Below, in pieces: positions 1 through 38,351 of a DNA stretch of 38,351 nt. Under the pieces are notes generated by a model, which saw only the letters and a program-made list of their open reading frames with translations, did not search any database and was not told the DNA's origin. Source of the DNA: a virus; IMG/VR virus record IMGVR_UViG_3300050137_000241, positions 1-38,351 of that record. One strand, 5' to 3'. The translations under genes and the position numbers were made by a program. Every line of letters starts with the position of its first letter. Within the stretch, counting starts at the first letter, position 1.

Positions 1-1143
1 CTAGCGAATATTCCGCATCATACGATCGCGCGATGAATCGCGGTAGACCAGCGTGCGGCGTGGCTGCGGTGTCGGCGTGCCGAGGATATCCACTGCGATC
101 CGCTTGGCCGCGTAGCGCTGATGCGAGTAGCGTCGGAGGATGTCCTGCGAGACATGGCCAGCGACCGAGCGCACCGCATCTTCAGAGATATTGTGTTCGA
201 GCATGCGGGTGATGGCCTGGTGGCGCATATCGTGGGGCCGCACCCAGGGCAGATCGGAGACTTCGCGCAGCGCCTCCCACTGCTTGCGCAGCCAGGAAGC
301 GGACGCCGGCCGCGTGGGATCGTAGAGGCCGGTCTTGACGCGCAGCGGGAAGATGTAGTCGGTGGGCTGGCTCGATCCGAGGAATTGCGCGCGCTCCAGC
401 ACCCGGCGAAACATCTTGAACGCCTCCGCGTTGAGCGGGATGCGGCGCGCGCGGAAGGCGTTCTTCACCATCTCGTGCGGAATCTCGATCATCGGCTCGG
501 GGCCGTCCATCGTGACGTGACGAAGCTGCAGCGAGCGCAACTCCGCGCCGGTCGCGGTAGTGTTCTGCGAGATGACCGCAACCAGGTACGCGAGATAGCA
601 GCGGTCGTCCTTCGCCGCCGCCTCCAGCATCGCCGCGGATTCCTTCTCGGTCATCACCCGCTGGACAATATTCTTGGGCAGCATCAGCGGTTGATAGTAC
701 CGCTCGATGCGCTTCCACTCCCCGGCGACTACCATCATCTGCTTGAGCGTGTTGCATTCGTGGTTGATGTAGCTGGCGCCGGAGCGACACGCCCACTGCG
801 CGCCCTCGTTCACCAGGCGCTGTTGCTGGTAGCTGCGGATGTGCCCGGATTGGATCTCCGCCAGCGGGAGCCTGGCGAAGAAGACTTTCAGCGCAGAGAC
901 GTGCGCGCGGTAGTTTGCGACGGTGCCTTTACTGCGGTAGGACTCGCGCCATGCCAGCCACGCGGTACATGCATCTTCAAAATTCAAGTGTGAAATATCC
1001 AACTCTGCGATCATTATGGCCCGTCCAGCCGCATAACACGCGGGGCAATCGAGATGCCCGACGGTGTGCTGGTTCAAATCTGTTCTATGGTTTGCCGCCA
1101 TGATAGGCGGGAGACTGGGCAGGAAGTGAAACAATGTTGGCAT
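1..1143 (-). CDS. int: Tyrosine recombinase (phage integrase)
   Basis: Site-specific recombinase of the tyrosine integrase family, which would integrate or excise the phage DNA. The 380-residue product has an N-terminal SAM-like core-binding region (about residues 50-145) and a C-terminal catalytic domain with R203 in ELRSL, the HxxR box as H304-x-x-R307, H330 in AGH and the nucleophile Y339 in RRYSH. An unusual N-terminal extension carries a CPAC pair (C33, C36). The start at 1143 is supported by AGAGG eight bases upstream. The stop codon occupies bases 1-3 of the window, so anything beyond it, including an att site, is out of view. It is the last gene of the leftward array, but has its own candidate promoter (1177-1205). 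Confidence 0.95.
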   Translation of the reverse strand: MPTLFHFLPSLPPIMAANHRTDLNQHTVGHLDCPACYAAGRAIMIAELDISHLNFEDACTAWLAWRESYRSKGTVANYRAHVSALKVFFARLPLAEIQSGHIRSYQQQRLVNEGAQWACRSGASYINHECNTLKQMMVVAGEWKRIERYYQPLMLPKNIVQRVMTEKESAAMLEAAAKDDRCYLAYLVAVISQNTTATGAELRSLQLRHVTMDGPEPMIEIPHEMVKNAFRARRIPLNAEAFKMFRRVLERAQFLGSSQPTDYIFPLRVKTGLYDPTRPASASWLRKQWEALREVSDLPWVRPHDMRHQAITRMLEHNISEDAVRSVAGHVSQDILRRYSHQRYAAKRIAVDILGTPTPQPRRTLVYRDSSRDRMMRNIR

Positions 1144-1176
1144 AATGGTTACCTCTGGGGGTTACCTTCCCCGCAA

Positions 1177-1205
1177 GAGATACACGAACTATGTCAACTT
1201 TTCAA
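1177..1205 (-). promoter_or_regulatory. Candidate integrase promoter
   Basis: On the minus strand TTGAAA (1205-1200) and TATCTC (1182-1177) are separated by exactly 17 nt and lie 34-62 bp upstream of the int start. A second -35-like TTGACA lies inside the spacer but has no partner at a usable distance. This is a sequence match to the sigma-70 pattern only. Confidence 0.45.
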
Positions 1206-1210
1206 CTACA

Positions 1211-1308
1211 TTCGTATACATTACCATTTAGTTACTAGAACTTACGTGCAGTAGCGGGCATAAGGACGTGGAGACCGCTGCTTCCCCGGCCGCATACTTT
1301 CGTATACA
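1211..1308. repeat. Pair of TTCGTATACA repeats, possible operators
   Basis: The 10-mer TTCGTATACA occurs at 1211-1220 and again at 1299-1308 in the int / RHH intergenic region; its core GTATAC is palindromic. The left copy lies next to the candidate int -35 box, the right copy about 50 bp before the RHH start. A ribbon-helix-helix protein encoded next door could bind such paired sites; that link is inference. Two direct GGTTACC copies also lie just upstream of the int start (about 1147-1165). Confidence 0.4.
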
Positions 1309-1359
1309 GAGTAACGCGGGCCATATCCTTCTTTCTATGGACCGAAAGAGGGATTGCGC

Positions 1360-1539
1360 TTGGAAGAACGCAGGACTACAGTCGTACCGGTACGGCTGAA
1401 TGACGCCGAGGCGCTCCGCATGGATGAGGCTCGCCGGCCCAAAGGTCTCGCACGTTCCGCATATTTGAGGATGGCACTATTGGAGAAGTTAGACCGGGAC
1501 GGACGCGCAGAGCGGGAGACTACCGCCGGCGAGGTTTAG
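1360..1539 (+). CDS. Small ribbon-helix-helix-like DNA-binding protein
   Basis: A 59-residue basic protein with a beta-strand (TTVVPVRL) followed by two helices (NDAEALRMDEARR and ARSAYLRMALLEKL), the layout of CopG/Arc-type RHH repressors. Such proteins bind DNA as dimers and often repress their own or a neighbouring promoter. TTG at 1360 is preferred because GAGGG ends seven bases before it; TTG at 1354 is the alternative. It is one of only three plus-strand genes and is transcribed away from int, so it is a candidate control element for int or for itself. Its last 20 bases overlap the end of the convergent DUF3310 gene. No CI-like repressor is seen, so this is the best regulator candidate at this end. 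Confidence 0.6.
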   Translation: MEERRTTVVPVRLNDAEALRMDEARRPKGLARSAYLRMALLEKLDRDGRAERETTAGEV

Positions 1540-1759
1540 CCGCGGCTTCGCGTTCCAGTCTCGCAATCTCGCGCGCTATGTACCACTGGGCCTTTTTGAG
1601 GTCCTCGAGTCCGTTCTTGAGGGAGTGCCGCCAGATATATTTGAGCGCATTCCCCATGCAGAAATTCATGTGCTCAGTGATCTGGATACACTCGATGCCG
1701 CTTGGATGTTCGGTGTAGTGGGTTGGGTGGTTTACTGGATCCTGGGCCATTTTTACCAT
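1520..1759 (-). CDS. DUF3310 family phage protein
   Basis: A 79-residue protein with the family hallmarks NHPTHYTEH, GIECIQITEHMNF and ALKYIWRHSLKN, then a helix ending in the basic tail. DUF3310 proteins are common in phages, where they are often annotated as nucleotide-kinase-like; their biochemical role is not settled. It overlaps the end of the SprT-like gene by seven bases, so the two are probably translated together. The ATG at 1759 sits only two bases after AGGA; the ATG three codons later (1750) would have an 11-base gap, so the exact start is uncertain. Confidence 0.85.
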   Translation of the reverse strand: MVKMAQDPVNHPTHYTEHPSGIECIQITEHMNFCMGNALKYIWRHSLKNGLEDLKKAQWYIAREIARLEREAAAKPRRR

Positions 1760-2079
1760 AGTCCTTTCATCGCACCGGCGGCTGCCAGGCGTAACATCTG
1801 AGCGTCAAAGATTGGCCCGTGGCGATCATTCACGCCCCACAGGTCGACATGCACCATCTCGTGCATCAGCGTAAAGCGCCGCGCGGACCGGCCGACACAA
1901 AGATCCGGATTGACGCGGATACGAAACCAACCTTCCGGCGTAACCCAGCAGTCGCCATAGGCGCGCTCGACCGTTTCGTACACGATAAAGATGCTCGAGG
2001 GCAGCTTTCCGCGGAAATACTTGCGGTTGTAAAGCCGATACCATCGCCGCAACTGGCGGTCGGACCGTGGGCGGCGCAC
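1753..2079 (-). CDS. SprT-like zinc metalloprotease-fold protein
   Basis: A 108-residue protein of the SprT-like / zincin class. It has the HExxH motif as HEMVH (residues 73-77) and a following HGPIF (87-91) that could give the third zinc ligand, with WYRLYN-KYFRGKLP near the N-terminus as in SprT-like domains. Family members include DNA-protein crosslink proteases; the phage role is unknown. It is short and lacks the C-terminal zinc ribbon of longer relatives. The start is GTG at 2079, which shares one base with the stop codon of the metallophosphoesterase and has AGAGG five bases upstream; a longer reading from 2124 would lie mostly inside the upstream gene. Confidence 0.8.
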   Translation of the reverse strand: MRRPRSDRQLRRWYRLYNRKYFRGKLPSSIFIVYETVERAYGDCWVTPEGWFRIRVNPDLCVGRSARRFTLMHEMVHVDLWGVNDRHGPIFDAQMLRLAAAGAMKGLW

Positions 2080-3221
2080 TAGAACCTCTTTTCGTAAAAT
2101 CCGCGATCGTAGAACGGGAACCACTCGACGCCGAAGCGGGTTACAACGCCGCGATCATCCTGCGTCACCTCAATCACCAGAAAGCCCACATGCGCCTGCA
2201 GCTTCTTTTTGCGCATAAACATACTTTGATCACAGGTGCAGCCCGTCTGCACGGCGTGGACTTCGCGGGGATAGCCGTAGTTGAACTTGTGATAATGGCC
2301 GGCGAGCTCGATCTGCGGCTTCTCTCCGCCCTGGTAGCTCTCCACGCGCTTCTGGTCGGTGTAGCTGATGGCGTAGCTGGAGCCGCCGCCGGGATGGACG
2401 ACGCGCATCACGCTCGACCCGGTTCCGGCCGCCAGCTTCACGTCGCACTCGCCGTAGCCGAGATATTTGAGATCCGTGCGCCCCGCCTCTTCCGCCTTCA
2501 TCTGCAGGTAGCGGCCCACCTCGATCCCCTCGCGCTGCTGATACCAGCCCTCGTGATCGTCGCCGGCGATGTAATGCGTGGTGATGCCCTTGCGGACCGG
2601 GAATTTGTCGATCAGGTAATCAAGCTGGTTGTCCATGCCCGGCGCGGTGACCAATTCTGTCTTGTTGAATCTTGCCTCGCCGTCGATCCAGTTGCCGGTG
2701 TTGAATACGTCGGTGATGCCTTCGCGCTCGAAATGGTCGTACGCCGCGTTCAACACGTCCAGCCGCGAGTGCTTATTGCATAGATGATTGTCGCCAGTGA
2801 CTCCGAAGCGCCGCACGCCTGGCAGGGATTGAAGAACGGTCTTGCCCGGCTCGATCAGGATGCTGTCTTTCACGTCCCAGCGCCCGTCCGCCTCAAACAG
2901 CATGGCGCCCTTGGCGTTCATCTCGGCCAATAGGTCGCGTACCCGCTGCGGCGAGCAGTCGAGCGCGTCCGCCATCTCCGGCACCGTCTTGGCGCCCTTG
3001 CGCAGCACTTTGCGGACGGCATCGAAGGCGATCGGCTCGGCGACGGCGGCGGGAATGACAGCCGGGGCAGGTTCTTTCATCGCGCCCGTGTAGATTCCAT
3101 GGATGGAGCCGGCGGACACTCCAGTAAGCCGACTGATTTCGCTCCTGGTCGGACAGGGTTTCTTCGCGAGCAGGTCGCGGACCGCTTGAATCTTCGATGC
3201 AGCGAGCGGAGGGGTTGGCAT
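2079..3221 (-). CDS. Calcineurin-like metallophosphoesterase with N-terminal HTH segments
   Basis: A 380-residue protein. The catalytic half has the metallophosphoesterase ligand motifs in order: GDNH (143-146), TGNWIDG (175-181), GDDHE (220-224), a histidine in VVHPGGG (276) and GHYH (308-311). These bind two metal ions and cleave phosphodiesters; Mre11/SbcD nucleases belong to the wider superfamily. The first ~120 residues contain two HTH-like stretches (TRSEISRLTGVSAGSIHGIY and PEMADALDCSPQRVRDLL), so the enzyme may be tethered to DNA. The start at 3221 has GAGGT nine bases upstream. Substrate is unknown; a nuclease acting on phage or host DNA is a reasonable guess. Confidence 0.85.
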   Translation of the reverse strand: MPTPPLAASKIQAVRDLLAKKPCPTRSEISRLTGVSAGSIHGIYTGAMKEPAPAVIPAAVAEPIAFDAVRKVLRKGAKTVPEMADALDCSPQRVRDLLAEMNAKGAMLFEADGRWDVKDSILIEPGKTVLQSLPGVRRFGVTGDNHLCNKHSRLDVLNAAYDHFEREGITDVFNTGNWIDGEARFNKTELVTAPGMDNQLDYLIDKFPVRKGITTHYIAGDDHEGWYQQREGIEVGRYLQMKAEEAGRTDLKYLGYGECDVKLAAGTGSSVMRVVHPGGGSSYAISYTDQKRVESYQGGEKPQIELAGHYHKFNYGYPREVHAVQTGCTCDQSMFMRKKKLQAHVGFLVIEVTQDDRGVVTRFGVEWFPFYDRGFYEKRF

Positions 3222-3240
3222 CGTGCGCTTACCTCGAGGA

Positions 3241-3480
3241 CTACTGTTCGGGCTTTAGTTCGGGATGACGCGACACCGCGGCGTTGTAGCCATCGCGCCA
3301 TGCTTCCAGGCGGGCAATCGATAGCGCAGCAAGTTCAATCTTTTCGTCGTGCCCGTCCAGGCGGCCGTCTTGCCCATCGTTGCGCTTGGTTTCATTTCGG
3401 AGAGCGCCGACCAGTAGTCCGGCAGTAAAGATCATCACAACTACCGAGACAATCGTCGGGCCCCACAGCGCAAAGTTCAC
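3241..3480 (-). CDS. Small single-pass membrane protein
   Basis: A 79-residue protein starting with GTG at 3480 (GAGGTG eight bases upstream). Residues 7-27 form one hydrophobic helix (PTIVSVVVMIFTAGLLVGAL), followed by a charged, probably cytoplasmic or periplasmic helical tail. Such N-in/one-helix proteins in a phage late region can be holin- or spanin-type lysis proteins, but no family match is recognised. It is preceded by a terminator-like hairpin (3498-3525), so it may be transcribed at a lower level than the genes to its right. Confidence 0.65.
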   Translation of the reverse strand: MNFALWGPTIVSVVVMIFTAGLLVGALRNETKRNDGQDGRLDGHDEKIELAALSIARLEAWRDGYNAAVSRHPELKPEQ

Positions 3481-3497
3481 TTGGACAACACCTCGAT

Positions 3498-3525
3498 AAA
3501 AAGTTCGGGCCGAATCGCACGGCCC
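3498..3525 (-). terminator. Intrinsic terminator-like hairpin
   Basis: On the minus strand a perfect six-base stem GGGCCG / CGGCCC with a seven-base loop is followed after GAAC by five U residues. It lies between the stop of the 103-residue gene (3613) and the start of the small membrane protein (3480). The U tract is four bases away from the stem, so termination may be partial. Confidence 0.55.
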
Positions 3526-3612
3526 TGGAGTTTATGCGGCACTCCTAACAAGATTGGTGGACGGCTTCTCACCGCCTCCGGACGTTTCGAGCAACGTCTA
3601 AGGACTTCGGGG

Positions 3613-3924
3613 TTAGAGAGTCTTCGCCAGCGCGGCGAACTGCGGCACGTTGGCAACCAGATCCTGCACGGTCTGGATCACTTTGATATCGAGCCCGGCG
3701 TCGTTCAACTTCGCCGCGGCAGCCGCTCCGCCAGCATTCAACACGGCGGAGAGTTCGCCGAGCAATGCGTACCCGGCATCCTCCACCGAAACCGCCAGCG
3801 GACCATATACGGGAACCTTTGCGGTAACGGCCTCAACGACGCCCTTACTCGCTGCGATCGCGGGCAGTGTAGAGAGAACGTTCTTGTAAACAACAGCGAA
3901 AAAGTGGCCGACGGATTTGAACAT
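3613..3924 (-). CDS. Hypothetical Ala/Val-rich 103-residue protein
   Basis: Not recognised. AAGGAG nine bases before the ATG makes the start secure. The protein is largely helical and hydrophobic in patches (VVEAVTAKVPVYGPLAVSVEDAGYALLGEL, split by an AAAAA run) but has no clear membrane segment. It lies between two small membrane proteins in what would be the lysis or accessory region of the late operon, so a role in lysis timing or virion accessory function is possible but unsupported. Confidence 0.65.
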   Translation of the reverse strand: MFKSVGHFFAVVYKNVLSTLPAIAASKGVVEAVTAKVPVYGPLAVSVEDAGYALLGELSAVLNAGGAAAAAKLNDAGLDIKVIQTVQDLVANVPQFAALAKTL

Positions 3925-3938
3925 AGGGTGGTACTCCT

Positions 3939-4136
3939 TTATTTTGGGTCCGGCACCTGCGCCGGGTAATCTGGAGGTGGAGGGCTACTCTTGAAGGCGT
4001 ATAGCGCCGCCGCCCAGGCCGCGTTTCCTAGCGTGCCCAGGGCTACATTTCCGGAGTGGAACCCATACTGGACACACAACACCCCAAGCAATGCGAGGAA
4101 GTATGCGTTGAAGTTGTGGGCGATGGCGGCTTTCAT
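3939..4136 (-). CDS. Small hydrophobic protein, possible holin
   Basis: A 65-residue protein with two hydrophobic stretches (about residues 12-25 and 33-48), a glycine-rich turn between them and a short proline-rich charged tail (SSPPPPDYPAQVPDPK). Size and topology fit a class II holin, but no family is recognised. The gene is preceded by a perfect copy of the late promoter-like element (4143-4172), with the -10-like hexamer exactly six bases before the ATG and no Shine-Dalgarno site, predicting a leaderless mRNA. It would begin a new transcription unit covering the leftmost genes. Confidence 0.7.
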   Translation of the reverse strand: MKAAIAHNFNAYFLALLGVLCVQYGFHSGNVALGTLGNAAWAAALYAFKSSPPPPDYPAQVPDPK

Positions 4137-4142
4137 GCCTTA

Positions 4143-4172
4143 GTTATGCGGCAGAGCGCGTAAAGGCGGCAA
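4143..4172 (-). promoter_or_regulatory. Late promoter-like element 1 (leaderless)
   Basis: Minus strand TTGCCG (4172-4167), 18 nt, CATAAC (4148-4143), 6 nt, ATG at 4136. Same geometry as six other sites in the window; the transcript would start at or within a base or two of the ATG. Confidence 0.7.
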
Positions 4173-4189
4173 TTTACAGGGAAGTTTTT

Positions 4190-4219
4190 ACGCGAAGCGT
4201 GGAGAACAGTGCGAAGCAC
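4190..4219. repeat. Double-hairpin element, copy A
   Basis: Two short hairpins, ACGCGAAGCGT and GTGCGAAGCAC, separated by eight bases, lie immediately after the stop codon (4222-4220) of the minus-strand gene. A second 30-bp copy at 35818-35847 has the same placement and compensating changes in one stem. A role at mRNA 3' ends (stability or termination) is inferred. Confidence 0.65.
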
Positions 4220-4897
4220 CTACCGGATGAAGTCGTAGACCAGCGTGCCCACCTGCACACTTATGTGCCACACCTTTTGGTACCAGCGTTGCGGCGGCGG
4301 GTGGGTGAACCTGTCCGCCTCGAACTGCGCATCTCCGGTGATGGCGTCGGCGTGCGCGACGATCGATGCGGTGTGCTTGCCGGTATCTGTGAGCAGCGGT
4401 GCATCGAGGAAGGCATTCACCCGCACGGTGGTTGCATCCGCATGCCCGATGGCGAGCGTAGCGGCGTCCACCAGCGGCTGCGTGCGCGGGATGGATGAGT
4501 TAGCCGTCTGAATGGCTGCGGAGGCGGCGTTGGCCGTCCCTGCGCCTGCCAGTAATACCGTATGCAGATCCGCCGTATCGGTTTGCACGTTGGCGAGGAT
4601 ACCCTGCGCCTGGCTAAGCAGCGGCGGCAGCATCACCTCGAAATACTTGCGCTCATCCAGCGCGGCGCGGTTCATTTCGGAGACGGTGACGCGGGAGTCG
4701 TTGATCAGCTTGCCGCCGGCCAGCGCCGCATTGTCGACGTGCCCGAGCACTGCACCGGCCTTTACCGCCAGCGTGTACCCTTGCGCCCGCGCGCCGAGGA
4801 TGGCGCCATGCACCGGCCACAGCGTCCACATGGCGAACGCTCCCACCACCGGAACCGTTGCGAGCGCGAGCGCTTTGAGTGTGTCGAGCAGCCTCAT
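4220..4897 (-). CDS. Hypothetical membrane-anchored protein (225 aa)
   Basis: Not recognised by family. The start is the ATG at 4897, whose ATGA overlaps the stop of the upstream gene by four bases; a longer in-frame reading lies inside that gene. Residues 8-27 (ALALATVPVVGAFAMWTLWP) form an N-terminal membrane anchor. The rest is a long Ala/Thr-rich, mostly helical region with repeated ATL/HAD segments, suggesting an elongated coiled stalk, then a C-terminal amphipathic/hydrophobic end (VWHISVQVGTLVYDFI). It is the last of three consecutive exported or anchored proteins downstream of the tail-tip gene, a position where lambdoid phages keep accessory (moron) genes. Confidence 0.7.
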   Translation of the reverse strand: MRLLDTLKALALATVPVVGAFAMWTLWPVHGAILGARAQGYTLAVKAGAVLGHVDNAALAGGKLINDSRVTVSEMNRAALDERKYFEVMLPPLLSQAQGILANVQTDTADLHTVLLAGAGTANAASAAIQTANSSIPRTQPLVDAATLAIGHADATTVRVNAFLDAPLLTDTGKHTASIVAHADAITGDAQFEADRFTHPPPQRWYQKVWHISVQVGTLVYDFIR

Positions 4898-5535
4898 GGC
4901 GTGGGCGGGTTGCAATTCAGCGTGTAGACCTGGTCGGTGTAGTTCTGGCCGTAGCTGCAGGTCCAGGTGACGCCATCGATGGCGATATCCATCTGCGTGC
5001 CTTCCCATACGCTCGCGCCCGCTCCGCTTTGATCGGGGAGATTGGCGAACGCGAAGAGTAGCGCGGTTTGCCCGACGGCAGTGTTCTGGAAGTTAGTAAA
5101 CGTGACGGTATGCGCGGGCGGAGGCGCTGCCAGCGCGGGAACGATCTGCGTAGTCACCGCGACGGGCGAGGTCGACAGGTCCGTGATAGTGACACCCTGC
5201 GCGTCGGCGGTCTCGAGCACATCCAGTTCTTTCGCGGTGTTCGGGTCCGGATCGCTGAAGGGAAACACTCCGGAGGGAAAGAATACCGGGCTGAACGTGG
5301 TCGCGACCTGCACTGTGATCGGCGCGCTCCACAGATTATTCACCGCATCGCCGAAGCGATAGGTGGCGCCAGCCGGCAGCGTAACCGAAACGGTTGCACT
5401 TTCGGGCGAGATTGTCACCCACACTGGCGCGGGGACGGGCGGAACTACGGGAGCAGGCGTGTTCTGCGCGTGGGCGGAATAGACCAGCGCGGTGGCCAGT
5501 GCGGCGAGCATTGTGAGACGGACGATTCGGATCAT
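4894..5535 (-). CDS. Secreted hypothetical protein with Sec signal peptide
   Basis: A 213-residue protein whose first 23 residues look like a signal peptide: basic n-region MIRIVRL, hydrophobic core MLAALATALVY and cleavage-type SAHAQ. A proline-rich linker follows (APVVPPVPAPV), then a beta-rich region with many Thr/Val/Phe and two cysteines near the end (TWTCSYGQ, TLNCNPP) that could form a disulfide in the periplasm. AGGAG six bases before the ATG fixes the start. Function is unknown. It is translationally coupled to the membrane-anchored protein downstream and follows the spike-like protein by nine bases. Confidence 0.7.
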   Translation of the reverse strand: MIRIVRLTMLAALATALVYSAHAQNTPAPVVPPVPAPVWVTISPESATVSVTLPAGATYRFGDAVNNLWSAPITVQVATTFSPVFFPSGVFPFSDPDPNTAKELDVLETADAQGVTITDLSTSPVAVTTQIVPALAAPPPAHTVTFTNFQNTAVGQTALLFAFANLPDQSGAGASVWEGTQMDIAIDGVTWTCSYGQNYTDQVYTLNCNPPTP

Positions 5536-5544
5536 AGGGAACTC

Positions 5545-8538
5545 CTAAATACAGCCGGGTATTGCGCCTGACGGGAGCACGCTGGGATAGACGCGCACAT
5601 CATTGATCATGCCATTCCAATAGTTGCCACCGTTACCATCTTTTCCTATATACAAAGGGCCGCCGGAACCAGGATTGGTTGCTGTTGATCCTGACGTTGG
5701 CACTCCTGATGAGACCCCATCAATGTATAAGGTAACGTTAGTGGCCCCGGCGACGTGCGTCTCAGCTACACAATGCCACGCGCCTATGGTAGTTGTTGCA
5801 TTGGCCAGCGTGGAATTACCGCTGCCATCAGAAAATCCACCGTAGACAAACATGTTTGTTCCAGAGCCGCCGTTCATAAAGAGCATTATTCCGTTCGCAG
5901 CGGTAGTTCTACTTGACACCGCGAACTCTGTGCCCCACGCCGGGACATAAATCCACGCAGACAAGGTGAAGTTTGTAAGCCCACTCGGTGTGTATCCAGT
6001 CTGGATGTAGTCAGTGCTACCATCGAACGTTCCGGCATACACTTCTGGCGTGCTCGCGGAGTACCAGTTGGTTGTACCGCTTTGCGTCCCATTCCATGTG
6101 CCATTTAGCCCGTTACCGCTGGAATCGTAAGCAACTGTTGAGGATGTTGGAACGCAACCGCTTCCGCCGGATATGTCACCGCACACTTTCCAGATTGCGG
6201 CTGGGAGGCCGGATATTCCGGTGCCACTGCTGATGGTTCCTGGGAATTGAGCATTTCCGGTTGCAGGATCAATCCATACATCTGTTGAGCTTAGGTCTGC
6301 TAGGCAAGCGCCTGTAACAGTGACAGCGTCACAAGTGTTCCCTGTGACTGAGTTGTGACCGCTCGTTCCGTCAACCTTTATTCCCGCCCCAGCATTTGAT
6401 ATGGAGTTGCCGTGAACTGCAAGCCCATGACCATTGGTTATAGTAATGGCTGCGGTCGAGCCACCTGTGTCAAAAATATTGTCGTGGAAGGTACTGTTTT
6501 TTGTGTTGCTTATAAGGAAAGGATTGACGTTGGTGCTTCCGGTGCTTAGGGAGACATACAAATCATGAATGTTGATTTCTGAGCTGACCCCACCCAAACT
6601 GTTATCTACAGTGAGCACAGGGTTACCTGATCCCTCAATCTGCATCGGCCCAATGATAATTCCAGAACTGCTTTTGATGTCAAAATCCTTGGCACCATCA
6701 CCACCACCAGACATGTATCCGTCAACAAAAGTGATGCCTCCACCACCACCAGCCGCAGGGAAGATGTTTTCAATGGTCACGCCAGTACCATCAAATCCAT
6801 CCAAAATCGCATTTATAAAATGGATATCATCATCCTTGTCAGTGCCAGTGTTGTGGATGGTGATGGGGAAGTCCATCCCAGCATCAGTGTAGTTCGTCCA
6901 AATTTGATCACGGATATTTGAGCCTTCAATCAAAATTCCGCGTGCCACGCCACTATGCAGAGAATTTGTGTTAGCAGTTTGATCGTTCACAAAATATAGG
7001 CTGGGAGTGTTGCCAGTTACGCACCATCCGGTAGTGTCTGCTGTATAGGCAAAAACCTGGCCGAACACAGCCGCATTGAAGGAAACTTCACCCGTATATC
7101 CGGCTGCGGAATTGAATCCAAAGTCACAAATGCTATCGGCAGAAACTATCCTATTCAACACAAAGCCGCCAGCATATAATACATTTATGCCTGCCGCCGT
7201 TCCGGTTGGGCCTGATGTTCTTTGCACAGTGAAGTTATCAAATATGTTCCAATCCAACCAGGCCAATGAGGTTCCTATCAAGTCAATAATATCCGCACTT
7301 GGGCTGGTAGAAATGATGGTGGATGGGATACCAGTTGCAGGGAAAGGTGCTCCGATTATCCCTGGGCAAGATCCGTGAATTCCAGTTGACGACGTACTAA
7401 CCAGAATCGTAGAAGATGCATTGTAGACGGCACACTGTAGCAGGGCATTGCCACGCATTGCTACTGCTGTCAATGTCGCCGCAAATCCCGCAGTATCGTC
7501 TGCTGCTGCTGCTGCTGCTGCAAGCGTCTGGTAGCTCTTCACCCCAAACCACTCAACCGGGATTGTCCCGGAGAGTCCGACAAACTTGCCAGTTCCGGCC
7601 CACACAAATATCTGCTGAGATGGCAGTGCAGAAGGCTGAGCACCCAGCGTCACAGTCACCGCGTTGGGTGCTTTCAGCGCCGCACCAATCTGGTAGGTGC
7701 TGGGGCACGGCACAGTGTAGTTGCTAGTGAAGTTGTAAGTGCCAACCGGAAAGAACACTTGACCATTGGCCGCGCAGGCGGCTGTCACCGCGGCGGAGTT
7801 ATCAATCGTTCCGCCGGAGTTTCCAGCGTAGTTCATCACAGAGAACTGGTTGCCGCCGACCGGAATATTCAGCACTCCGGCCGCCAGTGTTGCCGCGCCG
7901 CTTCCGGTGGTAGTCAAACTATTGACCGCGCCGCCGGCACCGATGATCTGCACCCATGCGCCCGCGACGCATTGATAAAGAGTGCTAGACACCGTGTTGG
8001 TGTAGAGTGCTGGGGCCGTACATGCACCGACCGGGGTGCCGGAGCCGCTGGTGAATGTGAGGGCTGCGGTCGTGGGCACGGATGCCGTGGGAACGTAGAG
8101 ATCCAGCGCGAAACTGCCGCCCGTGATGCCGCCCACGCTCGGCAACAGAAAAGACATTCCGCTGGTCGGATGGCCGAAGGTGGTGGTGTCCGAAATAGTG
8201 ATGTTGTAGTGGAAGCCGCTGGGCTGCGCGGTAATCTCATCCGGCACATTGCAGGTTCCCAGCGCGCCCGCCGTGATAGTGCAGGAGTAGCCCACCGGCT
8301 TCTGTACTGAGCCGGGGATATTCAGCCCGCCGCCGGAGATCTCGACTGCGATCGGATGCCCGTAGGCATCGACCGGGACCAGCACCGCCGAGCCGGTCGC
8401 AAGCGTTACTCCCCCCATGCGGATGCCGCCACTCGATGCGGTGATGGACGTGGTCTGCGCTGCGGCTACTTCGGCGAGGCCGCCAGCCAGGACGGCGGCG
8501 AGGTAGAGCGCAAGGATGCGGAGGCGGATGAGTTTCAT
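5545..8538 (-). CDS. Large beta-helix plus LamG spike-like protein with signal peptide
   Basis: A 997-residue protein. In order: a signal-peptide-like N-terminus (MKLIRLRILALYLAAVLAG ending in EVAAAQ), a Thr/Ser/Gly-rich region, a pectate-lyase-type right-handed beta-helix (about 270-740; begins with VPVEWFGVKSY and contains repeated INIHDLY, NSTFHDNIFD, GLAVHGNSI rungs), and a C-terminal concanavalin/LamG-like fold (about 785-985; YDSSGNGLNGTWNG, FDGSTDYIQT, FTLSAWIYVP, LYIGKDGNG). This architecture is typical of tailspikes or surface polysaccharide-binding proteins. An N-terminal export signal is unexpected for a cytoplasmically assembled tail part. The ATG at 8538 lies exactly six bases after a CATAAC box, so the start is inferred as leaderless. 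Confidence 0.8.
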   Translation of the reverse strand: MKLIRLRILALYLAAVLAGGLAEVAAAQTTSITASSGGIRMGGVTLATGSAVLVPVDAYGHPIAVEISGGGLNIPGSVQKPVGYSCTITAGALGTCNVPDEITAQPSGFHYNITISDTTTFGHPTSGMSFLLPSVGGITGGSFALDLYVPTASVPTTAALTFTSGSGTPVGACTAPALYTNTVSSTLYQCVAGAWVQIIGAGGAVNSLTTTGSGAATLAAGVLNIPVGGNQFSVMNYAGNSGGTIDNSAAVTAACAANGQVFFPVGTYNFTSNYTVPCPSTYQIGAALKAPNAVTVTLGAQPSALPSQQIFVWAGTGKFVGLSGTIPVEWFGVKSYQTLAAAAAAADDTAGFAATLTAVAMRGNALLQCAVYNASSTILVSTSSTGIHGSCPGIIGAPFPATGIPSTIISTSPSADIIDLIGTSLAWLDWNIFDNFTVQRTSGPTGTAAGINVLYAGGFVLNRIVSADSICDFGFNSAAGYTGEVSFNAAVFGQVFAYTADTTGWCVTGNTPSLYFVNDQTANTNSLHSGVARGILIEGSNIRDQIWTNYTDAGMDFPITIHNTGTDKDDDIHFINAILDGFDGTGVTIENIFPAAGGGGGITFVDGYMSGGGDGAKDFDIKSSSGIIIGPMQIEGSGNPVLTVDNSLGGVSSEINIHDLYVSLSTGSTNVNPFLISNTKNSTFHDNIFDTGGSTAAITITNGHGLAVHGNSISNAGAGIKVDGTSGHNSVTGNTCDAVTVTGACLADLSSTDVWIDPATGNAQFPGTISSGTGISGLPAAIWKVCGDISGGSGCVPTSSTVAYDSSGNGLNGTWNGTQSGTTNWYSASTPEVYAGTFDGSTDYIQTGYTPSGLTNFTLSAWIYVPAWGTEFAVSSRTTAANGIMLFMNGGSGTNMFVYGGFSDGSGNSTLANATTTIGAWHCVAETHVAGATNVTLYIDGVSSGVPTSGSTATNPGSGGPLYIGKDGNGGNYWNGMINDVRVYPSVLPSGAIPGCI

Positions 8539-8544
8539 ACTTCG

Positions 8545-8574
8545 GTTATGCTGCACAGCGCCAGGATCGGGCAA
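8545..8574 (-). promoter_or_regulatory. Late promoter-like element 2 (leaderless)
   Basis: Minus strand TTGCCC (8574-8569), 18 nt, CATAAC (8550-8545), 6 nt, ATG at 8538. It lies in the short gap after the stop of the tail-tip gene (8578), so the spike-like gene probably has its own promoter. Confidence 0.7.
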
Positions 8575-8577
8575 TTT

Positions 8578-11500
8578 TTAGATGACAAGTGAGGGCGGCG
8601 CCAGCCAGATCAGGCTCGAATCCCACCCCGAGACCGCCGTAACCACGCCGCCGACTGCGGTATAGCTGACCATGCGGCGAGTGCTGGTGGAGGTCTGATG
8701 CGGTGCCACGGTGCCCGTAAGCGAGGCGGTGCCGCTGGTGTACCCGGTGCCGCCGGTAATGACGGTGATGTCGATATCCTCATACGCCGGATCACCAAAG
8801 AAGTCGGTGACCATCGTCGTTGTAACGTCGAACGCTGCCCCCGTCGAGCTACCCCCGCTGACAGGCCCGGCCGTGGTGATTGCGGCGGTAAATGCGAGAT
8901 AGTTTCCGTTCGCCGAGCAGAAGTTGAGATCCGGCGTACTGGCCGCCGTGTCCGGAGTGGGAGATCCGCCGGTCGATGCCGCCAGCAGAAACGTGCCCGG
9001 CTGCAGGTAGAGATAGATGTAATACACCGTCGTAGGTGCCAGTGTGCCTGTCCACGAGACAGACGAGGCAGGCAACGCGACCGGCGTTCCATCCGTCAAT
9101 AGCGGCGACTGCGGCACCACCGTAAAGACCAGCGTCGACAGGCTGGTTCCGCTGTCGTAGGTGTTCGTTGTGAGCGCGACAAACGGACCCTGCCCTGGCA
9201 TCAGGCCGATTGTGTTGACACGCACGGGATTCTGCAGGTAGTTCCACGAGGCGGCGCTGACACATTCAACCGTCGTGCTCGATATCGACTTGATGAGATA
9301 GCAGCCGAGCCGCACCTGCGCATCCGCCCAAGTAAGCGCGCTGCCGCTCCACAGCAGCCCGGCAGTATTCCAGTTGGTATTCGCCGGGTCGGAGTTGTAG
9401 CGGACTTCGTAGTTTGCCGCCGAGGTTGCCGCGCCCCAAGTCAGAACAGTAACGCTCGAGACAAACGCGCCTGCGAACAGCGGCACATCCCCCGGTGCAG
9501 AGCCCGAGCCCTGCACCGTAATCGTGACTACCGGCGCGGTTGCGAATGGCGCCGGGTTGCCCTGCGCGTCGACGCCGACGGCGCGAATCTGGAGGATGGT
9601 TCCGGTGGCGAAGGATAGCTGTGCGCTGGTGCCCTTCGATACCGTCTCATACAGCCGCTCGGGCGATTGCGGGATGGCGGGCATGCTCTGCGCGATCCAG
9701 AGTTCCGTGCGCGCGGTGTTTGGCCCGTTCTGCCATCCGACATTGATCACCGACGCCTGGCCGCCGTTGGCAGAGTTCGCCATGGTGTAATTCTCGACTG
9801 CGGTGAGGCTGGTAACGGCCGCGTTGGCATCCGGCACGGAGAGCGTTTGGGTGATCAGCGGCGTGTCGTCCGAGTAGATGGCGGGCTCGTAGACCAGCGT
9901 GTCGATGGTCATCTGCAGATCACCCTTGCGGCGAATGTTGGTGACAGTGAAGAGTTGCGCGGGGAACGCTCCGGCGGACTGTCCGTACACCCACGGCGAG
10001 TCGGCGCTGGGCGCCTGAAGGAATGGAGCATAGGGGGTCAGTACTCCGCCCACCCGCGCGGAGATGGGCTGGGTGTCGACGACGTCCTGATCGTAGAAGG
10101 TGACCGCCTGCCCGCCCGATAAGCCGGTGACACTCTGCACCGTTGCAGTTGAGGTTCCTACACCTTCGATGATGTAATTCGTCCCGGTTGGCCCGGTAAA
10201 GTTGACGACGCGCGCGGTGGGGATGGGCGCGGCGAAGGTTACGACGTTGCCGGTTATGCTTGATACTGTCCCAGTTCCGCGCTGCACGACCGGATGGACG
10301 ACGGTCGCGGTCCAACCCACGCCCGAGGCCCACGGCAGGTCGTCGCGATCGACTATCAAACTGCTCGCCGTGCTGCCTGCCTGAATCCGGCCGCCGTAGG
10401 CCCACTGGGTGACGTCGTCCTGAATGCCGATCACGGAGCCAACCTGGCACGCCACCGCCTCAATACCCACATCGAAGCTGCGCTGCAGCAGACACAGCGA
10501 AGTCGACATCAGCTTGCGGTATGCCCAGTGCCACGCCTGCGCGCGGTTGGTGCAGCCGAGCAGTTGCACGCGGGTGGGCTTGATCTCCGCGCCGGTGTTG
10601 ATGTTGGCCGCCAGCATCACGGCGCATGGCTCGTCCGTGCGGTAGTCGCGGGCGGCGTCGGCGAAGGTTACCTCGATGCGGTTGGCGCGATCGTCCAGCG
10701 CAATCCAGGTGTCCTTGATGCTGTCGCGGATAACGTTGCCGACGGTAAATACCTGCGCCGGAACGGTCACCAATTGATCGATGTTGACGGTGTAGTATTG
10801 CCCGATCTGCACCATCGACGCATAGCCGAGGATGGCGACCTTCTGCAGCGCTTTCCAGAGATTCGTGCCCGGCTGGTCGAAGATGCCGTTGAAGACGGAG
10901 CGCTTGATCGTCCCGCCGAATCCATCGGAGACCGTCTGGTCGCAGTACGCTGCCCACTCCGCGAACGCCGGAACATCGATGTTGGCGGCGGAGACGTTGC
11001 CGCCATACAGCGGATTGACGAGCATGTCGTAGGCCACCACCGCCGGGTTATCTTCGCCGAATCCGGCGAGCGCCGCGGGCAGTGTGGCGTTGATGCCGAA
11101 CGTAACCAGCGCCGTGAGGTTGATGCTGGCGCCGGAGAGTTGGTCGGTGGCCAGCGCGCGCACGCCGGCCAGAATCATATTCGGATAGGCGAGATCCTGA
11201 TACTGGATTTCGTTGATGGAATGCACCCACACCTGGTCGCCGGTGCGGTTGTTATTGCCCTCAACCTGCTGGATCGCGTCGGGCGAGATGGCGGAGCCGT
11301 ACTTGGTCACACGCACGTCGTACTGCGCGGGCGTCAGATTGTAGATGGCGGTCTGGTGGTAGAGCGCGCCTTGATTCGCTCCGGAAAAAATCACGTAGCC
11401 CTGCCGCCAACTCATCACGCCCTGCTGGTTTAGGTTGGTGTCGCACGGCTGCCACTCACCGGCAAGCGCGACCGAGGTGGTAAAAGTCGAGCCGTCCGGA

Positions 11501-12666
11501 CGGACGATGGTAAGCGTCTGCGTGCCGGTCCAGATGTCGCCGGGCGTATGCGAGCCGCTATCCCACTGATAGACGACGCCCGAAGAGTAGTGCGTATTGC
11601 TGGGGATGACCACCCACGTCGGCGCGTAGGTGATAACGCCGTGGATGTCCCGCGTGATGATGTCCTGGGTGGCGTCGGGGATGTACGGCTGCTGCCAGGT
11701 GCCCGAGCCATGCACCGAGTATTCGATCAGGTACGCAACCCGCAGCGGTATCGTGTTGCCGTTATTGGTCGAGTAAAAGACGCCGTCTGGAAACTGGATC
11801 ACAACTTCCAGCCCCTGCGTTGCGGTTCCGGTTCCGTTGATGACCACCGGCGAGCCGCCCGCGCCCACCGCAATACAGCGTGTCGCCTGGGGGTAGCCGT
11901 TGACGATGTTTGAGAAGTAGGGGATCGGTGTCTGCGCGTTCGAGCCGTAGCGCACCTGGTAGGTGACGCCGATGAAATTCTGGATTGAGTTTTTATTGAT
12001 GCGCAGATCGGCGAGCGACCGCGCCGGCCCCCAGCCGTGGCTCACCTCGACGTTGAGATAATTGTCTTCGCCTTCGGCCGTCGGATAGCTGGCGATAATG
12101 TTTCCGCCGCTCATCACGGTGCCGTAACCCTTCGGGATCGGCGTGCTGCCCGAGGCGACGGTCTTTGGCCCGGTGGGGTCCCAGCTTGCGGAGTTGTTGC
12201 CGCTGCCGCCCACGTTGCCGAGGAAGGCATTCACGAGCATGTTGCCGCCCAATGCGATGCCCGCGCCGATCAGTCCGACGGTTGCGGAACTCAGCCCGCC
12301 CAGCCCGATCGATGCGAACATAGAGCCCATCGCGCCCGCGCCGAGTCCAGCCATCGGACCCGCGGCGAGTCCGCCGGTCACCACCACCACCGCAGCCATC
12401 ACGGCGAGCTCGGCAGTCATCTTCTCCCAGCCATGCCCAGCGACGGTTGGGATAGCGATAATTTCGACACCGTCGCGCACCGGGTAGCCGGCGAGTATCT
12501 CCGGCGGAACGGCGTAGCCGTCGATGATGCAGGTATGGCGGTTGGGGTCAATCTCCGCATCGCGCAGCACGTCCGCCAGCATGGTGCCGTCGACGTGCGA
12601 CAACTCGTACACCGTCCGCGAAAGGATCGGTTGAAACGGGTTGGCAATGGCGACTAAGCGAATCAA
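8578..12666 (-). CDS. Tail tip / host specificity protein (gpJ-like, with gpI-like N-terminus)
   Basis: A 1362-residue protein forming the tip of the tail fibre hub in lambda-like phages. The N-terminus (about 1-80) resembles the small tail assembly domain often fused to J-like proteins, followed by a Gly/Ala-rich hydrophobic stretch (about 95-155) like that of gpI. The centre has the J-type hub region with YDMLVNPLYGG, NGIFDQPGTNLWKALQKVA and the CTNRAQAWHWAYRKL block, then fibronectin-like and beta-rich modules. The start is TTG at 12666: its TTGA overlaps the upstream stop by four bases and GAGGG lies eight bases upstream. Domain limits are approximate. Confidence 0.9.
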   Translation of the reverse strand: MIRLVAIANPFQPILSRTVYELSHVDGTMLADVLRDAEIDPNRHTCIIDGYAVPPEILAGYPVRDGVEIIAIPTVAGHGWEKMTAELAVMAAVVVVTGGLAAGPMAGLGAGAMGSMFASIGLGGLSSATVGLIGAGIALGGNMLVNAFLGNVGGSGNNSASWDPTGPKTVASGSTPIPKGYGTVMSGGNIIASYPTAEGEDNYLNVEVSHGWGPARSLADLRINKNSIQNFIGVTYQVRYGSNAQTPIPYFSNIVNGYPQATRCIAVGAGGSPVVINGTGTATQGLEVVIQFPDGVFYSTNNGNTIPLRVAYLIEYSVHGSGTWQQPYIPDATQDIITRDIHGVITYAPTWVVIPSNTHYSSGVVYQWDSGSHTPGDIWTGTQTLTIVRPDGSTFTTSVALAGEWQPCDTNLNQQGVMSWRQGYVIFSGANQGALYHQTAIYNLTPAQYDVRVTKYGSAISPDAIQQVEGNNNRTGDQVWVHSINEIQYQDLAYPNMILAGVRALATDQLSGASINLTALVTFGINATLPAALAGFGEDNPAVVAYDMLVNPLYGGNVSAANIDVPAFAEWAAYCDQTVSDGFGGTIKRSVFNGIFDQPGTNLWKALQKVAILGYASMVQIGQYYTVNIDQLVTVPAQVFTVGNVIRDSIKDTWIALDDRANRIEVTFADAARDYRTDEPCAVMLAANINTGAEIKPTRVQLLGCTNRAQAWHWAYRKLMSTSLCLLQRSFDVGIEAVACQVGSVIGIQDDVTQWAYGGRIQAGSTASSLIVDRDDLPWASGVGWTATVVHPVVQRGTGTVSSITGNVVTFAAPIPTARVVNFTGPTGTNYIIEGVGTSTATVQSVTGLSGGQAVTFYDQDVVDTQPISARVGGVLTPYAPFLQAPSADSPWVYGQSAGAFPAQLFTVTNIRRKGDLQMTIDTLVYEPAIYSDDTPLITQTLSVPDANAAVTSLTAVENYTMANSANGGQASVINVGWQNGPNTARTELWIAQSMPAIPQSPERLYETVSKGTSAQLSFATGTILQIRAVGVDAQGNPAPFATAPVVTITVQGSGSAPGDVPLFAGAFVSSVTVLTWGAATSAANYEVRYNSDPANTNWNTAGLLWSGSALTWADAQVRLGCYLIKSISSTTVECVSAASWNYLQNPVRVNTIGLMPGQGPFVALTTNTYDSGTSLSTLVFTVVPQSPLLTDGTPVALPASSVSWTGTLAPTTVYYIYLYLQPGTFLLAASTGGSPTPDTAASTPDLNFCSANGNYLAFTAAITTAGPVSGGSSTGAAFDVTTTMVTDFFGDPAYEDIDITVITGGTGYTSGTASLTGTVAPHQTSTSTRRMVSYTAVGGVVTAVSGWDSSLIWLAPPSLVI

Positions 12667-13058
12667 ACTGGAAGCCCTCGATAGCGATAGAAACCAGCGG
12701 TGCGGCGGCGTACTGCCGGGGTATCGAACCGTTCCACGCAAGCCCCAACGGACTCGCGCGCATGGAGGTAGCGGCCCGGCGAAACCACTACGCCCACATG
12801 CCACACATAACGGGCAATGGTGGAACGCAGCAAGATTCCGTCGCCCGGCTCGATGGGCTCGCGGTCGAGCGGCTGCCATTCGTCGGAGACAGCCTGCAAC
12901 AGCAGCGCGGGGTCCGAGGGAAAGTCGGTGGGGTTGTGACCCATGCGGCGCAGCACCGCCTGGAGCAATCCCCAGCAGTCGTACGCCTCCGGCCCGCGCG
13001 CGCCTTCCAAGAACGGCTTGCCGATCAGGTCGGCGTAAAGTTTCACGTCAAGAATCAA
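12663..13058 (-). CDS. NlpC/P60-type tail tip peptidase (gpK-like)
   Basis: A 131-residue NlpC/P60 cysteine peptidase. The catalytic Cys is C28 in YDCWGL and the His is H87 in VWHVGVV; the loop GARGPEAYDCWG is typical of phage tail peptidases that cut the peptidoglycan stem peptide during DNA injection. It lacks the second (JAMM) domain of lambda gpK. TTG at 13058 overlaps the upstream stop as TTGA, like the start of the next gene; GTG at 13046 is the alternative start. Order L-K-J matches lambda. Confidence 0.85.
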   Translation of the reverse strand: MILDVKLYADLIGKPFLEGARGPEAYDCWGLLQAVLRRMGHNPTDFPSDPALLLQAVSDEWQPLDREPIEPGDGILLRSTIARYVWHVGVVVSPGRYLHARESVGACVERFDTPAVRRRTAGFYRYRGLPV

Positions 13059-13702
13059 ATCTGGCCTGCCACGCTGGCGCCGTTGCTGCCGATGCCTGGA
13101 TATCCGCCGAAGCGGGCTTGATTCGCGTGCGCGATGCAGCCATTCGCGCCGTCGAAGGTGAGGTCGCAGGCCGTGAGTCCGCCGGCGTACCCGCATTGCA
13201 AGCCCTTGTATTGCCAGTTGCATGTGCCCTGGTAGTAGAGATATTTCGGGAAGAGCGCCCGCAGCGGCGAGATGGCGGAGAGCGTGAAGGTGACCCACGC
13301 GGCGGTTGTGCTGGTCCGCATGATGGTCGTCTGCATGGCGAGATCCGGCTCGCCCGCCGGGTGCTCGGTGTTGAGCACATAGAGGCTGGCGGTTGCGCCC
13401 ACCGCGCCGGAATACTGAATCAGCGCGCCTTCAATCAGGCGGTTGATGTTTGAGACTTTCAACGCGATCTGCGGCAGGCTGCCGTCGTTGGTAGTCTGCG
13501 CGCCGGTAATCTCAAACGCCCACGGTGAGTACACCTGCGGCCCCGCGCCGTCGCCCGCATCGAACGTAACCGGGTCGGTATTGCGCACCACGCGCACATG
13601 CTCGCCTTGCCAGTTGAAATCCACCAGCAACAGCCACGGCGTGGTCGACGCCAGCTTATGTTTATCCTGCGCAGCCACTAGGGAGAGAACGGCGAGATTC
13701 AT
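13055..13702 (-). CDS. Minor tail protein gpL-like
   Basis: A 215-residue tail-tip protein. The N-terminal part (VVRNTDPVTFDAGDG, WAFEITGAQ, LPQIALKVSNI) is the conserved gpL-like beta domain. The C-terminus has a cysteine set (C in GTCNW, GLQCGY, TACDLTF, NGCIAH) plus NQARFGGYPG, matching the metal- or iron-sulfur-binding end of gpL proteins. It lies three bases after the gpM-like gene and overlaps the peptidase gene by four bases. The protein probably joins the tail tip complex between gpM and gpJ. Confidence 0.85.
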   Translation of the reverse strand: MNLAVLSLVAAQDKHKLASTTPWLLLVDFNWQGEHVRVVRNTDPVTFDAGDGAGPQVYSPWAFEITGAQTTNDGSLPQIALKVSNINRLIEGALIQYSGAVGATASLYVLNTEHPAGEPDLAMQTTIMRTSTTAAWVTFTLSAISPLRALFPKYLYYQGTCNWQYKGLQCGYAGGLTACDLTFDGANGCIAHANQARFGGYPGIGSNGASVAGQI

Positions 13703-13705
13703 CCG

Positions 13706-14632
13706 CTACACCTCCGAGATTTCAAAGGTGCAGGCGTAACGCTTCTGTCCGCCGGCCCAGCCTGCGTCGCGCAGCGCGGGTGTCTTGGTAAAGCGCACCA
13801 GCGAGCCCAGCGGCGACGATCCCGGCATGCGACCGAAGGCTTGCTGCGGCGTAATCAGCGCCAGGCCCACCGCATCGAGCAGGATGGTTGCGGATGGCGA
13901 GCCGGAGGTAGTTACGCCCGCGTCGGTGGTGCCGGTAATCAGCGTTGCAACGAAACTGGCGGTGGCGACGCATACGGTCGCGCCGGTGCCACTGGCGGGG
14001 ATCGTCAGCGCGGCGGTGACTTCCGTGTATGCCGAGGATTCAACCGCGAGCAGCGGGGCCGTGAGCGTCATGGTTGAGCCATCGGCATACGCAAGCTGCA
14101 GCACGAACTTGAGCGCAACGGCTGCGGCGTAGGTGCTGACCAATGAAGCGTCTGCATTGACCTGGTAGACATCGCCAGCCAGCGCGGGGAAGTTGTTATT
14201 GGAGAGGACGGAGCCGGTCTGCGCCGTGCTGGTGGCCGCGGCGGAGATCACAAACGCGACCGCATTGGCGCCATCGGACGGCGGCGCACCCAGCGCGACC
14301 GACCAGCCGGGATCGGCCGCGGGCGTCCACCCGGAGATACCGCCCATCGGGTCGGGAATCTCAAAACTGCCGTTGGGCAGAAGGTTGGGCATGTAAAACG
14401 CGCCCGCCTCGCCCATCACGCCAAAGCACTCGAACATATCGAGCACGCGCGCATCTTCGCCAGTCAAAAAGTCGTACGTCACCCCAAAGGTGCGGCGCTG
14501 GCGGGTGAAGCGCGGCCGCGTAGCCACGTAGCCGGACTCCATCGGGTCGGAGAGGGTTGCACCCTTCGCCACCGTGCGGGTCGATTTGAACGCTGGAGCG
14601 CGGGAGAGCGACGGCAGGATGGGATAGCTCAC
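13706..14632 (-). CDS. Minor tail protein gpM-like with inserted carbohydrate-binding-like domain
   Basis: A 308-residue protein. The first ~80 residues (SRAPAFKSTRTV, RQRRTFGVTYDFL) and the last ~43 (LVRFTKTPALRDAGW, CTFEISEV) together look like a gpM-type tail protein, normally about 110-130 residues. Between them about 180 residues (83-262) begin with NLLPNGSFE and contain GW, SVALGAPPSDG and Thr/Ala-rich beta strands, the look of a CBM4/9-type carbohydrate-binding jelly roll. Start is GTG at 14632, overlapping the upstream stop as GTGA. The insertion suggests a surface-sugar-binding decoration near the tail tip; the CBM assignment is by pattern only. Confidence 0.75.
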   Translation of the reverse strand: MSYPILPSLSRAPAFKSTRTVAKGATLSDPMESGYVATRPRFTRQRRTFGVTYDFLTGEDARVLDMFECFGVMGEAGAFYMPNLLPNGSFEIPDPMGGISGWTPAADPGWSVALGAPPSDGANAVAFVISAAATSTAQTGSVLSNNNFPALAGDVYQVNADASLVSTYAAAVALKFVLQLAYADGSTMTLTAPLLAVESSAYTEVTAALTIPASGTGATVCVATASFVATLITGTTDAGVTTSGSPSATILLDAVGLALITPQQAFGRMPGSSPLGSLVRFTKTPALRDAGWAGGQKRYACTFEISEV

Positions 14633-14784
14633 AGGCTTTTATCCTCGACAGCGGCGTCCCATATACTTTTCGACAAGGCGAGCGCTTTGGGTATCTCGCG
14701 CACCGCAATCTGGAACCCGTCGCGGCGCACCGAATCGGCAAGCAATTGACACGCCCCGAGGAAGACTAAATCCCGCAGTTCCAT
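14629..14784 (-). CDS. Small hypothetical tail-region protein (51 aa)
   Basis: Not recognised. The true start is the ATG at 14784 (MELRDLVFLG), because a late promoter-like element puts its -10 hexamer exactly six bases before it; an upstream in-frame ATG at 14820 lies within that promoter. The product is one amphipathic helical protein of 51 residues. It is the first gene of the tail-tip unit and is coupled to the gpM-like gene by a GTGA overlap. Confidence 0.65.
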   Translation of the reverse strand: MELRDLVFLGACQLLADSVRRDGFQIAVREIPKALALSKSIWDAAVEDKSL

Positions 14785-14790
14785 GCCGCG

Positions 14791-14820
14791 ACTATCTGGC
14801 CGTTCGCGCGAATCGGGCAA
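14791..14820 (-). promoter_or_regulatory. Late promoter-like element 3 (leaderless)
   Basis: Minus strand TTGCCC (14820-14815), 18 nt, GATAGT (14796-14791), 6 nt, ATG at 14784. It overlaps a possible plus-strand promoter for the divergent gene at 14840. Confidence 0.6.
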
Positions 14821-14833
14821 TTTACGGCATCAT
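14803..14833 (+). promoter_or_regulatory. Possible divergent promoter for the plus-strand gene
   Basis: Plus strand TTCGCG (14803-14808), 19 nt, CATCAT (14828-14833), 6 nt, ATG at 14840. The -10-like box and the 6-nt spacing match the leaderless late sites, but the -35 is poor. The palindrome TTCGCGCGAA lies at the centre of the divergent region. Confidence 0.35.
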
Positions 14834-14839
14834 CGCGCC

Positions 14840-15577
14840 ATGCCACAGATGAGCATGAGCCTGGACATCACTAAAGCCGTCGAAGCCCTAACCGACCTCG
14901 AAAAGACGCAGCTACCGTATGCCGTTGCCCGCGTACTCACCGAGTGCGCTGCCAGCGCGCAACACTCCGTGCAGAAAGTAGTCTCTCCGGGGAGTTCATT
15001 CCCGTTCACCATCCGCAACGCATGGACTAGCAAGTCGATTGGACTGCGGCGCGCGGAAAAGGGAACCCTGCCACTGCAAGCCGCCGTGATCGCCGATACC
15101 ACCAACGAGCACGGCGGCAACTACCTGGCGCTACAGGACGCCGGCGGCGAGAAGGTCCCGCACAACGGTCACGAGCACATTGCCGTGCCCAGCGACAAGC
15201 TGATTCAGATGGTCGGAAAGGGTAACATCATCCCCGCCGAGTTGCGCGCCAAGAACCTGATAGCCGAGGCCGCGCACAGCGGCAAATACGTAAAGACACT
15301 GCGCAGCGGGAAACGGAAAGACGAGAAGGTCCTGGCGAGCCAGAAAATCGTGCGCGGCTTCGTCTTCTTTCTACAGAAGGCGGGTGGCGTCGACGCAATC
15401 ATGGGCCGGTACATCACCGACCGCCAGGCGTACGTCTTTTACTGGTTGGTTCCCGAGGCGCGCATCAAAGCCATCTTCCCGTTCGAGCGTCTCTGCGAGA
15501 CGGCGATAAAAGAGGGTTGGGTGACAATCTGGGAGCGCGTGTGGAACACGATTCGCGTCAAGGGAATCAAGTTCTAG
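14840..15577 (+). CDS. Plus-strand phage structural-type protein (245 aa)
   Basis: A 245-residue protein encoded against the direction of the tail operon. The N-terminal pattern (LEKTQLPYAVARVLTECAASAQHSVQKVV, then FTIRNAW) and the end (ARIKAIFPFERLCETAIKEGWVTIWERVW) follow a layout seen in phage proteins usually found among minor tail or head-tail genes, but no exact family can be named. The ATG at 14840 is chosen because a CATCAT hexamer lies exactly six bases upstream; an in-frame ATG at 14783 lies inside the divergent neighbour's start. It ends 17 bases from the convergent 74-residue gene. Confidence 0.75.
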   Translation: MPQMSMSLDITKAVEALTDLEKTQLPYAVARVLTECAASAQHSVQKVVSPGSSFPFTIRNAWTSKSIGLRRAEKGTLPLQAAVIADTTNEHGGNYLALQDAGGEKVPHNGHEHIAVPSDKLIQMVGKGNIIPAELRAKNLIAEAAHSGKYVKTLRSGKRKDEKVLASQKIVRGFVFFLQKAGGVDAIMGRYITDRQAYVFYWLVPEARIKAIFPFERLCETAIKEGWVTIWERVWNTIRVKGIKF

Positions 15578-15594
15578 GCTGGATTACCGTCGCT

Positions 15595-15819
15595 CTAGGC
15601 AGCACCCTCGGGCGGCGTTGCGGCGAGCAGCGCTTCCTCGATCTCGCGCACCCGCAGCCGGCGAATCACCACCTCACAGACCACCAGAGCCTCCGGCGCG
15701 GAGTACCCGGCAATCAGTTTCTCGATGTCGTCCGCAAACTTGATCTTGGAGACGGGTGCGGCGTGGATGGGGCTGGGCTTGGGTTTGTATCCGGGGATGA
15801 AGTCGAGTAGCTTGGCCAT
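15595..15819 (-). CDS. Small hypothetical tail-region protein (74 aa)
   Basis: Not recognised. A 74-residue protein starting MAKLLDFIPGYKPKPSP, with a helical acidic C-terminus (EALVVCEVVIRRLRVREIEEALLAATP). The ATG at 15819 is chosen over 15855 because a TTGCGA-18-CATGAT promoter-like element ends exactly six bases before it. It is isolated: it follows the tape measure by about 400 bp, across a plus-strand immunity gene, and converges with the plus-strand structural gene. A tail-completion role is possible from position alone. Confidence 0.65.
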   Translation of the reverse strand: MAKLLDFIPGYKPKPSPIHAAPVSKIKFADDIEKLIAGYSAPEALVVCEVVIRRLRVREIEEALLAATPPEGAA

Positions 15820-15825
15820 GCGCGC

Positions 15826-15855
15826 ATCATGCCCCCGTATGCGAATAGTTCGCAA
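15826..15855 (-). promoter_or_regulatory. Late promoter-like element 4 (leaderless, divergent)
   Basis: Minus strand TTGCGA (15855-15850), 18 nt, CATGAT (15831-15826), 6 nt, ATG at 15819. It diverges from a plus-strand consensus TTGACA at 15863-15868, which may serve the immunity gene although its -10 (GATCGT at 17 nt) is weak. Confidence 0.5.
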
Positions 15856-15958
15856 ATAAGGCTTGACAAACGGTTGGCAATCCCTGATCGTGGATAGCCA
15901 GGATGAGCAGGACGTGCATCCCGTCTATTCAGTGATTTTGTAATCTGAGAGGGGCTTT

Positions 15959-16462
15959 ATGGATGACTCTTCGGCAACAGTAACGGCAATGGTTCTGGTA
16001 GCGGTTGCATTCCTGCTTTACTTTCTGCCGGTGATCGTCGCGGGTATCCGGAAGGTGCAGGCATGGGGCGGCTTGTTCGCCCTGAATTTACTACTCGGAT
16101 GGACGGTCGTAGGATGGCTTGGCGCGCTGATATGGGCCGCCTCAGGGGAGACAGAATCCGAGGCTAAATCTAAGGTGATCGACTACGCTAAACTCGCCGC
16201 CGCGATGCGCGAATCAACTCATCAGCCCGAGGCCACCGCCCAATATCTGCCCAACGGTCCCGCCCCGCTCGATGTCCTCAAGAATGATCTGGATGACCGG
16301 ACCGCGCAGGCTGTCGGTGATGTTCCCCGTGCTGCTGGTAGCCGTGCCGCCCACTGGCTGCGAGGATTGGTTGATAATCTGGACCACCGGCGCGTTTCCG
16401 CCGCCGGAGATGGCTCCCTTGACGGCTCCGGCACCCTTGCCGCGAAACAGTCCGCCGACTAA
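15959..16462 (+). CDS. Imm-like superinfection immunity membrane protein
   Basis: The N-terminal ~65 residues match the superinfection immunity family (T4 Imm-like): two membrane helices, with FLLYFLPVIVAGIRK and then LFALNLLLGWTVVGWLGALIWA. Such proteins sit in the inner membrane and block DNA entry of related phages. GAGAGGGG just upstream of the ATG is a strong ribosome site. The 167-residue reading is longer than usual for the family: from about residue 86 it is the antisense strand of the tape measure gene (16214-16462), so the C-terminal half may not be functional. A plus-strand accessory gene within the late region could be expressed from the prophage. Confidence 0.85.
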   Translation: MDDSSATVTAMVLVAVAFLLYFLPVIVAGIRKVQAWGGLFALNLLLGWTVVGWLGALIWAASGETESEAKSKVIDYAKLAAAMRESTHQPEATAQYLPNGPAPLDVLKNDLDDRTAQAVGDVPRAAGSRAAHWLRGLVDNLDHRRVSAAGDGSLDGSGTLAAKQSAD

Positions 16463-18577
16463 CCCGAGAATACCCGCCGCCGCGCCGCCCTGCCCCGCCG
16501 AACTCTTGCCCTTACCTCCGCCCGGCATGTCGTTGCTTCCCACTATCATCGAGACAATTTCCTTATCCATCGCCTGTTCTAGCGCCTTGCGGATGTTCTG
16601 CCCCACCTCCAGCCACCGCTTACCAAGCGTGCCCGTGCCTTCAATTAGCGGGTCGATCGCCGAATGCGCGAGCGACTGCATCTCCTGACTTACGAGCCTA
16701 GCCTGCTTCTGTGTCTCTTCCATCGTGCTCGTAATCTCGTGTTGAATTTCCGCGTATGCATCAAAGCCAGCAGGCCCAAGTTTGAGATATTCCGCCGCGA
16801 GCGCCTGGAGTTGCACGATCTCCTGTTGATGCTGCGCCTGCATATCCGCATCGGCTGTACGCGGATTGATGGCGCCAGTTACTTCCCGCTGCGTGATCGA
16901 GTCCTCCGATGTCGACGCATCGCGCTTTTGGAAATCCCGCTTTTTATTCAGCGCGTCTAACTGCTGCTTTGTGACCCAATCGGCCATCGACGGCATAGTC
17001 CGGTCAATCGGCTCGGGTTTATCTTCCTCCAATTCATTTTTCTTAAACTTCTCAATCTCGCTGTGCGCCGTCCGCGCCCCAGCCGCGGCAAGGCTCGCCT
17101 GTTTTTGCAGGATCGCATCGTACTGATCGGAACCTTTCTTGAATGCGTCGATACGCTTGGCCCAAAATTCATACTCGGCCTTTGCTGTCATATCGCCGCT
17201 AATCTTGAGTTGATTCAGCGCAGCCTCGTCCGCCTTCAGTTTGGCTTCGGCGGCCTTTCGCGCTGCTTCGGCGGCGCCTGGATCTTGAAGGATCAGGCCT
17301 TTGCCGGGCTTTTTGTCTAACTCTGCGGCCTTCTCCGAAGCGTCTTTCATGGCTTCGCCGTACTTGTGCATCAGGCCGGTCGCGGTGTTGATGTCTTGAG
17401 CGTTTTTTACCAGAATGTCGCCGCCCGCACCATATCCGCTGGTAATCGGGTGCAGCTTTTGCAGGTTGGCGCTGTCGGCTTTCAAGAGTGCGGCGCGATC
17501 CTGCTGAATAAGGAAGGCTGCCGCCGCCGCCGCCTGAGACTGCGCATAGTATTCCCGTTCCAGCGCAAGCTTCTTCGTTTGATAGTCCTTCAGCGAGACT
17601 AGCCCTTTGTCGTGCCGGGCGTTCAACTCGGTAAGGGAAGCCTGGGCGGAACCGGCGGCGTCGGTGGCCTTTCCTCCGGCCGCATTGAGATCCTTCCCGG
17701 TAAGCCCGTAGGTGCTTTGGGGAATAAAGCCCACATAGCCCGACGTGTTTGAGTCTCCACCGAGCCCTTTCAACTGGCGCGCCTTCTCAATCAGCTTCTC
17801 GATAAGGGTGGCGGCCCCAATCAGCGACGGGCCAAGGCTATTGGTGAGCGAGATCGCAAGGCCCTGCATCGCTCCATCGAGTTCAACGCCGGCGCGGTGC
17901 ATCTCCTGTAGTTTTGCTATTCCCGCCGAGTCAAGTACCAACCCGAGTGATTCAGCCTCCGCCTTCATCTTCGCAAGGCCGGCGCTGCCCTGGTCTAAAA
18001 TCGGGATCAAGTCCATGCCGGTTTTACCGAACAACTGCACAGCAATCGCGGCCTTCTGTGGACCGTCCGGCAACACTTGAAACTTATTGGCGATGATCTC
18101 CAGCATCCCATACAGGTCATTGGAGTGCTGGCGAACCTCGTCCTGCGCGATACCGAGTCGGGCAAACGTCGCAATTGAAGGCTTTGAATTCTCTTCCACG
18201 CCCAGCATCTCCGTGGAGAGTTTCTTGCTGGCACGCTGCAACGACTCAAACGAAACCCCGGTCATATCGCTTACGTATTTGAGTCCGCTCAGGGTTTCGG
18301 TGCTGATTCCAGTCTTTTCGGAGAGGTGACCGATCTCCATCCCTAATTCGACGCTAGTGTTGATCATCTCCTTTACCTGCGAGACGACAGCCCCCATCGA
18401 GAACCCGATACCCACAGCGCCCAGCGCGTTGCGTAGGGTCGACCCCATACCCTCGAAGGCGTTGCCGGTTTCCTTCGCCTGCGCCTTCATCTTATCCATG
18501 TGCGCGGTGACGCCGGCGAGCACGGCGCCCGTTTCATCCTTCGCGCCGACGATAAATACCAGAGACGGGTTAGCCAT
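16214..18577 (-). CDS. Tail tape measure protein
   Basis: A 787-residue protein that sets tail length and threads the tail tube. The N-terminus has the tape measure signature (LRNALGAVGIGFSMGAVVSQVKEMI, then GISTETLSGLKYVSDMTGVSFESLQRASKKLS, and FGKTGMDLIPIL), the middle is long and helical with Lys/Ala/Glu-rich coiled-coil segments (about 370-600), and the end is Gly-rich (GGGKGKSSAGQGGAAAG, GLVGGLFRGKGAG). The start at 18577 has GAGGTG four bases upstream and overlaps the end of the chaperone extension by eight bases. Lambda-like TMPs are of similar size or larger, so the tail is probably of moderate length. Confidence 0.95.
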   Translation of the reverse strand: MANPSLVFIVGAKDETGAVLAGVTAHMDKMKAQAKETGNAFEGMGSTLRNALGAVGIGFSMGAVVSQVKEMINTSVELGMEIGHLSEKTGISTETLSGLKYVSDMTGVSFESLQRASKKLSTEMLGVEENSKPSIATFARLGIAQDEVRQHSNDLYGMLEIIANKFQVLPDGPQKAAIAVQLFGKTGMDLIPILDQGSAGLAKMKAEAESLGLVLDSAGIAKLQEMHRAGVELDGAMQGLAISLTNSLGPSLIGAATLIEKLIEKARQLKGLGGDSNTSGYVGFIPQSTYGLTGKDLNAAGGKATDAAGSAQASLTELNARHDKGLVSLKDYQTKKLALEREYYAQSQAAAAAAFLIQQDRAALLKADSANLQKLHPITSGYGAGGDILVKNAQDINTATGLMHKYGEAMKDASEKAAELDKKPGKGLILQDPGAAEAARKAAEAKLKADEAALNQLKISGDMTAKAEYEFWAKRIDAFKKGSDQYDAILQKQASLAAAGARTAHSEIEKFKKNELEEDKPEPIDRTMPSMADWVTKQQLDALNKKRDFQKRDASTSEDSITQREVTGAINPRTADADMQAQHQQEIVQLQALAAEYLKLGPAGFDAYAEIQHEITSTMEETQKQARLVSQEMQSLAHSAIDPLIEGTGTLGKRWLEVGQNIRKALEQAMDKEIVSMIVGSNDMPGGGKGKSSAGQGGAAAGILGLVGGLFRGKGAGAVKGAISGGGNAPVVQIINQSSQPVGGTATSSTGNITDSLRGPVIQIILEDIERGGTVGQILGGGLGLMS

Positions 18578-18965
18578 TCTTCACCTCGATAGCTTGTGGT
18601 TCTGCGGGCTGCATCTTCGCCAGTTCGCGCGCGGCATCATCCGGCGTCATCCATTCGGGCTCATCAGCTTTGCGTTTACGTCCGCGCGGCTCTTTCTCGC
18701 CCAGCAGTTGCGCGGGCGTGATGGTTGCGCCTTCCTTTAAGTGCGGTTGCAGCAGATAACTCACCACCCAGGCCAGGTCGCGCTTCGATTGCTTCATGCG
18801 TTCCGTGTACCCCTCGATAGTCAAGGCGAGCTCGGCATACGTAAGGTCATAGAATGCCGCCGCAGTCATGCCGATCTGACCGCAGCACAGCCGGTAGGCT
18901 TCTTCCCACGTCCACAGCTTCGGTTTACGACTCCGCCGCTTTAGCTTGCGCGCGGAGTCGGGGTT
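18570..18965 (-). CDS. Tail assembly chaperone extension (T part, -1 frame)
   Basis: Reading the -1 frame from the slippery site at 18971-18965 gives 131 residues without a stop: after NPDSARKLKRR it continues through LWTWEEAYRLCCGQIGM and TAAAFYDLTYAELALTIEGY, a pattern typical of phage tail assembly chaperones. Although an ATG at 18869 exists, the conserved WEEAYRLCCGQIG segment lies upstream of it and there is no good ribosome site, so this part is best read as a frameshift extension, like GT of lambda. The fusion would be about 257 residues. It binds the tape measure encoded directly downstream. Confidence 0.85.
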   Translation of the reverse strand, partial: NPDSARKLKRRSRKPKLWTWEEAYRLCCGQIGMTAAAFYDLTYAELALTIEGYTERMKQSKRDLAWVVSYLLQPHLKEGATITPAQLLGEKEPRGRKRKADEPEWMTPDDAARELAKMQPAEPQAIEVKNG

Positions 18966-19342
18966 TTTCCCAGCGGCACGCCATACCAGCGGGCAATTTC
19001 CTCAGCCACGGCGGCGGCTGCGCGCATCACGTCATCTCGCTGCTCGATCAGTTCGCCGACTGCTTCAATCGTCAACTCTTCGCCGCGCTTGTTCGCGCCG
19101 TCCTGCAGCATCGCCCATAAATACACGCGGAGTTTCTCGTAGTCGACGCGAAACAGCTTCTCTGGCTCCGTACCTTTGGGCGCACCCTTCGGTACGGGCT
19201 TCTCGCCGATCTGCTCCCACACGTCCGCGCCATCCTTGCCCGCCTCGCGGATGAGCAATGCGGCGTTGAGGTTGAAACGCAGGGTGAACGTCCGCTCGCC
19301 GAGCGAGAGAGTTACCGGAGTGGTGCGAAGCTGCACGGCCAT
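18941..19342 (-). CDS. Tail assembly chaperone (G part)
   Basis: A 133-residue protein with the usual G-like fold: beta-rich N-terminus (VQLRTTPVTLSLGERTFTLRFNLNAALLI) then helices. AGGAG lies eight bases before the ATG. It sits between the major tail protein and the tape measure, the constant place of the G/GT pair. Near its end the zero frame reads CTG GGA AAA ACC, containing a canonical slippery heptamer, and the normal stop follows 11 codons after the AAA codon. Most ribosomes make this short form; a fraction make the fusion. It prevents premature polymerisation of tail tube around the tape measure. Confidence 0.9.
   Translation of the reverse strand: MAVQLRTTPVTLSLGERTFTLRFNLNAALLIREAGKDGADVWEQIGEKPVPKGAPKGTEPEKLFRVDYEKLRVYLWAMLQDGANKRGEELTIEAVGELIEQRDDVMRAAAAVAEEIARWYGVPLGKTPTPRAS
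18965..18971 (-). promoter_or_regulatory. -1 programmed frameshift site G-GGA-AAA
   Basis: In the frame of the upstream chaperone gene the heptamer is G GGA AAA (X XXY YYZ), one base different from lambda's GGGAAAG. A single -1 slip joins codon 126 to an open frame of 131 codons. Geometry and neighbours match the G/GT frameshift conserved in long-tailed phages. Confidence 0.88.
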
Positions 19343-19365
19343 GATTGCGACTCCTGAATTTCAAA

Positions 19366-19398
19366 AACAAAGGACGACAGCTTGTTGCGCTGTCGCCC
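19366..19398 (-). terminator. Intrinsic terminator after the major tail protein
   Basis: Minus strand stem GGGCGACAGC / GCTGTCGTCC (10 pairs, one G-U) with a seven-base loop, followed by TTTGTTTTTG. It lies between the major tail protein stop (19516) and the chaperone start (19342), so it can lower expression of downstream tail genes relative to the abundant tube protein. Confidence 0.75.
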
Positions 19399-19515
19399 TT
19401 GTGGTTGGTGCCTGAGCGGGAGGCGACGGGGTCAGCCGCGCTTCTGTCTGCGGCAGCCGCCCGGTTTACAGGACTTGAATGCCCATCCCGCAGAGCGCCC
19501 CCGGCCAGGACTTCT

Positions 19516-19947
19516 TTACGCCTGGGCCGTCTGCGTCAATGCCCCGGCGCACTTGATGGTGATATCGAGCGTCTGGACACCGTTGTTGGTGGTGCCCCCA
19601 TGCTTGTACCCGGTGATCGTGAAGGGGCCGGTGTACGACATCTGCCCAGTCAACTTCTCCGGAAAGAACACGCCGGCGCATACCGTCTGGTTGGCGATCG
19701 CAGAGAAGAGTGCCACCTGCGATGCGTCGCCTTCGACGTACACCTGTTTCAGCGTGCCGTCCCAATCCAGCATGCCGGTGAGGTAGTCTTTCCACCCGGC
19801 GGAGTCGTGGTCCGATCCGTCCAGCGCCTCGCCCTTGATATCGAGCGACCACTCGGCCAGAGCCTTAGCCTGAGTGGACGCGCCGCCGAGCGGCGTAAAG
19901 CTGAACTGCGACTTGAAACCTTGAATTTTATGAGCGACAACCGGCAT
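19516..19947 (-). CDS. Major tail (tube) protein
   Basis: A 143-residue protein with the tube-protein look: VAHKIQGFKSQFSFT, WSLDIKGEALDGSDHDSAGWKDYLTGMLDWDGTLKQVYVEGD split over a beta-sandwich core, and GQMSYTGPFTITGYKHGG near the end. It lies just upstream of the G/GT chaperone pair, the standard place. Hundreds of copies polymerise into the tail tube, consistent with a dedicated promoter (19997-20026) and a downstream terminator (19366-19398) flanking this gene. Unlike other late units it keeps a ~43-nt leader with GGAG before the ATG. Confidence 0.85.
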   Translation of the reverse strand: MPVVAHKIQGFKSQFSFTPLGGASTQAKALAEWSLDIKGEALDGSDHDSAGWKDYLTGMLDWDGTLKQVYVEGDASQVALFSAIANQTVCAGVFFPEKLTGQMSYTGPFTITGYKHGGTTNNGVQTLDITIKCAGALTQTAQA

Positions 19948-19996
19948 GGGCGTAATCTCCGTGGTGCGAATCAGGTTCGCGTGTAGCGTTACTGTT

Positions 19997-20026
19997 GTTA
20001 TGCGGGAGAATAGAAAAACCCGGCAA
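19997..20026 (-). promoter_or_regulatory. Late promoter-like element 5 (with leader)
   Basis: Minus strand TTGCCG (20026-20021), 18 nt, CATAAC (20002-19997). No start codon follows at 6 nt; the next ATG (19947) is about 43 nt beyond the predicted start and has its own GGAG. An imperfect hairpin (20014-20039) overlaps the -35 and may terminate the upstream unit. Nearly identical to the element at 24924-24953. Confidence 0.7.
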
Positions 20027-20046
20027 ACTTCACCGGTTTCCGTTGA

Positions 20047-20268
20047 TTACGAGTGTGCCGGCTGGGACCATTCGATCTCGGCATGTCGCGGACGCCCTTG
20101 CACAGTTTTGTGAAGGCGCAGCAGTATTTCCGCCGTTTCGCAGGAAGCCTGAAATGCTTCTGCCATTGCGGGATCGTCCTGTATTCTTTGCGCTTGGTTC
20201 GCGTAGAACACGACGGCGGCTTCAACGGTCGGGAACAGGAGATTTCTTGTGTCGAACTGGTTTGCCAT
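20047..20268 (-). CDS. Small hypothetical protein (73 aa)
   Basis: Not recognised. A mostly helical 73-residue protein (TVEAAVVFYANQAQRIQDDPAMAEAFQASCETAEILLRLHK, interrupted at hydrophobic positions in a heptad-like spacing). AGAGGA six bases before the ATG supports the start. It is the last gene of the head-tail joining unit, before the major tail protein promoter. A longer overlapping frame (to 20345) is basic and low quality and is not used. Confidence 0.6.
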   Translation of the reverse strand: MANQFDTRNLLFPTVEAAVVFYANQAQRIQDDPAMAEAFQASCETAEILLRLHKTVQGRPRHAEIEWSQPAHS

Positions 20269-20278
20269 TGTGAGTCCT

Positions 20279-20551
20279 CTAGATCAAAGGCAGCGGCGCC
20301 TGCTTCGCTACAGTGCCCCGCCAGTCGGTAAATGCGGCGTCGCACGATTCTTGTGCCAGGCCGATCATGCCGTCCGGTCCGAGAAAGAAGTACCCATCGT
20401 CGGAGTGCGGGCAGAGGCTGTCGGGGAAGTGAACCAATCCGCGCGGCGTCATCACCCCCAACGCGGGCGCAGCAACCGGCGCGGGCGCGGCGGGCGGCGC
20501 GGCTTTATGATGAAACGGCCACATGGCGAACAGCAGTACCAGAAACTTCAT
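20279..20551 (-). CDS. Small hypothetical protein with hydrophobic N-terminus (90 aa)
   Basis: Not recognised. The first ten residues (MKFLVLLFAM) are hydrophobic, followed by WPFHHK and an Ala/Pro-rich linker (APPAAPAPVAAPALG), then a short domain with two Cys (SLCPHSDDGYFFLGPDG, QESCDAAF). This suggests a membrane-tethered or exported small protein. AGGGG precedes the ATG at a usable distance. It lies between the tail terminator-like gene and a small gene before the tube protein, an odd place for an exported product; an accessory role is possible. Confidence 0.6.
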   Translation of the reverse strand: MKFLVLLFAMWPFHHKAAPPAAPAPVAAPALGVMTPRGLVHFPDSLCPHSDDGYFFLGPDGMIGLAQESCDAAFTDWRGTVAKQAPLPLI

Positions 20552-20563
20552 TGGCGACCCCTG

Positions 20564-21022
20564 TTACGAGGATTGATAAAACTGGTTGACGGTGGGATCA
20601 GCGCGGCTAATCTGATACATCACATCGAAATCGAGGTCGAGCGCGACCACATCCTGCCCACCTTCGGCGATAGTCCACTTAGATCCGGTGAGCCGCGCAT
20701 CTTGCACGATCCCGCCCAGCGTCTCATCCGCCATGATTTGCTGATGGGCGAAGACGGCGAGCAGCTCGGCGGCCAGATCCACCTCCGCACCCGAGCGCAC
20801 CAGGCATTGCACGCGCAGCGACAAAGTCACAGCAAGGGTGTCGCGGTCGTTGGCGTCTTCGCTGTACTTTTCATCGATCGGCCACACATTGAAGGCGGGG
20901 GACTCGTCCTGGGTGAATTGCTCGGTGCGCGCGCGCCATGTACCGCCGGTGGCGGGCGATGGGTCGGTGGCGAGCGCGATGACCACCGCGGCAACTGCCT
21001 GGCTGCGAATACTGGTGCTCAT
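20564..21022 (-). CDS. Tail terminator / minor tail protein (gpU-like)
   Basis: A 152-residue protein in the position of the tail terminator, between the head-tail joining protein and the tube protein. It starts with IRSQAVAAVVIALA, a helix typical of gpU-type proteins, followed by beta strands with a mid-protein FNVWPIDEKYSED and a C-terminal DVVALDLDFDVMYQI strand. Terminators cap the growing tail tube and dock it to the head. Its ATGA overlaps the end of the upstream gene by four bases. Assignment is from position plus pattern, not from a unique motif. Confidence 0.7.
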   Translation of the reverse strand: MSTSIRSQAVAAVVIALATDPSPATGGTWRARTEQFTQDESPAFNVWPIDEKYSEDANDRDTLAVTLSLRVQCLVRSGAEVDLAAELLAVFAHQQIMADETLGGIVQDARLTGSKWTIAEGGQDVVALDLDFDVMYQISRADPTVNQFYQSS

Positions 21023-21315
21023 TGCGGCCCTTTCAGCTTGAACTCGGTAAAGCCGCCGTCGTCCAGATAGGTGCGCTCCTGTACGGTGTAGTCGCGGCCG
21101 TTGACGGTGATGGTGTCCTTCGGCTTGGGCATGGGATCGAGCGAGATGCTGCCAATCTTGATTACCGCGCCGCCGAGCTCGACCCTGGTGCTGCCGAAAT
21201 GCTCGCTCGACGATGGATTGTCGAGCAGCGCCACTGTCATCTGCGTGCCATACAGCACGGGCACGCCGAAATCTTTGAAAAACACGCCGCTTACGAAATC
21301 GCTATCACCGAGCAT
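21019..21315 (-). CDS. Head-tail joining protein
   Basis: A 98-residue, beta-rich protein: FFKDFGVPVLYGTQMTVALLDN, then KPKDTITVNGRDYTVQERTYLDDGGFTEFKLKG. The KDTITVNGRDYTV segment is characteristic of small phage head-tail attachment proteins (gpFII-like class). It lies three bases from the lytic transglycosylase gene and overlaps the tail terminator gene by four bases. It would form the connector ring to which the completed tail binds. Confidence 0.75.
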   Translation of the reverse strand: MLGDSDFVSGVFFKDFGVPVLYGTQMTVALLDNPSSSEHFGSTRVELGGAVIKIGSISLDPMPKPKDTITVNGRDYTVQERTYLDDGGFTEFKLKGPQ

Positions 21316-21317
21316 GA

Positions 21318-21860
21318 TTACTTCTTACCCGCGGTTGCGGAAGATGCGCCAACCTCGACAGGCATGAGCCTAAGCAGGTAGCAGGCAGCCAGGCGCGTGC
21401 CATAGTCTTTCGCGGCCGGGTTGGGGTTGGCGAGGTGTCCGCCGTTGTAGCAATAGCCCACCTCGGCGATGCGGGCCGGTCTGAAATGCGCCAGCAGTTT
21501 ATTCAGCGCGAAGACGCCGGCGCGCATCCCGGTAGCGAGGTCGTTGAAGTCGGCGGGCCGGACTCCCGGCGGCGCATTGCAGAACATCACCTGCATGGGA
21601 CCGTAGCTATAGGCCGCAGCGGGGCCGTAGAGACGCAGCAGCGGAGCTTGGGTGAGTGAGTCCGCATAAGCGCCTCCGGCGTCGTAGGCTGGCTCGTGGC
21701 GCGGCGTACAGTTGACTCCAAAGCTGGACTCATTACCACAGATGGCCCACAGCAGGCTTGCGGGGTCGACGCCGGGCGGCACGTTCTTGAGCAGCGGCCC
21801 GAGCGTGCGGCACATCGAGGCCACGTCGGACGGCAGAAACTTTGTTACGGTCACAGCCAT
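21318..21860 (-). CDS. Lytic transglycosylase (SLT-like)
   Basis: A 180-residue enzyme with the SLT signature: catalytic Glu in LLWAICGNESSFG, then YSYGPMQVMF and EVGYCYNGG. Such enzymes cleave the glycan strand of peptidoglycan between MurNAc and GlcNAc. No signal peptide is present. It could be the endolysin or a virion-associated enzyme for entry; its location among head-tail joining genes, away from the putative holins at 3-4 kb, slightly favours a virion role. AGAGGT five bases before the ATG supports the start. Confidence 0.85.
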   Translation of the reverse strand: MAVTVTKFLPSDVASMCRTLGPLLKNVPPGVDPASLLWAICGNESSFGVNCTPRHEPAYDAGGAYADSLTQAPLLRLYGPAAAYSYGPMQVMFCNAPPGVRPADFNDLATGMRAGVFALNKLLAHFRPARIAEVGYCYNGGHLANPNPAAKDYGTRLAACYLLRLMPVEVGASSATAGKK

Positions 21861-21870
21861 GCGGCACCTC

Positions 21871-22317
21871 TCAAAATGGGATATCTGCGTCAGTGATGGG
21901 GGTGGCGGCGTACTCGGTATTCATAATCACGCGATCGTCGTCGGCGTGGCCGGTGGCGTCAGATACGGCGCGGCTACCGGTCGGCGAGCCCAGCAACGTG
22001 AGGTCGTTGACGATGATCTGGGTGCGGTACTTCTTTTCGCCGGTGTTTTTGTCGTCCCAGCTTTGCGTCTGCAGCTTGCCTTCGATGTGGAGCTTCGCGC
22101 CTTTGGGCGCGTAGTCGCGGACAATCTCCGCGGTGCGGCCGAACGCAATACAGGAATGCCACTCGGTAGAGTCCTGCCAGTTGCCTGCCGAGTCTTTCTT
22201 ACGATCGGCGGTGGCGAGCGAAAAGGTTGCAATCACCATGCCGCCGCCGGTGGTGCGCAGTTCCGGCGTCTTGCCCACGTTGCCCAACAGAAAAACCTTA
22301 TTGATACCCTTCGCCAT
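21871..22317 (-). CDS. ssb: Single-stranded DNA-binding protein
   Basis: A 148-residue SSB with an N-terminal OB fold (INKVFLLGNVGKTPELR, ATFSLATADRKKD, TEWHSCIAFGRTAEIV, GAKLHIEGKLQTQSW, KYRTQIIVNDLTLLG) and the acidic C-terminal tip DADIPF used to contact partner proteins. It protects ssDNA during replication and recombination and would partner with the YqaJ-type exonuclease encoded at the right end. Its place among structural genes, far from other replication genes, is unusual. GAGGG eight bases before the ATG supports the start. Confidence 0.95.
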   Translation of the reverse strand: MAKGINKVFLLGNVGKTPELRTTGGGMVIATFSLATADRKKDSAGNWQDSTEWHSCIAFGRTAEIVRDYAPKGAKLHIEGKLQTQSWDDKNTGEKKYRTQIIVNDLTLLGSPTGSRAVSDATGHADDDRVIMNTEYAATPITDADIPF

Positions 22318-22374
22318 TGCTCCATCCCTCAGTTGCCGGTTGTGGTTTTCACGCGCGCGAGCGTGTCGAGAACT

Positions 22375-22446
22375 TGGTTGCGGGCCCAGGAATTGAACCT
22401 GGCAAGGCTGGCTTATGAGACCGGACCGTCTCCGTGACTACCCGCA
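22375..22446 (-). tRNA. tRNA-Met-like (anticodon CAT), encoded CCA, short D-arm
   Basis: On the minus strand a seven-pair acceptor (TGCGGGT / GCCCGCA), discriminator A and an encoded CCA; anticodon loop CTCATAA (U33, CAT, A37) as in elongator tRNA-Met; a five-nt variable loop; and a perfect T-stem CCAGG / CCTGG with loop TTCAATT. The anticodon stem has one C-A mismatch and the D-arm is only 13 nt with no good stem. It is either a divergent phage tRNA or a decaying one. Confidence 0.65.
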
Positions 22447-22650
22447 GAAAATTGGTGGAGCGGCACGTTGATGGCCCGACGCGCCGCCCCGATTATCCAA
22501 AGGGAGGACATTGACCCGACCGGCCTGCAAGGATGGCCTACGTCCCCGCGTGCTAACGGAAAGTACCGCGCGTTCGCATGACGGCCCTTATGCGGATGAG
22601 TGATCCGCTGCCTCGGTAGCCAGTCTCGGCGCCCTCGCCGATGGAAACTT
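22447..22650. other. 204-bp gap without a confident gene
   Basis: Between the tRNA-like gene and the 68-residue gene. A perfect hairpin GCGGAT-GAGTG-ATCCGC lies at 22592-22608, after the stop of the upstream gene on the minus strand but without a U tract. A 36-codon plus-strand frame (22471-22581, starting MARRAAPIIQ) has GGAG about 11 bases upstream, too weak to call. No second tRNA could be folded. Confidence 0.5.
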
Positions 22651-22857
22651 TTAGCGAGTGGCCTGCTTCGGCTCGATTACCGCAACAAACTCCACGCGCT
22701 CGATTGCTTTGCTGTAGGTCGCTTCCGCAAGCGGAAGGTCTACCGTGTCGCCCTTACTGAGCGGAACGCCCTTGATAACCTGGTCAACCAGCAGCCGGAC
22801 CCGCTGCGTCTTACTGCCGCCGCTGCTATAGAAACGGTCTGCTGAGATGTGCGCCAT
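22651..22857 (-). CDS. Small hypothetical head-region protein (68 aa)
   Basis: Not recognised. The ATG at 22857 is chosen because GAGGG lies about ten bases upstream; a longer GTG start at 22911 would fall inside a strong hairpin and has its ribosome site too close. The 68-residue product is beta-rich (RVRLLVDQVIKGVPLSKGDTVDLPL, then VEFVAVIEP). Directly downstream of the capsid gene, it could be a capsid decoration or stabilising protein, but that is positional inference only. Confidence 0.65.
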   Translation of the reverse strand: MAHISADRFYSSGGSKTQRVRLLVDQVIKGVPLSKGDTVDLPLAEATYSKAIERVEFVAVIEPKQATR

Positions 22858-22882
22858 AACTGAAATTCCCTCTTTGACTTTC

Positions 22883-22914
22883 GGCGTGGCGGAGATTGTT
22901 TTCTCCGCCACGCC
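22883..22914 (-). terminator. Strong hairpin after the capsid gene
   Basis: A perfect 12-bp inverted repeat (GGCGTGGCGGAG / CTCCGCCACGCC) with an eight-base loop lies 36 bp after the capsid stop (22950) and before the 68-residue gene. There is no U run, so it may act as an attenuator or RNA-stabilising structure instead of a classical terminator. Confidence 0.6.
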
Positions 22915-22949
22915 CCTCGTCCGTTCTCTTCTTCGGTTGGGGTTTGTGT

Positions 22950-24917
22950 TTAGGCGACTGCGACCGTGAGGCAGGCGACGAATGCGGTGATGTGGCGGAT
23001 CTCCACATCGAGCAGCATGCGCTCGGTGACGACGTAGATACCGCCGGCAGCCTGAGTGAACGGGTCTACGATCAACTCGCTCGCGCCATAGTCGGCGACG
23101 ATCAGGTTGGAGAAGTCGCCGAAGATGGCCGCGTGCAGGTTGTTGACAGCGCTGTAAGTGAGGTTCTTGGGTAACTGGTTGGTGACGCCAGCCTTGTAGC
23201 CGAGCGGCCCAGTCTCCAGACCTTCAGGATCGCGCTGGTTGGAGTTCCAGATCGGCATCGCGTAGCCCGCTGCGAACATCGGCGTACCCTTGGCCAGCGC
23301 ACGGGTTTCTGGCGTGACCAGGAAGCCGGCGTTTGCGGAGTCGGCATTGGCCGCGGCCAGCACCGATTCCATCGCGAGATAGTCGAGGTAGCTGAGCGCC
23401 TTGCCGGTGCTGGTGAGCGCCGTGCCGCTGGACGTGACGGTTGCGAGGCCGCTGGTCTGCAGCATGCCGACCGGGTTCGCGCCGCCTGTTGCGCCGTTGA
23501 TGGACGCGAGGTCGATGGCCAGGTTGAGCACCTTCGCGCGATCGCGAGCCAGCATGCCCTCGACATCGACCGAGCTCTCCGCGAGCAGTTCCACCGTGTA
23601 GGCGTTCTGCATCGAGAGCCGCTTGGGCGTGATGGCGACGTAATCGGTTGTCACGTTACTCACCGAAGAGGTGGTGGTTTCCGACTGCCATGCGGCCGAG
23701 GCTGCGCTGGTCTGACGGGGCAGCCGGATAATGCCCGACAGTCCGCCGAGACGGGTTGCGCCGAGCGCCAGAACGCGCGCGCGGTTGCGGTACATCTCGA
23801 TCAGTTCGGGCTCCGTGAAGGTGCCGACAACCGAGGTGAGAGCGGTGAGGCCCGAACCCGTGGCGCTGGCGGTCTGAGTACGGGTGACCGAGTTGGGGAT
23901 AAAGAGTCCGCCCGTGGTCTTGCCGAGCCGCTTGGAGATTTCCGCAGAGACTTCGCGCTCCAGCTTGTCGTCTTCCGGCGCGAAGGCGGTTGCCTTGTAG
24001 TCGCGAATGGCGGCACGGTGGGCGCGCGCGAGCGAGTAACGCTTCGCGTCTTTGCCTAGATCTGCGAGCACGGCAGAACCGGCGGTTCCGACCTTGTCCG
24101 CTTCGTTCGCGGCGATGATCTTACGGGAGACGGACTCGGCGAACGCCTCGGCGGAAGTGTTCGCGGCGATGGCCTGCCGTGCTTCATCGGTCGAGACGTA
24201 CTTGCTGAAGTCCTTATCGGACGCGATCGCCATAATGCGGTCGCGCCGGGCGAGTTCTAGGATATTCGCATCAGGCTGCGTCACTTCGGGCATTGTTCTT
24301 ACCTCAATAACTACGGGAATTGCCGCGGGTGCGGCGGGTTGAACTTCGGGTGTTGCAACGCTGCGGCGAACGGTTTCAACCGCAACCGGAATCAATTGAC
24401 CAACTGCGCGATCAACTCCGACCGTGCAATCCATCGGAACCGTGACAAGGGAAACTTCCAACGGCTCCCAGTCATCCACCAGCAGCGTGTCTTCCTCGCT
24501 GGGAAACTCGCCCACCTGGTCGCGGGTGATGTGATAAATGGCGTAGCCGATACTTACGTCGACCAGCACACCGGCGGCGTAATCTGCCTTCTTTTCCTGC
24601 GCCAGCGGAGACGGGCCGAAGAAACCCTCGACCATCAGCTTTTTGTTTTTGATGGAAAACTTATCGGTGCGGCCGAGATGCGCGTCGCGGTCGTGATTGA
24701 AGAGAGCGGCGACGCCCCGCTCCAGCCGCTGCGTGCGGATTGCCTTCGGCGCGTGCGAAAGAACTTCGGTGCCGAACCACTGCCGTCCAGGTTCCTCGCT
24801 GGAGATGGAGAAGGCGAAGCGGTTGTCGTCCGCGCCGTCTTCGGGCGTTTCGCGTGCGATGCGCACTGTGCGGTATTGCACGCCGAGAGATGCGGGAATG
24901 ATGGTTGCGGTGCTCAC
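22950..24917 (-). CDS. Prohead protease-major capsid protein fusion (HK97 type)
   Basis: A 655-residue polyprotein. Residues ~10-175 are an HK97-type (U35) prohead protease with H75 in ALFNHD, S122 in VDVSIGY and E155 in LEVSLVTVP. A Pro/Ala-rich linker (about 185-205) leads to a helical delta-like region (about 215-330) and then the HK97-fold capsid domain (about 335-650; GGLFIPNSV, YRNRARVLALGATRLGG, RLPRQTSAASAAWQSE, LSMQNAYTVELLAESSVDVEGML). The start is GTG at 24917: a CATAAC box lies exactly six bases upstream, and the reading from 24977 would run through promoter and terminator. Protease in cis would release itself during maturation. Confidence 0.92.
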   Translation of the reverse strand: MSTATIIPASLGVQYRTVRIARETPEDGADDNRFAFSISSEEPGRQWFGTEVLSHAPKAIRTQRLERGVAALFNHDRDAHLGRTDKFSIKNKKLMVEGFFGPSPLAQEKKADYAAGVLVDVSIGYAIYHITRDQVGEFPSEEDTLLVDDWEPLEVSLVTVPMDCTVGVDRAVGQLIPVAVETVRRSVATPEVQPAAPAAIPVVIEVRTMPEVTQPDANILELARRDRIMAIASDKDFSKYVSTDEARQAIAANTSAEAFAESVSRKIIAANEADKVGTAGSAVLADLGKDAKRYSLARAHRAAIRDYKATAFAPEDDKLEREVSAEISKRLGKTTGGLFIPNSVTRTQTASATGSGLTALTSVVGTFTEPELIEMYRNRARVLALGATRLGGLSGIIRLPRQTSAASAAWQSETTTSSVSNVTTDYVAITPKRLSMQNAYTVELLAESSVDVEGMLARDRAKVLNLAIDLASINGATGGANPVGMLQTSGLATVTSSGTALTSTGKALSYLDYLAMESVLAAANADSANAGFLVTPETRALAKGTPMFAAGYAMPIWNSNQRDPEGLETGPLGYKAGVTNQLPKNLTYSAVNNLHAAIFGDFSNLIVADYGASELIVDPFTQAAGGIYVVTERMLLDVEIRHITAFVACLTVAVA

Positions 24918-24923
24918 ACGTTG

Positions 24924-24953
24924 GTTATGCGGGAGAATGGAAAAACCCGGCAA
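24924..24953 (-). promoter_or_regulatory. Late promoter-like element 6 (leaderless, capsid)
   Basis: Minus strand TTGCCG (24953-24948), 18 nt, CATAAC (24929-24924), 6 nt, GTG at 24917. The -35 is built into the 3' arm of the terminator that ends the portal unit. Confidence 0.72.
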
Positions 24954-24967
24954 ATTTCGCCGGGTTT
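24941..24967 (-). terminator. Intrinsic terminator after the portal gene
   Basis: Minus strand stem AAACCCGGC / GCCGGGTTT with a seven-base loop, continuing into a run of U. It lies 26 bp after the portal stop (24993) and overlaps the capsid promoter-like element. Confidence 0.75.
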
Positions 24968-24992
24968 CTCTTCCCACACTCGTATTGCAGGG

Positions 24993-26702
24993 TTAGCTTG
25001 GTTCGTTGAGCAGTCCGAGGCGGCGCTGCTGGCGGCCGTCTTCGGCCAGTTCTTTCTTCGCCTTTTTCGGTGGCTTGGTGGATGGCGGTTTCGTCTTCGC
25101 CGGTTTGGTGGAGGCCGGTTTTTCGGGCGCGGCGGGTGCGTCGGGGCTGGCCGGCGCGTCCGGCTCGCCGTCGTTGATCTCGCTGGTGGCTTCGCCGCGG
25201 ATGTCTGTTCCAACCTCGATACCCAGTTCGTCGGCGTATTGCTGCTCGGCCGCGAGTTGACGGTAGACTTCGCGCCAGTCTTTACCCTGCGCACTCAGAA
25301 TCTCTTCATGCGTCTTGAAGGCGTTCTGCACGCTGTCGATGTTGGCCTGGGTGTCTTTGAGCGGGTCAACCCAGTCCCAGCGCCGCGGCATGAACTTCAC
25401 GGCGTCTTCGTCGGTGTAGCGATCAACGTCGAACGGCACGCCCTCGATTGCGTTATTCAACAGCGCGGCCCGCTCCCAATCTTCGTACACCGGCTGAATA
25501 ACCTGCTCGATCAGCACGCGCTGCAGTTCCATGAAGTAGTCGCGTTCTTCCTGCACTCCGAGCCGGCCGGAAGAGAAGTTGACGCCGGCCAGGTCGTTGC
25601 CGAGTTCGTGGTACGCGACGTTGAGGCCCGAGGCAATCAGCCGCAGCGAGCGCTCGACAAATGGCGCGAAGGTGCCGGTGGGCTGGTTGGGCGTCTGATT
25701 GTTGAGCGTCTGATTCGCTCCGAGGATGGCGATAGTTCCGCTCTCCATCTCAATCTTGGCGGAGCCGTCCTGATTCTCGCCGTCGCCATCGTACTCGGGC
25801 GCGCCTTCCTTCTGTTCAATGGAAGCCAGCAGCGATGCGGCGGTGCGCGCGCCGACCAGCGCGGCGTCGAAATACTTATCAAGCTGGTTGACATCGTAGA
25901 GCGCGGGTGCCGCCAGCGGATAGCCGCGAGACTGGCCCGGCCGGCGGATGACATAGGAGTGATACACCTGCTCTGCAGGTACTCGCTTGCAATTCGCGGT
26001 ACCAAATCCAACCTCGTTCGGGTTGCCGTCGAAGAGGTGGTAAGCGATCGGCTTTTGGTACGGATCGAGTTCCACGCCCATGCGGATGGTCGGCGAAGAC
26101 GGGCTACCGACGCGGTTGATGGCCTCGTTGAGTTGGTCGGCGTCGATCAGTTGCAGCGAGAAGCCAAACGGGTTTTGCGATTTCGGCACGTAGACGCGGC
26201 GCAGCAGATAGTCTCCGTCGCGCCCCATCGCATCCGCCCACAGGTTGCACAGGTCTTTGAAGCTAAGGTTGCCCTGGACGGTGCAGAACTTTCGGGTACA
26301 CCACTTGCGCCACGCCTTATGTAGCGCCAGGTTGATCTTGTCGTCGTAGATCTCGGTGGCGTCGGGCGCCGAGCGCAGCTTCTCGATTTTGAAATTGAGC
26401 TTGATCCCGTGAGCGCCGACGATGTTGGTGCGGAGCATCTGAAGGAATTTTGAAATGATGGGCGAGTTGATGGCGCGCTCGCGGGCGCGGGCTCGCATCT
26501 TCGTGAGCCCATTGAATAGATCCTGGTCTGCCGACCGGCGGACGGTGGACCAGTCGCGCGTGAGGCGGTCGATCTTGGCGGAGGCAAAGCCACCATTCGC
26601 GCCGCCGATCAGCGCGGAGGAGTTCTGCGGATTCATGGAGCGCTTGCCGGTACGCAGGCTGACGCCATCGCGGCGCGCATCCGATAGGTCGAGAAAAGTC
26701 AT
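24993..26702 (-). CDS. Portal protein (lambda family)
   Basis: A 569-residue portal subunit, forming the 12-fold ring through which DNA enters and leaves the head. Signatures include DLFNGLTKMRARARERAINSP split over the N-terminal helix, FLQMLRTNIVGAHGIKL, DGDYLLRRVYVP, QLIDADQLNEAINRV, GVELDPYQKPIAYHLFD and the YHELGNDLAGVNFSSGRLG block. The C-terminus is Pro/Ala/Lys-rich and probably disordered. Start ATG at 26702 has AAAGGAG four bases upstream. No internal scaffold/protease (gpC-like) domain is fused here; the protease is fused to the capsid instead. Confidence 0.93.
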   Translation of the reverse strand: MTFLDLSDARRDGVSLRTGKRSMNPQNSSALIGGANGGFASAKIDRLTRDWSTVRRSADQDLFNGLTKMRARARERAINSPIISKFLQMLRTNIVGAHGIKLNFKIEKLRSAPDATEIYDDKINLALHKAWRKWCTRKFCTVQGNLSFKDLCNLWADAMGRDGDYLLRRVYVPKSQNPFGFSLQLIDADQLNEAINRVGSPSSPTIRMGVELDPYQKPIAYHLFDGNPNEVGFGTANCKRVPAEQVYHSYVIRRPGQSRGYPLAAPALYDVNQLDKYFDAALVGARTAASLLASIEQKEGAPEYDGDGENQDGSAKIEMESGTIAILGANQTLNNQTPNQPTGTFAPFVERSLRLIASGLNVAYHELGNDLAGVNFSSGRLGVQEERDYFMELQRVLIEQVIQPVYEDWERAALLNNAIEGVPFDVDRYTDEDAVKFMPRRWDWVDPLKDTQANIDSVQNAFKTHEEILSAQGKDWREVYRQLAAEQQYADELGIEVGTDIRGEATSEINDGEPDAPASPDAPAAPEKPASTKPAKTKPPSTKPPKKAKKELAEDGRQQRRLGLLNEPS

Positions 26703-26712
26703 GCCGCTCCTT

Positions 26713-27327
26713 TTACGTGCTGGTGCCGAACGAGACGCGCGCGGTGCGCTTGGGAACAAACTCGCCGGAGTTGATCTGTTCCTGGCGGTACTCGGTTTTG
26801 AATTGCGCGCGGAGTTCGAGCAGTTCGGTGCGCTTCATGTACTGCACGCGGCGGCCGTGGACTTCGTACTCCTGCACCAGAATGGAGGTGTCGCCGTCGA
26901 TTGCGGCTTCTAAGGCATCCAAAGTCCGCTTGACGAAGCTGCGCGAGTCGATCGTGCCAACGCCGCCGGCGATGTTGGGAGTAATCAGCACGGATTCGAG
27001 TTCAAAGGTTCGCTGCTCGCTGGTGGCGGAGTTGGTGAGGATGGCGTAAATGTCATACTTGCCGGCGACGATAGCGGCGGTCTGCGTGCCGGTGGCGGCA
27101 ACATTGAACGCCTGGCCGTCGCTGGCAGCGGAGGTCGCGCCGGACGGGAAGGCGAAGCGTGCGACGCCGGGGCCGTTCAGGATGTATTGCAGCGCCCAGG
27201 CGCTCGACGGGAAGCCGTCAAAGGCGCGCTGCCACTTCCACGAGTCGCCGGCGCGGAGTTCTGTCGGCTCGGGCAGAGGTCCGCCGGGCGTGTCGAGAAA
27301 GTTGGGAGTATTCGGCGTAGTGCTCAC
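26713..27327 (-). CDS. Head-tail adaptor-like protein with gpW-like C-terminus
   Basis: A 204-residue protein between terminase and portal, the place of gpW in lambda. The last ~75 residues (VKRTLDALEAAIDGD, EYEVHGRRVQYMKRTELLELR, QFKTEYRQEQ) follow the pattern of gpW-like phage proteins. The first ~125 are beta-rich and Thr/Ala-rich (GDSWKWQRAFDGFPSSAWALQY, AGKYDIYAILTNS), possibly an Ig-like head-decoration or tail-attachment domain. Start is GTG at 27327, with a -10-like box exactly six bases upstream; the alternative start (27342) lies inside that element. Confidence 0.7.
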   Translation of the reverse strand: MSTTPNTPNFLDTPGGPLPEPTELRAGDSWKWQRAFDGFPSSAWALQYILNGPGVARFAFPSGATSAASDGQAFNVAATGTQTAAIVAGKYDIYAILTNSATSEQRTFELESVLITPNIAGGVGTIDSRSFVKRTLDALEAAIDGDTSILVQEYEVHGRRVQYMKRTELLELRAQFKTEYRQEQINSGEFVPKRTARVSFGTST

Positions 27328-27333
27328 GCTGTG

Positions 27334-27363
27334 ACGATGCAATCAGCGGGGAGAATAGGGCAA
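27334..27363 (-). promoter_or_regulatory. Late promoter-like element 7 (leaderless)
   Basis: Minus strand TTGCCC (27363-27358), 18 nt, CATCGT (27339-27334), 6 nt, GTG at 27327. The -10 is the least typical of the CATAAC group. It lies in the 47-bp gap after the large terminase stop. Confidence 0.55.
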
Positions 27364-27374
27364 ATTAGCGCGAA

Positions 27375-29384
27375 CTAGCGGCGCGCAATGCGTCCGCCGA
27401 AGGCTTCAGCGAGGCGCTTGGCTCGATTAGAGACTGGCTTGGGCGGCGTAGCGGGCGGATGCTCTTGAGCGGACGTTTCGGGCGGCGCGGTGCTGTCAAG
27501 AGCAGGCGGCGGCGCATCTTCGGCGGCCTTCGCGGCGTCCGCTTTCAGCTTGGCAAGTTTCTCCGCGCCCCGGAGCAGGTTACGCTCGACCGCTTTATAG
27601 TTCGGGCGGAGGACAGCGACGGCGGCGCGGGCATAGACGGCACAGTCTAGCGCCTCGTTCCGCTTGCCCTTCTTTACCCATACCAGTTTAGTTACAAAAT
27701 CCTTGGTCTTTTTCACCAACTGCTCGCTGGTGAGTTGGCGGAAGTACTCGGGCGCAAGGTTGGCGGAGAAGTTGGTATATTCCGCGCCAGGTGTGGCGAC
27801 GTTGAGGCTGGTGTAAATATCTTCCTTCGCGGTGTCGACTCCGACGGTGTAGAGCATGGCGCGGCTGGGCCCCTGCTCGGACCCGCGCGAGACTAGAGAA
27901 TTTCCAATCCCCGCGCGGCCGATGATAGCGAACCAACGGCGCGCCTGATTCTTGCGGGTGAAGTCGTAGACACGCTGGGTGTGATGGCCGCCGGAATCGA
28001 ACAGCGCGCAAGAGATAGCCATACCCGCGCCGATGGCATGCTCCCAACGCTGGCGCAGGAAGGCTTCGACCGCGGCCCACGGGCTGAGTTGGTTCGTCTT
28101 GCCGTCCACCACCTCGGGCAGCGACGGGGCGCCCGCAAAGACGCGGTGATCTATCACCCAGCGCTGCTCGTCCATTCCCCAGCCCCACACCGAGGCTTCG
28201 AGGCGGTCGTCCTGCACGTCGACGCCGGCGGTAAGGAATAAAACTCCGGCGGGCAGAAGGTCGGAGAAGTTGTCGGCTGACTTCCGTTTTTCGAGCTCGT
28301 GCAGGTCGGCGCCCTTGCCGCGGATCTCCCACGTCTCGGCGAGGCGGGTGTTGATGAATGTCTTGCGGCGTTCGAGAGAAGACTTCGCGGCGAGCCACTC
28401 ATTGACGATATCGCCCCAGCGCAGCCACGGCGGATATAGCGCGTTGAGGTGAAAGCCGGCCGTCTTGCCGTCGCGGCTGGTCGCGGTGGCGCGCCACTCG
28501 CCGGTGCGGATCATCTCATGCTTGGACCGCTCGCGGATCTCGCAGCCTTCGACGCAGGCGTAGAACACGTCGACCACGCGGCCATTCTCGACGCCCTTTT
28601 CCTGGGTGTACTGCAGGCGCGACCAGAGAAGCTGTTGCATGGTTCCACAGTGCGGGCACGGAACAAAGTATTTACGCTGGTCAGACTCTTCGTAAGCCTT
28701 CTCGATGCGGGAGAGGTTTTTGATGCCGGGCGTACTGGCGATGATTTCTTTTTTATTCCAAAACGTCGAGGTGCGGCGGCGGGCCAGGTCGACGGGATCA
28801 CCCTCGGTGCCCGCGGATTCGGGGTAGCGGTCAACCTCATCCATCAAAAGGATGCGGATGGGCATGGAGGCGAGTCCGGCGGGCGCGTTGGCTCCGGCGA
28901 GGATAAGGACGCCACCGGGAAATTCCTTATTGAGCAGCGTGTTACCAGAGTCTCGGGCGCGGGGAGATGGGAACAGCTTACGTAGGACCGGGGTCGAGCG
29001 AATCATCTTCGCGATACGATTTTTAGAAAATTTTTCAGCTTCCCCCTCGGACGCCTGGACAAAGAGGATGGGCGACGGTTCGTGGTGGCTAAAGTAGCCA
29101 ACGGCGTTCATCTGCGCCTGTGTCTTGCCGGACTGCGAGCACATTATCTGGATGATGGTTTCGATTTCAGGGTCGGAAATGGCATCCTGAATACCGCGCT
29201 GATACTCGGCGGTGGCGGTGAAGAACTTCCCGGGCATGGCGCCAGCCTCGGGCGGGATGTAGGCATACTTGTCCGCCCACTCGGAGAGAGTGAGCGGCGG
29301 CGACGGGAGATAGAGGCCGTGGGCTTCCAAAAAAGCCGAGCGGACGGAAGATTTACCCTCGGAGGATGTCTGGTAGGCGATCAT
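27375..29384 (-). CDS. Terminase large subunit (GpA family)
   Basis: A 669-residue DNA packaging motor. The ATPase has SQSGKT (83-88) as Walker A and ILLMDEVD (178-185) as Walker B; a zinc-binding C-P-H-C pair at 243-246 is followed by a matching Cys pair region; the nuclease domain includes TAGVDVQDDRLE (near 398) and WGWGMDEQRW. The C-terminal ~100 residues are Lys/Ala/Pro-rich. GpA-type enzymes usually cut at cos sites, so cohesive ends are expected. It overlaps the small subunit stop by four bases (ATGA). Confidence 0.95.
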   Translation of the reverse strand: MIAYQTSSEGKSSVRSAFLEAHGLYLPSPPLTLSEWADKYAYIPPEAGAMPGKFFTATAEYQRGIQDAISDPEIETIIQIMCSQSGKTQAQMNAVGYFSHHEPSPILFVQASEGEAEKFSKNRIAKMIRSTPVLRKLFPSPRARDSGNTLLNKEFPGGVLILAGANAPAGLASMPIRILLMDEVDRYPESAGTEGDPVDLARRRTSTFWNKKEIIASTPGIKNLSRIEKAYEESDQRKYFVPCPHCGTMQQLLWSRLQYTQEKGVENGRVVDVFYACVEGCEIRERSKHEMIRTGEWRATATSRDGKTAGFHLNALYPPWLRWGDIVNEWLAAKSSLERRKTFINTRLAETWEIRGKGADLHELEKRKSADNFSDLLPAGVLFLTAGVDVQDDRLEASVWGWGMDEQRWVIDHRVFAGAPSLPEVVDGKTNQLSPWAAVEAFLRQRWEHAIGAGMAISCALFDSGGHHTQRVYDFTRKNQARRWFAIIGRAGIGNSLVSRGSEQGPSRAMLYTVGVDTAKEDIYTSLNVATPGAEYTNFSANLAPEYFRQLTSEQLVKKTKDFVTKLVWVKKGKRNEALDCAVYARAAVAVLRPNYKAVERNLLRGAEKLAKLKADAAKAAEDAPPPALDSTAPPETSAQEHPPATPPKPVSNRAKRLAEAFGGRIARR

Positions 29385-29938
29385 TCATCCTCTGCGTCGT
29401 CGGCATCGTTGCCGGCCTCGAGCACGGCGTCGATGGTGGCGAGGTTCGTGAGGAGTTGGCGCATCTCGGCGTCAAGGATTGAGACAGCGCGGGCGTGATC
29501 CTCTAAACCGAGGATACGGGTAGCGAGGCGGGACGGAACGGCCAACACCTGCGTCTGCGTCGCCATAGCGGAGGCGTTGAGTACTTTCTTGAGATACGGG
29601 ATGGAGGCGACCTGGCCGCGGCGCTGGGCGAGTTGGAGTTCTTTCAGGTTCGCCTCGGCCTTCGTTTTGCGGGTTATAGCTTCCTCATAGGTCTCGTCAG
29701 GTGCGGTGGGTTGCGCGTTTGACTCTGGCACGGCTAATTTGACGGATTTTACTGTTTCGCGCTTCGTGGTGGAGGCGTGCCATTCAAGCAAGTCGCGTAG
29801 GCGGACAGTCTTCGCCTTACCCTCTGCGGCGCAAGGTAAGCCGTCCGTTTTCATCCAGTTATAGACTGTCTGTTTAGTGACGCCGAGCGCTTCGGCGATA
29901 CTTACAGCGCTCAGTGCGTCAAGATTTACGAGGCTCAT
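29381..29938 (-). CDS. Terminase small subunit (Nu1-like)
   Basis: A 185-residue Nu1-type protein. The N-terminal HTH (SIAEALGVTKQTVYNWMKTDGL, then VRLRDLLEWH) is a winged-helix DNA-binding domain that would recognise the packaging site; the rest is helical (YEEAITRKTKAEANLKELQLAQRRG, TQTQVLAVPSRLATRI) for self-association and contact with the large subunit. The ATG at 29938 has no Shine-Dalgarno site and sits six bases after a TTGCCA-18-TAGCTT element, so it appears to be leaderless. Confidence 0.88.
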   Translation of the reverse strand: MSLVNLDALSAVSIAEALGVTKQTVYNWMKTDGLPCAAEGKAKTVRLRDLLEWHASTTKRETVKSVKLAVPESNAQPTAPDETYEEAITRKTKAEANLKELQLAQRRGQVASIPYLKKVLNASAMATQTQVLAVPSRLATRILGLEDHARAVSILDAEMRQLLTNLATIDAVLEAGNDADDAEDE

Positions 29939-29944
29939 GCGACC

Positions 29945-29974
29945 AAGCTAACTGTAAAAGTAAAACGTTGGCAA
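29945..29974 (-). promoter_or_regulatory. Late promoter-like element 8 (leaderless, terminase)
   Basis: Minus strand TTGCCA (29974-29969), 18 nt, TAGCTT (29950-29945), 6 nt, ATG at 29938. It would start the packaging transcription unit. Confidence 0.55.
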
Positions 29975-30080
29975 AGATCGCTGGCTCTAGGCCGGAGGGG
30001 GGCTAGCGCGTCACCCGCTAATCGGTGGGTCGGGGAAGGACCCGCGAGGTTATGGGTGCTGCCTGTAAACTGAGCACCAT
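29975..30080. other. Gap between HNH and terminase genes, candidate cos region
   Basis: A 106-bp non-coding stretch just upstream of the small terminase gene, where lambda-type cos sites lie. It contains a perfect inverted repeat GGTGCT / AGCACC with a 12-bp spacer (30055-30078), an interrupted ACCCG / CGGGT region and a G-rich run. Which bases would be nicked cannot be told from sequence alone. Confidence 0.4.
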
Positions 30081-30482
30081 CTATGAGATACATGGCTCGA
30101 CTGTGAGAGGCTTAGGCGGGCATGGCTTGGATGGTAGGCCCTCGTGGGCGTGGCATACGCAGCACAGCCACTCAAGGTTAGGCAATCGATCGTCACGGTA
30201 GCATCCCCCCATGCCGCGAGTGCGCTTGTGGTGAACATGTCCAGCGTTAGACATTAGGTCGCCTTGCTCATCATAGGCATCATGCAGTGGAGCGTAGACA
30301 ACCACGCCGCGCCGCATGTGTGACTGGCAATAGCCATGCTCGCGGCCATGGACTTCCTTACGGCGATCCTCCCATGCCTGCCCACACAACACCTCTCGAC
30401 CACAGTCATGGATAACCACTTTGTTTATGATTGGTTTACGTTTGATTGCTGTTCGTTTGAGTGGTTTATATCGTCGCAGCAT
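30081..30482 (-). CDS. HNH endonuclease
   Basis: A 133-residue protein with an HNH/zinc-finger nuclease motif: GHVHHKRTRGMGG (metal-binding His pair), NLEWL and CCVCHAHEG, with further Cys/His in HDCGREVLCGQ and YCQSHMRR. The N-terminal MLRRYKPLKRTAIKRKP is typical of phage HNH proteins next to terminase. In HK97-like phages such an HNH protein works with terminase in genome end cleavage. ATG at 30482 is preferred by homologous N-terminus, though no ribosome site is obvious; TTG at 30533 is possible. It overlaps the upstream HTH gene by 58 bases. Confidence 0.85.
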   Translation of the reverse strand: MLRRYKPLKRTAIKRKPIINKVVIHDCGREVLCGQAWEDRRKEVHGREHGYCQSHMRRGVVVYAPLHDAYDEQGDLMSNAGHVHHKRTRGMGGCYRDDRLPNLEWLCCVCHAHEGLPSKPCPPKPLTVEPCIS

Positions 30483-30874
30483 TGTGCTGCGGTTGTATGG
30501 TCCTTCAGTTCTTTCGGGCAAGCAGACATGCAACGCGAAACATCAGTTGCCACCACGCCAGATATCCGCGCCACGTGCTGCTGCGAAGGCCTCTCCCTTT
30601 GTTCCATCCACGCCTGTGCTGAGGAATGAGTTATAACCACGCGGCGGCCTACTCGCGCGACGATGGGGCCTTGACCTTGGCGCTGCAGCTTGAAGTACAG
30701 TCCCTCGCTAATTCGCGCTTGCCTGCAAAACTCACTGACCGTATATGCCATACCGATGGTCTCCATTTCTTCAGTACCTCCAGCCCACTCGGCGCGAGTC
30801 TTAGGTGTACCGCTGTAGACCATACGGAAGCCGCAAAAACCACACCACCACGAAAATTCGCTCCGCTTCTTCAC
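30425..30874 (-). CDS. HTH protein with excisionase/AlpA-like helix-turn-helix
   Basis: A 149-residue protein. Residues 42-95 (MAYTVSEFCRQARISEG, VARVGRRVVITHSSAQAWMEQRE) form a MerR/excisionase-type winged HTH. An N-terminal extension contains WWCGFCGF and could bind metal; the C-terminus is Asn/Ser-rich. The GTG at 30874 overlaps the upstream stop as GTGA and has GGAGG four bases upstream; an internal ATG at 30766 also has a GGAGG ten bases away and could give a shorter form containing only the HTH part. It may control late genes or act in excision; the first is suggested by its place just before the terminase unit. Confidence 0.7.
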   Translation of the reverse strand: MKKRSEFSWWCGFCGFRMVYSGTPKTRAEWAGGTEEMETIGMAYTVSEFCRQARISEGLYFKLQRQGQGPIVARVGRRVVITHSSAQAWMEQRERPSQQHVARISGVVATDVSRCMSACPKELKDHTTAAQCCDDINHSNEQQSNVNQS

Positions 30875-31398
30875 GTTGCCTCCATTCCAAACAAACATCC
30901 CTGATCAAGCACCGGCACGCATCGCGGCGCGTCGAAATCGTCGGTTTCGTCCATCATATCCGGCGGGTTTTGGGTAAGGTATTCGATGCGCGCCCACACT
31001 TCGTCGGTATCGAAGTCCGCTGCAGCGTCAATTTTCGCCAGCATCCACAATCTCTCATGGTCCGCATTACAGCCCAGGGCGTCACAGGCGGCGTCGAAGC
31101 TCAAAAGCCAACCATCCCTATCAAAAAACGGATCGGGCGCCACACGCGCAATCCAGGCGCGCGCCATGATAGCCATATCCCACAAGTCATACTCCCGATT
31201 TCGCCCCGTCTGGATGAGATCACCTAACATCGGCGATCCATCCGGATACCATCCGGCGGCGTAGGGGTAGATTATGCCCTCCACCCGCAGCGCCTCAAAC
31301 ATCGCCATCCGGATTTGTCGCCAGAAGAACTGCATCACCGGCGTATAGCGCGGCCCGCGTCGTGCTGCCTGCCACTTGCTTACGTTGAGTTTAGCCAT
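30871..31398 (-). CDS. Hypothetical protein (175 aa)
   Basis: Not recognised. A 175-residue protein rich in aromatic residues (PVMQFFWRQIRMAMFEAL, IIYPYAAGWYPDGSPMLGDL, YDLWDMAIMARAWI) with an acidic C-terminal half (DDFDAPRCVPVLDQGCLF). The start ATG shares one base with the upstream stop (TAATG) and its own stop overlaps the HTH gene as GTGA, so it is part of the replication operon between the loader-like gene and the HTH gene. Confidence 0.7.
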   Translation of the reverse strand: MAKLNVSKWQAARRGPRYTPVMQFFWRQIRMAMFEALRVEGIIYPYAAGWYPDGSPMLGDLIQTGRNREYDLWDMAIMARAWIARVAPDPFFDRDGWLLSFDAACDALGCNADHERLWMLAKIDAAADFDTDEVWARIEYLTQNPPDMMDETDDFDAPRCVPVLDQGCLFGMEAT

Positions 31399-31868
31399 TA
31401 CTCGCCCCGTTCCACTTTCGCCCGATACCGCTTTGCCGCTTCTCTGCCGTACACCGCTGCCACTTCCTCAAACGTCTCTTCGCGGATTTCAAGGCCCGTA
31501 AGCTGTTTCCATCGGCGCGGTGTCAGCGGCACGTAAACAAACGGAGTTGACGGTCGTGCCGCCTCGATTCGTTCGCGCAACTCCGACGGCTGTGGGAAGA
31601 ATCGGCTCGCCATCAGGTGTTCGCCAAGTGCCGCCCGTATCGCTGGGAGTCCGAACTTGATCGCCAGGGCGATCCACGCCGGAGCCCACATCTCTACCGT
31701 TTCCTCCGGTATTTCCTGGCTCGGATAGCTGCGCTTTGTCTGGTCCATCAGCATCGAAACCTGCTCCAGCCCGTATACGTCCAAAGACATTGGCAATCGC
31801 CGTACTAGATCGCTGGTTTCGTCCGCGCGCAGGATTCTCTCCAGCGCCACGCTGTCCGCTCGTTGCAT
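31398..31868 (-). CDS. Putative replication accessory / helicase-loader-like protein
   Basis: A 156-residue helical protein whose centre (SYPSQEIPEETVEMWAPAWIALAIKFG, then ALGEHLMASRFFPQPSELRERIE) follows the pattern of phage replication accessory proteins located after an O-like gene, many of which are annotated as helicase loaders (P-like). No ATPase motif is seen. The ATG at 31868 has AGGGG four bases upstream. Its first 380 bases overlap, in another frame, the 3' part of the replication protein gene, an unusually long overlap. The loader role is inferred from pattern and place. Confidence 0.6.
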   Translation of the reverse strand: MQRADSVALERILRADETSDLVRRLPMSLDVYGLEQVSMLMDQTKRSYPSQEIPEETVEMWAPAWIALAIKFGLPAIRAALGEHLMASRFFPQPSELRERIEAARPSTPFVYVPLTPRRWKQLTGLEIREETFEEVAAVYGREAAKRYRAKVERGE

Positions 31869-32793
31869 GGTTCCCCTTCGGCTTGCCGTATGCGTCTTTT
31901 GGTCCACTCAGGTAGTCAGTCACGCACTCCAGCCACTTGCGCGGGCGGTCGGATGGCTGCACATCGCTCAACGCGCGATTCTTTAGGCATTGGTTGAATT
32001 GTTCGAGGGTAAAGTTCGGCATAGCGCGCAACATGCTAGCCAGCGCCTTACCTTCACTACCATCCCACGGAGCATCGACACCCACCAGAGCGCGCCAGTG
32101 ATCCTTTACGGCTGCCCTGAAGGTGATATGCCTCGGGTCGGTCACTTTTGAGGATTTGAGATTGAGAGTATGCGCCGCCGGCGTAGCTGGCGCAAGTATT
32201 TGTACTGGTACTTGTACTTGTACTTTAGCAACACCAACACCAACACCAACACCAACAAGTACATCATCCGAAATGTTTTCAAATGTTTTATAAGTTTCTA
32301 AAACATTTTGGACGGTTTGAGAAGTTTCTAAAACATTATAAAATGTTTTATAAGTCTCTGAAATCTTCCCAAAACCTTCCGAAATAATATCTAAGTCGTT
32401 CTTATTACGCGCCCTTAGTGATTCCACGTAGGAGTTCCGGAACGCCTCTAGTTCTTGCGGAGCCGGAGCCGGAGTCTTACGGTCGGCGGCGGCGCGGTAT
32501 TGCCCCAGCAGCTTCTCTGGCACGTCCCACTGCGCCCACATTGACCCGTCGTGCGCTTTATAGATAAATAGCAGGAAGTTGGCGTGGTACTCGCGCAGCC
32601 ATGCAGTCATTTGTTCCTTGGATGGTTTGGCGTGGAAGCTGCCATACACCTCGCCCTGCAGCCAGTCGACGCTCATACGGAAGCGCCCGAACGTATTCGA
32701 CGCCGCCAACAGCCGCGGAAAGTGCAGCTGTGCCTCATCCGAGCACGCCGCCACCCGATCACCATGTAATAGCCCTTGTGGATCAATCAGCAC
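31489..32793 (-). CDS. Phage replication protein (O-like), contains candidate origin
   Basis: A 434-residue protein. The N-terminus (LHFPRLLAASNTFGRFRMSVDWLQGEVYG, MWAQWDVPEKLLGQYR) resembles the winged-helix initiator domain of phage replication proteins; residues ~225-320 (RHITFRAAVKDHWRALVG, FTLEQFNQCLKNRALSDVQPSDRPRKWL) resemble the C-terminal domain. Between them lies a repetitive segment (NVLET repeated every ten residues, then VGVGVGVGV) encoded by AT-rich iterons. The last ~125 residues are Gly/Asp/Arg-rich and overprinted on the next gene. Start GTG at 32793 has GAGGAG seven bases upstream and overlaps the methyltransferase stop. Confidence 0.75.
   Translation of the reverse strand: MLIDPQGLLHGDRVAACSDEAQLHFPRLLAASNTFGRFRMSVDWLQGEVYGSFHAKPSKEQMTAWLREYHANFLLFIYKAHDGSMWAQWDVPEKLLGQYRAAADRKTPAPAPQELEAFRNSYVESLRARNKNDLDIISEGFGKISETYKTFYNVLETSQTVQNVLETYKTFENISDDVLVGVGVGVGVAKVQVQVPVQILAPATPAAHTLNLKSSKVTDPRHITFRAAVKDHWRALVGVDAPWDGSEGKALASMLRAMPNFTLEQFNQCLKNRALSDVQPSDRPRKWLECVTDYLSGPKDAYGKPKGNHATSGQRGAGENPARGRNQRSSTAIANVFGRIRAGAGFDADGPDKAQLSEPGNTGGNGRDVGSGVDRPGDQVRTPSDTGGTWRTPDGEPILPTAVGVARTNRGGTTVNSVCLRAADTAPMETAYGP
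32230..32360. repeat. AT-rich iteron cluster, candidate replication origin
   Basis: Inside the replication gene. AAATGTTTT occurs five times: forward at 32271, 32281 and 32341, reversed at 32300-32308 and 32330-32337, giving inverted pairs TAAAACATT/AATGTTTTA. AAGTTTCT or AAGTCTCT recurs at 32292, 32322 and 32352, exactly 30 bp apart. Next to it is a 6-bp CAACAC tandem (32230-32256). In lambda the origin iterons likewise lie inside gene O. Confidence 0.65.
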
Positions 32794-33541
32794 GTTCCAA
32801 CTCCTCAATCAGTTGCTTGATGCGTCGTGCGTATAGTTCCGGTATCTGCGGGACTACGGCGTTGCCGAGTCCTCTAAGGCGGTTCATCCGATTGGCAGGC
32901 CCATCAGCCATTCGCGGAATGTCGTCGACCGAACGAGGTCCGGGCGGATAAAATCCACAAGTTGATCGCAGAGGTTCGCAATATGGAGACGCCCCCCCCC
33001 TCCCGCGTCGAATCCGGTTGCCGCGTCCACTCTGGCCTTTCCAGTCTCGCGTCGTCGGGGTATGCCAATATCCAGACTCGCTCTCGATGCTGGGAAGCCC
33101 CGAGTGAGTCAGCCCCCATAACTTCCCACTCCGCGTCATACCCGAGCGCGGCAAGGTCGCACAGAACTCGGACAATTCCCCGTCCAAGCAAAGCTGCGAC
33201 GTTCTCAATGAGCACGAAACCAGGTCTTTAAGCTCCCCAATAATTCGGCTGTAGTCCGCCCATAGTCCGGACCGCTCTCCCTCGATACCGGCACGAAGAC
33301 CGGCGTTACTGATGTCCTGGCAGGGGAACCCGCCGACGATGACATCAACGGGCTTGAGGTTGTGTCGTCCGCATTCTCTGACATCTGCATATCGCTCCGC
33401 AACGGGGAAGTTCTTCGCCAGCACCTTGCGGCACCAGGGGTCAATCTCAACCTGCCATACAGTTCTGAAACCAGCGCGCTCAAATCCAAGGTCAAACCCT
33501 CCAATTCCAGCGAACAGCGAGCCTACCGTGTAAGTCCTCAA
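32783..33541 (-). pseudogene. dcm: C5-cytosine DNA methyltransferase, frameshifted twice
   Basis: The 252-codon frame from TTG 33541 (GGAGG eight bases upstream, TTGA overlap) has motif I FAGIGGFD, VEIDPWC and the catalytic C74 in GFPCQDIS, and ends with the family C-terminus RLRGLGNAVVPQIPELYARRI. The conserved middle (VLIENVAALL, ASQHRERVWILAYPDD) lies in the -1 frame (33215-about 33000). Frames change at an AAA run (33227-33229) and back at a G9 tract (minus; 32992-33000). As written the enzyme would lack motif ENV and QxRxR. Explanations: sequencing error, a decaying gene or length-variable tracts. It would have protected phage DNA from restriction. Confidence 0.8.
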
Positions 33542-33900
33542 CGCACCCGCCTCCGCTGTCCCATTGCCCGCTTCTTTCGTTCCATCGCCGAGCGAACATC
33601 CAGACACGCCCGGCACTCGTTCACCAACTCCGGCTCACGCTCCAGGCCGCAGCGCTGGCATAGTCCGAGGCTCTTACGCCATCCCCGCAGCGCTGGCGTG
33701 CCATAGCCCCACTGGGTGCGTTCCGTGGGAGTCATCTCGCGGGCGCCAGGATTCTTTAGCGGCCTTCCGCATCGCCCGGCCCGGCCCCGGAGGCGCGGAA
33801 GGGTGATGTTCGCCCTCCGCTTCTCCGCTCGAGCTAGCCGCTGTTCTCGCCGCCACGCGACGATCCCCGCGTACATCTGTTCTGTGTCACGTTCGGTCAT
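33538..33900 (-). CDS. Small basic zinc-ribbon protein (120 aa)
   Basis: Not assigned to a family. A very basic N-terminal half (many Arg/Lys, e.g. REQRLARAEKRRAN) is followed by a four-cysteine knuckle, CQRCGLE and ECRACLD, and another basic helix (RSAMERKKRAMGQRRR). This looks like a nucleic-acid-binding zinc protein. The ATG at 33900 shares one base with the stop of the clamp gene (TGATG) and has GAGG five bases upstream; its own stop overlaps the methyltransferase start as TTGA. Confidence 0.7.
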   Translation of the reverse strand: MTERDTEQMYAGIVAWRREQRLARAEKRRANITLPRLRGRAGRCGRPLKNPGAREMTPTERTQWGYGTPALRGWRKSLGLCQRCGLEREPELVNECRACLDVRSAMERKKRAMGQRRRVR

Positions 33901-35078
33901 CACACCCTCATTGGCATTACGACGTATTCAAACGTTTCGCCCGGTGCCGGTTCCGCGTAGATCAGCACTGCGGTCTGCCCGTTCGTGGTGGCGAAGCGCA
34001 CCTGCACGTCGCCCGTCAGCCGCGAGAAGGCGTCGAGCAGGTAATCGCCATTGAAGCCGACAGCGAACTCCGCGAACGTCTCGCCGGTCAGCCGCACGTC
34101 GATCGCCTCATCCGTCTCGCCCGTATCCACCGAAGCCGCGCGCAGCCTCACCTCATAGGGCATGATCGTCAGCTTCACCGCGCCCGAGCGCTCATCCGCG
34201 AACATTCCGCAGCGCCGCAGCGCAGCTGCCATCTCCGCCGCGCGGACGGTTACGCAAGCCACCGCAGCGGTGGGCATGATGGCTTTGTAGTTGGGGAAGG
34301 TGCCCGTCATCCTGCGATGCGCCAACGCGATGCCGCCGGTCGAATCTTCAATATTTATAAATATTGAATACTCTGAAGTCTCCAGCAGCGCCAGCGCCTT
34401 CGATCCGGGGTCGATTACCTTGTGCATCGCGCGCAACATGCCGGCGGGCAGCAGCATCGACGCTGTCAGCGCGGTATCGCACGCCGCGGTGTACCTGGCC
34501 AGCCGGTGTCCATCGGTTGCGATCATAGCCAGCTTGCCGTTGCCGATCTCCAGCAGCGCGCCATTCAACGTGTAGCGCGCTTCTTCCGCCGAGATGGCGA
34601 ACGTGGTATAGGTGAATACGCGCTCGGCGAGTCCCTGCCCCAGTTCGATGCCCGTACCCACGTCATTCAGCTTGATCTGCGGGAAGTTGGAGATTGCCAG
34701 CATCGGCAGCTTAGTTACCGAGCGGCCGCACTTCAGCGTTACTCGGGCTTCGCCGCAGTGCAGACTTACGTCGTCCCCCTGCAACAGCTTGGCGAAACTC
34801 TCCAGCTTCAGCGCGGGCAACAGAAACGGCTCCTGCGCCTTTGCGTCCGGGGTTGCGATGCGCACGCGGATAGCCAGGTCGAGATCTGTTGCCGCGAACT
34901 CCAGCGCCGTGTTGCTCTGCTCAATTCGCACCGAGCCCAGCACGGGAATGGTTGTCTTGCGTTGCACGGCTGGCGCGACGGTCGCGAGAGCCTTCCGCAA
35001 CTGCGCGAGAGGAAGTGTGAGCTTCGTTCCGGCGGCTGCCTTCTTTACTTCGGGTGCTTCGGTGGTTGCGGTTGTCAT
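33900..35078 (-). CDS. DNA polymerase III beta-like sliding clamp
   Basis: A 392-residue DnaN-type clamp. Three-domain beta-clamp features: LTLPLAQLRKALATVAPAVQRKTTIPVLGSV split at the first domain, AATDLDLAIRVRI, ALLEIGNGKLAMIATDGHRLA, TGTFPNYKAIMP and the end YVVMPMRV, nearly identical in pattern to the bacterial C-terminus VVMPMR. The ring tethers polymerase to DNA. It is about 25 residues longer than E. coli DnaN, the excess being a charged N-terminal tail. The ATG at 35078 overlaps the upstream stop as ATGA with GGAGA upstream. A virus-encoded bacterial-type clamp is uncommon and suggests acquisition from a host. Confidence 0.93.
   Translation of the reverse strand: MTTATTEAPEVKKAAAGTKLTLPLAQLRKALATVAPAVQRKTTIPVLGSVRIEQSNTALEFAATDLDLAIRVRIATPDAKAQEPFLLPALKLESFAKLLQGDDVSLHCGEARVTLKCGRSVTKLPMLAISNFPQIKLNDVGTGIELGQGLAERVFTYTTFAISAEEARYTLNGALLEIGNGKLAMIATDGHRLARYTAACDTALTASMLLPAGMLRAMHKVIDPGSKALALLETSEYSIFINIEDSTGGIALAHRRMTGTFPNYKAIMPTAAVACVTVRAAEMAAALRRCGMFADERSGAVKLTIMPYEVRLRAASVDTGETDEAIDVRLTGETFAEFAVGFNGDYLLDAFSRLTGDVQVRFATTNGQTAVLIYAEPAPGETFEYVVMPMRV
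34347..34368. repeat. 22-bp perfect AT-rich palindrome inside the clamp gene
   Basis: TTCAATATTTA and its exact reverse complement abut at 34347-34368, in an otherwise GC-rich gene; it encodes SIFINIE. It could be an operator-like or origin-like protein site, or a hairpin affecting the mRNA. Confidence 0.6.
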
Positions 35079-35260
35079 TGTGGTGCGTCTCCGTTCGTCC
35101 TGCAAAGATCACAATCAGCCGCGCGATGGTCCGGCGGGGTAAAGATGTTGAGTTCGTACTGGTGCGCGCAGCCCACACAGAGAAAGCCGCGGTTTTTCAG
35201 GATGAGGTTGTCTCGGTCGAACGGCACGCCGCAGACCGCGCACTCCACCCATTGCGCCAT
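35075..35260 (-). CDS. Small zinc-finger protein (61 aa)
   Basis: A 61-residue protein with two knuckles, CAVCGVPF and CVGCAHQ, and a third CDLC near the end: a treble-clef or ribbon zinc domain of unknown role. The ATG at 35260 shares one base with the upstream stop (TGATG), and the ATGA at its end overlaps the clamp start, so it is coupled to both. It may be a small regulator of host or phage nucleic-acid enzymes; no partner can be named from sequence. Confidence 0.7.
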   Translation of the reverse strand: MAQWVECAVCGVPFDRDNLILKNRGFLCVGCAHQYELNIFTPPDHRAADCDLCRTNGDAPQ

Positions 35261-35580
35261 CACCGCCAAACTCTCTGCTGTGCTCCGGTCTCCACGGACC
35301 ACACCTGCCGCGAGTCGACCAGTAGGAGTTTAGAGATAGCCTTGTAGCTCATTCCCTTGCCCCGCATCTCGTGAATCTGCCGCTTATCGGAGATGTCTCC
35401 GGCAATTTCGTCTGCCGGCCTCGTCTCGCGCTTCACTTTGGACAACATGCCGACCTGGTAATACTGCAATTCGGCGAGAGCTTCCTCGTACTTTCCCTCC
35501 AGCACCACCAGCGCGTGGAAAGCGAACGCGAAACGCTCTTTCCACGTCATACTATCGAGCGGGTTGCATATGACCGTCAC
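35260..35580 (-). CDS. Small protein with C-terminal HTH (106 aa)
   Basis: The GTG at 35580 overlaps the upstream stop as GTGA; the longer reading from 35727 is antisense-like and runs inside the upstream gene. The N-terminal half is helical (WKERFAFAFHALVVLEGKYEEALAELQYY). The C-terminus (IHEMRGKGMSYKAISKLLLVDSRQVWSVE) is a resolvase/HTH_23-type helix-turn-helix. It is probably a DNA-binding regulator of the early region. Confidence 0.65.
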   Translation of the reverse strand: MTVICNPLDSMTWKERFAFAFHALVVLEGKYEEALAELQYYQVGMLSKVKRETRPADEIAGDISDKRQIHEMRGKGMSYKAISKLLLVDSRQVWSVETGAQQRVWR

Positions 35581-35780
35581 TGCAGCATTTCGCTTCCCCG
35601 CACAAAGTTCGCGGCCAGCGTAATCCGGCCCTTCAGGATCTCGGTGGCCAGGTCCGCCGTTGCTATATCCACCCAGCGATTCACGCACTCCATCGCCTCT
35701 TCCTCGTCGTGCCCCGCTACCTCGCACGCTGCCTGCGACAGCGCCCGCGTAAGAACTTCCTCTAAGTCGACTACCGGCAT
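35577..35780 (-). CDS. Small hypothetical acidic protein (67 aa)
   Basis: Not recognised. ATG at 35780 (MPVVDLEEVL) has AGGGGG five bases upstream; the longer frame to 35840 begins inside a hairpin element and is less likely. The product is helical and acidic (HDEEEAMECVNRWVDIATADLATEIL). It is coupled to the HTH protein by a GTGA overlap. Confidence 0.6.
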   Translation of the reverse strand: MPVVDLEEVLTRALSQAACEVAGHDEEEAMECVNRWVDIATADLATEILKGRITLAANFVRGSEMLQ

Positions 35781-35817
35781 TGAATCCCCCTTGGTTGTTT
35801 TTCTATCCTTGTCTTTC

Positions 35818-35847
35818 ACGCGAAGCGTCCAGAACGGCACGAAGTGC
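35818..35847. repeat. Double-hairpin element, copy B
   Basis: ACGCGAAGCGT, eight bases, then GCACGAAGTGC, placed immediately after the stop codon (35850-35848) of the minus-strand gene. Compared with copy A (4190-4219) the first hairpin and the core AGAAC are identical, while the second stem has two compensating base-pair changes. Confidence 0.65.
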
Positions 35848-36129
35848 CTAAAACGGTTCGTGCTTGAGTACCAGCTTCCCAGCCATGCGGTCAGTTGCGT
35901 CCTGCGCCTTCGCCGAGGCAGCCCGCACCTTTAGCCGCCCCGCTTTTTCGTCCATATTCCGATCGCACAGCGCGTCCGCCTTCGCTTGCAACTCGCGCAC
36001 GCATTGCTCGGCATCGTCTTTGCTAATCAACTCCGCTGACAGAGTCACCAGGCTCGACAGCGTAGCGAAATCCACGCTCGGGTGCGGACACTTCAGCATT
36101 GAACTCACGGAAATAGTTTTGATCTTCAT
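35848..36129 (-). CDS. Hypothetical protein (93 aa)
   Basis: Not recognised. ATG at 36129 (MKIKTISVSSML) has GGGGA five bases upstream and overlaps the stop of a 19-codon gene as ATGA. The product has an N-terminal strand, then helices rich in Ala/Lys/Asp (SLVTLSAELISKDDAEQCVRELQ, then AKADALCDRNMDEKAGRLKV), compatible with a small coiled-coil or nucleic-acid-binding protein. It is followed directly by double-hairpin element B. Confidence 0.65.
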   Translation of the reverse strand: MKIKTISVSSMLKCPHPSVDFATLSSLVTLSAELISKDDAEQCVRELQAKADALCDRNMDEKAGRLKVRAASAKAQDATDRMAGKLVLKHEPF

Positions 36130-36185
36130 AGCAGTCCCCACGCGACATACCACACCGCGACAATCGCCATTGCCACCAGAAACAT
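36126..36185 (-). CDS. Tiny membrane peptide (19 aa)
   Basis: A 20-codon frame ATG 36185 to TGA 36126 encodes MFLVAMAIVAVWYVAWGLL, a single hydrophobic helix. It fills the only gap between the sigma-like gene and the 93-residue gene, and its ATGA overlaps the next start by four bases, the same coupling used by real genes around it. No good Shine-Dalgarno site is seen; translation could be coupled to the stop three bases upstream. Many phages make such small membrane toxins or modulators. Confidence 0.5.
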   Translation of the reverse strand: MFLVAMAIVAVWYVAWGLL

Positions 36186-36187
36186 CT

Positions 36188-36406
36188 TCACTGGGCACAC
36201 TCCGCGCGGTGCTCGCGGCCTGGCTTCGCATACTGCCGGTGCTGTTCGAGATCAGCCAGCAGCGCCCACGCTCGGTCGCGGCCCCGAGCCTTCAGCTTGA
36301 TCATGCCTTTGCGATAAAGGTCATACGCCGCCTGCCGCGTGATGCCTATTTCGTCGGCAATCTCCTGAAAACTCATCACCGGTTCCAGGTGTAGGTAAGC
36401 CGTCAT
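36188..36406 (-). CDS. Sigma-70 region 4-like HTH protein (72 aa)
   Basis: A 72-residue protein of which residues 10-50 (VMSFQEIADEIGITRQ, AAYDLYRKGMIKLKARG) match the HTH of sigma-70 region 4 (...EIA...G.t...v......a..KLK), with no other sigma domains. ATG at 36406 shares a base with the exonuclease stop (TGATG). A stand-alone region-4-like protein may recruit RNA polymerase to non-standard promoters, as small phage regulators do; the repeated late TTGCC / CATAAC element could be its target, but this is speculative. Confidence 0.65.
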   Translation of the reverse strand: MTAYLHLEPVMSFQEIADEIGITRQAAYDLYRKGMIKLKARGRDRAWALLADLEQHRQYAKPGREHRAECAQ

Positions 36407-37452
36407 CACGCTCTCTCTTTCAGTGCTTCCGCTTTGCTTTCGTCTTCCGTCGCGTCGAACGTCTTCAGCACGCGCAACTGGCGGAACGGCTCCCCGCGCA
36501 ACTTGTAGATCGAGGCCAGATCCGTCCGCTCCGCATCGAGCGCCTTCGTATCCCACGCATGCCGCCCGCTCTGCCAGCTGAAACTTACCTTCATCCCCTG
36601 CCCGGGAACCAGAATCGCGGTGCGCTCGCCCATCAGCGTCTTCAGCTTGGCGCGTTCGGTCTGGAGTTGGGCGTCGGCGTCATCCACCTGCGCACTTAGC
36701 AGCTTGATATTGCCCACCAGGATGTCAGCCGCCTCTGAGTTGTCCGGCACGTAAACCGTCTTAACCTTCTTCGTCTTGGGCAGCGCCTCGGCGTTGCGGC
36801 AGCTTCGGCGCCACTGGCATTTTTCGCAGCGTGTGTCGTTGAAATCCTTGAGCGCCGCCGGAATGTTGCCCGCCTGCACCTGCTTCCAAAAGGCTTCCTC
36901 AACGTCGAGCAGCACATTCACTAGCGCCTCGTTCCGCTTGTACGGGAACGCCAGGAACGCGAAGGTATACGGCTCCAGCACCGCGAAGTATCCCCACTTC
37001 CACCCGGTGACTGCGAGCCCGTGCTGGACCTGCAGGATGTAGTGCGGCGGCATACCCTCGCCGCGCATATTGCTGAAGACGTGCTCATTCGCCGTCTTGC
37101 ATTCGAGGTAGCCCGGCCCCATGCCGGCGAAGTCGCCCGCGTCCAGCGAATGAATCATACGGTCGACGTTCACTCGCATCCACGGCCGCTCGGCGGAGAC
37201 GCGGGTGGGCATATTGCGCACCACTAGACCCGTATCTTTGCTAAATCGCCGCGCGATCAGCGGCTCCAGTGCGTGCCCACGCTCAAATAGTCCCTGCGTC
37301 GCCTCGCTATGCCGGTAATCCGGCTCCACGCCCGCCTTGTCGTAAAATAAGGCACGCGGACAGCCGTACCCTTCCGAGAGAAGCGCCGCGGCATCCGACC
37401 CGCCGATCCCCTTCTTCCGCTCCGCCAGCCATTGCTCGAGGGTCTGCTTCAC
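36406..37452 (-). CDS. YqaJ-type phage recombination exonuclease
   Basis: A 348-residue PD-(D/E)XK nuclease of the YqaJ/lambda-exo class. Motifs: GIGGSDAAALL (15-25), FERGHALEP (56-64), D97 in VDRMI, E117-x-K119 in YLECKTA, and the helix YILQVQHGLAVTG (138-150). A Cys cluster (C209, C212, C218) follows, possibly metal-binding. It would digest one strand at dsDNA ends to make ssDNA for recombination; a partner annealase is not in view and may lie beyond the right edge. GTG start at 37452 overlaps the tiny membrane gene as GTGA. Confidence 0.9.
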   Translation of the reverse strand: MKQTLEQWLAERKKGIGGSDAAALLSEGYGCPRALFYDKAGVEPDYRHSEATQGLFERGHALEPLIARRFSKDTGLVVRNMPTRVSAERPWMRVNVDRMIHSLDAGDFAGMGPGYLECKTANEHVFSNMRGEGMPPHYILQVQHGLAVTGWKWGYFAVLEPYTFAFLAFPYKRNEALVNVLLDVEEAFWKQVQAGNIPAALKDFNDTRCEKCQWRRSCRNAEALPKTKKVKTVYVPDNSEAADILVGNIKLLSAQVDDADAQLQTERAKLKTLMGERTAILVPGQGMKVSFSWQSGRHAWDTKALDAERTDLASIYKLRGEPFRQLRVLKTFDATEDESKAEALKERA

Positions 37453-37550
37453 TTCCCCCCCCGTTCATCCGCGCCGAACAGCCAAAGCAGCGCCGGCGGC
37501 CCAATCACCACGGCAAACACCGCCGCCAAAAGTAGAAGGTCAAACCGCAT
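37449..37550 (-). CDS. Small membrane protein (33 aa)
   Basis: A 33-codon gene: ATG 37550 with GGAGG six bases upstream, TGA 37451-37449 overlapping the exonuclease start (GTGA). It begins MRFDLLLLAAVFAVVI and continues GPPALLWLFG with a charged end DERGGK: one transmembrane helix. It overlaps the upstream gene by 11 bases. The strong ribosome site and coupling make it a credible gene although very short. Confidence 0.75.
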   Translation of the reverse strand: MRFDLLLLAAVFAVVIGPPALLWLFGADERGGK

Positions 37551-37983
37551 GGGTAGCCTCCGAGTTCCATCCAGCGGGCATCCGCCGCCGCGTCTCTTCG
37601 GCAATCTGGCGATCTCGCAGCGCTCTGCCGATGCCTGGGTTGGTGGGCGGAGTTACCCGGTACTCGAACAGCCCGGCGGCCACATTGCGCCGCTCGACGC
37701 CGTAGCCGACTTTCTTGAGGTTGCGGATCTGCGCGCTCACCGAGCACTCGGGAAACCCCACCGCCGGATATCGCTTGCGGCACGCCGTGGTGAGTTTTGC
37801 GATCGTCCACCACTCGCCACCCACGGTCACCGCAGCGATGCAATCAACCTGCCGCGTCAGCCGCGCACGGTCGCGCCGGTCGTCATACCCGGCACCGCGA
37901 AACGGCACAGAGGTATGGTCCGTGGCGTCCACCGTGACATCCGGAACATCCAGCGCCTCGAACAGATTGCAGGTTGCTGCCAT
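37540..37983 (-). CDS. Winged-helix-like DNA-binding protein (147 aa)
   Basis: Not assigned to a family. A 147-residue protein with a central segment (WWTIAKLTTACRKRYPAVGF, ECSVSAQIRNLKKVGYGVERRNV, LFEYRVTP) that has the helix-helix-wing look of a winged HTH. ATG at 37983 shares one base with the upstream stop (TGATG). It is probably a regulator or replication accessory of the early operon. Confidence 0.65.
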   Translation of the reverse strand: MAATCNLFEALDVPDVTVDATDHTSVPFRGAGYDDRRDRARLTRQVDCIAAVTVGGEWWTIAKLTTACRKRYPAVGFPECSVSAQIRNLKKVGYGVERRNVAAGLFEYRVTPPTNPGIGRALRDRQIAEETRRRMPAGWNSEATHAV

Positions 37984-38351
37984 CACTTCACCTCCGCGAA
38001 CTTGCCGGCCTTGAGTCGGTAGAACGTGTCCGCCTTGATACGCTTGCCGTCCACCTTCTTCGTCCGCACGTCGATGCGGGACCAGGTGTAATCCGCATCC
38101 TTTTTCCACTCCGCGATCGTCAGCCAGCATCCGACAGCTCCAGACGCCCTACCCTCGATCCCGAGCGCCACCGCACAGCCTTCCGCGCCAGTGTTGGTTG
38201 CCGCGCTCCGGTCGCCAGTGTTGGTTGCCGCGCTCTGGTCGCCAGTGTTGGTTGCCGCGCTCTGGTCGCCAGTGTTGGTTGCCGCGCTCTGGTCGCCAGT
38301 GTTGGTTGCCGCGCTCTGGTCGCCAGTGTTGGTTGCCGCGCTCTGGTTGCC
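37983..38351 (-). CDS. Repeat-containing phage protein, 5' end missing (DUF7666-like)
   Basis: The 122 visible residues are the C-terminus of a longer protein; the frame stays open to the window edge. From the edge it reads nine-residue repeats GDQSAATNT (six copies, one with R), then ALGIEGRASGAVGCWLTIAEW and VDGKRIKADTFYRLKAGKF. This combination of hydrophilic (G/N)DxSAAT repeats plus the GCWL...EW...VDG.IKADT end is characteristic of a family of phage repeat proteins often annotated with a DUF7666 domain; function unknown. The repeats are encoded by a 27-bp tandem DNA repeat. The internal ATG at 38171 is not the start. Confidence 0.8.
   Translation of the reverse strand, partial: GNQSAATNTGDQSAATNTGDQSAATNTGDQSAATNTGDQSAATNTGDRSAATNTGAEGCAVALGIEGRASGAVGCWLTIAEWKKDADYTWSRIDVRTKKVDGKRIKADTFYRLKAGKFAEVK
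38187..38351. repeat. 27-bp tandem repeat, six copies to the window edge
   Basis: Units begin at 38187, 38214, 38241, 38268, 38295 and 38322 (GCCAGTGTTGGTTGCCGCGC...), nearly identical, with three bases of another copy at the edge. All are in frame and encode the GDQSAATNT repeat. Copy number is likely variable. Confidence 0.9.

Follow-up and report, generated by a model that had tools for sequence, protein, structure and literature searches.

A theta-replication origin very probably lies in the linker codons of this phage's own replication-initiator gene, as in lambda, where it would combine an array for the initiator's N-terminal domain, a site of DNA opening and the recruitment of a helicase. 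The window analysed is the 38,351-bp IMG/VR virus record IMGVR_UViG_3300050137_000241 (positions 1-38,351). On its minus strand, the initiator gene spans 31489-32793 within an ORF of 31489-32808; the likely GTG start at 32793, whose position is the same in relatives, is preceded by a ribosome-binding site, GAGGAG, at 32801-32806. Around it are genes for a cytosine methyltransferase-like ORF, a beta clamp, a YqaJ/RecE-like exonuclease and a terminase. An earlier note, made from the window alone, had proposed a lambda-type origin inside the initiator gene. Our analysis supports and sharpens this proposal through the repeats, their phasing, a layout kept in 14 relatives and the lowest duplex stability in the window, from which we infer origin activity. 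The lambda-type reading is favoured over that of a control site because the array lies mid-gene, between the DNA-binding and C-terminal domains, and coincides with the lowest stability.

The AT-rich repeat block within the initiator gene was confirmed; its repeats greatly exceed chance expectation and have no equal elsewhere in the window. On the coding strand, the block consists of 12 units resembling TTYNRAA, a 7-bp near-palindrome, with at least 5 of 6 informative positions matching. These units occupy 32267-32383 (minus strand) at successive spacings of 10, 10, 10, 10, 11, 9, 10, 11, 9, 10 and 10 bp, while the longest chain elsewhere in the window, like the longest in 50 window shuffles, has two units. 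We propose that this segment is both the initiator-binding array and the unwinding element. The range of 32230-32360 given earlier is slightly short: the phased array extends to 32383, and two tandem blocks (32229-32257 and 32196-32225) come after it in the gene. Of the five copies of AAATGTTTT noted in both orientations, all within 32271-32349, four are exact and the fifth carries one mismatch; four exact copies compare with 0.12 expected in the whole window, a number reached in 0 of 100 shuffles. Three copies of AAGTYTCT at exact 30-bp steps were found as described, at 32292, 32322 and 32352, and four further single copies occur elsewhere in the window. They mark about three 30-bp repeats (32271-32360), each made of three 10-bp turns, and the peptide repeat of the linker reads ETYKTFYNVL / ETSQTVQNVL / ETYKTFENIS. 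The 30-bp period is therefore present, but as a higher-order repeat of this phage, the basic unit being 10-11 bp, or one helical turn.

The physical properties of the block were also distinctive. Its self-identity at lags of 10, 20 and 30 bp was 0.55, 0.47 and 0.58, versus 0.30 in shuffles. AA and TT were each 10-bp periodic when taken separately (0 of 3000 shuffles reached this), and the pooled AA+TT count gave no 10-bp signal in the block because AA and TT alternate every 5 bp. The block has a GC content of 27.5% (32263-32400). In nearest-neighbour energy, no other 100-bp or 130-bp stretch among the 38,351 bp is as unstable (-1.147; the window mean is -1.546 with an sd of 0.076, and the next weakest stretch has -1.26), and curvature predicted by a simple planar wedge sum is highest in the window at this place.

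Along the gene, the TTYNRAA array is followed by two tandem hexamer tracts on the same strand. The nearer one, (GTTGGT)n at 32229-32257, encodes VGVGVGVGV and is C-poor, with one C in the 30 coding-strand bases of its VG codons; we propose it as a strand-asymmetric tract. The farther one, (AAGTAC)n at 32196-32225, encodes VQVQVPVQ and was found in this phage only. In four relatives (L006, L007, L009 and L028) the linker hexamer block reads GGGGTTGGGGTA..., which could in principle form G-quadruplexes on the coding strand. G-quadruplexes were rejected as a conserved feature, since GGGG runs are confined to these four relatives and the shared trait is the lack of C.

Taken together, the arrangement would fit the following mechanism. 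The winged-helix N-domain of the initiator would bind the phased TTYNRAA units, touching the same side of the helix roughly once per turn, and the bound initiators would assemble into a nucleoprotein array. Such binding would strain and open a duplex whose stability is the lowest in the genome to begin with. The array of this phage is itself AT-rich, and the adjacent C-poor hexamer tract may be captured as a single strand. The replicative helicase would then be recruited through the initiator's C-terminal part together with the product of the gene next to it. We infer all these steps, from binding and opening to strand capture, loading of the helicase and origin activity, by analogy with lambda, SPP1 and winged-helix plasmid initiators.

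Elsewhere in the window, cumulative GC skew (1-38351) climbs until about 30.2 kb and declines from there to the right end; the turn lies between the terminase and replication modules and has a sign opposite to that of a leading-strand-G origin at 32.3 kb. Owing to this mismatch in position and sign, the skew lends no support to an origin at 32.3 kb, but skew follows transcription in a 38-kb phage. Rfam and tRNA scans returned nothing. A 27-bp tandem repeat at the contig end (38186-38351; about six copies, 98% identical, encoding a QSAATNTGD repeat) was considered as a rival origin and rejected, as it is GC-rich, peptide-coding and located at an assembly break; a second assembly (L005) breaks within it.

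To place the array in a wider context, relatives of the initiator were sought. When IMG/VR was scanned with one protein at a time (the initiator, the product of the downstream gene and the beta clamp), only one contig came back, 100% identical, which is no evidence of conservation; tblastn against phages with the whole protein and with the N-domain yielded nothing useful, and no relative was found in the genome collection scanned. A degenerate DNA pattern for the N-domain recovered two divergent contigs, and alignments built from these led to 14 distinct IMG/VR relatives (L033 and L034 being the same gene), whose N-domains share 33-67% identity with the window protein. Whether the iterons are kept in relatives with the same protein received a divided answer: the exact AAATGTTTT and AAGTYTCT sequences are not conserved, but TTYNRAA-like units were present in all 14 linkers, 9-11 or 21 bp apart. 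The array in relatives comprises 3-8 such units after the N-domain and is shorter and less AT-rich than the 12-unit array of the window. Over the whole set, 49 of 54 neighbour spacings were 9-11 bp and the other 5 were 21 bp, or two turns; L017 has three units only, in 21-bp steps. C-poor (GGNGTW)-like hexamers encoding (VG)n follow the units in 11 of the 14 relatives. L029 and L032 carry instead a shorter GTW-rich tract encoding V-rich runs, and L019 has no hexamer block after its units. The linkers of relatives are often, not always, the weakest DNA of their own locus.

The TTYNRAA unit and the segment limits were defined after the sequences had been viewed, with only the L061/L062 lineage held out. 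This lineage, represented by two near-identical contigs and found after the unit was fixed, fits the layout: it carries TTCCGATAATTTCGGAAATTTTCGGAAA, three units 10 bp apart, and then a GGTGTTGGTATT tract, GGTGTTGGTATTGGAGAAGGTGTTGG. In one subfamily, a further run of 3-5 TTYNRAA units spaced 10-11 bp apart was seen within the winged-helix codons, some 270 bp ahead of the linker array (L028:5123-5171, L032:5134-5180, and also L027, L030 and L033); it exceeded what synonymous re-coding would give in L028 (P 0.002) and L032 (P 0.02) only.

The earlier note had also suggested that the DNA element has shaped the linker peptide, a view supported by tests of codon usage and by synonymous simulation. 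Compared with the remainder of the gene, both the array and the hexamer block had reduced GC3 in all 15 genes (Wilcoxon 3e-5 each). Valine codons in the block were GTT or GTA in 58 of 59 cases versus 51 of 151 elsewhere (P=5e-20), and glycine codons were other than GGC in 71 of 73 cases versus 138 of 251 elsewhere (P 1e-13), although tests across codons are not fully independent because the genes are related. We further re-coded the genes synonymously, keeping the peptides and drawing codons from each gene's own usage. TTYNRAA sites numbered 38, against 11.3 expected (sd 2.8, maximum 21 in 2000 re-codings), a 3.4-fold excess, and units numbered 69, against 39.4 (maximum 47); 49 of 54 neighbour spacings were 9-11 bp, versus 13 of 25 in the re-codings. 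Since codon choice is skewed for the given peptides, the DNA, and not the peptide alone, is under selection, and the layout forces unusual codons on the initiator gene.

These results bear directly on the alternative that the peptide is what is selected, as a linker that is flexible or of low complexity (FGKISE, VGVGVG), the DNA pattern being a by-product. The recurrence of the (VG)n run and of FxKxSE-like words in relatives would agree with such a linker, but the valine and glycine codon skew and the excess of TTYNRAA over synonymous expectation speak against it. Moreover, unit starts fall in the three codon frames 27, 16 and 26 times; all three frames are used because 10 and 11 are not multiples of three, and the peptide repeat therefore cannot be the cause. 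The unit persists in the DNA while the amino acids it encodes vary, and the window encodes different peptides with it. Of all the evidence, this frame independence argues most strongly for a peptide that follows the DNA, and we regard selection on the peptide as quite improbable.

Two other explanations deserve consideration. The block might be a control site: the initiator or a repressor could regulate the operon from it as an operator, or it could be a site of the partition type; phased short palindromes would suit cooperative repressor arrays and the initiator could autoregulate. However, the array is mid-gene between domains, which is no promoter position, and is the lowest-stability DNA; the established parallels at that position are origins (PMC7466680, PMC6316719), and no partition genes were present among the genes examined, making a control site improbable. 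Alternatively, a functionless AT-rich insertion or a recent tandem duplication may have arisen by replication slippage in a tolerant linker, and 30-bp and 6-bp tandem repeats are indeed typical of slippage. Yet the architecture is kept in 14 relatives at the N-domain divergence given above, in which the repeat sequences have diverged while phasing and strand composition stayed constant, so that this alternative is highly improbable.

The origin reading also draws on the initiator protein. Its N-terminal part, about residues 1-110 (32461-32790, minus strand), was modelled with AlphaFold2 as a winged-helix DNA-binding domain; models of 15 N-domains reached a pLDDT of 88 and a pTM of 0.81, with the element order helix-strand-helix-helix-strand-strand of a winged helix. 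The best named viral matches by Foldseek (BFVD) were Mx8 p19, a replication protein of a Ralstonia phage and phage replisome organizers, the last with E-values of 2e-4 to 7e-4. Fold matches in the PDB were general winged helices only, including ORC2 and plasmid Rep domains (Z 6-7), and similarity to the Rep initiator domains 4pql, 4pt7 and 5kbj was middling (Z 5.8-6.2). The N-domain is thus predicted to be a winged helix resembling phage replisome organizers. No family was detected for it in PHROGs or Pfam, nor any detectable sequence relation to lambda O there.

The earlier description of the protein as O-like is right for the family: the C-termini of L029 and L033 match PHROG 678, 'replication initiation O-like' (1.8e-22 and 3.6e-24), and C-termini of relatives also match proteins of sequenced phages annotated as O (8e-16). 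The C-termini of L006, L007 and L009 match PHROG 270/9474/9327, 'replication initiation / primosomal', and that of L010 matches PHROG 1032, likewise a known initiator family. The window protein itself matches no library, and its own C-terminus gave no initiator-family match in the libraries searched, so that the initiator assignment rests on the relatives. Neither the initiator nor the next protein downstream had a meaningful match in Pfam, PHROGs, NCBIfam or PDB sequences, and no credible match to the initiator or the candidate loader emerged from the PDB sequence search. In L007, L009 and L029, the neighbour of the initiator gene, overlapping or abutting it, encodes a DnaB-like helicase. In the window, the downstream overlapping gene is a 169-aa ORF (31398-31907, minus strand), a possible helicase loader: the role is plausible by position, and relatives of its product in L010 and L017 match PHROG 2289, 'helicase loader', weakly, at E 0.07-0.1 only. 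Its fold model (pLDDT 71) had no significant PDB match. The initiator ORF stays open for about 420 bp (31489-31907) across the start of this ORF in a different frame, and overlaps of about 170-430 bp are likewise found in L010, L015, L017, L028, L030 and L033.

Lambdoid origins contain four to six 18-19-bp inverted-repeat iterons that O binds, with an adjacent AT-rich unwinding tract, and are activated by transcription. The lambda origin lies in the middle of gene O, with bent inverted-repeat iterons bound by O and an adjacent AT-rich tract that opens upon this binding and whose single strand O binds as well (PMC7466680, PMC5043065). The element in the window shares with it the mid-gene position between the DNA-binding and C-terminal parts, repeated near-palindromic sites that the initiator would bind, DNA curvature (predicted in the window), a tract of low stability and few Cs lying 3' of the sites and a replication gene downstream, here the weak loader candidate. 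Lambda differs in having four 18-bp iterons about 20-24 bp apart, compared with 12 units of a 7-bp core 9-11 bp apart here, and in having its AT-rich tract beside the iterons, whereas in the window it is the array that is AT-rich, with a G/T hexamer block next to it. Because its repeats are not lambdoid iterons, the window's origin would work like lambda's but stand outside the lambdoid class. In SPP1, oriL is within gene 38 (PMC6316719), likewise an origin in an initiator gene (gp38, with gp39 as loader and gp40 as helicase), and unlike gp39 the loader in the window is only a weak candidate. Iteron plasmids of the TrfA/RepE type also have winged-helix Reps and helically phased iterons (PMC5043065), and for plasmid initiators of the winged-helix kind, capture of an unwinding element that contains repeats is specific to one strand and requires every repeat (PMC4081077); the plasmid origins are described outside the coding gene, their iterons are longer and no sequence relation was found. 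A lambda-type origin inside the initiator gene is our best reading of the window. That arrangement is familiar from lambda and SPP1, and the novelty lies in the family of the initiator, in an array with one unit per turn and in a tract with strand asymmetry.

We also considered initiators of unrelated named phages (L037-L051 and L035:9248-10429), chosen by C-terminal similarity or fold and not by their linkers. Strand-asymmetric 5-6-bp tandem repeats, repeated sites or both often occur at about 0.4-0.6 of these genes. Tandem repeats in the linker are (CAGAGA)n in Rousseau, (CCCGA)n in the Gordonia phage Daredevil and the Microbacterium phage Footloose, (TGGAGA)n in Mx8 p19, telomere-like (CCCTAA)n in the Microcystis phage Mwe-JY08, (AGAAG)n in PfDIW6 and (AACCAG)n in R6L; repeated sites are found in the linkers of LittleTokyo, Pam4, PEp14 and PHB09. 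Mx8 p19, Rousseau, Daredevil, Footloose, Mwe-JY08, PEp14 and PfDIW6 thus resemble the window in having short strand-asymmetric repeats or repeated sites in the linker, and differ in the repeat sequences and in N-domain sequences that are unrelated. We know of no experiment on the linker repeats of Mx8 p19 and these other initiators. As the sample is small and uncontrolled for codon usage, we treat this wider pattern as a lead, not a result. A distinct origin design is a tentative and rather doubtful proposal: a regular initiator filament on 3-12 phased TTYNRAA units, each helical turn contacted by one winged helix, then one-strand capture at an adjacent C-poor (GGNGTW)n tract, and, more generally, repeated sites plus a strand-asymmetric tandem repeat in linker codons as a widespread rule of phage initiators.

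As judged from sequence, the initiator family is undescribed, and the evidence for selection at the DNA level is unusually direct. A family of uncultured phages thereby gains a specific, base-resolved origin prediction, and selection on DNA and on protein is seen to act on the same codons. How winged-helix initiators open DNA has been described as still open (PMC5043065), and if the strand-asymmetric tract is a single-strand capture site, these phages would offer a simple system for this question. If the layout proves general, many phage origins could be located by scanning initiator linkers.
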